Assembly (NCBI GenBank): GCA_018401435.1
Contig: JAGYJW010000006.1
Location: 1 to 64,000, forward strand
Source of the DNA: Deltaproteobacteria bacterium
Lineage (GTDB): Bacteria > Myxococcota_A > UBA796 > UBA2385
DNA length: 64,000 nt
Direction: 5' to 3'
Part shown: positions 1 through 64,000 of the stretch, piece by piece
Numbering within the stretch: position 1 is the first letter of the stretch
Layout: each line of letters begins with the position of its first letter
Translations under genes and position numbers: made by a program
The notes under the pieces: model-generated
Databases searched by the model: none
Told to the model about the DNA's origin: nothing
The model's input: the letters and a program-made list of their open reading frames with translations, nothing else

Positions 1-1344
1 ATCGCGGGTTGGACCGCGGGGCCCATCGCCGCCCAGACCGCCGATGTGCTGCGGCCCAACCAGCCCGTGAGCCTGGCCCTGCCCCGGCCCGTGGCCGAGA
101 AGATCACCGGCCCGACGGCCCTATTCTACTTTTCGCCCAGCTGTCCGCACTGCCAGCATGTCATGCCCGAGGTCAACGCCCTGGCCGGCCTCTCTGGCCT
201 GACCTGGCTGGGCATCGCCAGCAGCCGGTCCACCGAGGAAGAGGTCGCGGCCTTTGCCAAGGCCTACCAGGCGGCCTTTCCGCTGATGGTGGACGCCGAC
301 GGCGCCTTTGCCCGCGGGGTGGGCGCCCGCTCCACCCCCATCGTGCTGCTGGCCCGGCCCGCTCCCCCGGGCAGCCCCGACGCCCTGAACCCCGCCCTGG
401 TGCCCGATCCCGTCACCGTCGAGCTTTTCGAGGCCTATACGCCCTTCTCCCCCGGCATGGGATCGGTGCTGCGCCTGCGCTTGCACCCCGATGAGCCCTT
501 CGCAGACTTTGCCGGCTACCAGGGCGATCTGAGCTGCGGCAGCTGCCATGGCCACGAGGCCCGCAGCTGGGCCCTCACCCACCACTCGGTTGCCTACCGC
601 ACCCTCTACACCCGAGAGCGGGCAGAGGATCCGGCCTGCGTGGGCTGCCATGTCACCGGCATGGGCCAGGGCGGCTTTGTCCTGGGCGATCACGGCTCGC
701 CCTTCACCGACGTCACCTGCGAGTCCTGCCACGGGCCCGCGGGCCCCCACGACGGGCAACGAGACGACGCCACCGCAAGCTGTGTGGGCTGCCATGACGC
801 CGAACACTCGGTGGCCTTTTCGGTGGGCAAGGGCCTGCCCCATATCGATCACTTCCGGGATGGTGCGCTCAGCGAAGATGCGCTGATGGCGCGCATCGAG
901 GCCCTGGGCTCGGGCGAGGCCGCCAAGCCCCTGCTGGCCTTTCCCGACGGACCCACGGTGGGCAGCGCGGCCTGCAGCAGCTGCCATGCAAGCCAGGCCG
1001 CCTGGCACAAGGCTGACCCCCACAACAAGGCCCACAAGCGGGTGGCCAAGGAGCCCGCCGCATCGGGCTGCGTGGCCTGCCACGCCACGCCCCTGGCCAT
1101 GAACGCGCTGCAGCCCCCCGATGCCACCGACCCCAGCGCCTGGCGCAGCGGCGAAGGCGTGGGCTGCGAGAGCTGCCACGGCCCCGGCGGCGACCACGCA
1201 AAGGCCCCCTCCAAGTCCAATATCGTCGGCCTGGGGGACAGCTGCCCCGAGTGTGTCATCGAGGCCATCTGCACCAGCTGCCACACCCCCCAATGGGATG
1301 CAGACTGGCAGCTGGATCGGCGCCTGCAGGCCATCCAACACTAG
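1..1344 (+). CDS. Octaheme c-type cytochrome with N-terminal thioredoxin-like domain (5' partial)
   Basis: The frame is open from the first base of the window, so the true start and any signal peptide lie upstream; a GTG at 46 is the first start-like codon seen. The N-terminal third looks like a thioredoxin fold with a CPHC redox motif. The rest carries eight CXXCH heme-binding motifs (CGSCH, CVGCH, CESCH, CVGCH, CSSCH, CVACH, CESCH, CTSCH), a spacing that resembles the cytochrome c554 family. Such proteins are periplasmic electron carriers or reductases; the substrate cannot be read from the sequence. A redoxin fused to a multiheme cytochrome suggests thiol/electron exchange, but this is inference. 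proC follows 31 bases downstream. Confidence 0.85.
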   Translation: MAGWTAGPIAAQTADVLRPNQPVSLALPRPVAEKITGPTALFYFSPSCPHCQHVMPEVNALAGLSGLTWLGIASSRSTEEEVAAFAKAYQAAFPLMVDADGAFARGVGARSTPIVLLARPAPPGSPDALNPALVPDPVTVELFEAYTPFSPGMGSVLRLRLHPDEPFADFAGYQGDLSCGSCHGHEARSWALTHHSVAYRTLYTRERAEDPACVGCHVTGMGQGGFVLGDHGSPFTDVTCESCHGPAGPHDGQRDDATASCVGCHDAEHSVAFSVGKGLPHIDHFRDGALSEDALMARIEALGSGEAAKPLLAFPDGPTVGSAACSSCHASQAAWHKADPHNKAHKRVAKEPAASGCVACHATPLAMNALQPPDATDPSAWRSGEGVGCESCHGPGGDHAKAPSKSNIVGLGDSCPECVIEAICTSCHTPQWDADWQLDRRLQAIQH

Positions 1345-1375
1345 ACCCCTTGTCGAATCGCTGGGAGCGAAGACC

Positions 1376-2248
1376 ATGAACTGGACCATCGGCTTTATCG
1401 GCGCGGGGGTCATGGCGGATGTGCTGATCGCCGGGCTGCTCGAAGAGGGCGTGCTCACCCGCGATCGCATCCAGGCCAGCGACCCCAGCCCCGCCCGGGC
1501 GGCGGCGGTGCAGGAGCGCCTGGGGGTGGCGGTGGGTACGGACAACAAGGCGGTGGCCACCTCGGTCGATCTGCTCGTCCTCGCGGTCAAGCCCCAGAGC
1601 CTGGGCGCGGTGTTGCGGCAGCTGTCTGGGGTGATTCCTGCAGAGACGGTGGTGCTGAGCATCGTGGCGGGCGCCTCTCTGCGTGTGCTGAGAGGGGGCT
1701 TGCGGCACAAGCGGGTGGTGCGCTGCATGCCCAACCTGCCCTGCCGCATCCGCCGGGGCATGACCGTCTGGCACGCGCCGGCCGATGTCAGCGCCCCCGA
1801 CCGCGAGCGGGTGCGGGCCGTCCTGGGCGTGATGGGCGAGGAGATCGCGGTGGGCGACGAGACGCAGGTGGACCGCGCCACCGCCGTCAGCGGCAGCGGG
1901 CCGGCCATCGTGGGCGAGTTCGTCAAGGCCTTCCTGGAGGCCGCCACCTATATTGGCGAGAGCCGCGCCGTGGCCCAAGAGACGGTGCTGGCCACCTTGC
2001 TGGGCACGGCCGAGATGATCCGCCGGGCCGCCGACGAGGGCGTACACGTGGCCCAGCTCATCGACGAGGTCACCAGCCCCGGCGGCACCACCAGCCGATC
2101 TTTGCAGGTGCTCAAGCGCGGCGCCTTCCACGCCACCGTCACCGACGCGGTCGAGGCGGCCTATATCCGCACCCAGGAGCTGGGGGCCAGCCTCGAAGAT
2201 CAGCTTGCTGACTTCATCGTGGACGAGGATGCCGCCCCCGGTCAGTAG
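1376..2248 (+). CDS. proC: Pyrroline-5-carboxylate reductase
   Basis: This 290-residue protein has the usual ProC length. It shows an N-terminal Rossmann motif (GFIGAGVMA), the LAVKPQ motif, RCMPNLP, AVSGSGPA and the C-terminal EVTSPGGTTSR signature. It reduces pyrroline-5-carboxylate to proline with NAD(P)H in the cytoplasm. The ATG at 1376 is preceded by GGGAG at a good distance; the longer frame upstream overlaps the cytochrome gene and has no ProC similarity. Its stop overlaps the stop of the convergent membrane-protein gene by 7 bases. Confidence 0.95.
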   Translation: MNWTIGFIGAGVMADVLIAGLLEEGVLTRDRIQASDPSPARAAAVQERLGVAVGTDNKAVATSVDLLVLAVKPQSLGAVLRQLSGVIPAETVVLSIVAGASLRVLRGGLRHKRVVRCMPNLPCRIRRGMTVWHAPADVSAPDRERVRAVLGVMGEEIAVGDETQVDRATAVSGSGPAIVGEFVKAFLEAATYIGESRAVAQETVLATLLGTAEMIRRAADEGVHVAQLIDEVTSPGGTTSRSLQVLKRGAFHATVTDAVEAAYIRTQELGASLEDQLADFIVDEDAAPGQ

Positions 2249-3859
2249 AGCTTGATCACCCGCACCCGGTCGTCTTCGGCCACCACCTCTCCGTATTTGC
2301 GGAAGGCGGTGGAGGCCTCCACCCACTCATCCTCCATCAGCTGGTTCTTGTGTTGGATGATGAAGCGGATCTGGTAGCCCCGGGCCATCTCGGCCAGGGC
2401 CTCGGGCGGCAGGTCCCCCTCTCGGACCTTGCGGGCCACCTGGCCCAGCTTGAGGCCGGGCAGGTTCAGGCCCGAGTTCAAGGAGCCCACCCGGGGGTGG
2501 CCATGCAAGGACTGCTCGAAGAGGTATTCGCGGCTGGCGGTGGGGGGCAGGTCCAAGACGGCGCCTTCGGGATCGGCCCGCAGCACGGCAAAGGGCTGGG
2601 GGTCGGGCACTTCGGTGATGGCGGGCAGGCCCCGGGCGCTGGACAGCAGCAGGGTCTCGGCCGCGATGACCAGGACCCAGCCGGGCCGGGCCCGATCGGC
2701 CAGGGCGCAGAGGCCCAGGGCCGCGATGCCAGAGAGCCGATAGAGCAGGGACAAGCTGCCAAAACCGGGTAGCGGTTCCAGGGCGAGATAAGGCAGGGGC
2801 AGGCTGAAGGCCATGCTGCCCAGGCCCACCGGGCGCCCATTCAGCACCAGGACGGGGCCGAGGGCCAGGATGACGCCGCCGGCAATGGCCAGCCACCAGG
2901 CCCGGGTGCGGCCGGCCAGGGCCAAGGGGCCACCGCGCAGGCTGTGGGCGATGGCCAGGCCCAGCAAGACAAAGCCCAGGTAGGTGCTGTGGACAAAATC
3001 GCTGGGGTTGCCCTCCAGGGCGGCAAAGTCGGGGCTTCGGAAGGAGCCCGGCCAAAAGAAGGCCCGGGGGTCGGCCGCGCCCAGGGTGCGGCGGATGCGC
3101 CCCAGGTCGGCGGCCTGCTTGATGTCCACCAGGCCATCGGCGGCCAGGGCCACGGCCCGAATATGCGCGGCCACCGGCAGGGTGAGGGCCAGGGCCAGGA
3201 CGAAGCCGGGCAGCAGGCGCAGGGCGCGGTCGCGGGCCGTCACGCCCCCAGCCAGCCACCAGAAGGGCTCCGGCAAAGAGCCAGGCGCCCACGCCGGCAT
3301 ACCAGCCGCCCAGGGCGGTGGCGAAGAGGGCCAGCCCCGCGCCGATGCGCCAGCCCCACTGGCCGCCTTCGACCGCCCGAATCAGCGCGAGGCAGGCCAG
3401 GGGCAACCAGCCCACGCTCACCGCCTCCGAGCTGCCATTGTGGAGGTGGGCCAGGGTGAGGGGGGCCAGCAGCCACCCCACGCCAGCCACCCAGCCGCCG
3501 CCGCCCATGGCCTTGCCCAGCCGATCGGCGAAGAAGCCCCCCATGACCAGGTTGCCGAGCACCACCCCGGCATAGGCGGCCACCGGCCCGAAGGCCCGGG
3601 TGAGGGGCAGGGCCAGGGCAGCATTCAGGGGGTCGGCCACCGCCAGCCTGCCGCCGGCGGGGTGGTCCAGCAGGGCGGTGTGCACGGGCAGGGGCCCGTT
3701 CTGCTCGACGAACCACAGCCCCCACAAGCTATTCCACACATCGGTGCGCAGCCCGCCCACCACCAGGTGGACGGGATCGGTGACCAGCGGCCAGGTGATC
3801 AGCACCGCCAGCGCGGCATAGGCGAGCAGCCGCAGGGGGATGTCGGCGGAGGGGCGCAT
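2242..3859 (-). CDS. Polytopic membrane protein, glycosyltransferase-C-like (frameshifted)
   Basis: The N-terminal part (start at 3859, protein begins MRPSADIPLRLL) and the C-terminal part (ending IRFIIQHKNQLMEDEWV and on to the stop at 2242) lie in different frames. They join naturally at about 3,240-3,255, next to a run of five G on the coding strand. Removing one base restores about 538 residues. The protein has many hydrophobic segments and a soluble C-terminal domain, as in GT-C or YfhO-like membrane proteins; the substrate is unknown. It starts 9 bases after the TldE-like gene and is probably in the same operon. The frameshift is either a sequence error or a recent inactivation. Confidence 0.6.
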
Positions 3860-3868
3860 GGGGGGGCC

Positions 3869-5629
3869 CTAAGGTTGGGGCTCCGGAGGGGGGACCGGGG
3901 CCTCGGGGGCGGTCTGGACGCGGGCCGCGACGGGCATGGGGGGGGCAGCGATGACCCGCTTCTCCTGGCCGCCCGCGCCGCGCAGCTCCAGCTCGGTCAC
4001 CAGGACCGCCGGCACCGCCCAGCTGGCGGGCAGGCCGCCGACGGTGCCGATGCTGAATCGGCCCGGTCCGGGTGCGGTGTCCATCACCCCGACGGGATCG
4101 GAGACCTCGCCCGCCATGGTGATATCCCGCAGCACGCGGCGATCGACACCAAGGAATTCCAAGCCGCGAACCGGCTCTTCTGTGCCATCCCGGTAGAGGC
4201 GGTAGACCTCGCTGGGCCGGGTGAGGCCCGGCAGCGGGCCGTCCCCCGAGAAGGCCATATGGAAGTCCTCCGACAGGGCGGGCGGTTCGATTCGACGCAC
4301 CACCAGCACATAGTCAAGGCCGGCCTGCCGGGCGAGCTGCAGGGCCTTGCGGCGCATGCGCCCCTCGCTGCGGCTGCGGTCGGGGCGCACCGTGACCGCG
4401 CCGGGCATGGCGTCGCGGCGGTCGGCCCCCAAGGAGCGCCCGTGGCCGGTGCTGTGGTCAAAGCCGTCGCGGGGCACGCGGCTCATCAGCAGGTCGCGGA
4501 TCACGCCGTCGCGCACCACCTCGACCCGCTGGGCCTTCACGCCCTGGTGGTCGTGGGTGTAGCTGCCGGCGCTGCGGGGCCGGGCGGTGGGGTCGTCCAC
4601 CAGGGTCCAGCCCTCGGGCAGCAGGCGGCGACCGACGCGGGCCGTGGGGGGCCCGGTCTCGCCCTCGCCATAGGGATCCGGCGCGCGCTCCGGCGGCGGG
4701 CTGCCGCTGATCTCGGGCACGGCGAGCTGCCGGAAGAGTTCGACTGCGGCGCCCTCTTCAAAGAGCACCGGGCCCAGGTAGTCCGCTTCGACCGGGGCCT
4801 CGCGCAAGGCCAGCACCCAGCGCTTCATCTCGTCCACCTCGGCGGCCATCTCTTCGATGCTGGGCAGGTCGGCGGCGCTCAGCCCCACCCAGGACCGAGT
4901 GTTGCGCAGCTTGGCCCCATCCACGGCCCGGGTGATGGCTTCGATGCGCACCACCGCGAGGCCGGTGGGCAGCCAGGCGCGGGTGCCTTCGGTGCTCACC
5001 AGCACGCGCACACCCTGCCAGTCGCGGGCGATGGCGCCGCCCTCCTCCAGCTCCGATTCGACGGCGAGGCCTTCGGTCAGGCGCTGCACCACCTCGGCGG
5101 CCCAGGGGCCATCGGCCTGGGGTCGGGGCGTGGGGCCGGTGACCAGGGGGGGGCTGGGGTAGAGGTCCGGCGGGTGCTCGCCGCTGCGACCGCGGCGCGC
5201 CGCTTGCTTGGCCGAGAACTGCTCGGCCGCACCCTTGTAGGCGCTGTCGCTGGCCAGCCACAGCTCGCGGCGCAAGGCCACCTCGACATCTTCGTGGGGC
5301 AGGCCGCGCACGCGCACGCCGTCTCTCTCACCAAAGGAGACGTTGAAGTTGGCATTGTCGAAGCTGTAGTCGCCCACCCGCACCTCGGCCCGCAGGCTTC
5401 GGTAGGGCCCATGGTCGAAGCTGGTGAGCGCGCCCATGACGGCCGACGCGGTGGCCACCTCGCCGTCCAGCACCTCGTAGGCGACATAGTAGGGGGGGGG
5501 CTGGTCCCGCAAGGACATGGTGATGGTGCGGGCCATCTCGGCCTCGGCGGCGCTCTGGATCACTGGCGTGTCTGCAGCGTGGGCATGCAGGGGGGCCAGC
5601 AGGCCCAGGCAAAGCAACAGGGCGCTCAT
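3869..5629 (-). CDS. Exported TldE/PmbA-like metallopeptidase-related protein
   Basis: This 586-residue protein starts with a clear signal peptide (MSALLLCLGLLAPLHAHA, predicted cut before AADTP). The body aligns by eye with the neighbouring TldD-like protein, including the DGVIRDLLMSRVP and FDHSTGHGRS stretches. It lacks the HExxxH zinc motif: the equivalent stretch reads LFEEGAAVELFRQ. It is therefore the non-catalytic TldE/PmbA-type partner. It overlaps the TldD-like gene by 4 bases (ATGA), which supports translation coupling and a heterodimer. Canonical TldD/TldE act in the cytoplasm; the signal peptide implies a periplasmic version. Confidence 0.75.
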   Translation of the reverse strand: MSALLLCLGLLAPLHAHAADTPVIQSAAEAEMARTITMSLRDQPPPYYVAYEVLDGEVATASAVMGALTSFDHGPYRSLRAEVRVGDYSFDNANFNVSFGERDGVRVRGLPHEDVEVALRRELWLASDSAYKGAAEQFSAKQAARRGRSGEHPPDLYPSPPLVTGPTPRPQADGPWAAEVVQRLTEGLAVESELEEGGAIARDWQGVRVLVSTEGTRAWLPTGLAVVRIEAITRAVDGAKLRNTRSWVGLSAADLPSIEEMAAEVDEMKRWVLALREAPVEADYLGPVLFEEGAAVELFRQLAVPEISGSPPPERAPDPYGEGETGPPTARVGRRLLPEGWTLVDDPTARPRSAGSYTHDHQGVKAQRVEVVRDGVIRDLLMSRVPRDGFDHSTGHGRSLGADRRDAMPGAVTVRPDRSRSEGRMRRKALQLARQAGLDYVLVVRRIEPPALSEDFHMAFSGDGPLPGLTRPSEVYRLYRDGTEEPVRGLEFLGVDRRVLRDITMAGEVSDPVGVMDTAPGPGRFSIGTVGGLPASWAVPAVLVTELELRGAGGQEKRVIAAPPMPVAARVQTAPEAPVPPPEPQP

Positions 5630-7419
5630 CGGGCACCCCCGCCGGCCTGGCCGTCTTCGCTGATGCCCGGCGGGCTGAGCAGGGGTGGTCGATCGTTCTG
5701 CTTGGCCTGGCGCTGCACCTCGACCTCGTTGACCAGCAGGTCGGGGGCCACTGCAGAGACGGGCACCCAGCCGCTCTCTGCACCGCAGACCCCATTGAAG
5801 ACCTGCATCTGGTCGCTGGCGCCCACGATCTTCTGGAAGGTGACCAGGGGGGTGCCGATCATGTCGATCCCGCGCACCAGCTCGTCGGGGCGGCCGTCGG
5901 GGTAGACCCGCCAGGCGGTCACGGGCTTGACCGCATAGGAGTTGGGTTCGGTGCGGCCGGTCAGGGTGAAGCCGCCGGAGATATCGTCGATGATCAGCCC
6001 AAATGGCTTGTTCTGGGCCTTGATTTGCATCACCAGCGCCTGCCGGAGCTGGTCATAGGGCAGGCCGTCCTTGGCTTTGATGATGAGGTTGCCCTGGCGG
6101 GCGACCACCGCCGATCCGGGCTGCCGTCGGCCGTGCCCATTGCTGTGGTCAAAGCCCTCGATGGGGGCGCGGCTCATCAAGAAGCTGCGCAGGACGCCGT
6201 CTTCGACGATGGGCACCCGCGCCGCCGCGACGCCCTCGTCGTCATAGGGGTAGTAGCCGGCCAGCTCGACGGGTCCCCAATTGTAGAGGGTGGGGTCGTC
6301 GGTGACGGACAAGAAGGCGGGGAAGATGGCCTCGCCCACCTTGTCGGCCAGGGTCTGGCCCTCGTCCTCGTCCTTCTGGCGGTGGCCTTCGACGCGGTGG
6401 CCGAGGATCTCGTGGAAGAAGACGGCGGCCGCGCGGCCCCGCAGAATGGCGGGACCGTTGTAGGGGTCGACCAGGGGGGCCGCCCGCAGGGCCTCCACCT
6501 GCTTGCCAACGGTGCGGGCCATGGCCACCAGCTCTGCGGGGGCGGGCATGCGATCGAGGGTGGCGCCGTCTACATAGTCGTAGAAACCCAGCTCCATCCC
6601 GTCTTCTGCGATGGTGCCGCCCCAGACGCTCACCCGGATGTGGGGGCGCTGGTAGCGCACCCGCGTGCCGTCCGAACCCAAGGTGTAGTGGACCTCGTCC
6701 TCCAGCCGCAGGCTGACGTTGCTGTCGTAGACGTGGGGGAATTCCAGCAGCACGGCGCTGGCCTCGCGGACCGAGGCCTGCCAGGCGTCGATGTCGATCT
6801 GAAGCGGCTTGACCTCGCGGAGGTCGACCACGACCGGGGCGTCGGAGAAGTCTGCGCTCTGGTCTTCGCGGGCCACCTTGACCGCGTCATTGGTGCGCAC
6901 CTTCATCAGGCGGCGCAGGGCGGCGCGGTAGGTCTCGTCCGCCGCCCGCCACAGGCCCAGGGCGGTGGCGCGGGGCGGCTCGCTGGAGATGGGCAGCTCG
7001 ACCATGACGCGCGGCTCTTCAGAAAACCAGCCTGCATCGCGGATCTTGTGGGTGTTGTCCAGCTCGGGGCTGCCCAGCCGCAGGTCGATGTCGCCCAGGC
7101 GCTGGCGCACATCCGAGGCCGCGACGGCGGCTCCGTGGGTGGCCTGGACATCCACCACCCGGCGGTCCAGGATGCCGACCTGAATCCAGTAGGGGGGCTC
7201 GGTCTCGTCGCTCAGCTCGGCGGTGATCCGCACCAGCTCGGCCTCGGCCGCGCCAAGCAGCGGGTCGGATGCGCCCGCCGCCACCGGCGCCAGCGCGAGG
7301 CTGGGCAGGGTGTTGCGGCGGGGGGCGTCCTGGGCCAGGGCGGGCGTTGCGACCGCGATCAAGGGGAGCAGCAGGGCCGGCAGGCGCCAACGGCGGGAGA
7401 AGGAGGCAAAGGGCGTCAA
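5626..7419 (-). CDS. Exported TldD-like zinc metallopeptidase
   Basis: This 597-residue TldD/PmbA family protein has the zinc motif HEILGH at residues 336-341 and a conserved C-terminal Cys in VCGAESGWVPVS, matching the third ligand of TldD. I chose the TTG at 7419 because AGGAG lies five bases upstream and it leaves a clean signal peptide (RRWRLPALLLPLIAVATPALA). An ATG at 7467 would add 16 unlikely residues. The SRRWRL stretch before the hydrophobic core is Tat-like. TldD/TldE peptidases cut unfolded or modified peptides; an exported pair with this operon layout is unusual. Confidence 0.8.
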   Translation of the reverse strand: MTPFASFSRRWRLPALLLPLIAVATPALAQDAPRRNTLPSLALAPVAAGASDPLLGAAEAELVRITAELSDETEPPYWIQVGILDRRVVDVQATHGAAVAASDVRQRLGDIDLRLGSPELDNTHKIRDAGWFSEEPRVMVELPISSEPPRATALGLWRAADETYRAALRRLMKVRTNDAVKVAREDQSADFSDAPVVVDLREVKPLQIDIDAWQASVREASAVLLEFPHVYDSNVSLRLEDEVHYTLGSDGTRVRYQRPHIRVSVWGGTIAEDGMELGFYDYVDGATLDRMPAPAELVAMARTVGKQVEALRAAPLVDPYNGPAILRGRAAAVFFHEILGHRVEGHRQKDEDEGQTLADKVGEAIFPAFLSVTDDPTLYNWGPVELAGYYPYDDEGVAAARVPIVEDGVLRSFLMSRAPIEGFDHSNGHGRRQPGSAVVARQGNLIIKAKDGLPYDQLRQALVMQIKAQNKPFGLIIDDISGGFTLTGRTEPNSYAVKPVTAWRVYPDGRPDELVRGIDMIGTPLVTFQKIVGASDQMQVFNGVCGAESGWVPVSAVAPDLLVNEVEVQRQAKQNDRPPLLSPPGISEDGQAGGGAR

Positions 7420-7524
7420 GCGGGCTCCTCGGCGGGGCAGTCGCAGGGTCTTGGGCCAGGCAGACACCGAAGACCGATGGCCCGTTCCGTAGCCCGTCTT
7501 CGGGCGGTGGTCGTGTCCCGGCTC

Positions 7525-7725
7525 TCAGCCCTCTTCGGCGGTCACCACCACCTTGCGGCCGTCCACCTCGACGGTCTCGCCCCCAAAGAGCTTGCGGCCC
7601 CGGCGGGTCTCCACCTGACCGTCTACGCGTACATCGCCGCTTTGAATCAGCATCTTGGCGTGGCCGCCAGTCTGGACGAGGCCTTCGAGCTTGAGCAGCT
7701 GATCGAGTCGGATGTGGTCTTGCAC
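7525..7725 (-). CDS. Small S4-domain RNA-binding protein
   Basis: This 66-residue protein is essentially one S4 domain: IRLDQLLKLEGLVQTGG, then LIQSGDVRVDGQ and RRGRKLFGGETVEV. The length matches the YaaA/YbcJ-like S4_2 family of stand-alone RNA-binding proteins. The GTG at 7725 gives the expected family length; the open frame upstream overlaps the divergent deaminase gene and looks non-coding. Its exact RNA target is unknown. Confidence 0.75.
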   Translation of the reverse strand: MQDHIRLDQLLKLEGLVQTGGHAKMLIQSGDVRVDGQVETRRGRKLFGGETVEVDGRKVVVTAEEG

Positions 7726-7804
7726 GATCGAGTCCGGGTCGGTGGCAGGGGGCCTCGTAGCGCGCGCGGGTGCTGAGGCCCATGCGGCCGGGTTAGCTCG
7801 CCTC

Positions 7805-9034
7805 ATGACTGCTCGACTCCGCGCACCCAATCGCAGCGCCCTCATCCGGGCCCTCCCCAAGACCGACCTGCATGTGCACCTCGACGGGTCCATGCGGGAG
7901 TCCTCCCTCATCGAGATGGCGCGCGACCGCGACGTGGTCCTGCCCAGCTACACGGTGGAGGGGCTCAACGAGCTGGTCTTCAAGCCCAGCTACCGCAGCC
8001 TGGAGGAGTATCTGCGGGGTTTCTCCTATACCTGCGCCGTGATCCGGGACGAGGAGGCGCTGGAACGCTGCGCCTACGAGCTGGCGATGGACAATATCGA
8101 CGAGGGCGTGCGCTATGTCGAGGTGCGCTTCGCCCCCCAGCTGCACATGAACGAGGACCTGGGCTTCGACGCCGTGCTGCTGGCGGTGGATCGCGGCCTG
8201 CGCCGCGCCCGCATCGAACACGAGAAGAGCCCTGCGGTGGTGGAAGACGGCCAGCCGCCCTTTCGCTATGGCATCGTGGTCTGCGCCCTGCGCTGGTTCA
8301 CGCCGGGCTTCTCGCGTTGGTATGCGCAGCTCTGCCAGGTGCTGCAGGACAGCCCCGACACCCGCATCTTCCAGACGGCCTCGGTGCAGCTGGCCCGATC
8401 GGCCGTGCGCTGCCGGGACGAACACAATGTGCCCATCGTGGGCTTCGACCTGGCCGGGCGTGAAGACGGCTACCCCGGCCACCACCACCAGGAGGCCTTC
8501 GCCCACGCCCACCAGAACTTCTTGAAGAAGACGGTGCACGCCGGTGAGGCCTATGGCCCCGAGAGCATCTTCGATGCGATCACCGCGCTCTACGCCGACC
8601 GCATCGGCCATGGCTACCACCTGTTCAGCCCCGAGCTGTGCGGCGCCGGCGTGGTGGACCCGCAGGACTATGTGCAGCGCCTGGCCCGCTACATCGCCGA
8701 TCGGCGCATCACGGTGGAGGTCTGCATCACCTCGAATCTGCAGACCAACCCCGACATCAAGGATGTGCGCGAGCACGCCTTCGGCCTGATGCTGGAGCAG
8801 CGCCTCTCTGCAACCCTCTGCACCGACAACCGCCTGGTCAGCCACACCACGGTCAGCCGCGAGATCGAGCTTGCAGTCGATGCTTTCGATATGACGAACG
8901 CCCAGCTGCGCAACACCATCATCTATGGGTTCAAGCGCAGCTTCTTCCCCGGCAGCTACTCGGACAAGCGGGCCTATGTCCGCCAGATCATCGATTATTA
9001 CGACCGGGTGCTGATGGAGCAGGGGGCCATCTGA
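7805..9034 (+). CDS. Adenosine deaminase family protein
   Basis: This 409-residue cytoplasmic enzyme shows the metal-binding TDLHVHLDGS near the N-terminus, the catalytic TVHAGEAYG, DRIGHGYH and the metal-binding Asp in ATLCTDNR. These are the landmarks of the adenosine/AMP deaminase fold, which hydrolyses adenosine to inosine. It is longer than the usual 330-350 residues because of an insert after residue 130. The motif CTDN replaces the common NTDDP, so substrate preference may differ from plain adenosine. It is divergent from the S4 gene. Confidence 0.85.
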   Translation: MTARLRAPNRSALIRALPKTDLHVHLDGSMRESSLIEMARDRDVVLPSYTVEGLNELVFKPSYRSLEEYLRGFSYTCAVIRDEEALERCAYELAMDNIDEGVRYVEVRFAPQLHMNEDLGFDAVLLAVDRGLRRARIEHEKSPAVVEDGQPPFRYGIVVCALRWFTPGFSRWYAQLCQVLQDSPDTRIFQTASVQLARSAVRCRDEHNVPIVGFDLAGREDGYPGHHHQEAFAHAHQNFLKKTVHAGEAYGPESIFDAITALYADRIGHGYHLFSPELCGAGVVDPQDYVQRLARYIADRRITVEVCITSNLQTNPDIKDVREHAFGLMLEQRLSATLCTDNRLVSHTTVSREIELAVDAFDMTNAQLRNTIIYGFKRSFFPGSYSDKRAYVRQIIDYYDRVLMEQGAI

Positions 9035-9104
9035 GGGCCACGGTGCGCCGGCGCGGGCGCAGCCTACGGTAGACTGGTTCCCCCCCCTCACGAGAGGAGC
9101 ACCC

Positions 9105-9791
9105 ATGAAGGCCATGATCCGCGGTTTGACCTGTGGGGCCGCCCTTGCGGCCTCGACGGCCGCCTGGGCCGACCGTCCCCAGTGGGGGGGCATCGGCTAT
9201 ATGACCCAGGGCTTCGTGCTGGGCGATGTCAGCGGCCTGGGCGACAGCCTGGGCGTGGATCACCCGCCGGGCCTGGGCCTGGTGCTGGGCGGGGGCGGCC
9301 TGGCCCTGCTGGGCGGTCGGGTGGTGCTGGGCGGCACGGGCTACGCCTTGTCGGGCCTGGATGGCGAGGGCGAGGTGGCCTCGGCCCGCTTTGGCGGCGG
9401 CGGCGGCGGCTTCAACATCGGCTATGCCGTCGTGAATTCCGGACGCATGTTGCTCTTCCCCTTTGTGGGTGCGGTGGGCCACGGGGGCCATGTGCTGGTG
9501 GAGAACGGATCGGACCCCGCCATCGTGGGGGGCTTCGACCTGCTGGGCGGCGAGCGCAAGGGCTTTGAAGGCGGCGGCTGGGCGCTGGACTTCGGCGCCT
9601 CGGTCTTTCAGCTGATGTGGGGGGAGGACAGCGGCGGCCTGGCGGTGGGCGGCGCCATGGGCTTCTGGCTGCCCATCTCCGGCGATGGCTGGACCGCCAC
9701 CGATGGCGGGGCGGCCACAGGCCTTCAGGGCACGCCTTCGGGCCTCTACTTCCGCCTCCAGCTGGGTGGCGGCGGCGCCTCGGGGGGCTGA
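9105..9791 (+). CDS. Secreted Gly-rich protein of unknown function
   Basis: This 228-residue protein has an N-terminal signal peptide (to about ALAASTAAWA) and a body of short Gly-rich, alternating hydrophobic stretches. That pattern suggests a small outer-membrane barrel or surface protein. GAGGAG lies seven bases before the ATG, supporting the start. I recognise no family. It is convergent with the YhhN gene, leaving only 31 bases between stops. Confidence 0.65.
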   Translation: MKAMIRGLTCGAALAASTAAWADRPQWGGIGYMTQGFVLGDVSGLGDSLGVDHPPGLGLVLGGGGLALLGGRVVLGGTGYALSGLDGEGEVASARFGGGGGGFNIGYAVVNSGRMLLFPFVGAVGHGGHVLVENGSDPAIVGGFDLLGGERKGFEGGGWALDFGASVFQLMWGEDSGGLAVGGAMGFWLPISGDGWTATDGGAATGLQGTPSGLYFRLQLGGGGASGG

Positions 9792-9822
9792 GGCTGCCGG
9801 AGGGGCCGGGCGGGGTCCACCC

Positions 9823-10473
9823 TCAGCGGCCGCGAATCAGCCCGGCGGCGATGCCGGCCTGGCCGGCCCAGTAGGTGAGGATGATGGCCGGGCGCACGCC
9901 GTCGATGGGGGCCACGAAGCGGTTGAGGGCGATCAAGCTGTCGGAGAGCAGGAAGAGCAGGGCGCCCACCGGCGCGGCCCAGGCCCAGCCGCCACGGGCC
10001 TCGGCAAAGGCCGCCGCCCGCCAGGCCATGGCGCAGATCGCGACCATATAGACCACCACCGGCAGCAGCAGCGGGCCCAGGTGGGGGGCCACCACCAGGG
10101 CCACGGCCGCGCCAAAAGCCAGCATGGGCAGGGCCTGCAGCGGGGCCAGCCGCCCGGCCGCCTTGGAGAAGGCGAAGACATAGGCGAGGTGGCCCAGCAA
10201 GAAGGCGACCAGGCCGGGAATGAAGGTCTGGTCGCCCATTTCGAGGAGCATATCCCCGGTGAGCCCCAGGCCCAGCCCCAGCAGGCCGACGCTGCGCAAG
10301 CGGTCGGCGGGCGCGTCCCGGGCCATCCAGACCAGCAGGCCCACCATGGGCAGGGGCTTGGTGAGCATGCACAGCAGCCAGCCATCGGTGGCCACCCCCA
10401 CCAGGTAGAGGGCGGCCCCCACCAGGCTGAGGGTCAACAGGAAGACGGGGAGGCGGCGGGGGTCTTGGGGCAT
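9823..10473 (-). CDS. YhhN family membrane protein (lysoplasmalogenase-like)
   Basis: This 216-residue, very hydrophobic protein has about seven or eight membrane segments. It shows the YhhN hallmarks GLGLTGDMLLE, GLVAFLLGHLAYVF and LLFLLSDSLIALN with conserved Asp/His/Ser in the membrane. Eukaryotic TMEM86 homologues hydrolyse the vinyl-ether bond of lysoplasmalogens; bacterial function is less certain. The ATG at 10473 is preceded by AGGA. The open frame continues far upstream, but that part is a shadow of ruvC. Confidence 0.75.
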   Translation of the reverse strand: MPQDPRRLPVFLLTLSLVGAALYLVGVATDGWLLCMLTKPLPMVGLLVWMARDAPADRLRSVGLLGLGLGLTGDMLLEMGDQTFIPGLVAFLLGHLAYVFAFSKAAGRLAPLQALPMLAFGAAVALVVAPHLGPLLLPVVVYMVAICAMAWRAAAFAEARGGWAWAAPVGALLFLLSDSLIALNRFVAPIDGVRPAIILTYWAGQAGIAAGLIRGR

Positions 10474-10584
10474 GGCCCATCCTCGCAGCGGCGGGGGCCG
10501 CCGGCAAGAGCCTGGGGTGAGGCGTGGGGTGACACGACCCGCTCCCCGGCTTACTGGACATCTGTTCACTGACCCCGGCGGCCT

Positions 10585-11091
10585 GTGCTCGTCCTCGGAA
10601 TCGATCCTGGCAGCACCGCGATGGGCCTGGCGGCCGTCCGTCGCCACAAGGGTCGCCTGGAGCTGCTCTTCAGCGCCGTCGTGCGTACGAAGAGCACCAC
10701 GCCCATCCCAGAGCGCCTGCTGGCCATCCACCAGGGGCTCGAACAAGCCCTGTTCACCGTGCGTCCGGACGAGGCCGCCATCGAGGCCATCTTCCAGCAC
10801 CGCTCCGCCGAGAGCGCCTTGCGCCTGGGCCAGGCCCGGGGCGTGGCCCTGCTCGCGGTGGCCCAGGCCGGCCTGCCCCTGGGTGAATACAACAACCAGA
10901 CCGTCAAGAAGACCGTCGGCGGGTCGGGTCGGGCAGGCAAGGCCGAGATGCAGCGCCTGGTGCAGCGTCTGCTGGGCCTGTCCGAGCCCCTGCCCGAAGA
11001 CGCCGCCGACGCCGCGGCCATCGCCATCACCCACATCCAGCACGCGGGCTTTGTGCGCCAGCTCGCCCGCATCCCCGGAGCCTCCCCGTGA
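10585..11091 (+). CDS. ruvC: Holliday junction resolvase RuvC
   Basis: This 168-residue nuclease shows the RuvC acidic residues: GIDPGST at the N-terminus, the Glu in AAIEAIF and the C-terminal EDAADAAAIAITH. It cuts Holliday junctions recognised by RuvAB. The start is GTG at 10585. It overlaps ruvA by 4 bases (GTGA), so the two are translationally coupled in a ruvC-ruvA-ruvB operon. Confidence 0.95.
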   Translation: MLVLGIDPGSTAMGLAAVRRHKGRLELLFSAVVRTKSTTPIPERLLAIHQGLEQALFTVRPDEAAIEAIFQHRSAESALRLGQARGVALLAVAQAGLPLGEYNNQTVKKTVGGSGRAGKAEMQRLVQRLLGLSEPLPEDAADAAAIAITHIQHAGFVRQLARIPGASP

Positions 11092-11693
11092 TCGCCTTGC
11101 TGCGCGGCATCGTGGCCGCAACCGGCCTGGACCACCTCGTGCTGGACGTGCAGGGGGTGGGCTACAAGGTTCATGCGCCTGCCCCCCTCATCCTGCGCCT
11201 GTCGGGCTCGGCCGAGCCCACCACCTTGCACGTGGCCACCATCGTGCGCGAAGACGCGCTGGACCTCTTCGGCTTCGCCACCGCCCAAGAGCGCGACGTC
11301 TTCGACACCCTGCGTGCGGTCAACAAGGTGGGCCCCAAGATGGCCCTGTCGGTGCTGTCGTCCTTGTCCCTGGCCGCCCTGGCCCAGGCCGTGGCCCGGG
11401 ACGACGTGGCCACCCTGGCCAAGGTGCACGGCGTGGGCAAGACCACTGCCAGCCGCCTGTGCCTCGAACTCAAGAACAAGCTGCCCGAGACCCTCTTCGT
11501 CGCGCCGTCCGCGGGCGGAGAGGCCGTCAAGGCCCGCCCCGGCGACGCCTTGCCCTTGGCGCTCGCGCGGCTGGACTACCGCAAGTCCGAGATCGACCTG
11601 GTCCTGAACCACGCCGATGTGCCGGGTCCCGATGACGCCTCGGTGGAGGAGCGGCTGCGCGCCGCGCTCCGCGTGCTGGCGCCCCGGGGCTGA
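11088..11693 (+). CDS. ruvA: Holliday junction DNA helicase subunit RuvA
   Basis: This 201-residue protein has the RuvA order: an N-terminal OB fold (MIALLRGIVAATGLDHLVLD), two helix-hairpin-helix motifs (VNKVGPKMALSVLS and VHGVGKTTASRLCLEL), then a short C-terminal domain that contacts RuvB. It binds Holliday junctions as a tetramer and loads RuvB. The GTG start overlaps the ruvC stop. Confidence 0.95.
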   Translation: MIALLRGIVAATGLDHLVLDVQGVGYKVHAPAPLILRLSGSAEPTTLHVATIVREDALDLFGFATAQERDVFDTLRAVNKVGPKMALSVLSSLSLAALAQAVARDDVATLAKVHGVGKTTASRLCLELKNKLPETLFVAPSAGGEAVKARPGDALPLALARLDYRKSEIDLVLNHADVPGPDDASVEERLRAALRVLAPRG

Positions 11694-11716
11694 CCGGTGC
11701 ATCTTCCAGGTGAAGC

Positions 11717-12769
11717 ATGAGCCCTCCCCCCACCCGCGGCGGCCCCCTGCGGCCCCTCGATCCCTATGCCGACCCCGAGGAGACCCGTCGGGAAGACCCC
11801 GCATTGCGGCCCAGAAATCTCGACGAGTATGTCGGCCAGAAGCGTGTTGTCGATAATCTTCGCGTCTATGTGCGCGCCGCGCGGGATCGGGGCGACGCCA
11901 TGGACCATGTGCTGCTGTGCGGGCCCCCGGGGCTGGGCAAGACCTCGCTGGCGCGCATCATCGCCGAAGAGCTGGGGGTGGACATCCGCCCCACCTCGGG
12001 TCCGGTGATTGAGCGCTCTGGCGATCTCGCCGCCATCCTCAACAGCCTGAACGAGCGCGAGGTGCTCTTTATCGACGAGATCCACCGGCTGAACCGCACG
12101 GTCGAAGAGGTGCTCTACTCGGCGGTCGAAGACTTCCGGGTGGACCTCATGCTGGGCCAGGGGCCGGGCGCCCAATCCGTCAGCATGCCCCTGCCGCGCT
12201 TCACCCTGGTGGGGGCGACCACCCGGGCGGGCCTGCTCACGCGCCCCCTGCGGGAGCGCTTTCAGATCCAGTTCAACATGGACTTCTACGAGCCCGATGA
12301 GCTGGCCGAGATCATTCGGCGCAGCGCCCGGCGCCTGGACCTGGGCATCAGCGAGGCGGCCTCGGTCGAGCTGGCCCGCCGGTCGCGGGGCACGCCCCGG
12401 GTGGCCAACCGCCTGCTGCGCCGCGCCCGCGACTTCGCCCATGTCGAGGGTGCCGGCAGCCTGGACACCGGGGTGATCCGGCTGACCCTGGACCGCCTGG
12501 GCATCGACGAGGTTGGCCTGGACGAGATGGATCGGCGCATCCTCTCCTCCATCGCCATCAAGTTCTCGGGCGGGCCCGTGGGCGTGGACAACCTCTCCAC
12601 CGCCCTTGGCGAAGAACGCGACGTCATCGAAGATGTCTACGAGCCCTACCTCATCCGCCTGGGTTTGTTGCAGCGCACCCGCCAGGGGCGGATCATCACG
12701 CGCCGGGGCCTGACCCACCTGGGCATCGATCTGCCCGACGAGGGGTCTTCCCAGGGGAGCCTGTTCTGA
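11717..12769 (+). CDS. ruvB: Holliday junction branch migration ATPase RuvB
   Basis: This 350-residue AAA+ motor carries the Walker A (CGPPGLGKTSLA), Walker B (LFIDEIHRLNR), sensor GATTRAGLLTRPLRERF and the C-terminal winged helix (EPYLIRLGLLQRTRQGR). It drives branch migration together with RuvA. Its stop overlaps the start of the DUF192 gene (TGATG). Confidence 0.97.
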   Translation: MSPPPTRGGPLRPLDPYADPEETRREDPALRPRNLDEYVGQKRVVDNLRVYVRAARDRGDAMDHVLLCGPPGLGKTSLARIIAEELGVDIRPTSGPVIERSGDLAAILNSLNEREVLFIDEIHRLNRTVEEVLYSAVEDFRVDLMLGQGPGAQSVSMPLPRFTLVGATTRAGLLTRPLRERFQIQFNMDFYEPDELAEIIRRSARRLDLGISEAASVELARRSRGTPRVANRLLRRARDFAHVEGAGSLDTGVIRLTLDRLGIDEVGLDEMDRRILSSIAIKFSGGPVGVDNLSTALGEERDVIEDVYEPYLIRLGLLQRTRQGRIITRRGLTHLGIDLPDEGSSQGSLF

Positions 12770-13254
12770 TGCGCGCCCTTCGCCTGCTGCTGCTCACCGC
12801 GGCCCTGTCCTGCTCGCGCCCGGGGCGCACGGGGGGCCCGGCCGACGCCGCCGAGGCCGGTCAGGCCCAGCCCGCCTTGCCCACCCTCCAGCTCCGCCTG
12901 GGCGCAGCCACGGCGACGGCAGAGGTGGCCGATGACGCCACCGAGCGCGCCGCCGGCCTGATGTTTCGCACCGAGATGGCACCGGACGCTGGCATGCTCT
13001 TTGTCTACGGCGAAGAGCGCCCCCGCTCCTTTTGGATGAAGAACACGCCGCTGCCCCTGTCCATCGCCTTCTTGAGCAGCACGGGGCGGGTGGTGTCCAT
13101 CCTGGACATGGAGCCCCTGAGCACCCGACCGGTGCTCTCGGGCGCGGGCGCCATGTATGCCCTGGAGATGAACCTGGGTTGGTTCGCCCGCATGGGCGTC
13201 AAGGTGGGGGACAAGGTGGACGGCCTGCCGGGGCCGGCCCCCGACAGCCCATGA
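12769..13254 (+). CDS. DUF192 family lipoprotein
   Basis: This 161-residue protein has a short lipoprotein-type leader (LLLLTAALSCS) and then a complete DUF192 domain: RAAGLMFRTEM, GMLFVYGEE, FWMKNTPLPLSIAF and VVSILDMEPL. DUF192 proteins are small exported domains of unclear role. The gene sits between ruvB and lpxC with overlaps at both ends, so it is co-transcribed with them; a functional link to recombination or lipid A is not implied. Confidence 0.85.
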   Translation: MRALRLLLLTAALSCSRPGRTGGPADAAEAGQAQPALPTLQLRLGAATATAEVADDATERAAGLMFRTEMAPDAGMLFVYGEERPRSFWMKNTPLPLSIAFLSSTGRVVSILDMEPLSTRPVLSGAGAMYALEMNLGWFARMGVKVGDKVDGLPGPAPDSP

Positions 13255-14141
13255 TCGCCGGCGCACCGGGGCCGGGCCAGCGCCGCGGCCTGGCCCGGGA
13301 GGTGGGCGTGAGCGGGGTGGCCCTGCATGGCGGCCAGGCCGCCCGCGCCCGCTTGCGCCCCGCCCCGGTGGGCAGCGGGCGCGTCTTCACCTGGGGGGAT
13401 CGCCCCCCCCTGCTGGCCCATATCGACGCGGTCGAGGCCGGCGCCTATGCCACCCTGCTGGCAGGGCAGGGTTGGCGGCTGCGCACGGTGGAGCACCTGC
13501 TGGCGGCCTGCGCGGCCCTGGACATCGACGACGTCGAGATCGCCGTAGATGGGGACGAGCTGCCCGTTCTCGATGGGAGCGCCGGACCCTGGCTGCGGGC
13601 GCTGCAGGCGGCCGGACCGGTGGACCGCCCCGGTGCCCGCCCCTGCGCCCATGTGCGGCAGCCGGTCACCGTGGGTGGGCCGGGTCGCTGGGCGCGGCTA
13701 TCGCCGGGCCCGGGCCTGGTGATCGCCATCAGCACCCGGTTTTCGCACCCCGCCTTGGGCCAGCAGCAGCTCGAGATCGCCATCGACGGCCCGCGCTTCG
13801 CCCAGGAGATCGCCGACGCCCGCACCTTTGGCTTCTTGCACGAGGTCGAGGCCTTGCGCGCGCGGGGCCTGGTGCGGGGGGGCAGCCTGGACAACGCGGT
13901 GGTCTATGGCCCCGACGGGCCCATCAACCCCGGGGGCCTGCGCTGGCCCGACGAGGTCGTGCGCCACAAGCTGCTGGATGTGCTGGGGGATCTCGCCCTG
14001 CTCGGCCACCCCCTGGTGGGCCGGGTCGAGGCCGAGTGCCCCGGCCACAGCCTCACCCATGCCTTGTTGCGCGCCGCCCTCGCCCAACCCGGCGCCTTGG
14101 AGATCGCCCCCCCGGGGTGCACACCGGCGCCCTCGGGTTGA
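13251..14141 (+). CDS. lpxC: UDP-3-O-acyl-N-acetylglucosamine deacetylase
   Basis: This 296-residue zinc amidase carries out the committed step of lipid A synthesis. The zinc ligands are visible: His82 in TVEHLLAA, and His239 and Asp243 in RHKLLDVLGD. A further catalytic His lies in GHSLTHALL, and SLDNAVVYG is also conserved. The ATG at 13251 overlaps the DUF192 stop (ATGA). Its presence shows that the organism makes an LPS outer membrane. A shorter C-terminus than in E. coli is normal for many phyla. Confidence 0.93.
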   Translation: MIAGAPGPGQRRGLAREVGVSGVALHGGQAARARLRPAPVGSGRVFTWGDRPPLLAHIDAVEAGAYATLLAGQGWRLRTVEHLLAACAALDIDDVEIAVDGDELPVLDGSAGPWLRALQAAGPVDRPGARPCAHVRQPVTVGGPGRWARLSPGPGLVIAISTRFSHPALGQQQLEIAIDGPRFAQEIADARTFGFLHEVEALRARGLVRGGSLDNAVVYGPDGPINPGGLRWPDEVVRHKLLDVLGDLALLGHPLVGRVEAECPGHSLTHALLRAALAQPGALEIAPPGCTPAPSG

Positions 14142-14166
14142 CAGCCGGGTCCCATTCGGGCATTTT
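14138..14166 (+). promoter_or_regulatory. Possible sigma-70-type promoter for the micro-unit
   Basis: A perfect TTGACA lies at 14138-14143, followed after 17 bases by CATTTT at 14161-14166. The -35 match is exact and the spacing ideal, but the -10 is weak (three of six). It would start a transcript at about 14173, inside the hairpin and ahead of the 17-codon ORF. Confidence 0.3.
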
Positions 14167-14196
14167 GAGGGGGCAGGTGTTGTGCCTGACCCCTCA
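14166..14196 (+). other. Hairpin between lpxC and the micro-ORF
   Basis: TGAGGGG at 14166-14172 pairs with CCCCTCA at 14190-14196. After one mismatch, CAGG pairs with CCTG around a seven-base loop. There is no T-tract, so it is either a weak lpxC terminator or mRNA stabiliser, or a regulatory structure just before the ribosome site of the next ORF. Confidence 0.45.
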
Positions 14197-14212
14197 TGCC
14201 TCGGAGCCTCCC

Positions 14213-14266
14213 ATGAACTGGCGTCCTTCCCCGCGGCCGAAGCCGGAGCCGAAGAACCCCAGCTAG
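14213..14266 (+). CDS. Putative 17-residue Pro-rich micropeptide
   Basis: An ATG at 14213 with GGAG about six bases upstream opens a 17-codon frame, MNWRPSPRPKPEPKNPS, ending in TAG. It is followed 27 bases later by a terminator-like hairpin. The peptide alternates proline with charged residues. No family is recognised. The combination of promoter-like sequence, ribosome site and terminator makes a real micro-gene or leader plausible, but 17 codons is too short for confidence. Confidence 0.35.
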   Translation: MNWRPSPRPKPEPKNPS

Positions 14267-14292
14267 GGGCTCGGAGGTTGCGTCTCGTCGCG

Positions 14293-14334
14293 AACGGCGG
14301 GTGTGCTCTTCGGGGCCGCCCGCCGTTTCTCTTT
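14293..14334 (+). terminator. Rho-independent terminator-like hairpin
   Basis: AACGGCGGG at 14293-14301 pairs perfectly with CCCGCCGTT at 14319-14327, and TCTCTTT follows. It would end the ruvC-lpxC transcript and the micro-ORF transcript before the methyltransferase gene. Confidence 0.6.
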
Positions 14335-14410
14335 GGGGCAATTGGCGCCCTCGCCGTTGCCGGCGCCGCGCCCATGGGTCACAGGCAGGGCCCGCCCACC
14401 TGGAGCCCCC

Positions 14411-15370
14411 GTGAGCCTGCGCGACGCCCGCCCCCTGCCGGGCGCGACCCTGCCCCTGCTGCCGGCCGGCCCGCCTTATGCCTGCGCCGACCTCACCGAC
14501 TGGTCGGGTGCAGCCTTCTGGATGCCCCCGGGCGACCCGCGGCTGGAGGCCCTGCACAACGGCGATCCCGTCGAGTTGCCGCCTTGTTTCGACAACCTCG
14601 TGGGGGCGGCGGCCCTGTGGGAGGAGCACCCGGAGTGGATGGAGTTCATGGACCCCAGCTCCCCCACCTATGACGACAAGCGGGTGGAGCGCGCCCTCTA
14701 CCTGGACCGCTGGGAGCGCCACCTGCCGCCGGGCTGCCGGGTGCTGGATGTGGGGGGTGGCGTGGGGCGCTTCAGCCTGTGGCTGCTGGGTCGGGGCTGC
14801 GAGGTGGAGCTGGTGGACCCGGATCTGCGCAGCCTGTGGCGGGCGGTGCGGTCGGCTCCGCTCTATGGTCGGGGCGCCTTGGACGTGCACTGGAGCACCG
14901 GCGAGGCCCTGCCCGCGATGGCGCCGGTGGATGTGGTCGTGGCGGCGGAGGTGCTCTGCTATGTCGAAGACCCGGCGAAGGTGGTGGCCAACCTCGCTGC
15001 TGTGCTCAAGCCGGGGGGTCGGCTATTGTGTAGCGTAGAAGCCAGCTTTGGCTGGGCAATGGCCATGGACGCCGCAGAGGACAGCATCGAGTGCCTCTTC
15101 CGGGATGACGGCGTGGTGCATGTTCCCGGCGACCGCTGGGTGCAGACCTATAGCGAGGCCAGCCTGCGCGCCCTGCTGGAAACCCACTTCGACATCGACG
15201 AGATCTGGCCCAGTCACTACGCTTTCAGCGGGCCCTTCGAACATAGCAGCAGCCCCCAGGAGCCCGATGAGGCCCTGGAGCTGGAGGCCCGACTGCGCGC
15301 CCACCCGATCGCGGGCGCCCTCAACCGGGCCTGGATGGTGTCGGCCCGGCTGCGCGCTTCGGCGGCCTGA
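14411..15370 (+). CDS. SAM-dependent methyltransferase
   Basis: This 319-residue protein has a class I methyltransferase core: the SAM-binding motif RVLDVGGGVGRFSLWLLGRG, an acidic post-II residue in VELVDPD, and VDVVVAAEVLCYVEDPAKVV followed by LKPGGRLLCSV. The GTG at 14411 has GGAG five to six bases upstream, better than the upstream starts, which run into the terminator. An N-terminal region of about 100 residues precedes the core and may bind the substrate, which is unknown. Confidence 0.8.
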   Translation: MSLRDARPLPGATLPLLPAGPPYACADLTDWSGAAFWMPPGDPRLEALHNGDPVELPPCFDNLVGAAALWEEHPEWMEFMDPSSPTYDDKRVERALYLDRWERHLPPGCRVLDVGGGVGRFSLWLLGRGCEVELVDPDLRSLWRAVRSAPLYGRGALDVHWSTGEALPAMAPVDVVVAAEVLCYVEDPAKVVANLAAVLKPGGRLLCSVEASFGWAMAMDAAEDSIECLFRDDGVVHVPGDRWVQTYSEASLRALLETHFDIDEIWPSHYAFSGPFEHSSSPQEPDEALELEARLRAHPIAGALNRAWMVSARLRASAA

Positions 15371-15379
15371 GGGCCCGCT

Positions 15380-16600
15380 TCAGAGCGCCCGCCGCGGCGG
15401 CAGCACGCCGTTGGCCACCAGCAGGCCGGTCACCAGGGCGATGGCCACCAGCCCCATCTGGAAGCCGGTGTTGACCGCGGCCAGGGTGTCGCCTTGCAGC
15501 AGGCCCACGACGCTGCGAAAACCCAAGGAGCCCGGCACCAGCAGCAAGACGCCGGGCACCAGGGGCACCAGGGCGGGGCGGTTGAACCAGCGGGCATAGA
15601 GGTTGCTGGCGAGACCCACCAGCGAGGCGCCCAGGAAGGCCCCCAGTAGCGGACCCAAGGCGTCGGCCCCCAGCCGGGCGGTCGAAAAGGCCAGCAGGGC
15701 CGACAGCACCACCACGCCCAGATCCCGCGCCCGCGCCCGAAAGAGCAGGCCATAACAGAGGCCGCTGGCCACCACGGCCACCAGGCTCCACCAGGCGGGC
15801 CCGTTCACCGGCGTCACGGGGCCTTCGGGCAGGCCCGGCAGCATGCGCACCACCTGGCTGCCCAGGGCCACGCCAAAGGCCAGCTGGATGAGCACCAGGA
15901 AGGCCGAGGTCATGCGCGCCGTGCCCGCGACCAGGTTGCGGGTGGCCACCTCGGACACGGCGGTGGTCAGGGTGAGGCCGGGCAGGAAATAGATGAGACC
16001 TGCGATGGTCACAACATCTTCGCGCAGCGGACCCAAGACCAGCGGGGCCGCGGAGGCCACGGCCGCAGCGAAGCTGGCGCCGATGACGGCTTCGACATGG
16101 CCCAGATCGAAGCGGCTGAGGAAGAAGCCCAACCCGCCCAGGGCCGCGCCCACCAGGCCGGCCACCAGCGCCTCGGTCAGGCCACCCCCGAAGAACTGCA
16201 CGGCCAGGGCCGAGGAGAGTCCCTGGACCAGGATGCGGATCACCACGGGAACCTTGGGTGGCGCGGCGACGATGGCCCGCAGGCGCATCAAGGCCACCCG
16301 GGTGTCGCCGGTCTCCAGCAGGCGGTGCACACAGACATCCAGGGCCACCAGCTTGCCCAGATCCGTGGACACCGGGTCCAGGCGCACCATGCCCGCCTGC
16401 TGCTCCCCCAGCTTGCCAAACCAGGCCAACAGGCCGGTGGGCACCGCAAAGAAGCGGGCCTCCTGGCCCAAGCGCCGGGCCACCGCGCTCAGCAGATCCT
16501 CCAGCCGGTGGGCAGGTGTGCCATAGCGGGCCAGGGCGCCGCCCAGCTCCAGCAGCAGCTCTTCCGCCACGGCTTCGGCTTCGTCGGACCGGCGGGACAC
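15380..16600 (-). CDS. ThrE-like threonine/serine exporter
   Basis: This 406-residue membrane protein has the two-part ThrE layout. The N-terminal DUF1212-type domain is partly soluble (LARYGTPAHRLEDLL, RFFAVPTGLLAWFG, and PGLTLTTAVSEVATRNLVAG in the membrane part). The C-terminal ThrE_2-type block of membrane helices contains LVPLVPGVLLLVPGSLGFRS. The family exports threonine, serine or related small molecules across the inner membrane. It is convergent with the methyltransferase gene, 9 bases away. Confidence 0.8.
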   Translation of the reverse strand: MSRRSDEAEAVAEELLLELGGALARYGTPAHRLEDLLSAVARRLGQEARFFAVPTGLLAWFGKLGEQQAGMVRLDPVSTDLGKLVALDVCVHRLLETGDTRVALMRLRAIVAAPPKVPVVIRILVQGLSSALAVQFFGGGLTEALVAGLVGAALGGLGFFLSRFDLGHVEAVIGASFAAAVASAAPLVLGPLREDVVTIAGLIYFLPGLTLTTAVSEVATRNLVAGTARMTSAFLVLIQLAFGVALGSQVVRMLPGLPEGPVTPVNGPAWWSLVAVVASGLCYGLLFRARARDLGVVVLSALLAFSTARLGADALGPLLGAFLGASLVGLASNLYARWFNRPALVPLVPGVLLLVPGSLGFRSVVGLLQGDTLAAVNTGFQMGLVAIALVTGLLVANGVLPPRRAL

Positions 16601-16733
16601 AGGGGCCTCCAGCTTTGCGCCGCGTACCTAGTCCCCGCAGGGACGCGGGCGCCCCCGCCCCCGTTGAAATCACCAGACTGCCACGGGCTGCCCCAACGCT
16701 GGCGCCGGTGGGCCAAAGGGGTATGGGCCCCCT

Positions 16734-18269
16734 ATGCGCGTCGTCCTCGTCCAACCCCCCCGTCCCTATTGGCCCTACACCTCGGAGGGGGACAACTTCC
16801 TGCTCCAGCAGGCCCTGCCCGCCCTGGCCGGCGCCCTGCGCGAGGATCCCGGCATAGAGGTGCATGTCATCGACTGCATGCCCTTGCACCTGGGCTGGCG
16901 GTCGCTGGCCGATGAGCTGGAGCGGCTGGATCCCGATGTGATCGGCTGCGGCGAAAACCACGCCCTCTATGCCAGCGAGGCCCTGCGCTTCTTCCGTCTC
17001 TGCAAGGAGCGCTGCCCCCGGGCCTTCACGGTGGCGGGCGGCGGCCACTTCACCAATCTGGCCCACCGCTACCTCAAGGCCGGCAGCGACATCGACGCCA
17101 TCTGCATCGGCGAGGGCGAGCAGACCATCCTGGAGCTGGTGCAGGAGCTGGGCAACAAGGACCCCGACCTGGGCAAGGTCGATGGCGTGGCCTGGTTCAA
17201 CGGCGAGGAGATGGTGCGCAACCGCTCCCGCAAGCTGATCCACGACCTGGACACCATCCCGCTGCCCGCCTACGATCTGCTGCCCATGCACCTTTACGGG
17301 CGTAGCCGCTACCTGTTCAGCCCCGGGGGCTCCACCATCCACCACAGCCGCGGCTGCGTGAGCAAGTGCAGCTTCTGCGCCTGGTGGACCACCATGGCCG
17401 ACCGCCACTACGACAGCGACGGCAAGGCCGTGCTGCGGCCGCGGTGGCGCTCCAAGAGCGTGGGCCGGGTCTTCGAGGAGCTGGAGATCCTCTACCACCG
17501 CTACGGAAAGCGCGGCTATGTCTGGGTGGACGAGTCCTGGAATATCGATCCCAAGTTCAACGACGCCTTCGCCGACGAGATGCTGCGCTCGGGCATGAAG
17601 ACCAAGTGGTTCGCCTTCATGCGGGCCGACTGCATCGTGCGCGACGAGAAGAAGGGCATCCTCGAGAAGCTGATCCGTTCGGGCCTCAGCCACATCCTGA
17701 TCGGGGTGGAGCGCGCCGAGGACGACACCCTGTCCATGCTGGACAAGCGCTTCTACACCGGCGGCGTGGCCCGCGAGGCCCTCGACATCTTCAAGCGGCG
17801 CTACCCGGACGTCTTCGTGCAGGCCACCTTCATCGTGGGCGTCAAGGACGAGAGCCCCGAGAGCCTGCAGAAGCAGCTGGACATGGCCAAGTCCATCGAT
17901 GTGGACTTTCCGGCCTTCCACCCCATCACGCCGGTTCCGGGCACGCCCATCTTCGACGAGGCCATCCGCGAGGGCCACATCACCGAAGACGACTTCGACG
18001 ACTTCGACTGGCTGACCCCGGTGCTCGACAGCAAGTACATGACCCGCCACGAGATCTCGGCCGCCCTCTACGACATGAACAAGGAGCTGGTGAACAACCG
18101 CTGGCTGCTCAAGGGGCTCACCAGCCGCGTCGACTACAAGCGCGACATGTATATCTGGTTCACCAAGGTCAGCGCATTGATGGCGTTGGACGCTGTCAAA
18201 CGCAAGATCAACCCCTTCAAGGTCGAGCACTACCAGAACCTGGTGACCCCGCACTGGTACGAGCGCTAA
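16734..18269 (+). CDS. B12-binding-domain radical SAM protein
   Basis: This 511-residue protein begins with a cobalamin-binding-like Rossmann domain (residues 1-150, VVLVQPPRPYWPY and CIGEGEQTILELV). A radical SAM domain with the cluster motif CVSKCSFC follows (Cys208, Cys212, Cys215), and a C-terminal helical region comes after that. It resembles the BchE/P-methylase group, whose members do methylations or cyclisations on unactivated carbons. The substrate is not evident from the neighbours (ThrE exporter divergent, PilZ protein convergent). Confidence 0.85.
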   Translation: MRVVLVQPPRPYWPYTSEGDNFLLQQALPALAGALREDPGIEVHVIDCMPLHLGWRSLADELERLDPDVIGCGENHALYASEALRFFRLCKERCPRAFTVAGGGHFTNLAHRYLKAGSDIDAICIGEGEQTILELVQELGNKDPDLGKVDGVAWFNGEEMVRNRSRKLIHDLDTIPLPAYDLLPMHLYGRSRYLFSPGGSTIHHSRGCVSKCSFCAWWTTMADRHYDSDGKAVLRPRWRSKSVGRVFEELEILYHRYGKRGYVWVDESWNIDPKFNDAFADEMLRSGMKTKWFAFMRADCIVRDEKKGILEKLIRSGLSHILIGVERAEDDTLSMLDKRFYTGGVAREALDIFKRRYPDVFVQATFIVGVKDESPESLQKQLDMAKSIDVDFPAFHPITPVPGTPIFDEAIREGHITEDDFDDFDWLTPVLDSKYMTRHEISAALYDMNKELVNNRWLLKGLTSRVDYKRDMYIWFTKVSALMALDAVKRKINPFKVEHYQNLVTPHWYER

Positions 18270-18286
18270 CGTCCCCACCTGGGACG
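18270..18286. terminator. Hairpin between convergent genes
   Basis: CGTCCC and GGGACG form a perfect six-base stem around a five-base loop, immediately after the radical SAM stop and 14 bases before the PilZ stop. There is no T-run, so it is only a candidate bidirectional terminator. Confidence 0.35.
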
Positions 18287-18299
18287 CGCGGGCGCCGGC

Positions 18300-19010
18300 C
18301 TATTCGGCCAGCACCTTGGCCAGGGCCGCCTGCTGGGCAGCGTCGGCGAACTCCAGGGTGCAGCCCGTCAGCAGCCAGTCCGGCGTATCGGCCAGGCGCG
18401 AGACATGGCGCACCACGGCCTTCACCTGGACCTCGAAGCCGTCCACCCGCTGCAGGCGCCCCGACAGCACCGCCTGCACATCGCGCACCGGCTCGTCGGG
18501 TCCCGACAGCAGGCCGACGCCCAGGGTGGACAGATCGTGCACCTCCACCTCGGTCTGGTCGTTGTCGTCCAAGATCAGGAACCAGACACCGCAGGCCGGG
18601 GTGCGGCCGGTCAGGCGCTGTCCCCGCGACCCGATCGCCGTGGGGATGGCCATCAGCCAGGTGCCGTCGTCTTCGGCCACCACCATGCTCTCGAAGATGT
18701 AGCCATCGGCGCCGCGCCCATAGACCACACGCACCGGCTCGCCCTCTTCGGGGCTCTGCACCTCCTGGTGGGGGGTGAAGCCGATCACGCCGAATTCCAG
18801 GTCCGGGCTGTGCATCCAGCCGGCCACCACGCGGTCACCCACGGCCACCCGGGCGCGTTTGAGGTCATGGCCCACCCACACCAGGTGGGCCTGGATGTCC
18901 CGGGCCTCGCGCTCCAGCAGCTCCGGCACCCGATCCTTGGCCGTCGCGGCATCCAGGGCGGCCCAGAGGCTGTCTTCGGAGTGGGTGGGGGCGGTGGCGG
19001 GAGCGTTCAT
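18300..19010 (-). CDS. PilZ-domain protein
   Basis: This is a 236-residue cytoplasmic protein. The second half shows a PilZ-like pattern with GSRGQRLTGR (Arg-rich loop), EVHDLSTLGVGLL (the D/NxSxxG motif) and beta-strand-like repeats. PilZ domains bind cyclic di-GMP and control motility or envelope functions. The first half resembles a second, degenerate PilZ-N/YcgR-like domain. The ATG at 19010 is preceded by GGAGGTG. Confidence 0.65.
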   Translation of the reverse strand: MNAPATAPTHSEDSLWAALDAATAKDRVPELLEREARDIQAHLVWVGHDLKRARVAVGDRVVAGWMHSPDLEFGVIGFTPHQEVQSPEEGEPVRVVYGRGADGYIFESMVVAEDDGTWLMAIPTAIGSRGQRLTGRTPACGVWFLILDDNDQTEVEVHDLSTLGVGLLSGPDEPVRDVQAVLSGRLQRVDGFEVQVKAVVRHVSRLADTPDWLLTGCTLEFADAAQQAALAKVLAE

Positions 19011-19089
19011 CGGGCACCTCCGGGGGAGTGGTTCCACTTCCCCCTTCGGACCCAAGACCGCTCCTTGAAGGCGATCTTCAGCCGATCTT

Positions 19090-20481
19090 CTACCGAGCGG
19101 TGTAGCCCAGGTTGAAGTCGCGGCTGAGGTTGCTGGTGCCCACCCGCTCGCTGCCGTTGGCGCCCTGTCCGGCGGAGGCGACCGCCTCGCCGGTCTCGTT
19201 GACGAAGCCGTCCACGTCTTCGTCGGCATAGGCCCACAGGTAGACGATGCTGTTGCTGGGCACCACCATGGTGTAGCTGGCGCTGCTCTGCCCGGTGAGG
19301 GCGGACCAGTCCAGCACCTCGACGTCATAGGCATCCGCCATCAGGGCGGTGATGCTGGCGTCCACCGAGGGGCGGTACTTGAGGGCGGCCACATAGACGG
19401 TGCTGCCCGCGGACAGATCGTCGAAGGTGCCCCCGCCCGCCATGGACACATTGCCCGAGATCACGCTGTAGGGCACCACGTTGAGGGGGCTGCTGCCGGC
19501 CTCGATGGGGATCTGGATCTCGAGGCCGGCCTGGTCGCCGGCGCCCACCAGGATGGGGTTGCCGTCGGTGTCGGGCGCGGTCACATACGCACCCCAGACG
19601 TCGGCCCCGTCAAAGAGCCCGTTGCCGTTGTCGTCGATGACGCCGACCAGCTGGCTGGGCCCGAAATTGGCGGGTGCGTCGAAGGCCCAGGCGCCCGAGG
19701 TGGGGGTGTCGGGGGTGAAGATGTCGGCGGCCCAGGGGCCGTTTCCGTTGGTATCCAGCAGCAGGGCGGCGCCGTCGCCAGCCGTGTAGAAGCTGCCCAG
19801 GGTGGCCGGCCCGCTGAGGTTCACGGTGTAGGGGCCTGTGCCGCCGCCGCCGCCGCCATCGCTGCCGCCGTCTCCGCAGTAGTCGCCAGCGTGGGTGAGA
19901 ATGGTGATGTCGATGCCGGCGTGTACGGACCCGTCGGTGACCTCGACGGCGTCGGTGTGGTTGCCCAGGGGCTCCATCGAGCTCAGGATGCGGTCGCCTT
20001 CGCGATCCAGCACCGCATAGACGCGCACGTCGGAGGTCGCGGGCAGGGTCACGCCCAAGGTGAAGCTGTCGCCCGCCACCGACGGCGCGTGGACGGTGGT
20101 ATTGCCGACGTAGACCAGCGCGCCGTCGTTGGTATAGGCGGCCACCCAGATCTTGCCGAAGGGGAAGACGTCGTTGTAGGCGTCGGCGAAGCTCACCTGG
20201 GTGCGTTCGCCGTCCTCGTCTGTGCAGTAGAGCTCGACCTGTACGGTGCCTTCCAGGGTGCCGGTGATGCTGGGCGGGTCGGTGTCGCCATCATCGCCAT
20301 CATCGCCGTCGTCGGCCCCATCGGCCCCATCGGCCCCGTCGGCCCCATCGGCCCCGCCGCCGCCATCGCTGAGACCTCCGCTGTCCACGGCCGTGTCGTC
20401 ACCGCCATCGCCGTTGCCCCCGGCGCCGACGCAAGCGGTGAGGAAGAGGGCGAGGAGGAGGGTCGGATTTTCGCTGCGCAT
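19090..20481 (-). CDS. Large lipoprotein with Asp/Gly/Ala linker
   Basis: This 463-residue protein has a lipobox (LLLALFLTAC) after a short leader from the ATG at 20481, which has a GGAG site. A low-complexity linker of GAD and GDD units follows, then a beta-rich body with Ca-binding-like Asp-rich loops (DTNGNGPW, DDNGNGLFDGAD, ADEDVDGFVNETG). Such surface lipoproteins are common in Myxococcota; no specific function is recognised. An upstream in-frame start would add an implausible 44 residues before the leader. Confidence 0.65.
   Translation of the reverse strand: MRSENPTLLLALFLTACVGAGGNGDGGDDTAVDSGGLSDGGGGADGADGADGADGADDGDDGDDGDTDPPSITGTLEGTVQVELYCTDEDGERTQVSFADAYNDVFPFGKIWVAAYTNDGALVYVGNTTVHAPSVAGDSFTLGVTLPATSDVRVYAVLDREGDRILSSMEPLGNHTDAVEVTDGSVHAGIDITILTHAGDYCGDGGSDGGGGGGTGPYTVNLSGPATLGSFYTAGDGAALLLDTNGNGPWAADIFTPDTPTSGAWAFDAPANFGPSQLVGVIDDNGNGLFDGADVWGAYVTAPDTDGNPILVGAGDQAGLEIQIPIEAGSSPLNVVPYSVISGNVSMAGGGTFDDLSAGSTVYVAALKYRPSVDASITALMADAYDVEVLDWSALTGQSSASYTMVVPSNSIVYLWAYADEDVDGFVNETGEAVASAGQGANGSERVGTSNLSRDFNLGYTAR
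20287..20367. repeat. Nine-base minisatellite in a lipoprotein gene
   Basis: Nine consecutive 9-base units, mainly GGCCCCATC and GCCATCATC variants, encode the Gly/Ala/Asp linker of the lipoprotein. In-frame copy-number change would lengthen or shorten the linker without breaking the gene. Confidence 0.8.
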
Positions 20482-20569
20482 GAGGTCTCCAGGTGAAGCC
20501 TGGATACACTCTATGACATCTCGCCTCTCCGGTGTGTAAATTGTGCCGGAAGGGTGGATTAGAACGGGC

Positions 20570-21391
20570 TTAGCGCCGAGGGTGCGGGAAGGTGTAGCCG
20601 CCCCGGCGCACATTGGGGGCCTGCTGCTGGGCGCGCTTGTTGGCGCTCTGGGCGTCCAGGTATTGCGGCGACTGATCGGGGAAGAACTGGTACCAGCCCG
20701 GCGCGAAGGCCTCGATCGAGATCGGCCTCTTGTTGGCCAGCGCGGTGGCCAGGGCCTTGAGCGCGGTGCTGCCTTCGTTCTTCTTCACGCCTTCGTTGGC
20801 CACCCTCAGCGCCACGTCCTTCTTGCCACCCTTGTCGGCCAGCCAGGCATAGAGGGCCCAATAGAGGGGGTCCTTGTCGCCGCCGCCCTTGGCGCCTTCC
20901 ATGCGGCTGAGGGCCTCGTCGTGCTTCTTTTCGCGGTGGTCGATGCAGGCGAGCATGCCTTGGGCCTGCCAGTTGCGGGACCAGGCCTGCAGCAGCTGTT
21001 CCCGGGCCGGGGCCCAATTCATCTGCATATATTCGATGGCGCCGATCTGGGCGTGCAGCTGCTCCTTGACCAGGAACTGCCACTTGGACAGGGCGAAGCC
21101 GGTCTCGAGGATCGCCTTGCCGGCCTTGATCTTGGACAGCTGCAGATCCCGCAGGCGCTGGGCCTCTGCCTGGGATGTGGGGGCGGCCACCTCTTGCAGC
21201 GCCTGAAACTCGGCCATGGCCAGGTTCATGATGGCCTGCAGCTGCTGTCCGGTGCGCCGGGCCAACAAGAAGTAGACCACGCCCAAGCCGATCAGGGCCG
21301 GGATGATGCCGGCGATGACGTTGCCCACCACCGCCCAGCCCACCGCGAGGAGGATGAGGGAGGCGCCGATGGCGATCAGGAGGTTGTACAT
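20570..21391 (-). CDS. Membrane-anchored protein of unknown function
   Basis: This 273-residue protein starts with two hydrophobic segments (residues 4-45, LLIAIGASLILLAVGWAVVG and IIPALIGLGVVYFLLA). A mostly helical soluble region follows with TPR-like stretches (EYMQMNWAPAREQLLQAWSR, LACIDHREKKHDEALSRM, WALYAWLADKGG). It resembles inner-membrane-anchored repeat proteins that act as scaffolds, but no family is named. It lies in a run of reverse-strand genes. Confidence 0.6.
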   Translation of the reverse strand: MYNLLIAIGASLILLAVGWAVVGNVIAGIIPALIGLGVVYFLLARRTGQQLQAIMNLAMAEFQALQEVAAPTSQAEAQRLRDLQLSKIKAGKAILETGFALSKWQFLVKEQLHAQIGAIEYMQMNWAPAREQLLQAWSRNWQAQGMLACIDHREKKHDEALSRMEGAKGGGDKDPLYWALYAWLADKGGKKDVALRVANEGVKKNEGSTALKALATALANKRPISIEAFAPGWYQFFPDQSPQYLDAQSANKRAQQQAPNVRRGGYTFPHPRR

Positions 21392-21440
21392 GGGCGGCGC
21401 CTAACCGCCGTCGGGGTGGCCGACCAACGGGGCCGCGGGC

Positions 21441-21986
21441 TCAGCCGCCCGTGTCGTCGCTGCTGGCCGCGGCGCCGGCCTTGAGGGTGGCGCGGATCTC
21501 GCCGTCGGGGATGGTGACGGTGCCGGTGCTGCCATCCAGGCCCCAGGCGTCCTCATAGACGAAGCTGCCGCCCAGCTCGTCGCCCGTCCACACCAGCTGC
21601 CCATCCCAGGTGAACTGGTGCGTGGCGCCATTTTCGGGGTTGGTCCACAAGCCCTCGAAGGCCAGGTCGAAGCGGTTGCAGTTGTCCTGCGCGGGCGTGT
21701 AGCTGGCGTCGTATTGCTGGCCGTCGACCGTCACGCGAAAGCCCTTGTCGGCCGGGACATATTTGAGGTCCCAGGTGGAGAGGCCGTTGGCAAAGACGCC
21801 GTAGAGCAGGGTGGTCTGTTCGTCGGTCTGGTCTTCGTCGAAGCCCGTGACCGTCCAGCCGTCCACCGAGGTGGTGTTCTCGTGGACCCGGTAGCTGCCG
21901 TCCAGGCGCGCCGGGTTGCCGCAGTCGGCGTCGCAGCCAGCCGCCCACAGGGGGGTGACAGAGAGGAGGAGGAACAAGGGTCGCAT
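21441..21986 (-). CDS. Small lipoprotein of unknown function
   Basis: This is a 181-residue protein with leader and lipobox (LLLSVTPLWAAGC) from the ATG at 21986, which has GAGGA upstream. The mature part is beta-rich with the polar stretches YRVHENTTSVDGW and GLWTNPENGATHQFTWDG, like a small lipocalin-type or ligand-binding barrel. The function is unknown. Confidence 0.6.
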   Translation of the reverse strand: MRPLFLLLSVTPLWAAGCDADCGNPARLDGSYRVHENTTSVDGWTVTGFDEDQTDEQTTLLYGVFANGLSTWDLKYVPADKGFRVTVDGQQYDASYTPAQDNCNRFDLAFEGLWTNPENGATHQFTWDGQLVWTGDELGGSFVYEDAWGLDGSTGTVTIPDGEIRATLKAGAAASSDDTGG

Positions 21987-22100
21987 CGGGTCCTCGGGAC
22001 AGCCGGGGCTGCAGAGTATACGCAGGTGGAGCGCAGCGGCGCCAGGGGCGGTTGACAAGGCCGGCCATGTGGCCGTAGAACCGCCCCCCCTGAGGTGTTC

Positions 22101-22745
22101 ATGGCCATCGACCTTCGGTGCTTCACCTATATCGACGTGCTCCAGGCCCAGACTGCGGGCTTTCTGGGCACCGTCAGCTCCGGCTACCCGCCCCTGACCG
22201 GCCAGGCCTCCCTCTTCATCGAGGTGGCGCCGGGCATGGACATCAACGTGGTGACCGACATCGCCCTCAAGCGCACCTCCTGCACGCCCGGCATGCAGAT
22301 CGTGGAGCGCCAGTACGGGGCCTTGGAGCTGCACCACTACGATCAGGGGCAGGTGCGCGCCGCCGGCGAGGAGATCCTCGCCGCCCTGGACCTCAAGCTC
22401 TCCGATCGCCTGCAGGCCCGGGTGGTCTCGGGCCAGACCATCACCGGCACCACCGGCTACCACAGCCAGCTGGTCAACCGGATGCGCCACGGCAATTTCC
22501 TGAACGAGGGCAGCACGCTCTACGTGCTGGAGACCTACCCCGCCGGCTACGCGTTGCTGGCCACCAACGAGGCCGAAAAAGCCGCCAAGATCGACGTGCT
22601 GGAGATCCGCAGCTTCGGAGCATTCGGGCGGGTCTACCTGGGCGGAGACGAGGCCAATATCCAGGAGGCCGCCAAGGCCGCCCTGGCGGCCCTCGCCCAG
22701 ATCGACGGGCGGGAGAACGCGGGTCCGGCGGCGACCTTCTACTGA
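22101..22745 (+). CDS. Tandem-domain bacterial microcompartment shell protein (BMC-T)
   Basis: This 214-residue protein consists of two repeats of one fold. Residues about 1-100 contain [20 protein letters not shown] and [15 protein letters not shown]. Residues about 105-205 contain [40 protein letters not shown] and [15 protein letters not shown]. The strand-helix pattern and the GRVYL/GD..D-type loop are those of BMC shell domains, and two in tandem make a pseudohexamer-forming trimer. It looks like the stand-alone BMC-T found in Haliangium (from memory, not searched). The ATG at 22101 has GAGGT upstream. No other shell gene lies in the window; thiolase and 3-hydroxyacyl-CoA dehydrogenase genes follow directly. 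Confidence 0.75.
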
Positions 22746-22798
22746 CCGCCTCGCGGGGGCGGGCCGCGTTAGGCCGAGGGCCCCGCTCGGAGGTAGCC

Positions 22799-23997
<1,199 letters not shown>

Positions 23998-24001
<4 letters not shown>

Positions 24002-24864
24002 CCTCGTTGCTTCCTTTTCAGCGCATCGGCGTGATCGGCGCCGGCACCATGGGCCATGGCATCGCCCAGGTCTCGGCCCAGGCCGGCTACCAGGTGCGGC
24101 TCTACGACACGACCGAAGCCGCCGTGAATGCGGGCCTGGCGCGCATTGACGACAATCTCAAGAAGGGCGTGGCCAAGGGCAAGGGCACCGAAGCGGACCG
24201 CGCCGCCACCCTCGGCCGGCTGCAGCCCAGCCTCAGCCTGAAAGCGGTGGCCGAGGGCGCCGATCTGCTGATCGAGGCCATCCCCGAGCGCCTGGACCTC
24301 AAGCAGGCCCTCTTCGCGGAATTGGGCCAGCATGCGCCCGAGGGCTGCATTTTCGCAACGAATACCTCCTCCATCTCCATCGCGGCCATCGCCTCGGCCG
24401 CCCCCGATGCCAGCCGGGTGTTGGGCCTGCACTTCTTCAACCCGGTCTTCATCATGAAGCTGCTGGAGATTGTGCACCACGACGGCACTTCGGACGCGGT
24501 GCGCGCCGCGGCCCTGGCCTATGGCGCCAGCATCGACAAGGACTGCATCCAGGTGCGCGACCTGCCGGGCTTTGCCACCAGCCGCCTGGGCGTCTGCCTG
24601 GGCATGGAGGCCATTCGCATGGTGGCCGATGGGGTGGCCTCGGCCGAAGACATCGACAAGGCCATGGTGCTTGGCTACCGCCACCCCATCGGGCCCCTGC
24701 GCCTGACCGACCTGGTGGGCCTGGACGTGCGCCTCAATATCGGCGAATACCTGGCCCGCGAACTCGGCAATCCGGCCTTTGAGCCCCCCGCGCTGATGCG
24801 CGAGATGGTGGCCCGGGGCGAGCTGGGCCAGAAGAGCGGGCAGGGCTTCTACCGCTGGGGCTGA
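23998..24864 (+). CDS. 3-hydroxybutyryl-CoA dehydrogenase
   Basis: This 288-residue NAD(P)-dependent enzyme has the Rossmann motif [15 protein letters not shown], the catalytic pair region ATNTSSISI and [16 protein letters not shown], and the C-terminal [11 protein letters not shown]. It interconverts acetoacetyl-CoA and 3-hydroxybutyryl-CoA. Coupled to the thiolase by a GTGA overlap, it forms a two-step C4 module usable for butyrate/PHB-type metabolism or beta-oxidation. It converges with the DegP gene, overlapping by 16 bases. Confidence 0.92.
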
Positions 24865-26297
24865 CCCTTGGGCGGGGCGCCGTCGCGGCGCTCCAATCCA
24901 CCTAAAATCGCCAGGTTCTCTCCGCCATTTCGCCAGAAGCCGACGGTGGCGCTGCGGCGCCCCTTGACCCGCTCCCACAGGGCCTCGACGCTGGGCAGGT
25001 CGCCGCCTTGCACCTGCAGCAGGATGTCGCCGGGCAGCAGGCCGGCCGCCGCGCCGGGGCTGGCCGGCGCCACCGACAGCACGATCAGGCCGGGGTGTTC
25101 GCGCTCGGGGGGCGCATTTCCGAAGCGGGCGGCCAGATCCTCGGTCACCGGGGTCAGGATCAAGCCGCCCCACTCCACGGCACCCTCGGGCAAGGTGAAG
25201 TCGGTCTGCCCCAGGTCGCGGTCGTCCCGGGTGCGCACCGGCAGGGTGAGCAGCTCGTCGCCGCGCTCCAGGCTGAGGGTGAGGTCGGTCTGGATGGCGG
25301 TGGCCAGCACGATGCCGCGCAGGTCGTTGGAGCCGCCCACCGGCTCTCCCCCCACCGCGGTGATCACATCGCCCCGGCGCAAGCCGGCGCGCTCGGCGGG
25401 GCCCTCGGGTACCACCCGGGTGATCTCGGCGCCGGGCCGGGGGTTTTCGGGGGTTGCCGGCCGGTCCTTGGTGACCAGCCCCAGGCCCCCCCGGGCCACC
25501 CGCCCCGTCTCGGCCAGCTCGCCCAGCACCCGCTGCACCATATTGGCCGGGATGGCGAAGGAGATGCCGGCGTTGGCGGCCACCGCGCCGGGGTTGAAGA
25601 TGGCGGTGTTGATGCCGATGATCTCGCCGTCCAGGTTGAAGAGGGGGCCCCCCGACGACCCGGGGTTCACCGCCGCGTCGGTCTGGATGTAGTCCTGGAT
25701 CTCGTCCCGGGCGAGGTTGCGCCGCCCGCGTGCGCTCACGATGCCGGCGGTCACAGTGAACTGGAAGTCGAAGGGGTGCCCCAGGGCCACCACCCACTCG
25801 CCCACCCGCAGCCGGTCGCTGTCGCCGAATTTCACCCAGGGAAAGGGCCCCTCGCCCTCAATCTGGAGCACCGCCACATCGGTGCGGGGATCCGATCCCA
25901 CCAGCCGGGCCTCGTAGCTGCGCTTGTCGTGCAGGGTGACGGTGGTGCGGGTGGCGCCGCCCACGACGTGGTGGTTGGTGACCACCCGGCCGCCAGGCGA
26001 CACGATGACCCCGCTGCCGGTGGAGGTGCCGCCGCCGGTGCTGGTATCGGGAGGGGAAGGCAGGCCGTAGTCCCGCAAGAGCTGCTCCATGCCGGTGCTC
26101 AGGGGGCGCACCTTGCGCACCTCGATGTGCACCGTGGCGGGGGCGACCTGCTCCGCCAGATCCGCGAAGGCGCTGCCCAGGGCGTGGGCGGTGGCCAGCT
26201 CGGGGGTGCGCGGGGCCTCTTGTGCGGGGGGCAGCTTGACCGGCTGGGCGACGGCTGCGCCGGTGCACAGGATCAGCGCGGCGATGGCGTGGAGCAT
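24849..26297 (-). CDS. DegP/HtrA-like periplasmic serine protease
   Basis: This 482-residue protease has a signal peptide (to about GAAVAQ) and a chymotrypsin-fold domain. The catalytic triad is visible as the His in VVTNHHVVGG, the Asp in DPRTDVAVLQ and the Ser in NPGSSGGPL. Two PDZ domains follow (starting near ITRVVPEGPAERAGLRRGD and LSVAPASPGAAAGLLPGD). It degrades or refolds damaged envelope proteins. Confidence 0.92.
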   Translation of the reverse strand: MLHAIAALILCTGAAVAQPVKLPPAQEAPRTPELATAHALGSAFADLAEQVAPATVHIEVRKVRPLSTGMEQLLRDYGLPSPPDTSTGGGTSTGSGVIVSPGGRVVTNHHVVGGATRTTVTLHDKRSYEARLVGSDPRTDVAVLQIEGEGPFPWVKFGDSDRLRVGEWVVALGHPFDFQFTVTAGIVSARGRRNLARDEIQDYIQTDAAVNPGSSGGPLFNLDGEIIGINTAIFNPGAVAANAGISFAIPANMVQRVLGELAETGRVARGGLGLVTKDRPATPENPRPGAEITRVVPEGPAERAGLRRGDVITAVGGEPVGGSNDLRGIVLATAIQTDLTLSLERGDELLTLPVRTRDDRDLGQTDFTLPEGAVEWGGLILTPVTEDLAARFGNAPPEREHPGLIVLSVAPASPGAAAGLLPGDILLQVQGGDLPSVEALWERVKGRRSATVGFWRNGGENLAILGGLERRDGAPPKGQPQR

Positions 26298-26395
26298 GGG
26301 GCGTGCACCAGTGCGGTTGGGGCTTCAGCTTAGCAACACCTCAGCGGCCCGACGCGATAGGGTCAGCCTCCGCTCCGCCCGGAGAGTGCCGCGCG

Positions 26396-27049
26396 ATGTC
26401 CCCTACGAACCCCCAGAGCCCGCTGCCCTTCGCCCAGGTCTTCGCCCGCTGCATCGCCGACGGATTTTGCGGCGCCCTGGATATGCGCGACGAAAAACGG
26501 CGTTGGATCTTCTATTTTGACGGGGGAGAGCTGGTTGGCACCAAGTCCAATCTCAAGAGCGACCAGCTTGAGACCCTGAGGGCCCAGAAGCCCGATCTGG
26601 ACGATCAGAAGCTCAACCTGCTGGTGGCGATCCGCCGGATCAAGAACGCCCTCGCCGTGGGCACCGCACCGGCCCAGGCTGCTGGCGCCCAGCCCAAGGA
26701 GCGGGACGAGGCGCCCGCCGGCCTCGTGCTGGTCAAGGGCATCGTGTCGGCGGTCAGCGAAGAAGAGGCCGAGGCGCTGGCCGCAGACGCCTTGGGCCGC
26801 AGGCTGGATGTGACGGGGGACCTGTCCCGGGCGGGGGCTTCGGGCGCCTTGCTCGCCGCCTTGAAGCAGCGCCAGGGGCCCCAGACTGGCGCGGACTGGA
26901 TCGCCGGCCTGCCCGGTCGCCGCACCGAGGCCCTGGCGGTGCTCTGGCTGGCCACAGAGCTGGGCCTGCTGCGCGGGCGGCCGCGGCGGCAGCGCCCGCC
27001 CGCGCCCCCGGGGCTTCGACCTGGGCTCCTTGATTTCGGCCGCCGTTGA
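26396..27049 (+). CDS. DUF4388 (PATAN) domain protein, probably 5' part of a frameshifted gene
   Basis: The start is ATG at 26396. The N-terminal domain (FARCIADGFCGALDM, WIFYFDGGELVGTKSNL) is a PATAN/DUF4388 domain, a signalling domain common in Myxococcota. The end of this frame becomes Arg/Pro-rich nonsense after about 26,975. The next frame, starting at about 27,003, continues with GFDLGSLISAAVEDA. One or two indels in the G/C-rich stretch 26,975-27,020 would fuse it to the DnaJ protein, as in known DUF4388-DnaJ-TPR proteins. Confidence 0.65.
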   Translation: MSPTNPQSPLPFAQVFARCIADGFCGALDMRDEKRRWIFYFDGGELVGTKSNLKSDQLETLRAQKPDLDDQKLNLLVAIRRIKNALAVGTAPAQAAGAQPKERDEAPAGLVLVKGIVSAVSEEEAEALAADALGRRLDVTGDLSRAGASGALLAALKQRQGPQTGADWIAGLPGRRTEALAVLWLATELGLLRGRPRRQRPPAPPGLRPGLLDFGRR

Positions 27050-28163
27050 GGACGCCGCGGTGGAGACGCCGGCCGCTGCGCCCGCCCCAGCGCCCGCCGT
27101 GCCGTTTTCGGGCGTGAGCGAGGGCCCCGCCCCTGCGCTCACCATCGATGAAGATGAAGATGAAGACGAGGACGACGATCTCAGCGATCCTGGCACCGTC
27201 GCTCCGGCCTGGGATGGCGGCCACGAGTCGCCTCTGGGCATCGACAAGGGCGCGCCCTCCCCCGAAGAGGCCATTCACGTCGAGGCCATCTCCATCGACA
27301 CGCGGGTGGAGACGCGCACCACCGACTTCACCTTCCCCAGCTTCAAGGCCCGGGCCCCCGCGCCCGCAGCAGCTGCCGCCCCGCGGCACCCCCTGGAGGA
27401 GCAGCTGCGCGCGCTATACGCCCGCATCGACGGTGCGGCCGACCACTTCGAGGTGCTGGACCTGCCCTGGTCGGCCAGCGAGGAGGACTTTCGCAAGGCC
27501 CACCTCGACCTGGCCCGGCAGCTTCACCCCGACCGCTACACCGACGCCGACGACGCCTTGAACGACCTCGCCACCGCGACCTTCGACAAGGTGCGGGCGG
27601 CCTGGGAGGTGTTGGGCGATGCCGAGGCGCGACAGGCCTATATCGACCGCGTCGTCCACGGAAAGAAGTCCGAAGACGAGCTGGCCATGGAGCAGGTGGA
27701 GGCCTACTGGGCCGCCGAGTCCGAGTTCAAGCGGGGCCTGGCCCTCTTCAACAATGGCCGGATCAAGGAGGCCCACGAGCAGTTCCAGATGGCCGTGGAC
27801 AAGGTGCCCGACGAGCTGGAATTCCGGGCCTACTGGTCCTTCACCAGCTTCCAGCAGGTCAAGGGTCAGGACACCGAGAAGGCCGAAGCCTTCAAGGACA
27901 TGCTCAAAGAGGTCCTCGAAAAGAACAAGGAGCAGGACCGCAAGCTGGACGGCGCCTGGGTGCTGCTGGGGCGCATGTACCGGGACCTCGACAACGACGC
28001 TGCCGCGCGCCGCTGCTTTGTGCAGGCCCTCAAGCTCAACCCGGCCAATGGCGACGCCAACCGCGAGATGCGGCGCCTGAGCGGCCAGGCTCCCGGCCAG
28101 AAGAAGGAGGAGTCCAAGGACGAGAAGAAGGGCTTCTTTGGCCGGCTCTTCGGCAAGAAGTAG
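27030..28163 (+). CDS. DnaJ-domain and TPR protein, probably 3' part of the DUF4388 gene
   Basis: The frame opens at a TTG at 27030 without a good ribosome site and begins in a Pro/Ala and acidic (DEDEDEDEDD) linker. A J-domain follows (DHFEVLDLPWSASEEDFRKA, HPDRY with the HPD motif, AWEVLGDAEARQAY), then TPR-like helices (EFKRGLALFNNGRIKEAHEQ, AWVLLGRMYRDLDNDAAARR) and a Lys-rich tail. The J-domain implies a DnaK partner. The poor start and truncated neighbour favour one split gene over two genes. Confidence 0.75.
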   Translation: MISAAVEDAAVETPAAAPAPAPAVPFSGVSEGPAPALTIDEDEDEDEDDDLSDPGTVAPAWDGGHESPLGIDKGAPSPEEAIHVEAISIDTRVETRTTDFTFPSFKARAPAPAAAAAPRHPLEEQLRALYARIDGAADHFEVLDLPWSASEEDFRKAHLDLARQLHPDRYTDADDALNDLATATFDKVRAAWEVLGDAEARQAYIDRVVHGKKSEDELAMEQVEAYWAAESEFKRGLALFNNGRIKEAHEQFQMAVDKVPDELEFRAYWSFTSFQQVKGQDTEKAEAFKDMLKEVLEKNKEQDRKLDGAWVLLGRMYRDLDNDAAARRCFVQALKLNPANGDANREMRRLSGQAPGQKKEESKDEKKGFFGRLFGKK

Positions 28164-28183
28164 GGGCCGTTGCCGGCGCGGGC

Positions 28184-29128
28184 TCAGCCTTCCGGGTCCA
28201 CCTGCAGCACCTGCCCGCCATCGTAGACGATGGCGTCGGTCCAGTCGCCAGGGGGCACCACCACCCCGTCCCAGACCACGCAGCGGCGCAGGCGGGAGCC
28301 GGCGGGAACCATGGCGCCCGCGCCGATCACGCAGCGGTCGATGCTGCCCGCCACCCGCGCGCCCGCGCCCAGGAAGCTGCCGCCGGGTCCCCGGCTGCCG
28401 CGGCTCCAGGGGTCGATGGGCGGCGCCATGCGACCGTCCAACAAATCCAGGTTTGCCCTAAGATATTCGGCGGGTGTCCCGATATCCACCCACAGCCCCG
28501 CGTGGCGGATGGACGAGAGCCTGCGCTCGGGCAGGAGGGCGATGTAGGCGGTGCGCACGATGCAGCCAAAGCCCTCGGGCACCCGGTCCAGCACCGCGCG
28601 ATCCAGGGCGTGCAAGCCCGTGAAGTGGGTGCCGGGCAGGCCCTCGCCGATGGGGGGGCACAGCTCCCGCAGGCGCACCACGGTGCCATCGGCCTCGGCC
28701 CGCACCGGGGCCTCTGCTGCCACCGTGGGATCGGTGCCCAGGGCCAGGGCCGCGCCCCCCGGGGGCACCGCCGCCACCAGGGCGCCCAGATCCAGATCGC
28801 AGAGGATGTCGGCGTTGACCACCACCACCCGTTCGGCCAGGCGGTCGCGGGCCGCCTTCAGCCCCCCGCCGGTGCCCAGGATCTCGGGCAGCTCCACCTG
28901 CAGGCCCACCCCCTGCGCCTCGGCCCAGGCGGCGACCTGCTCCCACCGGTGGTGGGCGTTGACCAGCACCGATGTGTGGCCGTGCTGCCGGCAGAGGGCC
29001 AAGGCCTGGTCCAACATGGGCACGCCGCAGACCGGCAGCAGGGGCTTGGGGCGGTGCAGGGTGAGGGGGCGCAGGCGGCTGCCCAGCCCCGCTGCGAGGA
29101 TGAAGGCAGTGGCGGGATCTTCGGCCAT
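28184..29128 (-). CDS. Sugar-1-phosphate nucleotidyltransferase
   Basis: This 314-residue enzyme has the nucleotidyltransferase signature ILAAGLGSRLRPLTLHRPKPLLPV at its N-terminus (key GxGxRxxPLTxxxPKPLxP), VNADILCDLD for metal binding, and a C-terminal region with hexapeptide-like repeats (GSFLGAGARVAGSIDRCVIG). It resembles mannose-1-phosphate guanylyltransferases and makes an activated sugar for surface glycans. The ATG at 29128 gives a standard N-terminus. It converges with the DnaJ gene, 20 bases away. Confidence 0.85.
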   Translation of the reverse strand: MAEDPATAFILAAGLGSRLRPLTLHRPKPLLPVCGVPMLDQALALCRQHGHTSVLVNAHHRWEQVAAWAEAQGVGLQVELPEILGTGGGLKAARDRLAERVVVVNADILCDLDLGALVAAVPPGGAALALGTDPTVAAEAPVRAEADGTVVRLRELCPPIGEGLPGTHFTGLHALDRAVLDRVPEGFGCIVRTAYIALLPERRLSSIRHAGLWVDIGTPAEYLRANLDLLDGRMAPPIDPWSRGSRGPGGSFLGAGARVAGSIDRCVIGAGAMVPAGSRLRRCVVWDGVVVPPGDWTDAIVYDGGQVLQVDPEG

Positions 29129-29233
29129 GGCAGGGGCTCCGGCTGGCGGCGGGGGGCGATCATAGCCCCCTGGATCTCGCAGGCGCAGGGGCTGGATTGT
29201 GGTGGGGGTTGCCGCGCGCGCTATGTTGTTGGG

Positions 29234-29629
29234 ATGAGGCGCGCGCTCTTCCGCATCCTCGCCGTCCTGACGGTGGCCCTGCTCCTGGTCGGCATCCTGC
29301 CGGGGCGGCACCTCTGCGCGATGGCGGCCGAGGCGGAGGACCACCCCGAAGAGGCCCACGACTGCTGCAAGAAGCTGCAGGCCGACAGCGCGACCGCGCC
29401 ATCCCCGACGGCCGCCCCCGACCCCTTCTGCGCGGGCAGCTGCTGCGATTCGGTGGGGCAGGCGGGCCTGTCCGTGTCCCCCGACCTCGCCGTGCACGAT
29501 GCAGGCATCGCCCTCGCCGCCCCGATGGCCGCTGCGCCGCGGGCCTGGCCGGCGGGGCCGGGCCGAGACGTCGCCGCCCGTGGGCCCCGGGGCCCACCCC
29601 GCGAACACCCACCCAGCCCCTCTTCCTGA
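29234..29629 (+). CDS. Small Cys-rich exported protein ahead of the efflux operon
   Basis: This 131-residue protein has a signal-anchor segment (ILAVLTVALLLVGILPG), then HDCCKKL and CAGSCCDS Cys-rich stretches and a low-complexity Pro/Ala tail. It lies 72 bases before a copper/silver-type RND operon, so a role in metal binding or sensing is plausible. No family is recognised with certainty. Confidence 0.5.
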   Translation: MRRALFRILAVLTVALLLVGILPGRHLCAMAAEAEDHPEEAHDCCKKLQADSATAPSPTAAPDPFCAGSCCDSVGQAGLSVSPDLAVHDAGIALAAPMAAAPRAWPAGPGRDVAARGPRGPPREHPPSPSS

Positions 29630-29701
29630 GAAATCGCGTCCTGCTGCGCTGAGCCCGGCCCCGACCCTGACTGGTCGGGAGGGCTGCGCCTCGACTCATA
29701 G

Positions 29702-30994
29702 ATGCGCGCCCTCCGCCCCTGGCCTTCTTGCCGGAGCGCAGCGTGTTTTCGACAATTCTCTCTGGCCGCCATGCTGGCGGCGCTCCCGGGTGCGGTCCTC
29801 GCCGCCCCGGCCCTGCCGGACGCGGCCCAGGCCCCGCCGTGGGGCCCCGACTCCCTGGTGGCCGAGGTCCTCGCCGCCAACCCCTCCCTGGTCGCCGCTC
29901 GGGCGGGGCTGCAGGCGGTTGAGAGCGGGATGGATCAGGCCCGGCGCCTGGGCGACCCCATGCTGGAGTTCAGCACCGCCCCCCTCAGCCTGGTGCAAGC
30001 CGATGTGCCGGTGGGCTTCACGGTGGGCCTCAGCCAGCGCCTGCCGCCCCTGGGCAGCCGGGCGGGGCCCAGGCCGGGGCGCGGGCGGCGGCGGCCCTGG
30101 CGCAGGGGATCTGCGGGTGCTGCGCCAGGGACCCTGGCCCTGGAGGCCTGCCGCCTGCACGCCCGCCTATGGCAGGTGGAGCCGCCCAGCGCAGCAACGC
30201 CGAGGAGGCCGCGCTGCTGGTGTCCTTGGGGCAGGCCGTCGCCGACCGCTACGCCATCGGCCAGGCCTCACCCACCGCCACCTTGGACCTGGAGCTGCGC
30301 CAGGTGGGGCTGGAGAGCGAGGCCTTGGCCCTGGAGGGGCAGGCGCGGTCCTTGCGCGCCCGCATCAACGGGCTGTTGCACCGTCCGGCCGCTGACCCGC
30401 TGCGTCCCGCAGAGCTGGGATCCTTGGACGCCCGGCGGCGCCGCGCCGCGCCCGGAGCTGGCCATGGCCCAGGCCCGCATCGATGGGGCGGCGGCCAGTC
30501 TGGACCGGGCCCGGGCCGAGCGCCGGCCGGGCCTGTCCTGGATGAGCCAATACAGCACCATGTGGCCCATGGCCGCCCACCGCTGGATGGTGGGGGCCGG
30601 GGTCGAGCTGCCCTTGCAGCAGCAGCCCCGGCGCGCGGCCTTGGATGCGGCGCGGGCCGAAGGACAGCAGGCCCAGGCCGCGCGGGAGCAGCTGCAGGAC
30701 CAGCTGGCGGTCGAGGAGGAGCTGGCCCGGACCATGGTTGAAGAAGCGCGCCAGAGGCTTGTTTTGGAGGAGAACCGGCGCCTGCCCCTGGCCCTGGCCC
30801 GCGTGGAGGCCACCCGCATCGCCTATGGGGCCGACCAGGCCGATGTGCAGGCCCTGCTGGAGGCCGCCGCCGATCTCACGGGCGCCCGGCGGGCCCTGGA
30901 TGCCGCCCGCGCCGATCTGGCCCTGGGCCTGGCCGAGCTGGCCTGGGCCACGGGCAACAGCCCGAAGTCCCCCGATCATGGAGGCCCCCGATGA
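29702..30994 (+). CDS. TolC/CusC-like outer-membrane efflux protein (multiply frameshifted)
   Basis: The N-terminus (signal peptide, then SLVAEVLAANPSLVAARAGL) and the C-terminus (ARIDGAAASLDRARAERRPG to the stop) are TolC-like. Between about 30,066 and 30,460 the coding signal moves through all three frames (for example ALEACRLHARLWQVE, then NAEEAALLVSLGQAVADRYA in another frame). At least five single-base gaps in G/C runs are needed to restore it. The continuous open frame is therefore not the real protein across the middle. It is the outer channel of the adjacent RND pump. Decay or consensus error are both possible. Confidence 0.65.
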   Translation: MRALRPWPSCRSAACFRQFSLAAMLAALPGAVLAAPALPDAAQAPPWGPDSLVAEVLAANPSLVAARAGLQAVESGMDQARRLGDPMLEFSTAPLSLVQADVPVGFTVGLSQRLPPLGSRAGPRPGRGRRRPWRRGSAGAAPGTLALEACRLHARLWQVEPPSAATPRRPRCWCPWGRPSPTATPSARPHPPPPWTWSCARWGWRARPWPWRGRRGPCAPASTGCCTVRPLTRCVPQSWDPWTPGGAAPRPELAMAQARIDGAAASLDRARAERRPGLSWMSQYSTMWPMAAHRWMVGAGVELPLQQQPRRAALDAARAEGQQAQAAREQLQDQLAVEEELARTMVEEARQRLVLEENRRLPLALARVEATRIAYGADQADVQALLEAAADLTGARRALDAARADLALGLAELAWATGNSPKSPDHGGPR

Positions 30995-32666
30995 AGGCCT
31001 GGAACCTGCTCTTCGCCCTCTTCGTCCTCCTGCTGCTGCCCGCCTGCGCCGAGGAGGCTGTGGCCCCGCCATCCGCTCACCTGCACGCCTCTGCGACCCC
31101 CCTGTCGGCCGAGGCCCTGACGCCCTGAAGCCGGCCATGGAGGGGGCCGACGCCTTGTCCCGCAGCCTGGCCGCGGACCAGGTGGACGGGCTGGCCGCGC
31201 CCGCGCGCGCCTTGGCGGCCCAGCTGCATGCCGGCGCGACCGCGGTGGCCCAGACCCATGAGAACGCCCCCCTGGCGGCCCCTTTGGAGGCCAGCGCCCT
31301 GGCCGCCGAGGCCCTGGCCCGGGCCGAAAGCCCCGAAGCGGCCCGGCCGCTGCTCGCCCAGGTCAACGAGGGGCTCTTTGCCGCCGCCGCCGCCGATCCC
31401 CGCCTGCAGGAGGGCTGGACCAGCTACCGCTGCCCCATGGTGCAGCACTTCCCCAACTGGTTCCAGAAGGCCGGCGCCATGGCCAACCCCTATATGGGCA
31501 GCGCCATGCTGAGCTGCGGGGTGGAGGAGGGCTGGGGCGATGCGCCGCTGGCCGGGCCCGATCCCGACGAGATCGCCTTCTGGACCTGCCCCATGCACCC
31601 CTCGATCAAGGGGGCGGACGCGGGCGCCTGCCCCATCTGCGGCATGGACCTCGTGCCCGTCACCCACGGCGCCCTGGACAGCGGCGAGATCCGCATCGAC
31701 GCCATCCGGCGCCAGGCGCTGGGAATCCGCACCGCCGCCATCGGCATGGGCCCCATCGACGATGGCTTCGCCGCCACTGGCATCATCGCCCAGGACGAGC
31801 GCCGGCAGAGCGCGGTCAGCCTGCGGGTCTCGGGCTATGTCGAGCGGCTGCGGGTGAACGAGACGGGCGCGGTGGTGCGGCGGGGCCAGGCCCTGCTCGA
31901 CCTCTATGCGCCCGAGCTGCTGGCCACCCAGCAAGAGCTGCTGCGCGCCCATGCTGCCGGGGATGCCGCCCGCAGCCGAAGCGCCCGCGAGCGCCTGGAG
32001 CTGTGGGGGATCTGGCCCCGGCAGATCGACGAGATCCTGGCCAGCGGCCAGGCGCAGCGGGCCTTGCCCATCCTCTCCCCCGTGAGCGGTACGGTCATCG
32101 AAAAAGATGTTCTGGAGGGTTCTTTCATTCAGTCAGGCCAGCGCATCTATCAGCTGGGTGACCTCGATCAGCTCTGGATGGAGGCCCGGGTCTTCGAGGA
32201 CCAGGTGGGGTCGGTTGCGGTGGGAGACGCGGTCACCGTCTTGCTTCCCGGTCCCACCCCGCTCCGCCTGCCCGGCAGCGTGCACAGCGTGCTCCCCGTG
32301 GTGGAGGCGGGACTGCGGGCCACCCGGGTGCGCGTGGCCCTGCCCAACCCCGACGGCGCCTTGCGGGTGGGGGCCTATGGGCGCGTGCACTTTGATCCCG
32401 GCGGCCCCGATGCCTTGCGGCTGCCCCGCGAGGCGGTGATCTACGCGGGCGACCGCCGGGTGGTCTTTGTGGACCGGGGCCAGGACCGCCTGCAGCCGGT
32501 CGAGATCGAGACCGGCCGCCGCGGCACGGAGTGGATCGCCGTGTCTTCGGGCTTGTCCACCGGCGATGTGGTGGTGGTATCGGGCAACTTCCTGGTGGCC
32601 GCCGAGAGCCGGCTGCAGGCTGCCCTGGGCTTCTGGGGCCAGGAGGCCGCCCATGATGGCCACTGA
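30991..32666 (+). CDS. CusB-like RND periplasmic adaptor with DUF3347 and metal-binding domains (frameshifted near start)
   Basis: The gene starts at ATG 30991 with a lipoprotein leader (MKAWNLLFALFVLLLLPAC), overlapping the TolC stop. A frameshift at about 31,112-31,127 then moves it into the frame that runs to 32,666. The domains are a DUF3347-like region (to RCPMVQHFPNWFQKAG and NPYMGSAMLSCG), a heavy-metal-binding domain (WTCPMHPSIKG, ACPICGMDLVP) and the adaptor barrel/hairpin (VSLRVSGYVERLRVNETGAV to the C-terminus). It links pump and outer channel and hands over Cu(I)/Ag(I). It overlaps the pump gene by 14 bases. Confidence 0.8.
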
Positions 32667-35600
32667 AGCCCCCACGGGCCTGATCGCCCGCTGCATCGCC
32701 GCCTGCGCGAGGCACCCGGGCCTCACCCTGCTCTTTGCGCTGGTGGCCGGATTCTTCGGCCTGCGGGCCATGCAGGATGTATCCCTGGATGCCGTCCCCG
32801 ACCTGTCGGACACCCAGGTGGTGGTGATGACCGATTGGTCGGGGCGCAGCCCGGATCTGGTCGAGGATCAGATCACCTGGCCCCTGTCTTCGGCCCTGCT
32901 GTCTGCACCCCATGTGCGGGCGGTGCGGGGGAGCAGCCGCTTCGGAAATAGCCTGGTGACGGTCATCTTCGAGGATGGGACCGATCTTTACGACGCGCGG
33001 TCGCGGGTGCTGGAGCAGCTCACCCAGGTGGCGGGCAACCTCCCCGATGGCGCCACTCCGGTGCTGGGCCCCGACGCGACGGGGGTGGGTTGGGTCTACC
33101 AATACGCCCTGGTGGACCGGACGGGCCAGAACGACCTGCAAAGCCTGCGGGCCTTGCAAGATTGGAATCTACGCTTGAGTTTGCAAGCGGTGCCCGGCGT
33201 GTCCGAAGTGGCCACCATCGGCGGCTTCATCCGGGAGTACCAGGTGCATCTGGACCCCGACCGCTTGCTGGCCCACGGCATCAGCGTGACCGATGTGGCG
33301 CGGGCCTTGCGGGCGGCCAACGCCGACAGCGGCGGGCAGAGCATCGAGATCGCCGGCCACGAGCATATGGTCCGCGGGCGGGGCTATCTGCACGGGGTGG
33401 CCGACATCGAGGCCGTGCCCGTGGGCCTGGGGGCCGATGGCGCGCCCATCACGGTGGGAGAGCTGGCCTGGGTGGGCACGGGCCCGGCCCCCCGCCAGGG
33501 CTTTGCCGAGCTGGACGGCGAGGGCGAGGTGGTGGGCGGCGTCATCGTGATGCGCCACGGCGAGGACGCCCAGGCGGTGATCGCGCGGGTGAAGGCCCGC
33601 ATCGAAGAGCTGCGCCCCGGCCTGCCCCCCGGCGTGGAGCTGGTCACCACCTATGACCGCTCGGACCTGATCGGGCGGGCGGTGGCCACCCTGCGGGACA
33701 CCCTCATCGAAGAGATGGTGGTGGTGGCCCTCGTCATCTTCTTCTTCCTGATGCACGCCCGCTCGGCCCTGGTGGCGGTCATCGCCCTGCCCATCGCCGT
33801 GCTGCTGTCCTTTCTACCCCTGCAGGCCCTGGGCTTGAGCGCCAATATCATGAGCCTGGGCGGCATCGCGGTGGCCATCGGCGCCATGGTGGACGCCTCC
33901 ATCATCCTCGTCGAGAATGTGCACAAAGGGCTCGAAGATTGGGAGGAGAAGGGCCGCCCCGGCAGCCGCAGAGACGCCTTGATCCGGGCCATGCAGGAGG
34001 TGGGGCCCACCATCTTCTTCAGCTTGCTGGTGCTCACCGTGTCTTTCTTGCCGGTCTTCAGCCTGCAAGCGGTGGAGGGCCGGCTCTTCCGCCCGCTGGC
34101 CACCACCAAGACCTTCAGCATGGCCTTCGCCGCCCTGCTGGCGGTGACCCTCACCCCGGCCCTGGTGGTGCTGCTGGTGCGGGGCAAGGTCCGAAAAGAG
34201 GAAGAGAACCCGATCAATCGCTGGCTGGTGGCCCTTTATGCCCCCGTCGTACACCGGGTGGTGCGCTTCCGGGGCCTGGTGCTGGGCCTGGCCATGCTGG
34301 TGATGCTGGCCACCATTCCAGCCGCCCTCACCCTGGAGGGCGAGTTCATGCCCCCCCTCAACGAGGGCAGCCTGCTCTTCATGCCCACAGCACCTCCGGG
34401 CATGGGGGCCACCGAGGCGGGCAACGCCATGCAGGTGATGGACCGGGCCATCCGCGCCGTGCCCGAAGTGGAGCGGGTCTTTGGCAAGATGGGGCGGGCC
34501 GATAGCGCGACGGATCCCGCCCCCATGGGCATGGCCGAGACCACGGTCCTGCTCAAGCCCCCCGAGGAGTGGGCGGAGGGCCGCAGCTGGGACGCCATCC
34601 TGGCGGATCTGGACGCCGCCGTGCAGGTGCCCGGCATGCCCAACCTGTGGTGGATGCCGGTGCAGACCCGCACCGAGATGCAGACCACCGGCGTGCGCAG
34701 CCCCGTGGCCGTGCAGGTGCAAGGCGACAACATCGAAGAGATCGAGGCAGCGGCGGTGCGCATCGAGGCCCTGGCCGCGGGTCTGCCGGGCACCCGGAGC
34801 GCATCGGCAGAGCGCAGCACCGGCGGCTTCTACCTGGATATCGACATCGACCGGGCTGCCGCCGCCCGCCACGGCCTCAACATCGACGACATCAACGCCG
34901 TCATCGAAGCAGCCGTGGGCGGCATGCCCGTGACCGAGCTGCTGGAGGGCCGCGCCCGCTTCCCCGTGAGCGTGCGCTATGCCCGGGATCTGCGCGAAGA
35001 TCCCGACGCCATCGGGCAGATCCTGCTGCCCACCGCCACGGGCGCCCAGGTGCCCCTGCGGCAGGTGGCCCAGGTGGTCACCCGCACGGGGCCGCCGATG
35101 ATCCTCAGCGAGGGCGGCCGGCTGGCGGGCTATGTCTTCCTCGACCCGGGCAAGGTCTCCCTCACCCACTATGTCGAATCGCTGAAGGAGGCTGTCTCTA
35201 CGCTTGATTTGCCCGGTGTCACCCTGCGCTATGTGGGGCAGTTCGAGCACCTCACCCGGGCCAACGCCCGCCTGCTGACGGTGGTGCCGCTGACCCTGGG
35301 CCTGGTGGTGCTGCTGCTGTGGATGAATACCGGGTCGGTGCCCGAGACGGCCATGGTGCTGCTGGCGGTGCCCTTCTCGCTGGTGGGGGCGGTCTGGCTG
35401 CTGGTGGCCTTGCAATACAAGGTGTCGGTGGCGGTGTGGGTGGGGCTGATCGCCCTGGCCGGTCTGGATGCAGAGACGGCGGTGGTCATGCTGCTCTACC
35501 TCAACATGGCTTGGGATAAGCGGCTGGCCCAGGGCCCGGCCCCGCGCTTTGCCGACCTGGAGCAGGCGGTGGTGGATGGGGCCGCCCGGCGCATCCGGCC

Positions 35601-35790
35601 CAAGCTGATGCTGGTGCTCACCACGGGAATCGGCCTGCTGCCGGTGATGTGGAGCACGGGCACCGGCGCGGACCTGATGAAGCGGGTGGCGGCCCCCATG
35701 GTGGGCGGCCTGGCCACCTCCTTTCTGTTGGAGCTGCTGGTCTACCCGGCCCTCTTTGCCGTGTGGAAGGGTCGGGGCCTGCCCCGCTGA
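32653..35790 (+). CDS. CusA/CzcA-type heavy-metal efflux RND transporter
   Basis: This 1045-residue, twelve-helix inner-membrane pump has the proton-relay Asp in GAMVDASIILVENVH. It also has FMPPLNEGSLLFMP, FGKMGRADSATDPAP with APMGMAETT, and RTEMQTTGVRSP. Two of the three Met residues that bind Cu(I)/Ag(I) in CusA (APxxM and RxxMxxTG) are present, which favours copper/silver over zinc/cobalt. The third position (before VPEVERVFGK) is not Met. The ATG at 32653 has AGGAGG upstream. It is the last gene of the efflux operon. Confidence 0.92.
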   Translation: MMATEAPTGLIARCIAACARHPGLTLLFALVAGFFGLRAMQDVSLDAVPDLSDTQVVVMTDWSGRSPDLVEDQITWPLSSALLSAPHVRAVRGSSRFGNSLVTVIFEDGTDLYDARSRVLEQLTQVAGNLPDGATPVLGPDATGVGWVYQYALVDRTGQNDLQSLRALQDWNLRLSLQAVPGVSEVATIGGFIREYQVHLDPDRLLAHGISVTDVARALRAANADSGGQSIEIAGHEHMVRGRGYLHGVADIEAVPVGLGADGAPITVGELAWVGTGPAPRQGFAELDGEGEVVGGVIVMRHGEDAQAVIARVKARIEELRPGLPPGVELVTTYDRSDLIGRAVATLRDTLIEEMVVVALVIFFFLMHARSALVAVIALPIAVLLSFLPLQALGLSANIMSLGGIAVAIGAMVDASIILVENVHKGLEDWEEKGRPGSRRDALIRAMQEVGPTIFFSLLVLTVSFLPVFSLQAVEGRLFRPLATTKTFSMAFAALLAVTLTPALVVLLVRGKVRKEEENPINRWLVALYAPVVHRVVRFRGLVLGLAMLVMLATIPAALTLEGEFMPPLNEGSLLFMPTAPPGMGATEAGNAMQVMDRAIRAVPEVERVFGKMGRADSATDPAPMGMAETTVLLKPPEEWAEGRSWDAILADLDAAVQVPGMPNLWWMPVQTRTEMQTTGVRSPVAVQVQGDNIEEIEAAAVRIEALAAGLPGTRSASAERSTGGFYLDIDIDRAAAARHGLNIDDINAVIEAAVGGMPVTELLEGRARFPVSVRYARDLREDPDAIGQILLPTATGAQVPLRQVAQVVTRTGPPMILSEGGRLAGYVFLDPGKVSLTHYVESLKEAVSTLDLPGVTLRYVGQFEHLTRANARLLTVVPLTLGLVVLLLWMNTGSVPETAMVLLAVPFSLVGAVWLLVALQYKVSVAVWVGLIALAGLDAETAVVMLLYLNMAWDKRLAQGPAPRFADLEQAVVDGAARRIRPKLMLVLTTGIGLLPVMWSTGTGADLMKRVAAPMVGGLATSFLLELLVYPALFAVWKGRGLPR

Positions 35791-35799
35791 GGCCGCCGA

Positions 35800-36648
35800 T
35801 CAGGGCCGGGTCTGCCCCGTCTGGTTGAGCCGGGCGATGGCGGGCAGCAGATCGCCGATGTCGTAGAAGTCCACCGCCACGAAATTGACCGCCTGGCCGG
35901 CCTGCTGGGCGCAGGCGTCGATGCGTTCGGACAAGAAGGGGTCGGGGTTGACCTGCTCGGCCAGCTCGGGCAGGGCGATGGGGGCGGTCAAGAAGTGGTT
36001 GACCAGAAAGAGGCTGTGGTCGGTGCTGCCGCGCAGGGGCGCGCAAGACAGGTCTTCGGGGGTGGTGGCCGCATAGGGCGTGTCCCACATAAAGTCCCGG
36101 TAGCCCGCCAGAATCCAGGGCACGTCGCCGCCTTCGTCCTGGCTGAAGACCACCAGGGGCGTGCCGCCATCCAGCAGGGCCGCCAGGCTGGGCCAGGGGT
36201 CCCCCGGCGCTTGGACCCGCGCCCGGTCGGTCATCCCGGCCTGGTCAAAGGCGGCGGCGATCCAGCCTGGGTCCACATCGGACTGCAGAACGAAGACCAG
36301 CACCTCGTCGGGGTTCTCATCCAGAAAGCGCCGAAAGCGCCCCATGCCGTCGGCCAGGCGCTCCGAGCCCAGATCACAGGAGCCATGGCACAAGAAGGCC
36401 TCGTCATCGAGGGGGTGCACATCCAGCATGAAGCCCCGTACGCCATCGGCCAGCTGCCGGTCGATGGACCGGTTCTGGTTGGGGGCCAGCCAGCCGTCTT
36501 CGGCGTTGGACATGGCGTTGTGGGTCATGGGAAAGGCCACGGCGTCCAGGGGGCGGTCGCAGAGGTCGGCATGGCCGTTGCAAATGCGGGGGCCGGTCCC
36601 GCTGTCGTCGGGTGCGGGCGCGCAGGCCAGGGCGAGGAGGAGGATCAT
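35800..36648 (-). CDS. PI-PLC X-domain-like lipoprotein
   Basis: This 282-residue protein has a lipobox-like leader (MILLLALAC). It carries the X-domain landmarks of phosphatidylinositol-specific phospholipase C: FPMTHNAMS (first catalytic His region), GVRGFMLDVH and FLCHGSCDLG, then VLVFVLQSDVD. The family cleaves phosphoinositide-like phosphodiesters; bacterial members often act on lipids outside the cell. It overlaps the upstream membrane-protein gene by 4 bases. Confidence 0.75.
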   Translation of the reverse strand: MILLLALACAPAPDDSGTGPRICNGHADLCDRPLDAVAFPMTHNAMSNAEDGWLAPNQNRSIDRQLADGVRGFMLDVHPLDDEAFLCHGSCDLGSERLADGMGRFRRFLDENPDEVLVFVLQSDVDPGWIAAAFDQAGMTDRARVQAPGDPWPSLAALLDGGTPLVVFSQDEGGDVPWILAGYRDFMWDTPYAATTPEDLSCAPLRGSTDHSLFLVNHFLTAPIALPELAEQVNPDPFLSERIDACAQQAGQAVNFVAVDFYDIGDLLPAIARLNQTGQTRP

Positions 36649-38614
36649 GGGCGGCCTCTATCGTACCGGTGCTCGGCGCAAGACAACTCCCAGCCGGCCT
36701 GGGCGGCCTGGGCCGGGGTCTCGGCGAGATCCCTCCACCTGTCCGGGATCTCGGGCCCACAGCCCACCCACGGGCCAAGACCCGCGCCCACCCCACGCCA
36801 TAGCGCGGGATCCGTCGCGCAGGGGCCCGCCCAGGTCGGGTCCAGGGTGCCCGGCGGGTGGGCGCCGCGACCTGTGGCCTCCTCCACCAGCCGCTGTCCC
36901 CAGCCCATGCAGACCCCGGCCCGCAGGCGGGGGTCCAAGTCGAGAATGAAGTCAGCGTCGTCATCTGCGGGCAGGCGCTCCCGCCCCAGCGCCCCCAGCT
37001 CCAGGCCCACGGGGAGGTCCAGATCCCAGCGGGCGAGGCGGTCCAGGGCCGGAAGCAAGACGGGGCGGTCCAGCTCACCCTTGGGGGAGAGCCCCTTGGC
37101 GATGCCAAAGGCCAGCAGACGCGCGGCGGCGGGCTCCGCCGCGGTGGCGGCCAGGGCGGCCTGCAGACTGGGGTCGAGGTCCGGCCGCCCCTCCCCAAGT
37201 GCCAGGCCCAGGCGCCGGCCCAACTCAAAGAGGTGGCTGTCTCTGCACTCGGGCAGCGGATCCCGGTGATCGTCCAGAAAGGCCAGGGCGGCGGCCAGGT
37301 CCACCGGGCGGCCCTGGGCTTCGGCCCGGGGTTGGGGGGGCTCCCCCAGGGGCACCGTGCCATCGGACCAGCCATCGTGCAGAAAGACCCGCAGGCCCAG
37401 CAGGGGGCTGGCTTGGGGCGACCACAGGCTGGCCCGCTGCAGCAGGCCGAAGAGGGCCAGGGCGCCCAAGGCGGCAGCCACCCCTCGGCGGAGACGCTGG
37501 GGCGCAAGCGGCGCGGCCAGGGCCGCCGACAGGGCCAGCATCGGCCACATCGGGATCCGGTATCGAAGGTTGAAGCTGGGTATACCGTAGGGGTCCGGCA
37601 GGTTGGACCACAGGTCATAGCGCAGCAGATAGGCCGCCAGCAGGCCGAGCAGGCCCAGGGGCCCAACCCAGGCCGCGGCCTGCTGCGCTCGGTCCAGAGC
37701 GGCCCGCCCTCGGTATGCCCACAACGCGCCCAGGGCCGCCAGCCCCCAGAGCGCAAACCAATAGAGATCCGGCAGCGGGCCGGTTTCTGCATAGTCGGCC
37801 GGGTCCCACAAGCCCTGGCGCATGCCGGGTCCAAAGACCCAATCAAGCCACCGTCCCAAAGGGGCAGGCTGAATCGCCGACATCCAACCTTCGGCGAAAC
37901 GCTGCGCCTCGGGCCGATCCTGGTGGTAGACCCACCATGGGGTCGCCCCCAGGGGCAGGCCCAGCAGCAGGGCCGGCAGAGCACGCCAACGCACCAAGGC
38001 ACCCACCAGCAGCACGGCGGGCAGCAGGTGGCCGCTGATGTGGGCAAACCACAGGCCAAAGCCGGTGATCAGCCCTGCGGCGGCGTTCAGGGCCAGGGCG
38101 CGGCCGATGCTACCCTGGCCCGCCGCCAGCAGCAGCAGCAGGGCCAGGGCCGGCGCGGCGGTGGACTCGGCGTGGTTGCCCCAGCCGTGTGGGCCAGCTC
38201 GGTAGACGCCGGGTGCCCCAGCATCAAGGCGGCAAAGGCGGCCGCCGCCTTGGGCCCCGCCGCCCGGCCGGCCAGCGCCGCCCCCGCCGCGGTGATCACC
38301 GCGTGAAAGAGCTCTGGCACCAGCTTCCAGACCAGGTGGCTGGCCCCCAGCCACCGAAAGAGGGGCGCCGCCATCAGGCTCTCGGTGGTGCAGCCCCCAC
38401 AGAAGGTGCGGTATTGCAAGTCAAAGGCGGCATCCAAGTGACCGCAGGCAAAGAGCACCCCGTTGCGGGCGTTGAAACGCTCCTCCCAGTGTACGCGCAG
38501 AAAGGGCCCCAACAGCAGATCCACGGCTGAGAGCAGCAGCTCGGCCAGGACCAGGGCCACCGCGATGCGGGCCCAGGGCCAGGCCCGTGGCGGTGTGGGG
38601 GGCGGCGGCTCCAT
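36645..38614 (-). CDS. Polytopic membrane protein (frameshifted)
   Basis: The N-terminal 140 residues (from the ATG at 38614, LVLAELLLSAVDLLLGPFL, then LMAAPLFRWLGASHLVWKL) and the C-terminal part (GHGWGNHAES-like stretch, then LALLLLLAAGQG to the stop at 36645) are in different frames. They join at about 38,190-38,215. A one-base correction gives about 656 residues with roughly ten membrane segments and a soluble C-terminal domain. It looks like a GT-C-type enzyme or transporter but I cannot name it. It begins directly after the M48 stop (TGAATG). Confidence 0.6.
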
Positions 38615-39745
38615 TCAGCGCGGGGGGTCGGGATCGATGTCGATCACCCCGTCGGGATCCACGAAGATGTCGTCCTCGTCCCCGTTCCCGGGCTCGTCTT
38701 CGTCGCCATTCGCCGCCGCTGCTTCTGCCGAGGGGTCGTCCAGCCGGTCGCTGCCGCCTTTGCCCCGCACCCAGCCCCAGGCGGCGCCGGCGGCCTTGCC
38801 CACCTCTTCGCCCGCGCCCTTGACCCAGCGGCCCACGGGCGCGGTGGTCGCCTTCACGCCCTCGGCGTAGCTGCCCATGGCCTCGCGCCACAGGTCGCGG
38901 CGCGTCTCGTCGTCGTCGGTGTCGCGGCGTGGGTAGTCGCCGTCCATCACGGCCTGGTAGCCCCCCGCCTCGATCCAGCGGTCCAGCTCTCTCATGCGCA
39001 GCACGGGGAAGGGCTGGTGGCTGGACAGCAGGGTGAGGGTCTTGAGCAGGCTGTCCAGGACGCCGCCCTCCTCTTCGTAGCGGCGGGCCTGGTCGGCAAA
39101 GGCCGACACGCTGCTGTCGGGCCCCACCCCGCCGGCCAGGCGCAGCAGGCTGGTCCGCACCGCCTCGGGGTCCTGCGCGGCCAGCAGGCTGGCGCGGTCG
39201 GCCGACAGCGCGCTCTTGCGATCCCACTCCAACAAGGAGCCCAGCACCGCCACCAGGGCCAGGCCCGTCAGCGGCATGCGCAAGGCAAAGGACCCGCCCT
39301 TGAGCATCAGCTTGAGCATGGTCTTGTAGAGCACGTGGCCCGAAAGGATGTGGCCCAGCTCGTGGGCCAGCAGCACCCGCAGCTGGTCTGCGTCCAGCAG
39401 CTGCACCGTGGTGGCATTCAGCACGATGAAGGGGTCGTCCATGCCCACCGCACCCGCCGGCAGGACGGGGCTCTGGCTGACATAGAGCCCATAGCGCTGC
39501 GGCGCGTCCAGGATCAGCAGCAGCTCTTCATAGACGGCGTTCAAGGAGGGGTACTGTCGGGGCCCCACCTCGACCGCGCTGCCCAGGGTGATCAGCCGCA
39601 GGGGGCGCTCCGAAAAGGTGCCCATCAGCCTGCGAACCACCCGGTCAAAGCCGGGCACGTCGCGCATGGCCTGCAGGGCGGCCCGGTCGGCGGGGTGCTC
39701 CCAGGCTCGGCTGGAGATGCCGGGAAGGGGTTTTCGAGGGGCCAT
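38615..39745 (-). CDS. M48 family metallopeptidase-like protein
   Basis: This 376-residue protein has the zinc motif HELGH at residues 128-132 (LLAHELGHILSGH) followed by membrane-like helices (ALRMPLTGLALVAVLGSLLE). The third-ligand region reads RKSALSADRASLL; family members normally have Glu where Ala179 stands, so zinc binding may be impaired. The C-terminus is acidic and low in complexity (EDEPGNGDEDDIFVD). The ATG at 39745 has GGAG upstream. It heads a reverse operon with the membrane protein and the PLC-like gene, divergent from the selenoprotein genes. Confidence 0.8.
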   Translation of the reverse strand: MAPRKPLPGISSRAWEHPADRAALQAMRDVPGFDRVVRRLMGTFSERPLRLITLGSAVEVGPRQYPSLNAVYEELLLILDAPQRYGLYVSQSPVLPAGAVGMDDPFIVLNATTVQLLDADQLRVLLAHELGHILSGHVLYKTMLKLMLKGGSFALRMPLTGLALVAVLGSLLEWDRKSALSADRASLLAAQDPEAVRTSLLRLAGGVGPDSSVSAFADQARRYEEEGGVLDSLLKTLTLLSSHQPFPVLRMRELDRWIEAGGYQAVMDGDYPRRDTDDDETRRDLWREAMGSYAEGVKATTAPVGRWVKGAGEEVGKAAGAAWGWVRGKGGSDRLDDPSAEAAAANGDEDEPGNGDEDDIFVDPDGVIDIDPDPPR

Positions 39746-39833
39746 GTGCGCTCCGTGCAAAGGGGATGTGCGCAAAGTGTGAGAGCTGGGCCGGGCGCCG
39801 ATCGATCCGGTCCTCCTCGGCCATCACCGACCC

Positions 39834-41705
39834 ATGAGGCTAATCCTTCTTCCCTTGCTCTGGTCCTGCGCGGACCCCTGCCTTCAGGCCACCGCCTGGA
39901 GCGACCCCACGGGCTGCTACGCCCATGACGGGTCCGTGCAGTCCGGCCAGCGGCCGGGTGAGGACAGCGGCGCGGTCGACCTGCCTGCCGACAGCGGGGA
40001 CGCGGGGCAGACCGATGGCGGCGGGGACGGTGAGGGCGGCGGCGATGGCGGCGACGTCTCGGATGGCGGAGATGGGGGCGAAGGGCTCATTCTCGGAGAT
40101 CCCATCCTGACCGTGGCCCGCCAGGGCGACGACCCGGCCGAGGCCGTGGGCGGCGACAAGACCGAGTGGGTGGACGGGGCCCTGCTGGGCGGCGGCTATG
40201 GGCTGACCGTGGGCTACCGCGGCTGGCAGGTGCTGGAGCTGGACGCTGCGGCGCCGGTGGCCCGTCAGGCCGCGCGCAGCGGCTACAAGGTGGCCGCGGA
40301 TGGCGGCTTGGCAGCCATCACCACCCGCAGCGGCGAGGTGATGCTGCTGGATGTCTCTGACCCCCTGCGGCCGGTGGCCCGCCCCTCCCTGCTGCTCGAA
40401 GATGATGCGGTGGACGAGGATGTGGCCGTGGACGCCGGGCGCATCCTGGTGGGATGGAGCACAGCGGGTGGCCGGCTCTACGATGCGACGGGCAGCCTGC
40501 TGACCACCCTGCCCGCCGATCACGCCTTTGCGGTGGGCCTGTCGGGGGATCGGGCCGTGATCACCGATGGCGCCGACCTGGTGCTCTTTGACATCGGCGC
40601 GCCCGGGGCGCCGGTGGAGCTGGACCGCACCCGGCTGCGTGGTGAGGGCCGGGACCTGGACTTCGACGGGCAGAGGGTGGCCGTGGGCCTGGGCGGTCGC
40701 GGGGTGGACCTCTTCCATATTGAAGGCGACGTCTTCATCTTCGACGGGGACCTGGACATCCCCGGCGCCGCCCTGGGCCTGGCCTTGGACGGGGACCGCC
40801 TGTGGGTGGCGACCTGGGAGACCGTGGCCTTGGCCTGGCTGGGCGAGGGCGGCCCCTTTGTGCTGGGCCACGAGGACGTGGGCCAGAGCGCCATGGGCAT
40901 CGACGCTGCCGACGGGCGGGCGATGGTGGCCGACTGGACCTATGTCAGCCTGCTCAAGGCGGTGCCCGGCGTCGCCGGTCCCGAGATCACGGCACCTGAG
41001 CGCCTCTACCAGGTTGACCCCGGCGAGCCCCTGCGCCTGCCCCTGCGCAATGGCGGCCCCATGACCCTGACGGTGGCCTTTGATGCCCCCGCCGGGTGGA
41101 TCTTCGAGCCCGCCCAACCCAGCCTGGCGCCGGGCACCAGCCTGAATGTGGTGGTGCGACCTCCCGCGGGCGAGCCCGCTGCCGCGTCGGTGCAGATCCT
41201 CAGCAACGACCCCGACGAGGCGGTGCTGGACCTCGCCCTGCTGCTGCCCGAGGCCGATATCGGCAGCCAGCACCCCGACCTCAGCCTGCCCGGCATCCAG
41301 GTGCCCGGCGCTATTGCCGAGGGCTACGATCTGGGTGAGCAGCGCGGAAAGGTGGTCCTGCTGGTCTATTGGGCCCTGTTTTGACAGGTCTGCAGTCTGG
41401 AGGTTCCAGACGTCCAACAGTCCATCGCAGACGCCTATGACCCCGAAGAGCTGGTGGTCTGGCTGGTGAATTCCGGCGACACGGCCGAAGAGGTCGAGAC
41501 CTTCTTGCGGCGCAACTCGGTGGAGCTTCCCAGCCTGCTGGATAGCACCGGCACGGTCTACCAGAGCTATGAACAGAGCGAGGGGGGCTTTGCGCCCTAC
41601 CCCTTCCAGGTGCTGATCGACCAGCAGGGCCGCATCCAGGCCGTGGAGCACCAATACGACGCCGGGGCCATGCGCGGCCGCATCGACGCCCTGCTGGGTC
41701 GCTGA
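39834..41705 (+). CDS. Selenoprotein lipoprotein: LVIVD-like propeller plus UxxC thioredoxin-fold domain (copy 1)
   Basis: Reading the TGA at 41382-41384 as selenocysteine gives one 623-residue protein. It has a lipobox (LLPLLWSC), an Asp/Gly linker, repeats such as VMLLDVSDPLRPVARP and VLFDIGAPGAPVELD (LVIVD-like propeller, residues 85-370), an Ig-like domain (VQILSNDPDEAVLDL) and a TlpA-like redoxin domain. The domain starts at GKVVLLVYWALF, then Sec517-Gln-Val-Cys520, and continues through the cis-Pro region APYPFQVLID. The UGA sits where the first redox Cys of WCxxC is expected. The frame, GC-rich third positions and homology continue past it, and a SECIS-like hairpin follows. It is probably an envelope redox protein with a tandem paralogue 39 bases downstream. 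Without recoding, a 516-residue truncated protein would result. Confidence 0.85.
41395..41411 (+). promoter_or_regulatory. SECIS-like hairpin (copy 1)
   Basis: GTCTGGA pairs perfectly with TTCCAGAC-side bases (seven pairs), leaving the apical loop GGT at 41402-41404. The first loop G is 18 bases after the UGA, inside the range known for bacterial SECIS elements and close to the spacing of E. coli fdhF. The hairpin lies within the coding sequence, as bacterial SECIS elements do. Confidence 0.8.
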
Positions 41706-41744
41706 TCGGTTGAAACCAAAGCGGGCGGCTGGCTTCTAAGGCGG

Positions 41745-43586
41745 ATGCGCATCCTCCTGCTTTTGCCCGGCCTGCTCGCTTGCACCGATCCCTGCCCTGC
41801 GGGCTCCACCCGCCGGGGCGATGGGCTCTGCTACCTGAACGGGGACGGGGCCGGCGACAGCGGCCAGGTCACCGATGGGGCGGATGGCGGGGACGGGTCA
41901 GATGGCGCCGATGGGGCGGACGGCTCCGACGGCGGCGACGGTGGCAGCGGCCTGGACCTGACCTATGGCGACCCCATCCTCCCAGCCGGCCGGCAGGGCA
42001 CCGACGCCAGCGGCGGCGGCGGCGGCGAGCTGGTCGAGTGGGTGGACGCCGCGATGATCGACAGCCGATACGGCATCACCGTGGGCCAGGGGGGCTGGCA
42101 GGTGGTGGACCTGGACACGGCCGAGCGGGTCTACAAGGCCAACGCCATGCGGGGCTTCCGGGTGGCCACCGACGGCAACCTGGCCGCCATCAGCACCCGC
42201 ATGGGCCAGGTGCTGCGGGTGGATGTGTCCGACCCCACCCGACCCACCGAGATGGCCGCGCTGATGGGCGATGGCAGCGTGGCCCACGAGGATGTCGCGG
42301 TGGACGCCGGCCGCATCCTGGTGGGCTGGACCACCCGGGGCGCCATCCTCTACGACGCCGAGGGCCGGCCCACCGGCACCTTGCCCGCCACCCACGCCTT
42401 CGGGGTGGGCCTGTCGGGGGATCGGGCGGTGGTCACCGATCTGGACACGCTGATCCTCTTTGATGTGTCGGACCCGGCCTTCCCGGTCGAGCTGGACCGC
42501 CAGCCCATGCGGGGCGAGGGCCGCGATGTCTCCTTTGACGGCGACCGGGTGGCCGTGGGCATCGGTGGGCGCGGGGTGGACCTCTTCCACATTGAGGACA
42601 ACGCGCTCGTTCTCGACGGGGACCTGGATATTCCGGGCTCGTCCATGGGGCTGTCCCTGGATGGCGACCACCTGTGGGTGGCCACCTGGGAGACGGTGGC
42701 CCTGGCCTGGGTGGGCGAAGGGGGCCCGACGCTGCTGGGCCTCGAGCCCGTCAGCCAGAGCGCCTTTGGCGTGGGCGCCCGAGATGGTCGGGCCCTGGTG
42801 GCGGACTGGTTCTTTGCCAGCATCCTGGAGCAGGTGCCGGGGGTGGCCGGCCCCGAGCTGGTCATGGAAGAGACGGTCTGGCTGCGGGACGCGGGCGAGA
42901 CCCTGCTGCTGCCCGTGCGAAACGCCGGCCCCATGGCCCTCACCGTGGACTTCAGCCCCCCCGCGGGCTGGACCTTCGACCCCAGCAGCCTCAGCCTGGA
43001 CCCGGGGGCGCGCACCGATGTGCGCCTGACGCCGCCGGCCACCCTGGACCGCCCCCGAGATGCCGCCCCGGTGGTCACCAACGATCCCGACGAGTCCGAG
43101 CTGCTGCTGCAGCTCTGGCAGCCCGAGGGCGAGATCGGCGCGATGCACGATCCCTTCACCCTGACGGGCGTGCAGATGCCCGACACCACGCTGCAGGACT
43201 ATGTCCTGGAGGACCAGCGTGGCAAGGTGGTGCTGCTGGTCTACTGGGCCTTGTTCTGACCCGTCTGCAGTCTGGAGGTTCCAGACGCCGAACAGTCCAT
43301 CGCCGCCGGCTACGACCCCGATGAGGTCGTGGTGTGGCTGGTCAATTCCTCGGACCCGGTTGACGAGGTCATCACCTTTCTGCAGCGAACCAATGTGGGC
43401 TTGCCTTGCCTGCTGGACCGCAGCAGCGGACTCTATAGCAGCTATGACCGGCGCTCCACCGAAGGCAGCTATGCGCCCTATCCCTTCCAGGTCCTCATCG
43501 ACCAGAACGGGGTCATCCGCTACATCGCCACCCAGTACGACCCGGCCGGCATGCGGGATCGCATCGACGAATTGCTGGCGGATTAG
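41745..43586 (+). CDS. Selenoprotein lipoprotein: LVIVD-like propeller plus UxxC thioredoxin-fold domain (copy 2)
   Basis: Reading through the TGA at 43257-43259 gives 613 residues, paralogous to copy 1 along the whole length. It has a lipobox (LLPGLLAC), a GAD/GSD linker, propeller repeats (VLRVDVSDPTRPTEM, LILFDVSDPAFPVELDR), an Ig-like domain and a redoxin domain with Sec505-Pro-Val-Cys508. The cis-Pro region APYPFQVLIDQNG is conserved. AAGG lies before the ATG. Substitutions between the copies on both sides of the UGA are mostly conservative or synonymous, so both halves appear to be under selection as one protein. It is co-transcribed with copy 1. Confidence 0.85.
43270..43286 (+). promoter_or_regulatory. 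SECIS-like hairpin (copy 2)
   Basis: This has the same 17 bases as in copy 1, with a seven-pair stem and a GGT loop, at the same distance from the UGA (first loop G 18 bases downstream). The identity includes codons that are rare here (AGT, GTT, CCA), which suggests that the RNA shape is conserved. Confidence 0.8.
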
Positions 43587-43595
43587 CGCGCCCGG

Positions 43596-44564
43596 TCAGG
43601 GCACGATGAAGCGCACCCGCGGCCCGACCTCGACGGTCAGCCGCTTGTGTTGGCCCGCCACGAAGTCCCCGTCGATCATATAGGAGACCGGTACGGGCGA
43701 ATCGATGACAATGCTCTTGGCCACCTGGTCGTAGATGTCATCCCCGCGCATGGGTTGGCCCAGGTAGACCCGGTGCAGCTGCGACACCGGCGTCATGGGT
43801 GCGCACGGAAAGCCCAAGGCGTGCAGGTGGTCGGGGTGGGACTTTGCGGCGTGAAAGAGCTGAAAGCCCAGGCCCAGGTCATTGGTGGTGCCCACCGCCA
43901 CCGCGGCATAGCCGTCCTGGGCCTTCCAGGGCCGGCCATCCACCGTCACGGTGACGAGATCCCGCGCGAAGAGGTCGCGGGCGAAGCGCGTGCCCAGCAG
44001 GGCCGAGAGCACCCCCCGGGCCAGCACCCGCAGCGCCTTGACCACGCCGGTGGTGCCCCCGGCATAGTAGGCCTCCATGAAGCGGCTGAGCACGCCGGTC
44101 CCAAAGAGGAAGCCGCTGCTCTCGCCCCCATTCACCACCAGGGCGTTGCGTTCCACCGTTCGAAAGGCGCCCTTGCCATGCCAGGTGTCGACGATGGTGC
44201 CCAGAAAGGGCCGGGCTGGCATCTTCAGGCCAATGTTGCGGGCCAGGGTGTTCACCGTGCCGCTCTTGAGGATGGCCACCTTGGGTAGGGTGATGCGCTC
44301 TCGGGCGGTGCCCTCGGCACCTTCGGCGTAGACACGCACCAGGGCCGATACCACCTTGTGTAGGGTGCCGTCGCCCCCATTCACGCACAAGATGTCGATG
44401 TCCCTGTCGCGCAGGTTGCGGATCGTGTCTTCAAGATGGTCGAGATCCGGCGGCTGGGCCAGCTCGCCCTGGTCGCCCAATACATAGGCCAGGCGCTGGA
44501 GCAGCTCGGGGTTGCGCTTGTTGGCCCCGCTGCGGGGGTTGCTGATGACCGCGATGCCGCCCAT
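43596..44564 (-). CDS. Diacylglycerol kinase-type lipid kinase
   Basis: This 322-residue cytoplasmic enzyme has the DAGK catalytic signature: ISNPRSGANKR near the start, VNGGDGTLHKVV and LKSGTVNTLARNIGL (GTVNT replaces the usual GTGND), then the beta-sandwich domain ending VSYMIDGDFV. It phosphorylates a lipid or sphingoid-type substrate with ATP. Its start overlaps the stop of the desulfhydrase-like gene by one base, so the two form an operon. Confidence 0.85.
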   Translation of the reverse strand: MGGIAVISNPRSGANKRNPELLQRLAYVLGDQGELAQPPDLDHLEDTIRNLRDRDIDILCVNGGDGTLHKVVSALVRVYAEGAEGTARERITLPKVAILKSGTVNTLARNIGLKMPARPFLGTIVDTWHGKGAFRTVERNALVVNGGESSGFLFGTGVLSRFMEAYYAGGTTGVVKALRVLARGVLSALLGTRFARDLFARDLVTVTVDGRPWKAQDGYAAVAVGTTNDLGLGFQLFHAAKSHPDHLHALGFPCAPMTPVSQLHRVYLGQPMRGDDIYDQVAKSIVIDSPVPVSYMIDGDFVAGQHKRLTVEVGPRVRFIVP

Positions 44565-45583
44565 CAGAGCACCTCCCCATCCACCTGGGCCAGGGCGGCG
44601 GAGATCTCGGCCCCGCGCCCGAAGAGGCCGAAGATCCCCCCGGTGTGCCAGAAGAGGACCCGCTTGCCAAAGGCGGCTTTATTCCTGGCGATCTCGCGCT
44701 CCAGGGCCACCCAGGTCTTGCCCGTATAGACGGGGTCCAGGAAGAGGCCGGTCTCGCGGCTGAAGCGAAGCTGCATGGCCAGCTCCTCGGGGGTGGACAG
44801 GGCATAGCCCCGGCCCTGGTGGCCTTCCAGCACCGACCAGGTGTCGGGCCCGGGACCCGGCGGGCGGTGGCCCCAGGCGGCGGCCTCGGCGGCGATGGCC
44901 GCACCCGCCCCTCGAAGGTGGGCCGGTCGTCGCAGACCGCCACGCCCACCACCGGCGGGGCAGCCCGCGGGGCGGGAGGCCGCCAGGGTGCCGCCGGACC
45001 CGACCCCGCAGAGTACCGCCCCGAAGTCCAGGCCGAGGCCGTCGGCCTGGGCGCGCAGCTCCCGGGCGGCGTCGATGAAGCCCAGGGCGCCCACCGCGTT
45101 GCTGCCGCCTTCGGGGATGAGGAAGGGGCGCTCGCCGGCCGCCTGCAGCTCGGCCGCCCATGCGGCCAGCAGCGCGTCTCGATCGCGGTAGCCATGGGCG
45201 TCACACCAGCGCAGCCTGGCCCCCAGAATGCGGTCCAACAGGAGGTTTCCGTCCAGATCGCCCGGGGCTGGGGCGCTGCCTCGCAGCAGCAGGTGGGGCG
45301 CCATGCCCAGCTGCCGCGCCGCCACCGCCGTCGCCCGGCAGTGGTTGGACTGGATTCCCCCGGTGGTGAGCACCGCAGTGGCGCCGGCCGCCTGGGCCTG
45401 GGCCATCAGGAAGGCCAGCTTGCGCACCTTGTTGCCCGATAGCCCCAGGCCGGTGGGGTCGTCGCGCTTGACCCAGATCTCGACGCCCAGGCGCGCGGAG
45501 GGGCGGTCCAGCCGCTGGAGGGGCGTGGGCCGCTGGCCCAGGTCGAGGGGGAGGAGATCGGGGTGCAGGCGGGGGGAGGGCAT
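44564..45583 (-). CDS. PLP-dependent D-cysteine desulfhydrase / ACC deaminase family enzyme
   Basis: This 339-residue fold-type II PLP enzyme has the PLP-lysine region GLSGNKVRKLAFLMA, LTTGGIQSNHCRATAVAA, the phosphate-binding CGVGSGGTLAA and the C-terminal VLFWHTGGIFGLFG. The family eliminates sulfide and ammonia from D-cysteine or opens ACC. Between about 44,900 and 44,985 the frame leaves the homologous reading (VAVCDDRPTFEGR lies in another frame) and returns, so two compensating indels are likely. A truncated near-identical copy lies at 47.2-47.8 kb. Confidence 0.85.
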   Translation of the reverse strand: MPSPRLHPDLLPLDLGQRPTPLQRLDRPSARLGVEIWVKRDDPTGLGLSGNKVRKLAFLMAQAQAAGATAVLTTGGIQSNHCRATAVAARQLGMAPHLLLRGSAPAPGDLDGNLLLDRILGARLRWCDAHGYRDRDALLAAWAAELQAAGERPFLIPEGGSNAVGALGFIDAARELRAQADGLGLDFGAVLCGVGSGGTLAASRPAGCPAGGGRGGLRRPAHLRGAGAAIAAEAAAWGHRPPGPGPDTWSVLEGHQGRGYALSTPEELAMQLRFSRETGLFLDPVYTGKTWVALEREIARNKAAFGKRVLFWHTGGIFGLFGRGAEISAALAQVDGEVL

Positions 45584-45625
45584 GGGCTGTCCTATCCGGT
45601 GGCCCGTGCCGCGACCGCCCCGGTA

Positions 45626-46461
45626 GACCCGCCTTGCGCGCGTCGAGCTGAGGGAGCGGGGTCATCTGGGCAAGGTCACTTCGACCGGACACCGGCGTTC
45701 CGTAGAAGTCTTCGATTGCACTGCGCCCTTTGACTTCACTCCCCCTCGCCCCTCGCCCCTCGCGTTGCGAGGCGGCCCCGGGCCGAAGGCCAAGGAATGG
45801 AACCTTCGGTCGATGCCGGGCCGAAGCACAGCGCACCCCGGAACACAACACAAGGCCGCCTGGCCAAGGGCCGGCGCAAGCGGAGTGACCGCCCCCGGGG
45901 CCGCGCGCCGATCCAAAGCCAGCCCCGGCGACCTCGGGACAGGCCGCAGACGAGTCCCCCCACCATCGCCGATTCTCGTGGCACAACCGATAAAGTTTCG
46001 GCCCGACTCTTGCGGTGTCCGAGCGGGAGGGTATCGCATCTCTGCAAACGGAGAAACCCATGAGGGGTTCTGCCTACAGAACAGCAGGATCGACGGCAAC
46101 CAACCTGCAGAGAGGGGCCGCCGGGCCGTCCACGGCTACGGCTTCAACGTGCGGTGTACCGGGACCACCCGCTGGCAACTGGATGGGCAAGGAGTCCCTG
46201 GCGTCCCAGCCACACAGTTCTGTTCGACCGCCGGTTGTCGCTGCCAGACGCTGCTCTTCCCACGCCGTGTCTTCCCGCCTTGTCTCGCAGGCCTCACCTG
46301 ACGCCGACCTTTCCGACTGCATCGACCGATTCGCCGCACGCGGCAGGGAGCTGGCTGTGTTTAGGGCGGAACGAACGAAGTGGTGCTTTATCCTGGCTGG
46401 GGCACTCGCGAATGCGGCCTGCACGGCCAGGACGACGAAAGTGTCGCGCTATTGGGGCGCG
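45626..46461. other. Long non-coding accessory stretch
   Basis: No convincing gene is seen. The stretch holds three CCCCTCG direct repeats at about 45,742-45,765 leading into a small inverted repeat (CCTCGC-GTT-GCGAGG), a perfect six-pair hairpin GTTCTG-CCTA-CAGAAC at 46,067-46,082, and an ATG at 46,060 with GGAG that is in frame with the next gene. The intervening peptide looks non-coding. It begins exactly where the similarity to the upstream flank of the duplicated gene stops. Confidence 0.5.
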
Positions 46462-47085
46462 ATGGGCATCTACGTGACCGTCTACTCTCACGAAGAGGCG
46501 CGGGAGCTGGGGGCGGACCGCTGGCGGGAGGCCTTCTTGCTGGAAACCCGGCAGGAAGACGACGGGAGTGTGCGCTTCCTCGGCGAATGGTCCACCAACT
46601 ACTTGACCGACAATGAACATTCTGTGGCCAATTACCGTCCATCGGAGGGAGACTCGGCATTAGAGGTTCTCTACAACCGCAACTTAAGTCATGCAGTGTA
46701 CCGCTATTGCCTGGGCGCGACCACGACAGAGCACGGATTCTGGGACGAAGAAGCTGGCAATGTGGTGACCCCATCGGTTCTGTATTCAACCGACCAACTA
46801 CTGGAACTTGACGCGTTGTTCGCGCTAGACGCTTGGCGCACGCCGTCTTACCGCCGGACCTACTGGTTGTCTGCAAACCCGTCCGTTGCGCTCGTGCCTT
46901 TCATCGACACCTGGGACCCCGAGAGCGGCGAGCCGGTCGAGCGCCTGCTGCGGGTCGACGCGCCGCTCGGCAGGGCCTCCGGTGCCACCTGCGCTGCCTT
47001 GCAGGTGGTGCGGGCGTGGATGAGGGCCGCGACGCCGGAGAGCCTCGCCCCGGTGGGCGGACCGGAGGCCGACGACCGGCGCTGA
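46462..47085 (+). CDS. Hypothetical protein in lower-GC insert
   Basis: This 207-residue protein from the ATG at 46462 (MGIYVTVYSHEEARELGADR) has balanced composition (GEWSTNYLTDNEHSVANY, YRYCLGATTTEHGFWDEEAG), and I recognise no family. The base composition is clearly less GC-rich than the neighbours, with many A/T-ending codons, which points to transfer from elsewhere. An upstream in-frame ATG at 46060 would add 134 residues of low-complexity sequence and is less likely. Confidence 0.55.
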   Translation: MGIYVTVYSHEEARELGADRWREAFLLETRQEDDGSVRFLGEWSTNYLTDNEHSVANYRPSEGDSALEVLYNRNLSHAVYRYCLGATTTEHGFWDEEAGNVVTPSVLYSTDQLLELDALFALDAWRTPSYRRTYWLSANPSVALVPFIDTWDPESGEPVERLLRVDAPLGRASGATCAALQVVRAWMRAATPESLAPVGGPEADDRR

Positions 47086-47156
47086 CGGGCGCGCATCGCA
47101 GCGAGCATGGCGGCCACGCAGAGACGCGCCTATCCTGTCGCTTTTCGGGAGCCCCC

Positions 47157-47292
47157 ATGACCCCTGACGCAGCGCACCCACCAATGGACCGACCCGGAGC
47201 CGAGGCCGCGGCTGTCGGCCTGGGCGCGCAGCTCCCGGGCGGCGTCGATGAAGCCCAAGGCGCCCACCGCGTTGCTGCCGCCTTTGGGGGAT
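47157..47292 (+). pseudogene. Possible truncated gene start fused into the duplicated fragment
   Basis: GGAG followed by an ATG at 47157 opens a frame (MTPDAAHPPMDRPGAEA) that runs into the antisense strand of the desulfhydrase fragment after about 13 codons. It looks like the 5' end of a gene cut off at the duplication breakpoint near 47,196. Confidence 0.3.
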
Positions 47293-47757
47293 GAGGAAGG
47301 GGCGCTCGCCGGCCGCCTGCAGCTCGGCCGCCCATGCGGCCAGCAGCGCGTCTCGATCGCGGTAGCCATGGGCGTCACACCAGCGCAGCTTTGCCCCCAA
47401 GATGAAGTCCAGCAACGGGTTCCCGTCCAGATCGCCTGGGGCTGGGGCGCTGCCCCGCAGCAGCAGGTGGGGCGCCATGCCCAGCTGCCGCGCCGCCACC
47501 GCCGTCGCCCGGCAGTGGTTGGACTGGATTCCCCCGGTGGTGAGCACCGCAGTGGCGCCGGCCGCCTGGGCCTGGGCCATCAGGAAGGCCAGCTTGCGCA
47601 CCTTGTTGCCCGATAGCCCCAGGCCGGTGAGGTCGTCGCGCTTGACCCAGATCTCGACGCCCAGGCGCGCCGAGGGCCCATCCAGGCGCTGCAGCGGGGT
47701 GGGCCGCTGGCCCGGGTCGAGGGGGAGGAGATCGGGGTGCAGGCGAGGGGAGGGCAT
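47196..47757 (-). pseudogene. Truncated copy of the D-cysteine desulfhydrase-like gene
   Basis: From its ATG at 47757 this copy matches the first 180 or so residues of the gene at 44,564-45,583 with only scattered changes (for example LDLGQ to LDPGQ and NLLLDRILGAR to NPLLDFILGAK). A one-base insertion at about 47,285-47,291 (an extra G) shifts the frame after RPFLIP. Homology stops near 47,196, so the C-terminal half, including the PLP phosphate-binding loop, is missing. It is a recent, inactive partial duplication. Confidence 0.85.
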
Positions 47758-47800
47758 GGGCTGCCCATCCGGTGGCCCGTGCCGCGACCGCTCCGCCGCC
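47196..47800. repeat. Direct repeat of 45,035-45,625
   Basis: The sequence from about 47,196 to 47,800 repeats about 45,035-45,625 in the same orientation with high identity, including about 40 bases upstream of the start codon (GGTGGCCCGTGCCGCGACCG is shared). The two copies bracket about 1.6 kb of unrelated, partly lower-GC DNA. Confidence 0.85.
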
Positions 47801-47819
47801 GGGGGGTTAGTCGCGCTGC

Positions 47820-48539
47820 ATGAAGCTGGTCGCCGTCACCTGTGACCGTCGAGATCGGGGCCCCGAGGGTGCCGGCCCGCGGATCCGCCCCGGGCGCCCC
47901 GAGGTGCTGGTCAAGGAGTCGGTGCTGGCCGCCTTGCGCCGGGTGGGCGTAGAGCCCCTGCTGCTGCCGCCAGCACCCCAGGATGCCGCGGCCCTGGTGG
48001 CCCGACTTGCGGATTTTATCGACGGTGTGGTGATCACCGGCGGCGCCTTCGACATCCACCCCAGCCATTATGGTGGTGTCGTGTCGGGGCGGCTGGACCG
48101 GGTGGACGAGGGCCGCACGGGGCTGGAGCTGCTGCTGGCCCGATTCTGCATCCAGCAGGACCTGCCTGTATTGGGCATCTGCGGGGGCGAGCAGGCCCTG
48201 GCGGTGGCCGCAGGGGGCAGCCTGATCGGCGACTTGCTCACGGATCACCCCGGCGCCCAGGAGCACGAGCAGCCCACCGATCCCGCCCAGCCCTGGCACC
48301 CCGTTCGCTTGGACCCCAGCGCCCTGCGCCGGGCCTTTGGCCAGGCCGAGATCCAAGTCAACAGCACCCACCACCAGGCGGTCGCCGATCCCGGTCAGAT
48401 GCGGGTTGTGGGCTGGTCGCCCGATGGCGTGGTAGAGGCGGTGGAGCTGCCCGGCCACCGATTCTGCATCGGCGTGCAGTGGCACCCCGAGCTGCTGCAC
48501 GACGCCCCTTTTGCGGCCCTGGCCGGGGCCTTGGCCTGA
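47820..48539 (+). CDS. Class I glutamine amidotransferase-like (peptidase C26) hydrolase
   Basis: This 239-residue protein shows the nucleophile Cys in LGICGGEQALAV, GVVITGGAFDIHP, and the His/Glu pair in GVQWHPELL. The layout matches gamma-glutamyl-GABA hydrolase (PuuD) type enzymes, which cleave gamma-glutamyl amide bonds in the cytoplasm. It is followed directly (TGAATG) by the phosphorylase gene. Confidence 0.85.
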   Translation: MKLVAVTCDRRDRGPEGAGPRIRPGRPEVLVKESVLAALRRVGVEPLLLPPAPQDAAALVARLADFIDGVVITGGAFDIHPSHYGGVVSGRLDRVDEGRTGLELLLARFCIQQDLPVLGICGGEQALAVAAGGSLIGDLLTDHPGAQEHEQPTDPAQPWHPVRLDPSALRRAFGQAEIQVNSTHHQAVADPGQMRVVGWSPDGVVEAVELPGHRFCIGVQWHPELLHDAPFAALAGALA

Positions 48540-49313
48540 ATGGCGGCGGTGGTCATTCTGGGCTCTGCCTTTGATCAGGGGGAGCCCTTTGGCCCTCTGG
48601 ACGCGGTTGCGGTGCCCACCCGGCGGGGGCCGGTCACCCTGCACCGGCGCCCCGGCCAGCCGGGCTGGCTGCTCTTTCGCCATGGCCGCCCCCACACCGC
48701 CTTGCCCCACCAGGTGGACTACCGGGCCCAGGCCCTGGCCCTGCGCGAGGTCGGCTGCCACGCCCTGCTGATCACCAGCAGCGTGGGGGTGCTGGACCCG
48801 GCCCTGCCGCTCTATGAGCCCCTGCTGGCGGGCGATCTGCTGATGCTGGACAACCGCCTGCCCGATGGGTCGGCCTGCACCCTCTTCGATGGGGACCAGC
48901 CCGGCCCGGGTCACCTGCTGGTGCAGGGGGGGCTCTTTGACGCCGCCTTGTCGGGCTGGTTGCGGCAGCGCCTGGGCTTGCGGGCCGAAGCCCCCACCTT
49001 TCTCTATGTGGGGGGCCCGCGCACGAAGACAGCGGCCGAGAACCGGCTGGCGGCCCGTCTGGGCGCCCAGGTGAACTCGATGACGGTGGGGCCCGAGGTG
49101 GTGCTGGCCAACGAGCTGGAGATCCCCGTGGCGGCCTTGCTGGTGGGCCACAAATACAGCCTGCCGGACGCGCCCGGCCCGCCCTCCGAAGGGGTCGCGG
49201 CCTCGCTGGAACGCTCCCGTGCCGCGACCGTCCGCGCGGTTGAAGTCTTCTTGAATGAAGCGCCTGCCTTCGTTTTCGGCAATACCATCTATCGCTTCTC
49301 CGACCATGGATGA
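48540..49313 (+). CDS. Purine nucleoside / methylthioadenosine phosphorylase family protein
   Basis: This 257-residue protein shows YRAQALALREVGCHALLITSSVG, LLAGDLLMLDNRL, FLYVGGPRTKTAAENRLAAR (substrate-binding Glu region) and VNSMTVGPEVVLANELEIPV. This order is typical of the MTA/purine nucleoside phosphorylase family, which splits a nucleoside with phosphate. GGPRTKTAAE replaces the usual GPRFET.AE, so specificity is uncertain. It overlaps the kinase gene by 8 bases. Confidence 0.8.
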   Translation: MAAVVILGSAFDQGEPFGPLDAVAVPTRRGPVTLHRRPGQPGWLLFRHGRPHTALPHQVDYRAQALALREVGCHALLITSSVGVLDPALPLYEPLLAGDLLMLDNRLPDGSACTLFDGDQPGPGHLLVQGGLFDAALSGWLRQRLGLRAEAPTFLYVGGPRTKTAAENRLAARLGAQVNSMTVGPEVVLANELEIPVAALLVGHKYSLPDAPGPPSEGVAASLERSRAATVRAVEVFLNEAPAFVFGNTIYRFSDHG

Positions 49314-50247
49314 GGCGGCGGCCCGGGCCCATGTGGCCGCGCGGCTGCGGGTTGCTGCCGGGCCCGCCACCCGCCTGACCGGCGGCAAGATCAACCACGT
49401 CTTTCGGGTCGCAGTGCCCGGCAGCAGCGTGGTGCTCAAGCACTCTCCGCCCCACCTGGCCAGCCTGCCGGCGGTGGCCCTGGATCCCATCCGGGCCGAC
49501 TTCGAGGCGCGGGCCCTGCGCTTTGCAGAGACGCGGGCGGACCGCCGGGTGCGCTGCCCCCGCCTGCTGGACCAGGTCGGCCCCACCCTCATCCTGGAGG
49601 ATCTGGGGGATGCGCCCGCCCTGGATGGCTGGCTGGCGGCGGGGGGAGATCCGGCCCTGGTGGCGCGCCTGGGCGCCTGGCTGCGGGGGCTGCACGCCGA
49701 TGCCACGGCCCCTCTCGACATCAACCGGGACATCCAGGCGGTGCGGCTCACTGTCCAGTATGCAGAAATCGGCCCGCTGCTGGCCCGGGCCGGTCATGCC
49801 GATGCGGCGGCCTTGGGGGCGGTCGCCCTTGCATTGGGTCGGCGCTTTCTGGGCGGCGGCCCGGTCTTCCTCATGGGCGACCTGTGGCCGCCTTCGGTGC
49901 GCGTCTCGGCAGAGGGCAGCCTGCAAGTCTTGGATTGGGAGATGAGCGGCCGGGGCCACCTTGCCCAGGATCTGGGCCACCTGCTGGCCCACCTGTGGAT
50001 GGGGGCAACGCGCCAGGGCCTGCCGGTTGCGGCCCAGGCGGCCTTTCTGCAGGGCTATGGGCCGCTGGACCCACAGGACGCGGCGCAGACCGCCGCTCAT
50101 TTCGCCTGCGAGCTGCTGGTGCGGGTGCTGGGCCCCTTTCAGGCGGGATCGCCCTATGACGGGCTGCCGGTGGCGCATCCCGCGGTGCAGGCGGCGGTGG
50201 CGGTGGCGGCGGCGGCCCTCAAGACGGGGCGGCTGCCTGCGCCCTGA
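49306..50247 (+). CDS. APH/MTR-kinase-like phosphotransferase
   Basis: This 313-residue protein-kinase-like-fold enzyme shows a nucleotide loop (RLTGGKINHVFRVAV), VVLKHSPP (the ATP-binding Lys) and LILEDLGDA. The catalytic region FLMGDLWPPSVRV and the metal-binding LDWEMSGRGHLAQDL follow. That resembles methylthioribose kinase or choline/aminoglycoside kinases. Together with the phosphorylase it could form a two-step nucleoside (MTA-like) salvage route; this is inference. The ATG at 49306 avoids a long overlap. Its last 14 codons recur at 57,062-57,102. Confidence 0.75.
   Translation: MDEAAARAHVAARLRVAAGPATRLTGGKINHVFRVAVPGSSVVLKHSPPHLASLPAVALDPIRADFEARALRFAETRADRRVRCPRLLDQVGPTLILEDLGDAPALDGWLAAGGDPALVARLGAWLRGLHADATAPLDINRDIQAVRLTVQYAEIGPLLARAGHADAAALGAVALALGRRFLGGGPVFLMGDLWPPSVRVSAEGSLQVLDWEMSGRGHLAQDLGHLLAHLWMGATRQGLPVAAQAAFLQGYGPLDPQDAAQTAAHFACELLVRVLGPFQAGSPYDGLPVAHPAVQAAVAVAAAALKTGRLPAP
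50207..50247 (+). repeat. Left copy of direct repeat bracketing the DGR block
   Basis: These 41 bases, the 3' end and stop codon of the kinase gene, recur at 57062-57102: 13 identical, 3 different, then 25 identical bases through the TGA. Sequences beyond the stop differ. This resembles an insertion at the 3' end of a gene with a copy of that end on the far side. Confidence 0.75.
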
Positions 50248-50353
50248 CGCATCCCCAAGAACAGTACGTGTATGCAGATCCTAACCTTCGTATTCCGCCT
50301 CCGTGCGATCTGTGCTATCCCTTGGTTTCTCGTCTTCCTCTCGGAGTCTCCTT

Positions 50354-51412
50354 ATGCTCGCGCTCTCGCTTCGTATTCCCTTCGCAGCGCTGATCCTCGC
50401 ATGGGCGTTGCCCGCCCACGCCGGCAAGAAGGTGCCGCCGCCCGAATTCGTGCCCCCCACCACCAACCTGCACCTGCGGGCAGCCTTCGACACGGATCCG
50501 TCGGTCTACCTGGGGCGCTTCCTGCCCGATGACGCCACGACCCCCGACGAGTCCGCCGCGCGCAAGACCGCCTGCAGCCAATATGTCAGCGTCCGCCAGG
50601 TGGGCGGCGGCGGCGTCGAATACGACGAGGTCTTTGAATCCAGCAGCGCGGCCGCCATGGGCCTGGGCATCCCCAAGACCGAGATCACCTTGGGCGGCAA
50701 GAGCGGCCAGTCGGCCAGCTTGCGCGCTAAGTACACGCTGACCACCAAGATGGTGGCCGACATCAGCGATCCGGTCGCCTTTGCATCCTGCTGCCGCCAG
50801 AGTCCCACCGAATGCACCGGCCGCTTCGTGGGCGAGTTCATCGAGGGTACGGGCAGCATCTGGGCCGCCAAGTCCTCCAGCGCCGAGGGCAGCGTGCTCA
50901 AGGCCTTGCAGGCGGTGGGCTTTGAGGTGGAGGCCCGAAATGGCGTCTCCTGGTCCCGCTCGCGAAGCTTCCCCCAGCCCGTCTACTTCGCCTTCCGGGT
51001 GACGGATGTGCCCCAGGTGGACTGCAAGGCCCTGGTGAACAACCCGCCCAAGTCCGACAAGGGCTGGTACTTCGGCGCCGTCAGCGAGCCGCTGCCCAGC
51101 GAGAAGATCGCCCGGGACGCGGCCATGTCCGGCGCGCGCGAACAGGCCGTGAAGTACCTGGGCGAGGCCATCGCCACCGGATCGGTGAGCACCACCGCCA
51201 TTGGCGGCAACGCCGGCGCCGCCACGGCCCGCTTCCAGGACGAGCAGTTCGTCCGGCGCGCCGCCGAGGGCATCGCCCGCTTCGTCAAGGACGAGCTGTC
51301 GTGCGTGGAACAGTCCCCCAGCGTGGACGGCCCCCGCTACACCGTCCGCACCCTGGCCTATATGCCGGCCACGGCGCTGGATGAGGCCGCGCGGGCCGCC
51401 CTCGGGAACTAG
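50354..51412 (+). CDS. Secreted protein of unknown function, first gene of the DGR block
   Basis: This 352-residue protein has a signal peptide (LRIPFAALILAWALPAHAG). The ATG at 50354 has GGAG eight bases upstream. The C-terminal half, with ARDAAMSGAREQAVKYLGEA and FVRRAAEGIARFVKDELSCVE, resembles LPP20-type envelope proteins. About 106 bases without a gene precede it, probably holding the promoter. Three bases separate it from the next gene, so it leads the operon that contains the caspase gene. Confidence 0.6.
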   Translation: MLALSLRIPFAALILAWALPAHAGKKVPPPEFVPPTTNLHLRAAFDTDPSVYLGRFLPDDATTPDESAARKTACSQYVSVRQVGGGGVEYDEVFESSSAAAMGLGIPKTEITLGGKSGQSASLRAKYTLTTKMVADISDPVAFASCCRQSPTECTGRFVGEFIEGTGSIWAAKSSSAEGSVLKALQAVGFEVEARNGVSWSRSRSFPQPVYFAFRVTDVPQVDCKALVNNPPKSDKGWYFGAVSEPLPSEKIARDAAMSGAREQAVKYLGEAIATGSVSTTAIGGNAGAATARFQDEQFVRRAAEGIARFVKDELSCVEQSPSVDGPRYTVRTLAYMPATALDEAARAALGN

Positions 51413-51415
51413 CCG

Positions 51416-52587
51416 ATGCCACCCTTGCTGCTGGCGCTGCTCCTTCAGCCCGCCTTCGGGTCGGGCTGGGTGGCTGTGGACGCCGCCGGCCAGTGCCAGC
51501 CCACCCACCCGGCGCGCCACCGCATCGAGGTGGTCCGCGACAGCTTCGGCCGACGCGAAGACCTGGCGGGCGTTGAAGACGCTGCCCGGGCCCGCGCGCG
51601 GGACGCCTTGCGCCAGAGCGCCTGCGCGGGGCGCTCGCCCGCTCAATGCGACGCCATCCTGGCCCAGGTGGGCATCGACGTGGCGGTGGACCTGGACCGG
51701 CGGGTGGTCTGTGCGGCAGCGCTGGTATCCAGCGGCGTGGTGGCCGATCCCGACCAGCATCAGGCCTACGCCGCATCTGTGCAACAGGCTGCGGCCAGGC
51801 TGGCCGGGGCTCTCCAGGGCGCCCCCGTCGGCCTGGTTGATGCACAATGGGAGAGCGGCTGCGGGGCGGGCGACGCGGGGGCGCGGCTGGCTGCGGGGCT
51901 GCGGGCCGGGCTGAGCGCCGCAGGCGCCACGGTGACCGAGGGCGCGGGCGATCGCGTGGTGGCCCGTTTTTCCCCTGGAGACCCCGTCACGGTCGAGCTG
52001 TGGCGCTACCCCAGCGGCGGATCGGGCGCGCTGGTCACCACCACCCAGCTCTCAGCCGACTGGCTGGGCCTCTATGGCGGCGCCGGCGACCAGTGTCACC
52101 ACTCGGGGGGGCTGGGCCTGAACGGTGGCCAGCGGCCGGGCGCCGGTGGGCTCACCGTGGCACTGGACCTGCCCATCGACGGCGCGCTGTGCCCGGGCGA
52201 GCAGGTTGAAGCTGCCGTGCGCCCCTCTTCTGCGGCCCAGGTTCAAGTCTGGAGCGTGGGCCGCACCGGCGAGGCCTGGCTCACCTGGTCTTCCGCCGAG
52301 TCGGCCGGCGGCCCCTTGGACCGCCGCGCCAGCCTCACCCTCGAAGCGGCCCATGTCCCGGCCCTGGGCGAGGAGCAGCTTCTGGTTGTCGCCGCGCCCC
52401 TGGCGTGTCGCTGCCGCCGGGGCAGGCGGGCTGCCGCGTCTCGTCGCTCTCGGCCCTGTCCGACCGGGCGGCCCTGGCGGTCGCCCCCTTCACCGTGCTG
52501 CCCGCCGGCCGCGGCCGCTGCCCCGCGGCCGCCGACGGCCCCGCCGTGTCCTGGGCCGACTACCAGTCTGCGCCGCCTTGCAAGTGA
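51416..52587 (+). CDS. Secreted DUF4384-like protein (frameshifted near the C-terminus)
   Basis: The protein has a short signal peptide (LLLALLLQPAFG) and then a variable region. A domain starting near LCPGEQVEAAVRPSSAAQVQ looks like DUF4384, which often accompanies caspase-like peptidases. At about 52,400-52,410 the frame breaks: the natural ending VSLPPGQAGCRVSSLSAL, reaching a stop at 52,587, is one frame over. The uncorrected frame runs on into the next gene as nonsense. The caspase gene starts 17 bases after the corrected stop. Confidence 0.6.
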
Positions 52588-52604
52588 ATCCACGGAGTCC
52601 CCTC

Positions 52605-54731
52605 ATGCTTCCACTCTTTTTCGCGAGCGCCTTGTCCCTGATGTCGCCGGTCCACGCCGCCGAGACGTGGCCCGCGCTTGGCGCCCCCGCCGCGACGTCG
52701 CGCGACGGCAGCAAGGACGCGGCGCTGGTGATCGCGATTGATGACTATGCCTTCGCCCAGGACATCCCGGGCGCCTTGGACAATGGCAGGGCCTGGGTGA
52801 GCTGGCTGAAGGACGGCCACGGCGTTCCGCTGGTGAAGCCGCTGTTCAACCAGCAGGCGGCGAAAGAGACGATGAAGGAAGAGGTGGCCAAAGTGGCTGC
52901 GCGCGTGCAGCCCGGCGGGCGGCTGTGGGTGGTGTATATCGGCCATGGCGCGCCATCGGAGGCGGGGGACGATGGGGTGCTGGTGGGCGTAGACGCGCAG
53001 CAGACGCCGTCGTCCTTGGAGGCGCGGGGGTTGAAGCGGGCGGAGCTGTTGGCGGCGGCCGAAGCCGCGATGCCGTCGGGCACGGAGGTGGTGCTGGTGC
53101 AGGACGCTTGTTTTAGCGGCAAGACCTCTCGGGGCGATCTGGCGCCTGGGATGGCGCCGCTGAAGACGGTGTCTGCGCGGCTGGGTCCGAAGGTGACGGT
53201 GCTGAGTGCGGCGCGCAGCGACGAGTACGCTGGCCCGCTCTCGGACGGCAAGCGTCCGGCTTTCAGCTACCTGGTGCTGGGCGCGCTTCGGGGGTGGGGG
53301 GACCGCAACGGCGACGGTCGGGTGAGCGCGCAAGAGGCGGTGGCCTATGCCGACGACGCGCTGGTTCAGACCACGACGGGTCGGTCGCAGACGCCCGAGC
53401 TGTCTGGGCCCGACGTGGCGCTGGGGCGATCGGGCAAGGAGCGGGCGCCGGACCTGACGGCGCTGGCGATGGCGGCGGTGTCTGCACCGGTGGCTTCGGT
53501 GGGTTCTGCGGGGCAGGTTCAGGTGGACCTGGGGGGCTCTGCGACGGATTTCGCGGCGCTGGCGGCGCAGGCGGCGGCTGCGGACGCGGCAGCGGCGGAC
53601 GCTTCTCAGAAGCGTGCCGCCGCCCAGGCGGCGCTGGACAAGGAGCGCCGAAAGCGCCTGGACGGGGCAGCTGCGGATGTGCAAGCGGCGGCCAAGCGCG
53701 ACTTTGCGTCGATCTCGAGCCTGCTGTCCAACCCGACAGAGAACAGCCGGAAGGTCCTTGAAGCGTGGCTGTCGCGCTATGACAAGGCGACGGTGACGAT
53801 TGACGGGGTGACCGAGTCGGTGTTGATCCCGGAGGTCGCGCGGGTTCAGCAGGCGATTGGCCGCATTGCGGTGTCGTCGTCGCCGTCGGGGTCGGCGAGT
53901 GGCGAATGGACGGGTCGCAGCGGCTACGGGATGGTGGGGATCCCGGCGGGCAGCTTCTTGATGGGGTCGCCGTCGTCAGAGTCGGGGCGCGACGCGGACG
54001 AGACCCAGCACCAGGTGACGCTGACGCGGGGCTTTTTGATGGGTAAGACGGAGGTGACGCAGGGTCTGTGGTCGTCGGTGATGGGGAGCAACCCGTCGGC
54101 CCCGGACTACAAGGGCGTGTCGCTGTTGGGAGACAGCCTTCCGGTGCAGAACGTGGACTGGTGCGATGCGGTGGCCTTTGCGAACAAGCTGTCGGCGAAG
54201 GACGGGTTGCGGGCAGCGTACACGGGTGTGGACCAGTGCAAGGTCAGCAAGGGGACAAGCGTGGCCTGGGACCGGTCCAGCGACGGCTACCGTCTGCCGA
54301 CGGAGGCGGAGTGGGAGTACGCGGCTCGGGCTGGGAAGACCGGGCCGTACGCAGGCGGGGTGTCGGAGGACGGGGCCTGCCGCATCGGAAATGTGGGAGA
54401 CGCCTCCGCCAAGTCGAAGTTTTCGGACTGGACGACATTCTCCTGCAACGATGGCGTGGTCGGTCTGGCCTCTGTTGGGCGCTACGCGGCGAACCCCTGG
54501 GGCCTGCACGACATGACGGGCAACGTGTGGGAGTGGTGTTGGGACAGGTATGCCGACTATAGTGGTACCAGCACCGATCCAGTCGGGCCCCAATCCGGCT
54601 CGTACCGGGTGGACCGCGGCGGGTCCTGGAGCGACGACCCGCGCTACGCGCGCGTGGCCTATCGCGGCAGGAACACGCCCGACTTCCGCTTCAGCAACCT
54701 CGGTCTTCGTCTTGTGAGGACGAACCCTTGA
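52605..54731 (+). CDS. DGR target: caspase-like peptidase (C14) fused to FGE/C-type-lectin-fold domain
   Basis: This 708-residue protein has a signal peptide, a caspase-like domain with His114 (YIGHGAP) and Cys169 (DACFSGK), and an Ala-rich helical linker (residues 300-350). A formylglycine-generating-enzyme-like domain follows (about 440-708: GMVGIPAGSFLMGS, GYRLPTEAEWEYAARAG, GNVWEWCWDRY, RGGSWS). The last 44 residues are the DGR variable region. Eleven of thirteen template Asn codons have changed (Tyr667, Asp670, Ser676, Asp677, Asp678, Tyr681, Tyr686, Gly688, Phe694, Phe696, Ser697). The FGE fold displays such residues as a ligand-binding surface. The ATG at 52605 has GGAG upstream. A diversified sensor coupled to a death-type protease is a plausible role. 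Confidence 0.92.
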   Translation: MLPLFFASALSLMSPVHAAETWPALGAPAATSRDGSKDAALVIAIDDYAFAQDIPGALDNGRAWVSWLKDGHGVPLVKPLFNQQAAKETMKEEVAKVAARVQPGGRLWVVYIGHGAPSEAGDDGVLVGVDAQQTPSSLEARGLKRAELLAAAEAAMPSGTEVVLVQDACFSGKTSRGDLAPGMAPLKTVSARLGPKVTVLSAARSDEYAGPLSDGKRPAFSYLVLGALRGWGDRNGDGRVSAQEAVAYADDALVQTTTGRSQTPELSGPDVALGRSGKERAPDLTALAMAAVSAPVASVGSAGQVQVDLGGSATDFAALAAQAAAADAAAADASQKRAAAQAALDKERRKRLDGAAADVQAAAKRDFASISSLLSNPTENSRKVLEAWLSRYDKATVTIDGVTESVLIPEVARVQQAIGRIAVSSSPSGSASGEWTGRSGYGMVGIPAGSFLMGSPSSESGRDADETQHQVTLTRGFLMGKTEVTQGLWSSVMGSNPSAPDYKGVSLLGDSLPVQNVDWCDAVAFANKLSAKDGLRAAYTGVDQCKVSKGTSVAWDRSSDGYRLPTEAEWEYAARAGKTGPYAGGVSEDGACRIGNVGDASAKSKFSDWTTFSCNDGVVGLASVGRYAANPWGLHDMTGNVWEWCWDRYADYSGTSTDPVGPQSGSYRVDRGGSWSDDPRYARVAYRGRNTPDFRFSNLGLRLVRTNP
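54597..54718 (+). repeat. DGR variable repeat (VR)
   Basis: These 122 bases at the 3' end of the target gene match the template repeat at 56767-56888 (constant offset 2170). There are 14 differences, all at positions where the template has A (seven A to G, seven A to T). The adenine-poor final 20 bases before 54,718 are identical and would act as the initiation-of-homing region. Confidence 0.95.
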
Positions 54732-54754
54732 CCCTTGAACCCTTGAACCCTTGA
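54724..54754 (+). repeat. CCCTTGA tandem repeats just after the VR
   Basis: CCCTTGA occurs four times, starting at 54725, 54732, 54740 and 54748; the target stop codon is inside the first copy. The repeats sit where many DGRs have a hairpin that stimulates homing. The remaining bases to 54,929 are GC-rich, with no gene seen. Confidence 0.7.
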
Positions 54755-54929
54755 TCTTTGCCGCCTCCGTCCAGCCCCGGCGCAGCCCGTCCGGGCCCCA
54801 AGGGCCAGGCTTGCCGGCCCGGGGCCAGGACAGGGCGGCGACGGGGCGGGTCTCAAGCGATACCGGTCGCCCTGCCACCCATCGGGTTCCGCGCGAAGCG
54901 CGGTCGCGAATTCTGCCCCGGAGACTCCA

Positions 54930-55427
54930 ATGCCTGTTCGCGTCTTCACCGTCTTGTTCGACCCCAGTCAGGGCCGTTTCGATGACGACGATCTGGTCGA
55001 GGCGCTGGACGGTTGCCGGGTCCTGAGCCTCAGCGACCACGCCTTCACGGTGGACGGCACGCCGGTGCTCGCCGTGACCGTGCGCTTCGACCTGCCGCCG
55101 CCGCCACCGGGCACCGCGTCAAGGCCAGAAGCCCCCCGGTCTCAACCCCAAGACGCCCTTGCCGACGTGGACAAGCAGCTCTTTGAGGCCCTGCGATCCT
55201 GGCGCAACGCCCGTGCCAAAAAAGACGGGCGCCCGGCCTACGTGCTCTTCACAAACGCCCAGCTCGTCGAGATTGCCACCCGCCGGCCGGGCACGAAGGC
55301 CGCGCTGCAGGCCATCGATGGCATCGGGGACGCGCGGGTCGAGGGCTATGGCGACGACGTGCTGGCAGTGGTCGCCAAGGTGCCGCGGGGCGCTGACTGG
55401 TCCGACGAGGCCACCTCCGATGGCTGA
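54930..55427 (+). CDS. DGR accessory protein with HRDC domain
   Basis: This is a 165-residue protein. The C-terminal half is an HRDC domain (LFEALRSWRNARAKKDGRPA, YVLFTNAQLVEIATRRPG, LQAIDGIGDARVEGYGDDVL), a nucleic-acid-binding module known from RecQ and from DGR accessory proteins. The N-terminal 60 residues (VFTVLFDPSQGRFDDDDLVE) also recur in such proteins. GGAG precedes the ATG. It overlaps the Avd-like gene by 8 bases, so it is probably co-translated with the DGR machinery. Confidence 0.85.
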   Translation: MPVRVFTVLFDPSQGRFDDDDLVEALDGCRVLSLSDHAFTVDGTPVLAVTVRFDLPPPPPGTASRPEAPRSQPQDALADVDKQLFEALRSWRNARAKKDGRPAYVLFTNAQLVEIATRRPGTKAALQAIDGIGDARVEGYGDDVLAVVAKVPRGADWSDEATSDG

Positions 55428-55773
55428 ACCCGCCGAGGCGCCCGTGCTCCTGGTTCACTGGGAGGAGACCGTCGGGCTCGTGCTCGACAAGACGGGCCGC
55501 TTCCCGAAGTCGGCCCGCTTCACTTTTGCCAGCCGCATCGATGCGCTCGTGCTCGACATTCTGGCGGTCCTGGTCCGGGCGCGCTGGGCACCTCGAAGCG
55601 ACAAGGGTCCGCTGCTCGCCGCGGCCGACGCACACCTGGCTGTCCTTCGTGTGCTGCTGCGGCTCGCGCACGAGCGCAGGCTGCTCGCGCGCCCGGGCTT
55701 CGAGCACCTCGTCTTGAGGTTCGACGAGGCCGGGCGCATGCTCGGCGGCTGGCGCCAGCAGGTGGTGGGGTGA
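55420..55773 (+). CDS. avd: Avd-like DGR accessory variability determinant
   Basis: This 117-residue, all-helical protein contains FPKSARFTFASRIDALVLDI and LRFDEAGRMLGGWRQQ. It matches the four-helix Avd/S23-like proteins that form a pentamer and bind the DGR reverse transcriptase and template RNA. The ATG at 55420 sits inside the end of the HRDC gene, and the stop overlaps the reverse transcriptase start (GTGA). Confidence 0.85.
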   Translation: MAEPAEAPVLLVHWEETVGLVLDKTGRFPKSARFTFASRIDALVLDILAVLVRARWAPRSDKGPLLAAADAHLAVLRVLLRLAHERRLLARPGFEHLVLRFDEAGRMLGGWRQQVVG

Positions 55774-56744
55774 GGCCCACCCTGGAAGCCGCGAGCAGCT
55801 TCGCCGCCCTGCGCGCGGCGGCGAAGAAGGCCGCGCGCGGACACCGCAAGAAGCCGGAGACAGCGGCCTTCCTCTGCGAGTTGGAGGCCGAGGTGATGCG
55901 CCTTCAGCGCGAGCTTCGTGCCGGCACCTACCGCCCTGGCCCCTTCCGCACCTTCCGCATCCGAGACCCCAAACCGCGCACCATCTCGGCCGCCCCCTTC
56001 CGGGACCGGGTGGTCCACCACGCGCTGTGTGCCGTGATGGAGCCCACCTTCGAGCAACTCGCAGACCCGGACTCCTTCGCCTGCCGGGCGGGCAAGGGGA
56101 ACCGGGCGGCGGTCTGGCGACTCCAACGGCTCACGCGAAGGTGGCCCTGGTACGCGAAGCTCGACGTGGAACGGTACTTCGAGACGGTTCCGCTCGACCG
56201 GCTCCTGACCCTCGTCGGCTCGCTCTTCGATGACCGTCCCTTGCTGGACGCCGTCGAGGTGGTGCTGCGCGCCGGCAGTGGCGACGATGGGCGCGGGCTG
56301 CCCATCGGCAACCTCACAAGCCAGCACTTCGCCAACTTGTACCTGGGAGAGCTCGACCGCTTCGCGCGGGCGCTCGAAGTGGGCGGGATGGTGCGGTATA
56401 TGGACGACATCATCTTGCTGGGGCCAGACAAGGCAGCGGCTCATGGCTGGGCTGCGGCCATGTCGGGACAGATGGCGGCGCTGGGACTGGCCGAGAAAGC
56501 TGCCGCCCGCCGGCTGGGGCCGGTTCACGTCGGCGTCCCCTTCCTGGGCTTCCGGGTGTGGCCCCACCGGGTACGGGTCGACCGGGCCGCGCGGCATCGG
56601 CTGCTCCAGAAGCTCCGCCGGCCGCCCTCGGACATCGCTGACACCGCGATGCAGGCCCGCCTGACCAGCCTCGTGGCTTGGGCGGCCCATGGCGACACCC
56701 GCGGCCTGCTGGGCTCGCTCGCGTCGGGGCCGGAGCCGCAGTAG
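55770..56744 (+). CDS. DGR reverse transcriptase
   Basis: This 324-residue reverse transcriptase has the catalytic YMDD at residues 210-213 and the DGR-typical motif GLPIGNLTSQHFANLYL (SQ in place of the SP of other groups). It also has AAPFRDRVVHHALC, KLDVERYFETV and VPFLGFRVWPH. It copies the downstream template RNA with adenine-specific errors. The start is GTG at 55770. The template repeat lies 22 bases after its stop. Confidence 0.95.
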   Translation: MRPTLEAASSFAALRAAAKKAARGHRKKPETAAFLCELEAEVMRLQRELRAGTYRPGPFRTFRIRDPKPRTISAAPFRDRVVHHALCAVMEPTFEQLADPDSFACRAGKGNRAAVWRLQRLTRRWPWYAKLDVERYFETVPLDRLLTLVGSLFDDRPLLDAVEVVLRAGSGDDGRGLPIGNLTSQHFANLYLGELDRFARALEVGGMVRYMDDIILLGPDKAAAHGWAAAMSGQMAALGLAEKAAARRLGPVHVGVPFLGFRVWPHRVRVDRAARHRLLQKLRRPPSDIADTAMQARLTSLVAWAAHGDTRGLLGSLASGPEPQ

Positions 56745-56766
56745 AGAGCAGGCGGCTACCGGAGGA

Positions 56767-56888
56767 GGCTCGAACCGGGTGAACCGCGGCGGGTCCTGGA
56801 ACAACAACCCGCGCAACGCGCGCGTGGCCAATCGCAACAGGAACACGCCCGACAACCGCAACAACAACCTCGGTCTTCGTCTTGTGAG
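56767..56888 (+). repeat. DGR template repeat (TR)
   Basis: This 122-base sequence is rich in AAC codons when read in the target frame (thirteen Asn codons) and matches the VR except at 14 adenines. It lies downstream of the reverse transcriptase, an order known in some DGRs. It has no start or stop of its own. Confidence 0.95.
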
Positions 56889-56896
56889 CACAGCTC

Positions 56897-56916
56897 GGCC
56901 CGCGTCTTCGCGGGCC
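56897..56916 (+). terminator. Perfect hairpin after the template repeat
   Basis: GGCCCGCG and CGCGGGCC form eight G/C-rich pairs around a TCTT loop, starting nine bases after the end of the TR. There is no T-run. It may end or stabilise the template RNA, or act as an RNA element bound by Avd and the reverse transcriptase. Confidence 0.55.
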
Positions 56917-57061
56917 ACGGCCAAAGCCCGGTCGCCGCCCGCCTGGTGTGGGGTCGGCCGGCCCGCGCCAGGGACCTGTCCATGCTCCGGGTGCCCGCGC
57001 GCACAGCCTCGCTTTGGCGGGGTCGCGCCGAACAGCCCACCGCCGCCGCCGCGACTGACCT

Positions 57062-57102
57062 CGGCGGCGGCCCTGGCGACGGGGCGGCTGCCTGCGCCCT
57101 GA
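57062..57102 (+). repeat. Right copy of direct repeat bracketing the DGR block
   Basis: This repeats the last 14 codons of the kinase gene (LKTGRLPAP becomes LATGRLPAP, then TGA). The convergent PEGA lipoprotein gene ends four bases beyond, so before insertion the kinase and PEGA genes were probably convergent neighbours. Confidence 0.75.
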
Positions 57103-57105
57103 GCC

Positions 57106-57483
57106 CTAGCGCCGGGCGTCTTCGGGGGTCCAGGTGCCCACGGGGCGGTGCTCGCGCACCATCAGCACCTCGTGGCGGCTGCGGATCTCCTTGCCCCACC
57201 AGCGATCCCAGCGCCAGGGCCGGAACACCTCGAAGAAGATCCGCACCGGGCCGATGTCCTTCTGGAGATCGAGGGTGGTGGTGCGGTAGCCGGGCAGGCT
57301 GACCTCCACCGTCATGTCCCGAAAAGGGGCCCAGCGCGCATCCACCGTGGTGGGGGCCACGCCCAGGGGTTCACCGCGGTAGCTCACCCGGGCGCCCAAG
57401 GGGCTGGTGGTGATGGCCACCTTGTGGGCGCAGCCGGCCAACAGGACGACGGCGAGGAGGCGGAGGGGAGGGCGGGGCAACAT
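57106..57483 (-). CDS. PEGA-domain lipoprotein
   Basis: This 125-residue protein has a lipobox (LLAVVLLAGC). The mature part is a PEGA-type domain: VAITTSPLGARVSYRGEPLG, then PTTVDARW and VEVSLPGYRTTTLDLQ. These small beta-sandwich domains occur in surface proteins of Myxococcota and others. The C-terminal third is Arg/Trp-rich. Start is ATG at 57483. Confidence 0.7.
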   Translation of the reverse strand: MLPRPPLRLLAVVLLAGCAHKVAITTSPLGARVSYRGEPLGVAPTTVDARWAPFRDMTVEVSLPGYRTTTLDLQKDIGPVRIFFEVFRPWRWDRWWGKEIRSRHEVLMVREHRPVGTWTPEDARR

Positions 57484-57526
57484 CGCCCCATTGTATCCGG
57501 GCGGGCGGGGGGCTACCGTGCGCCCC

Positions 57527-57997
57527 ATGAAGGCTCTCCCCCGACTGCTGCTATTCGCTGCCTGCCTCGCCGCGCCGCTGGTGTCCTGTGGCGGCTCCAA
57601 GAAGGCCATCGGCAACCTCGCCGACGCCGACAAGGAGCAACAATTGCTGCAGGACAGCGCGCGGCTCTACTGGGAGGGCCTGCGCTGGCAGGACAGCGAG
57701 AAGGCGGGCGCATTCATTGAAGACGCCGAGCTGCGGGTGCTCTTTCGCGACTGGCTGGAGGACCACTTCAAGGCCCACCGCGTCGAAGAGGCCACGATGC
57801 TGCAGGTGATCCTGGGGCCCGAGATCGCCAAGCCGGTGGATGGCCGGCTGCAGACCGGCACCGTCTATGTGCGCAGCCGCGGATTCACCTACCCCGCCCA
57901 GATCGTGGAAGACGAGCGCGTCAAGCAGCAGTGGTACCGGTCGGTGAACGGCTGGTTCGTGGACTGGACCCTGCCCGAAGACGAAGACGCGGACTGA
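57527..57997 (+). CDS. Small lipoprotein of unknown function
   Basis: This is a 156-residue protein with a lipobox (LLLFAACLAAPLVSC). The mature part is helical, then beta-rich (QQLLQDSARLYWEGLRWQDS, RSVNGWFVDWTLPED), like small NTF2-fold or DUF-type lipoproteins. It is divergent from the PEGA gene with 43 bases between starts, so the two promoters must overlap. Confidence 0.6.
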   Translation: MKALPRLLLFAACLAAPLVSCGGSKKAIGNLADADKEQQLLQDSARLYWEGLRWQDSEKAGAFIEDAELRVLFRDWLEDHFKAHRVEEATMLQVILGPEIAKPVDGRLQTGTVYVRSRGFTYPAQIVEDERVKQQWYRSVNGWFVDWTLPEDEDAD

Positions 57998-58154
57998 TTC
58001 TGCAGAGACGGAGGTGGCCCGGGGTGTGCCAGCACCCCGGGCCTGCAGCTCCGCTGAGGATCCACATCCCTCGGGGCGCCCGCGTAGGGGCGCCGTCGAT
58101 CGCAAGCCGCAGGTGGAGGGTAGCGAAAGCGAGCCCCGCGGATCCTGCGATGGC

Positions 58155-60704
58155 TCAGGCTTGCTGCAGCGCGAGGAATAATTGCCCGCGTGGGGGCGGC
58201 CCGCAGACCAGCCGGAAGCCCACAAGTGCGCTGCGCGTCTCGATCTTCGCGCTGGCCCGGTAGGCGCAGCGACACTTGCCCTCCGAGCTCTCCCAGGATC
58301 CTCCCCGCACCACCTTGAAGGGGGAGGCCGCGGCGCGCGGGCGCCAATTTCCGTCAACCAGCTCGGGTCCCTCGTCGGAAAAATCGTCGCTGCACCACTC
58401 GTAGACATTGCCTGCGAGGCCGCGAATGCCGTAGGGGCTCTCGTCTACCGGGAAGCTGTCCACCGGCGCCAGCCGCCCGCCGCCGGGCCGGCTCTCGCGC
58501 ATCGAACACCAGGTGGGATCGAAGTGCTCACCCCAGGGGAAGCTGCGCCCATCCACGCCCCGGGCCGCCTTCTCCCACTCGATCTCATAGGGCAGCCGCC
58601 AGGGCAGGCCGTCCCGCTGGGCCCGCCAGCGCGCATAGGCCGCGGCCCCGGACCAGTTCACCATGACCACGGGCCAGTCGGGCTCCCAGAGGTCGCCGTC
58701 GGCGTCTTGGGTGAGGAAGAAGCGCCCGTCGGGGTGGCGCCCGTAGATCAGCGCCCCGTCGTTGGCCTGGGCGCTGCGCTCCCGGGGGGCGTGGGCGAGG
58801 GCAAGCTCTTCGAGTCCCTGGGCCACCAGATCGTCCAAGAAGGCGATATATTGGGCGTTTGTGATGGGGAATCGGTCCATGGCGAAGCCCTCGACCCAGA
58901 CCCGGGCGGCCGGCAGGGGGGCGCCAAAGGCCCGGGCGTCGCCGCCGCACGAGAAGGGGCCCGGGGGCACCACGCAGGTGCCCGGGGGCGCGGGCTGGTT
59001 CAGCGGGATCACCAGCGGATGGAGGCTCTCGGGTGCGCGGCCGTCCCAGTGGTCCTGGCTGCGCAGCAGCACCGGGTAGGGGATGGTCTGCCCGTCGGTG
59101 CGCCGCAGCAGGGCGAGGTAGCTGCCGCCCTCCAGCTCCAGCTTGTCCACCGGGGCGGGGCCCGGGCGGTCCACCAGCTGCAGGACCAGGCGCCGGTGGC
59201 GCTCGACATAACGAAAGAGCTCGACCTCGGCTGGCTGATCGCAGTGCAGGGTGAGGTGGCCGCGCCCCGACAGGTATTCGGCATAGCGGCCCGCCGGATC
59301 GCAGGCCCGCAGCTGGGCCTCCATGCGGGCGGCGGTGGCCCGGTCGCCGGCTTCGGTCGCGGCGACATGCTCCCGGTAGAAGCGCTGGGCGAGGCGGTCC
59401 AAGGCGGGCTGGTGGTCGGGCACCCGGGTGAGGGCGGCCCGCAGCATCTGCATGGCGTCCAGCTCGCGCAGATAGGCCTGCTGGTCGAAGTCGTCGGCGC
59501 TATCGGCCAGGCTCCAGCCGGCGCGCTTCTGCTCTTCGGGGGCGTGGGCCGGCACCTGGCGCAGGGTTCGGCCGGACTGGCGGCGGTGGCGTCCAGCGCG
59601 GTCCCGCAGGCGCTGCGCGCGGATGTCGGCCTCGTCTGCCTGCTCGACCAGCTCGGCCGCCTCTTCGTTGCGCCGGACCCCTTCCAGCCAGGCCTCCACA
59701 TCCTCGGCCAGGGCGCCGGCGTCCGGGTAGCGGTGGGCCGGGTCTCGGGCCATGGCCCGGGCGCAGATGGCCTCCAGGGCGTCCGGGATGCCGAAGACAC
59801 CGGACGGAGGCGGCGGAGGCCCGGCTTGCACGGCGGACAACACTTCGGCGAAAGATCCGGTGTAGGGGGTCTTTCCGCTCAGGACCTGGTAGAGCATCGC
59901 CCCCAGGCCATAGATATCGGAGCTGGGCGCGGGGCCGGCGCCCAGGGTGAGCTCGGGGGCCATGTAGATCAGGGTGCCCCGCAGCCCGACCAGCGCTGGC
60001 GCCTCCGTGAAGCGCGCCAGCCCCCAGTCCATGACGAAGACCTCGCCATGTTCGCCGATCATGACGTTGTCGGGCTTGATGTCGCGGTGCAGCACCCCCC
60101 GCTCGTGGGCATGGGCCACCGCGAGGCAGGCGGTGTGGAAGGCCCGCAGCAGGCGCCGCAGCGGGGCCAGCAGGCTGCTGTGGGGGCTGGGGCCGCGGCC
60201 GTGGACCTCGTCGATCAGCTGGCTGAAGGTGCGGCCGCGCACCTCGCGCATGGTGAAGAAGGGGCGGCCATCGGGGGCGGGCAGCCGCCCGAAATTGTAG
60301 ACGGGAACGAGCGCTGGGTGGTCCAAGGAGGCCACCAGGCGGGCCTCGCGCAGAAAGGCTTCGCCCTGTTCCGATGCCCGGTCGGCGCGCAGGATCTTCA
60401 TGGCGAGGGGGCGGTCCAGCACGGGGTCGTGCACCCGCCAGACCTCGCCAATGCCGCCTTCGTCGATGAAGTCGAGGATCGTGTAGCGCTCTTCGGGGCG
60501 CTGGGGGGGCGCCGGCGGGCTGCCGGGCTCCACCAGGGGCGTGCGCAGGGCGGCATCCACCAGGTCCAGCAGCTCGGTCAGGGCCTCGCCGCTCAGCCCG
60601 TGGCGGTGGCGCAAGGCCATGATCTGGGCGGTGAATGCCTGCGCCGCCCCGACAGCGGGCACACGCTGCCCCTCCGAGTCGGTTGTGGTCCTTCCGGGAT
60701 CCAA
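58155..60704 (-). CDS. Ser/Thr protein kinase fused to FGE/sulfatase-modifying-factor domain
   Basis: This is an 849-residue protein. Residues 70-350 are a Hanks-type kinase (DEGGIGEVWRVHDP, AMKILRAD, VLHRDIKPDNVMI, FVMDWGLAR, YMAPE). A helical linker follows, and then an FGE-like domain (PFSCGGDARAF, GFAMDRFPITNAQY, WRLPYEIEWEKAARG, GNVYEWCSDD, VVRGGSWESSEGK). The TTG start at 60704 has GAGGAG upstream. The architecture matches kinase-FGE signalling proteins of Myxococcota. The C-terminal FGE core resembles the DGR target in protein sequence but not at DNA level, so it is not a second variable repeat. Confidence 0.9.
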   Translation of the reverse strand: MDPGRTTTDSEGQRVPAVGAAQAFTAQIMALRHRHGLSGEALTELLDLVDAALRTPLVEPGSPPAPPQRPEERYTILDFIDEGGIGEVWRVHDPVLDRPLAMKILRADRASEQGEAFLREARLVASLDHPALVPVYNFGRLPAPDGRPFFTMREVRGRTFSQLIDEVHGRGPSPHSSLLAPLRRLLRAFHTACLAVAHAHERGVLHRDIKPDNVMIGEHGEVFVMDWGLARFTEAPALVGLRGTLIYMAPELTLGAGPAPSSDIYGLGAMLYQVLSGKTPYTGSFAEVLSAVQAGPPPPPSGVFGIPDALEAICARAMARDPAHRYPDAGALAEDVEAWLEGVRRNEEAAELVEQADEADIRAQRLRDRAGRHRRQSGRTLRQVPAHAPEEQKRAGWSLADSADDFDQQAYLRELDAMQMLRAALTRVPDHQPALDRLAQRFYREHVAATEAGDRATAARMEAQLRACDPAGRYAEYLSGRGHLTLHCDQPAEVELFRYVERHRRLVLQLVDRPGPAPVDKLELEGGSYLALLRRTDGQTIPYPVLLRSQDHWDGRAPESLHPLVIPLNQPAPPGTCVVPPGPFSCGGDARAFGAPLPAARVWVEGFAMDRFPITNAQYIAFLDDLVAQGLEELALAHAPRERSAQANDGALIYGRHPDGRFFLTQDADGDLWEPDWPVVMVNWSGAAAYARWRAQRDGLPWRLPYEIEWEKAARGVDGRSFPWGEHFDPTWCSMRESRPGGGRLAPVDSFPVDESPYGIRGLAGNVYEWCSDDFSDEGPELVDGNWRPRAAASPFKVVRGGSWESSEGKCRCAYRASAKIETRSALVGFRLVCGPPPRGQLFLALQQA

Positions 60705-60810
60705 GCAGCGCTCCTCTGATCCAGCCCGTCCAGCATAGGACAGGCGGACCCTCCTGGCGCCTTCCGGTATCGCCGACTGGCGGAGCCGGCGCCCCCTCTG
60801 GGCCCCTGCT

Positions 60811-61314
60811 CTACAGCAGGTTGCCCAGGTGGGTCTTGAGCGGGCCCATCGGCATGCGGCTGTAGACGACGTTGGCCTGGGTCAGCCGCTCCTGCTCCAC
60901 CAGCAGGGCGTGGGCGGCCGCGGCGGTGGCGGGCTGCATATTCACGTGCACCGCGCCATCGGAGAAGACGGCGATGACACCCACCGGCTGGCCACCGTCG
61001 GAGAGATGCAGCACCACGACGGTGTCGAGGATGTCAGCGGTCAGGCCGGCGTCGCTGGTCTGGGGGTTCAAGCTGCAGACATCGAGCGGGTCCGTATAGA
61101 GGACGGCGCTCTTGGTCGTGGTGCCCATCAGCACGGACTCGGTGCGGAACCAGTCGCCGGTCGGCCCAGGATCGGTGGCGTAGCCCACCCAAATGGTCTT
61201 GCCGTTCTGGCTGGCGGTGCAGCTCGTGGTCATCGGCACCGGCGTGGCCCAGGCGGCGGGGCTGCTCAGGAAGCCGACGCACAGCGCAAAGAGGACGGGG
61301 GACAGACGGGGCAT
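60811..61314 (-). CDS. Secreted hypothetical protein
   Basis: This 167-residue protein has a signal peptide (LFALCVGFLSSPAAWA), a polar body with two Cys (TTSCTASQNGKTIWVGYATD, LDVCSLNPQ) and a helical C-terminal third. I recognise no family. GAGG precedes the ATG at 61314. Confidence 0.55.
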   Translation of the reverse strand: MPRLSPVLFALCVGFLSSPAAWATPVPMTTSCTASQNGKTIWVGYATDPGPTGDWFRTESVLMGTTTKSAVLYTDPLDVCSLNPQTSDAGLTADILDTVVVLHLSDGGQPVGVIAVFSDGAVHVNMQPATAAAAHALLVEQERLTQANVVYSRMPMGPLKTHLGNLL

Positions 61315-61787
61315 GGTGGACCTCGAAAGCTGAGCGGCGCGCGCACGGATGCGGCGTCGCTCCAATGGGAGGGATGTGGAGTTATAACTGCGAGTCTCGT
61401 AATTCCCGGCCCTCTGGCAAGGGCGTGGGCGAGGGGCTCTGGACGGACCGACACGCGGACGGGGTGTCGAAGAAGCTCAGCGTCTTCTCATCTGCGATCC
61501 TGCCGCCGGTGGAGGGGAGAATCAAGGTGGGCGGGGGCTCCCCGATGCCCCGAAGCTGCCCGAGAACTCGCACCAGATCGGGCTACTCTCCGTTTTCTCA
61601 CTCTCTCTTCAGGAGGCGGAATTCTGTCCGAAGGCCACGGCGCGCGAGGAGGGGGGGTGCGCAGTTTCGGCGCGGCCCCAGCGCCCAAGGGCTGGCCGGC
61701 GGGTCGCCGACGATCTATGGAGGTGGGGCCGCCGCCCTGCCTCCTTCGACGCCCGCCCTGCGCCCGCCGCTTCGCCCCCACAGCACC
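61315..61787. other. Non-coding stretch upstream of recQ
   Basis: No gene is supported here. Near 61,405-61,445 there is an imperfect palindromic stretch (CCCTCTGGCAAGGGCG and GGGCGAGGGGC) like the intergenic repeats seen in many GC-rich genomes. Near 61,590-61,625 there is an AT-richer patch with AGGAGG but no following frame. The recQ promoter should lie here, but I cannot place it. Confidence 0.4.
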
Positions 61788-64000
61788 ATGCCTCCAGCCG
61801 CCACTCCCCCGGTCGCAGGGGTCCCGGTCACTCCGGCCGCGCCCACCGACCTCGAGCGCATCCTTCGCCGCCGATTCGGCTTTCCCGCCTTTCGCGATGG
61901 GCAGCGCGCCGCCTGTGAATATGTCGCATCGGGGGGCGATGCCCTCATCGTGATGCCCACGGGCGCGGGCAAGTCTCTGTGCTACCAGCTGCCGGCGGTC
62001 GCCCGGGGCGGCACGACGGTGGTGGTATCGCCGCTGCTGGCCCTGATGAAGGACCAGGTGGACGCCCTGGTGGCCAAGGGGGTGCGGGCCACCGCCATCA
62101 ATTCCCAGGTGACGGGGGAGGACCGCAAGGAGCGCATCCGCGCCTTGCTCGCGGGCGAGGTGGAGCTGGTCTATGTGGCGCCAGAGCGCTTCAGCGACGC
62201 CTTCCTCTCCTTGCTCCAGAAGGTCGATGTCCGCTTGCTGGCCATCGACGAGGCCCACTGCCTCAGCCAATGGGGACACGACTTCCGGCCCGATTACCTT
62301 CGCTTGGGGCGGGTGCGGAAGGCCCTGGGCAATGTCGCGACGGTGGCCCTGACCGCCACCGCCACCCCCGAGGTGCAGCTCGACATCGTCAGCACCCTGG
62401 GGATCGGGGACTGTCGCACCTTTATCCAGGGTTTTGACCGCCCGAACCTGTCGCTGGAGGTGGTCGCGGCGGACCGCGACGCTGACAAGCTGGCGGCTTT
62501 GCCCGACCTGGTGCAGCCTGGGCCCACCCTGGTCTATTGCGCCACCCGTCGCAACGTAGAGAAGGTGACCGACCACCTGCGGCGCAGCGGCGTGCCGGTG
62601 GGCATGTACCACGCCGGCATGGAGCACCCCGACCGGGTGCGCGTGCAGGACGACTTCATGGGCGGGCGGCTGGCCTGTGTGGTGGCCACCAACGCCTTCG
62701 GCATGGGGGTGGACAAGAAGGATGTGCGCTGCATCGTGCACTATGACATCCCGGGCACGGTAGAGGCCTACTACCAGGAGATCGGCCGGGCGGGCCGCGA
62801 TGGCCGGCCTTCTCGGGTGGTGCTGCTCTTCCGCGAGGGCGACCGCCACACCCAAGAGTTCTTCATCCGCATGAGTCACCCCCCCCTGGCGATGGTCCGG
62901 GGGACCTACGAGGCCCTTCACGCCCAACAGACCAGCCCTGTGTGGCTGCGACTGGACGAGCTGGCAGGGCTGGTTTCGGCGCGCGGGGTGGACGAGGTCA
63001 ACGACCGGTCGGTGGCCAGCTGCCTCTACCTGTTGCAACGCGAAGGCTGGTTGAACCGCATCGCGCCGGCCGAACGCGAGGCCCTGGTGGGCATTCGCCG
63101 CGACCGCCCGGTCAAGCGGCCTTCCGGCCTGCGGGGCAAGGTCTGGGGCTGGTTTGCGGACCGCTTGGAGGAGCGCCCCAGCCGCAGCTCCATCCCGGTG
63201 CGGCCCGACCGCCTCTGCCAGGAGCTGGGCATCGAACGCGACCAGCTCACCGCGTCTCTGCGGGGCCTCGAAGAGCGCGGCTACCTGGTCTATACGCCCC
63301 CCGCCCGCACCGGCGGCGTCGAGCTGCTCCAACCCGACGCGCCCTTTACATTGGATGAGGAGCGCCTGCGGGCCCGTCGCCAGCGAGAATACGCCAAGCT
63401 CGAGAAGATGATCGACTATGTGCGGTCAGGCTGCCGCCGCCGCTACCTGATCGAGTATTTCGGCCAGTCTGCACCGTGGGAGCGCTGCGGCACCTGCGAT
63501 GCCTGTCGAGAGGGCCGGGCCATCGTCGAGGGGCCCCGGCCCCTGGCCCCCGACGAGGAGCTGGTGGTGCGCAAGATCCTCGCCAGCGTGGCCCGCATGG
63601 GCAAGGCCTTCTCGGCCAATATGATCTGCAAGGTGCTCACCGGTTCCCGCGACAAGGCCGTGCTGGCCTTCCATTTCGACCGCCTGTCCACCCACGGCAT
63701 CTTGCGCACCTGGCCCCCAGGCGACATCGAGCGGGTGCTGGATGAGCTGGTGCGCGCCGATGCCCTGACCACCGAGTTCACCACCCAGCAGGTCAGCGGC
63801 AAGGAGCGCACCTACAAGACCTATGGCCTCACCCGGCTGGGGGTGGAGGTGATGAAGCAGGAGGCCCGCGACTTTGCCATGGTCTTTCCCAGCAGCGCCC
63901 GCACCCGCCGCCGCCGGCCCTCCACCGCGTCCAGCAGCCCCGCCAACGCCGACCTGTTGGGCGAGCTGAAGGATCTGCGCCGCCGCCTGGCCAAGGCCGA
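61788..64000 (+). CDS. recQ: ATP-dependent DNA helicase RecQ (3' partial)
   Basis: The frame is open from the ATG at 61788 to the end of the window (at least 737 residues). Helicase motifs are visible: MPTGAGKSLCYQLP (Walker A), SPLLALMKDQV, LLAIDEAHCLSQWGHDFRPDY (DEAH), TATATPEV, FDRPNL, TLVYCATRR, NAFGMGVDKKDV and QEIGRAGRDG. A RecQ-Ct zinc site follows (CRRRYLIEYFGQ, CGTCDAC), then a winged helix. The truncated end (DLLGELKDLRRRLAKA) looks like the start of an HRDC domain. It unwinds DNA 3' to 5' in repair. Confidence 0.95.
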   Translation, partial: MPPAATPPVAGVPVTPAAPTDLERILRRRFGFPAFRDGQRAACEYVASGGDALIVMPTGAGKSLCYQLPAVARGGTTVVVSPLLALMKDQVDALVAKGVRATAINSQVTGEDRKERIRALLAGEVELVYVAPERFSDAFLSLLQKVDVRLLAIDEAHCLSQWGHDFRPDYLRLGRVRKALGNVATVALTATATPEVQLDIVSTLGIGDCRTFIQGFDRPNLSLEVVAADRDADKLAALPDLVQPGPTLVYCATRRNVEKVTDHLRRSGVPVGMYHAGMEHPDRVRVQDDFMGGRLACVVATNAFGMGVDKKDVRCIVHYDIPGTVEAYYQEIGRAGRDGRPSRVVLLFREGDRHTQEFFIRMSHPPLAMVRGTYEALHAQQTSPVWLRLDELAGLVSARGVDEVNDRSVASCLYLLQREGWLNRIAPAEREALVGIRRDRPVKRPSGLRGKVWGWFADRLEERPSRSSIPVRPDRLCQELGIERDQLTASLRGLEERGYLVYTPPARTGGVELLQPDAPFTLDEERLRARRQREYAKLEKMIDYVRSGCRRRYLIEYFGQSAPWERCGTCDACREGRAIVEGPRPLAPDEELVVRKILASVARMGKAFSANMICKVLTGSRDKAVLAFHFDRLSTHGILRTWPPGDIERVLDELVRADALTTEFTTQQVSGKERTYKTYGLTRLGVEVMKQEARDFAMVFPSSARTRRRRPSTASSSPANADLLGELKDLRRRLAKA

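Follow-up and report, generated by a model that had tools for sequence, protein, structure and literature searches.

Predicted selenoproteins that join a lipoprotein propeller to a ResA/TlpA-like redox domain in Myxococcota

Introduction

Selenocysteine (Sec, U) has been described in several redoxin-type settings. The available parts of two selenoprotein catalogues list UxxC or UxxU Prx-like thiol:disulfide oxidoreductases (PF00578) and a UxxC Redoxin family protein (PF08534) (PMC13188914, PMC9312934), and the available part of the Global Ocean Sampling survey describes Sec-containing Prx-like 2 and Prx-like 3 domains that are fused to extra domains (PMC2398784). For Anaeromyxobacter dehalogenans, 11 selenoproteins have been reported, in a table row that names FdhA, SelD, a peroxiredoxin, proline reductase, thioredoxin and a DsbA-like protein (PMC1794560). 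With selenoproteins of this organism already in print, Sec use in myxobacteria is not new. A. dehalogenans is a myxobacterium; Myxococcota were formerly placed in the Deltaproteobacteria.

Here we describe two adjacent genes in a 64,000-nucleotide stretch of DNA (the whole stretch analysed, hereafter the window), each of which carries an in-frame TGA codon at the active site of a ResA/TlpA-like domain. The original prediction had reported only the first of them, as a probable selenoprotein, and had noted that deltaproteobacteria are rich in such proteins; the phylum is refined here to Myxococcota, and the second gene, with its TGA codon at the identical place, had gone unnoticed.

Results

A tandem gene pair interrupted by in-frame TGA codons

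The first open reading frame (39834-41384, plus strand) starts with an ATG at 39834, encodes 516 amino acids and ends ...GKVVLLVYWALF at a TGA codon (41382-41384). Reading this TGA as U, the frame continues U517-QVC through 106 open codons to a second TGA (41703-41705), yielding 623 residues. The original prediction had placed a stop at the first TGA, followed by a redoxin C-terminus to 41705, and both the reading frame and a Pfam AhpC-TSA match that spans the codon (residues 476-603, 55.2 bits, cut-off 26) bear this out. Gene 2 begins 39 bases past the end of gene 1, is 59% identical to it at the protein level, and has PVC after its TGA where gene 1 has QVC. The features of the pair, in window coordinates, are as follows.

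39834..41702, plus strand: gene 1, predicted selenoprotein of 623 residues; stop TGA 41703-41705
39834..39869, plus strand: gene 1, predicted signal peptide, in which Cys12 (LLWSC) is a candidate for the lipid anchor
40086..40967, plus strand: gene 1, beta-propeller, residues 85-378
40986..41249, plus strand: gene 1, Ig-like beta-sandwich, approximately residues 385-472, from strands of the model
41259..41699, plus strand: gene 1, ResA/TlpA-like thiol-disulfide oxidoreductase domain with UxxCxxE, residues 476-622
41382..41384, plus strand: gene 1, in-frame TGA, predicted Sec517, first residue of UxxC
41395..41411, plus strand: gene 1, predicted bacterial SECIS hairpin with a 7-bp stem and a GGU loop 17 nt past the UGA
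41745..43586, plus strand: gene 2, tandem paralogue, predicted selenoprotein of 613 residues; stop TAG 43587-43589
43257..43259, plus strand: gene 2, in-frame TGA, predicted Sec505, same alignment column as Sec517
43270..43286, plus strand: gene 2, predicted bacterial SECIS hairpin, stem and loop as in gene 1

The propeller, probably seven-bladed to judge from its matches (eight-bladed designs match too), is preceded by an acidic Gly/Asp-rich linker that separates it from the N-terminus. No Pfam match in the gene 1 protein covers the Ig-like domain, and two Ig-like families each match 2 of 34 relatives. The N-termini suggest that the products are exported and possibly lipid-anchored: by eye, gene 1 has a poor lipobox (LLWSC) and gene 2 has GLLAC, and 24 of 44 loci have a candidate by a loose lipobox pattern, applied with uncertain start codons and no control.

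The pair is not isolated within its own genome, an assembly of 204 contigs and 7.13 Mb (94.9% complete, 6.25% contamination). A third Sec-type copy with a TGA codon lies on contig C137, and a more distant relative on contig C150 has Cys. Among 17 redoxin-type matches in this genome, three contain an in-frame TGA, all of them in the propeller-redoxin family, and the other 14 contain no stop. The propeller/Ig/redoxin layout that the original prediction had put forward is thus present, although not as a single case: it recurs as tandem copies, as the C137 copy and as a widespread family. On the opposite strand around the pair lie genes for an M48 peptidase (38615-39775, minus strand), a diacylglycerol-kinase-type protein (43596-44564, minus strand) and a PLP-dependent enzyme (44564-45583, minus strand). 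The neighbourhoods of the window pair and of nine other loci, in which 20 proteins were scanned, share nothing obvious and give no hint of a partner, and Rfam at its gathering threshold returned nothing in the window.

The redox domain most resembles ResA and its relatives

AlphaFold modelled the redoxin domain with high confidence (pLDDT 90.9 when the domain was folded alone) and placed the TGA site within a thioredoxin fold, between a strand (507-513) and a helix (520-530). Since a structure search with the full-length model returned only propellers among the matches listed, the redoxin domain was searched alone, and ResA emerged as the top match (1su9; Foldseek E 8.6e-10, rmsd 2.2). ResA was second in a profile search against the PDB, and across NCBIfam, PDB profile and fold searches ResA, StoA, TlpA and DsbE came first or near first. 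Gene 1 scores below the NCBIfam cut-offs of all four models (ResA 44.6 of 170 bits, StoA 32.6 of 210, TlpA 25.8 of 230, DsbE 12.8 of 359), as does gene 2, and no NCBIfam model passes. NF041054, a model for ResA-like WAxxUGC motif-containing proteins and hence likewise a ResA-like domain with Sec, matches weakly (30.3 bits against a cut-off of 300, over positions 66-194 of its 354) and differs in having UGC rather than UxxC.

The TGA codon aligns to the first Cys of CxxC, and homologues with Cys at this position exist, in agreement with the UxxC motif originally proposed. The domain has a thioredoxin fold, UxxC where helix 1 begins and a Glu at +6, so that UxxCxxE reproduces the spacing of ResA Cys74-Cys77-Glu80; a nearly invariant Pro590 lies where ResA, TlpA and StoA have their cis-Pro. 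This Glu is present in 61 of 62 TGA loci. It is not universal, since Cys forms in four genomes of genus g200 (L121, L122, L123 and L133, in G338, G367, G303 and G369, respectively) have His at +6. Like ResA, TlpA and StoA, the gene 1 product is predicted, from its N-terminus, to be exported and may be membrane-tethered; in contrast to them, it has Sec in place of the first Cys, and its redox domain ends a predicted lipoprotein part of approximately 475 residues that comprises the propeller and Ig-like domains. The TlpA-like label of the original prediction therefore holds as to fold and motif, and is refined to ResA/TlpA-like as opposed to peroxiredoxin.

Comparison with catalogued selenoproteins gives a similar picture of shared active site and differing architecture. 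PF00578 matches above its cut-off with UxxC in place (U517-Q-V-C520), as expected of a Prx-like thiol:disulfide oxidoreductase selenoprotein. The Pfam domains and Sec motif are thus those of the catalogued PF00578 and PF08534 proteins, for which the available parts of the catalogues give no propeller/Ig layout; the family is set apart from these by description, and the two may overlap (PMC13188914, PMC9312934). Neither catalogue contains, in its main text, the words 'propeller', 'lipoprotein', 'myxococc', 'anaeromyxobacter' or 'sorangium'. The Global Ocean Sampling fusions likewise join a Prx-like Sec domain to further domains, but the available part of that report describes the fused domains as bearing conserved Cys, and its main text has zero occurrences of 'propeller' and 'lipoprotein' (PMC2398784). 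The A. dehalogenans row, as available, contains no propeller-type fusion (PMC1794560).

The AhpC/TSA (peroxiredoxin) model is the best Pfam match of gene 1 and is matched by 34 of 34 relatives, and Sec in thioredoxin-fold proteins often serves peroxidases; a selenoprotein with a peroxide-detoxifying role at the cell surface accordingly deserves consideration. We nevertheless think this function unlikely. Listed Sec-peroxiredoxins carry TxxU in the part of the catalogue available (PMC13188914), which makes a peroxidase less probable: this motif is absent here, both genes having UxxC. The NCBIfam, PDB profile and fold searches, together with the ResA spacing of UxxCxxE, also point away from peroxidases and towards ResA, StoA, TlpA and DsbE.

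To a similarly small degree, the selenoprotein might act mainly as an oxidase or isomerase of the DsbA or DsbC kind, on exported proteins or on its own complex. Sequence does not reveal the direction of electron flow, and among TlpA-type proteins both directions occur; against this, the closest folds are of the ResA, StoA and DsbE type, and such proteins are known as reductases. Provided that the genes encode selenoproteins, we lean towards a reductase or isomerase of exported disulfides as their function.

Homologous loci retain the TGA codon or replace it with cysteine

Open frames beyond stop codons carry little weight in this window. At least 14 of its 44 gene-like ORFs have 175 or more open codons past their stop, and because such long frames are common in GC-rich sequence, the length of the read-through proves little; it is homology, the RNA hairpin and the Cys homologues that carry the case. 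The same observation lends some support to the idea that the TGA is an ordinary stop, which closes a complete 516-residue propeller/Ig lipoprotein and leaves the downstream half as the decayed remnant of a fusion (a pseudogene). Protein records appear at first to agree. A protein database search gave 14 matches. Two are truncated products of the window itself; of the 12 relatives from elsewhere, 11 end exactly one residue before U, and P0015 ends at a different point.

The homologous loci, read at the DNA level, speak strongly against an ordinary stop. A profile of the C-terminal domain finds a match with one in-frame TGA in at least 33 of 186 genomes (the window's own included) and in six further carriers among 377 genomes of the phylum. 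Of the loci read, 62 have TGA, one of which, the 'FTEFW' sequence of L038, belongs to another group; the remaining 61 family loci share the codon at the same site. Reading through every stop in 84 distinct redoxin loci (E at most 1e-6, a set that also takes in unrelated Cys redoxins) shows TGA at the first motif position in 62 and Cys in the other 22, with TAA or TAG in none. TAG or TAA codons do occur inside the matches of G150 and G075, but elsewhere than at the motif position, where both have Cys; a partial relative that starts past the motif (L111, in G023) was left out of the counts. The 34 aligned relatives show no variation at the Glu or at either motif position, and dN is below dS beyond the TGA in nine of nine pairs, chosen by hand, consistent with purifying selection on the downstream half. 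In addition, a stop at this codon would cut inside the thioredoxin fold, and Cys homologues read straight through it. We thus consider an ordinary stop very improbable, and favor Sec insertion at the TGA.

A tree of 70 of 72 rows (the L038 'FTEFW' sequence and the Cys redoxin of L105, which is unrelated, were dropped by hand) contains nine Cys loci and 61 Sec loci; the Sec loci come from 39 genomes and include the two of the window. The Sec/Cys label switches four times on this tree, and well-supported (starred) branches force every switch; the alignment has few columns, the bootstrap is not fully settled, and the direction of each Sec/Cys change depends on the root. The closest Cys replacement is that of G052, with TGC against TGA in its nearest tree neighbor, which comes from G060, a genome of the same genus. 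In four large-genome relatives (G303, G338, G367 and G369), the proteins are contiguous CPVC forms without a hairpin. These observations answer a question raised with the original prediction, namely whether homologues have Cys in place of U517 or instead all end at the stop: Cys forms are found, and homologues do keep the downstream redoxin half.

Several loci add detail to the family. While the close family member of G052 is a Cys form, a TGA locus of this genome (L109, contig C30) sits in a distant subgroup with an LLDAW-U-PTC motif, next to the distant Cys forms from genomes G000 and G017; its hairpin fits the bacterial SECIS constraints. L038 holds, near a family gene, a second redoxin with an in-frame TGA (FTEFW-U-SGC, approximately 1040-1081, plus strand), the hairpin of which does not fit the SECIS model. 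L055 (G029 contig C915, 7548 bases) has three Sec-type family genes on one 7.5-kb contig, two on one strand, of which one is truncated where the contig ends, and a third on the opposite strand, an arrangement that suggests repeated local duplication. A scan of viral contigs by two peptide patterns found no relative.

The truncated protein records can be understood in the same terms: the database relatives that end before Sec are probably recorded cut short, and the 11 of 12 database ends at this point show how gene prediction may truncate a family of this kind within its active site. A further profile search listed nine longer, propeller-looking proteins among its matches (five of the nine were read by eye); no full-length Cys form was among the matches listed in that search.

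A covarying hairpin follows the TGA codon at a fixed distance

Bacterial SECIS elements are modelled, in the available part of the source, as a stem of 4-16 bp with a loop of 3-9 nt, a G in the first two loop positions, a UGA-to-loop distance of 16-37 nt and a minimum free energy of at most -7.5 kcal/mol (PMC13188914). Both window genes conform to this model, each with a GGU loop on a 7-bp stem 17 nt past the UGA and energies of -10.0 and -11.4 kcal/mol. All four constraints hold for 50 of 53 TGA loci, with the hairpin 16-17 nt past the TGA; the three misses are L042 and L038 (twice). By comparison, four of five Cys loci fail (one of these is the unrelated L105), and L090 alone passes. In a later set of loci, nine with TGA fold at -8.0 to -13.7 kcal/mol and five with Cys at -1.8 to -5.0 kcal/mol.

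This G052 locus (L090/L112, contig C3, approximately 43574-43972) carries Cys (TGC) at the position that is TGA in L034, its nearest neighbor on the tree, and its hairpin is intact. It looks like a recent switch.

The hairpin occurs in two registers, whose loops measure 3 and 4 nt; covariation was assessed on 52 of the 53 TGA loci. Among the 30 sequences of the first register, 97.6% of cells are paired and four of seven pairs show two-sided changes, and none of 500 shuffles scores as high. In the second (22 sequences, 21 distinct), 99.2% of cells are paired and none of 500 shuffles reaches the covariation score, whereas 12 of 500 match its two-sided pairs. Loci were assigned to registers by their stems (L042 was added without one), which biases these figures toward a stem but does not explain two-sided changes such as CUGG/CCAG to CAGG/CCUG. 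A control with random synonymous codons gave a mean stem of 3.03 bp against 6.56 bp observed, with p<0.05 in 25 and p<0.01 in 20 of 41 loci. The 'SEVSD' subclass is borderline in this control (p approximately 0.05-0.13), because the peptide itself favors a palindrome, and L042 fails it outright (p 0.97). Folding the whole 39-49 nt past the TGA beats shuffles by only a modest margin (z -0.4 to -1.8); covariation and a stem test at fixed register were used in place of these weak scores. Chance stems do arise: two of the 28 other TGA-ending gene-like ORFs of the window form one of at least 6 in this register, and the hairpin of one gene alone is therefore no proof. In one gene-like ORF of the window that ends in TGA (23998-24864, plus strand), 275 open codons follow the stop and a stem of 9 bp falls in this register, probably by chance in such GC-rich sequence.

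The genome encodes the selenocysteine machinery

A search of the genome for Sec genes, proposed alongside the original prediction, recovered the full set above cut-offs: tRNA-Sec (selC) with anticodon TCA (62.5 bits, cut-off 47), selA (495.7 bits, cut-off 267.9), selB (277.4 bits, cut-off 242.25, over model positions 2-357 of 581) and selD (261.7 bits, cut-off 125). Among the 186 genomes, all 33 carriers of the TGA locus have selA or selB. selA is found in 28 of the 33 (in G069 as a contig-edge fragment below cut-off), the other five (G007, G036, G042, G052 and G060) have selB above cut-off, and the six further carriers all have selA. Against a selA background of 123 of 186 genomes, carriers (28/33) are enriched relative to the others (95/153; Fisher p 0.014, kinship ignored). 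Six relatives without selA or selB above cut-off (G031, G033, G043, G047, G049 and G058), three of them only 77-83% complete, have no TGA match among the matches listed. tRNA-Sec above cut-off was not found in 10 of 31 carriers, mostly fragmented assemblies, although three of them (G013, G022 and G065) are at least 94% complete. selA is present, too, in the genus g200 genomes that carry Cys forms; Cys forms are thus not confined to Sec-less hosts.

Homology by itself establishes read-through of the frame and leaves the amino acid free, yet decoding of the UGA by another route (general readthrough, a suppressor tRNA or reassignment to another amino acid) is the least probable reading of all, because TGA ends 28 of the 42 other gene-like ORFs of the window, and gene 1 as well, and so is a normal stop here, while the codon in question lies at a catalytic Cys position that is Cys in nine relatives, is followed by a SECIS-type hairpin, and occurs in a genome with all the Sec genes. 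The selenoprotein call of the original prediction is supported by the Sec genes, the U/Cys homologues and the hairpin after the codon, and, on this sequence evidence, genes 1 and 2 are very likely selenoprotein genes in which Sec would be inserted at the in-frame TGA.

Discussion

Our best explanation of the locus, to which we give a probability of about 0.88 as a whole, combines Sec insertion with an exported propeller-Ig-ResA lipoprotein and a thiol-disulfide chemistry to match. SelB, tRNA-Sec and the hairpin would together insert selenocysteine at the TGA of both genes. The product would be an exported lipoprotein consisting of a possibly lipid-anchored Cys, an acidic linker, the propeller, the Ig-like domain and a C-terminal UxxCxxE ResA/TlpA-like domain. 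In such a protein, the selenolate would attack a disulfide of an exported protein, the second Cys would resolve the mixed selenenyl-sulfide that results, and the Glu at +6 from Sec, equivalent to ResA Glu80, may tune the active site. A putative membrane partner would then recharge the redox domain, and the propeller could either dock the substrate or keep the redox domain off the membrane.

The active site is of a known kind (UxxC), set in a widespread architecture of which we found no description in the catalogues searched. Literature searches, with most subscription papers and preprints outside their scope, returned no propeller-lipoprotein selenoprotein: papers on selenoproteins and Myxococcota were unrelated by title, and those on propeller, lipoprotein and selenoprotein concerned, by title, human or animal selenium biology. 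The terms sought are absent from the available part of PMC12013277, as are 'Myxococc' and 'Sorangium' from that of PMC5029168. We consider it likely that the window genes belong to an uncatalogued family of propeller-Ig-ResA lipoprotein selenoproteins, often present in several copies, that is spread across Myxococcota, cut short in databases and subject to repeated Sec/Cys switches, with one SECIS hairpin that has outlived its Sec codon.

The family adds a widespread Sec-protein architecture to a phylum that is not named in two catalogue reviews. Its fixed-distance, covarying hairpin is a compact bacterial SECIS model for finding further Sec genes in Myxococcota, and the tree neighbors L034 (Sec) and L090 (Cys) form a ready system for asking why Sec is kept.
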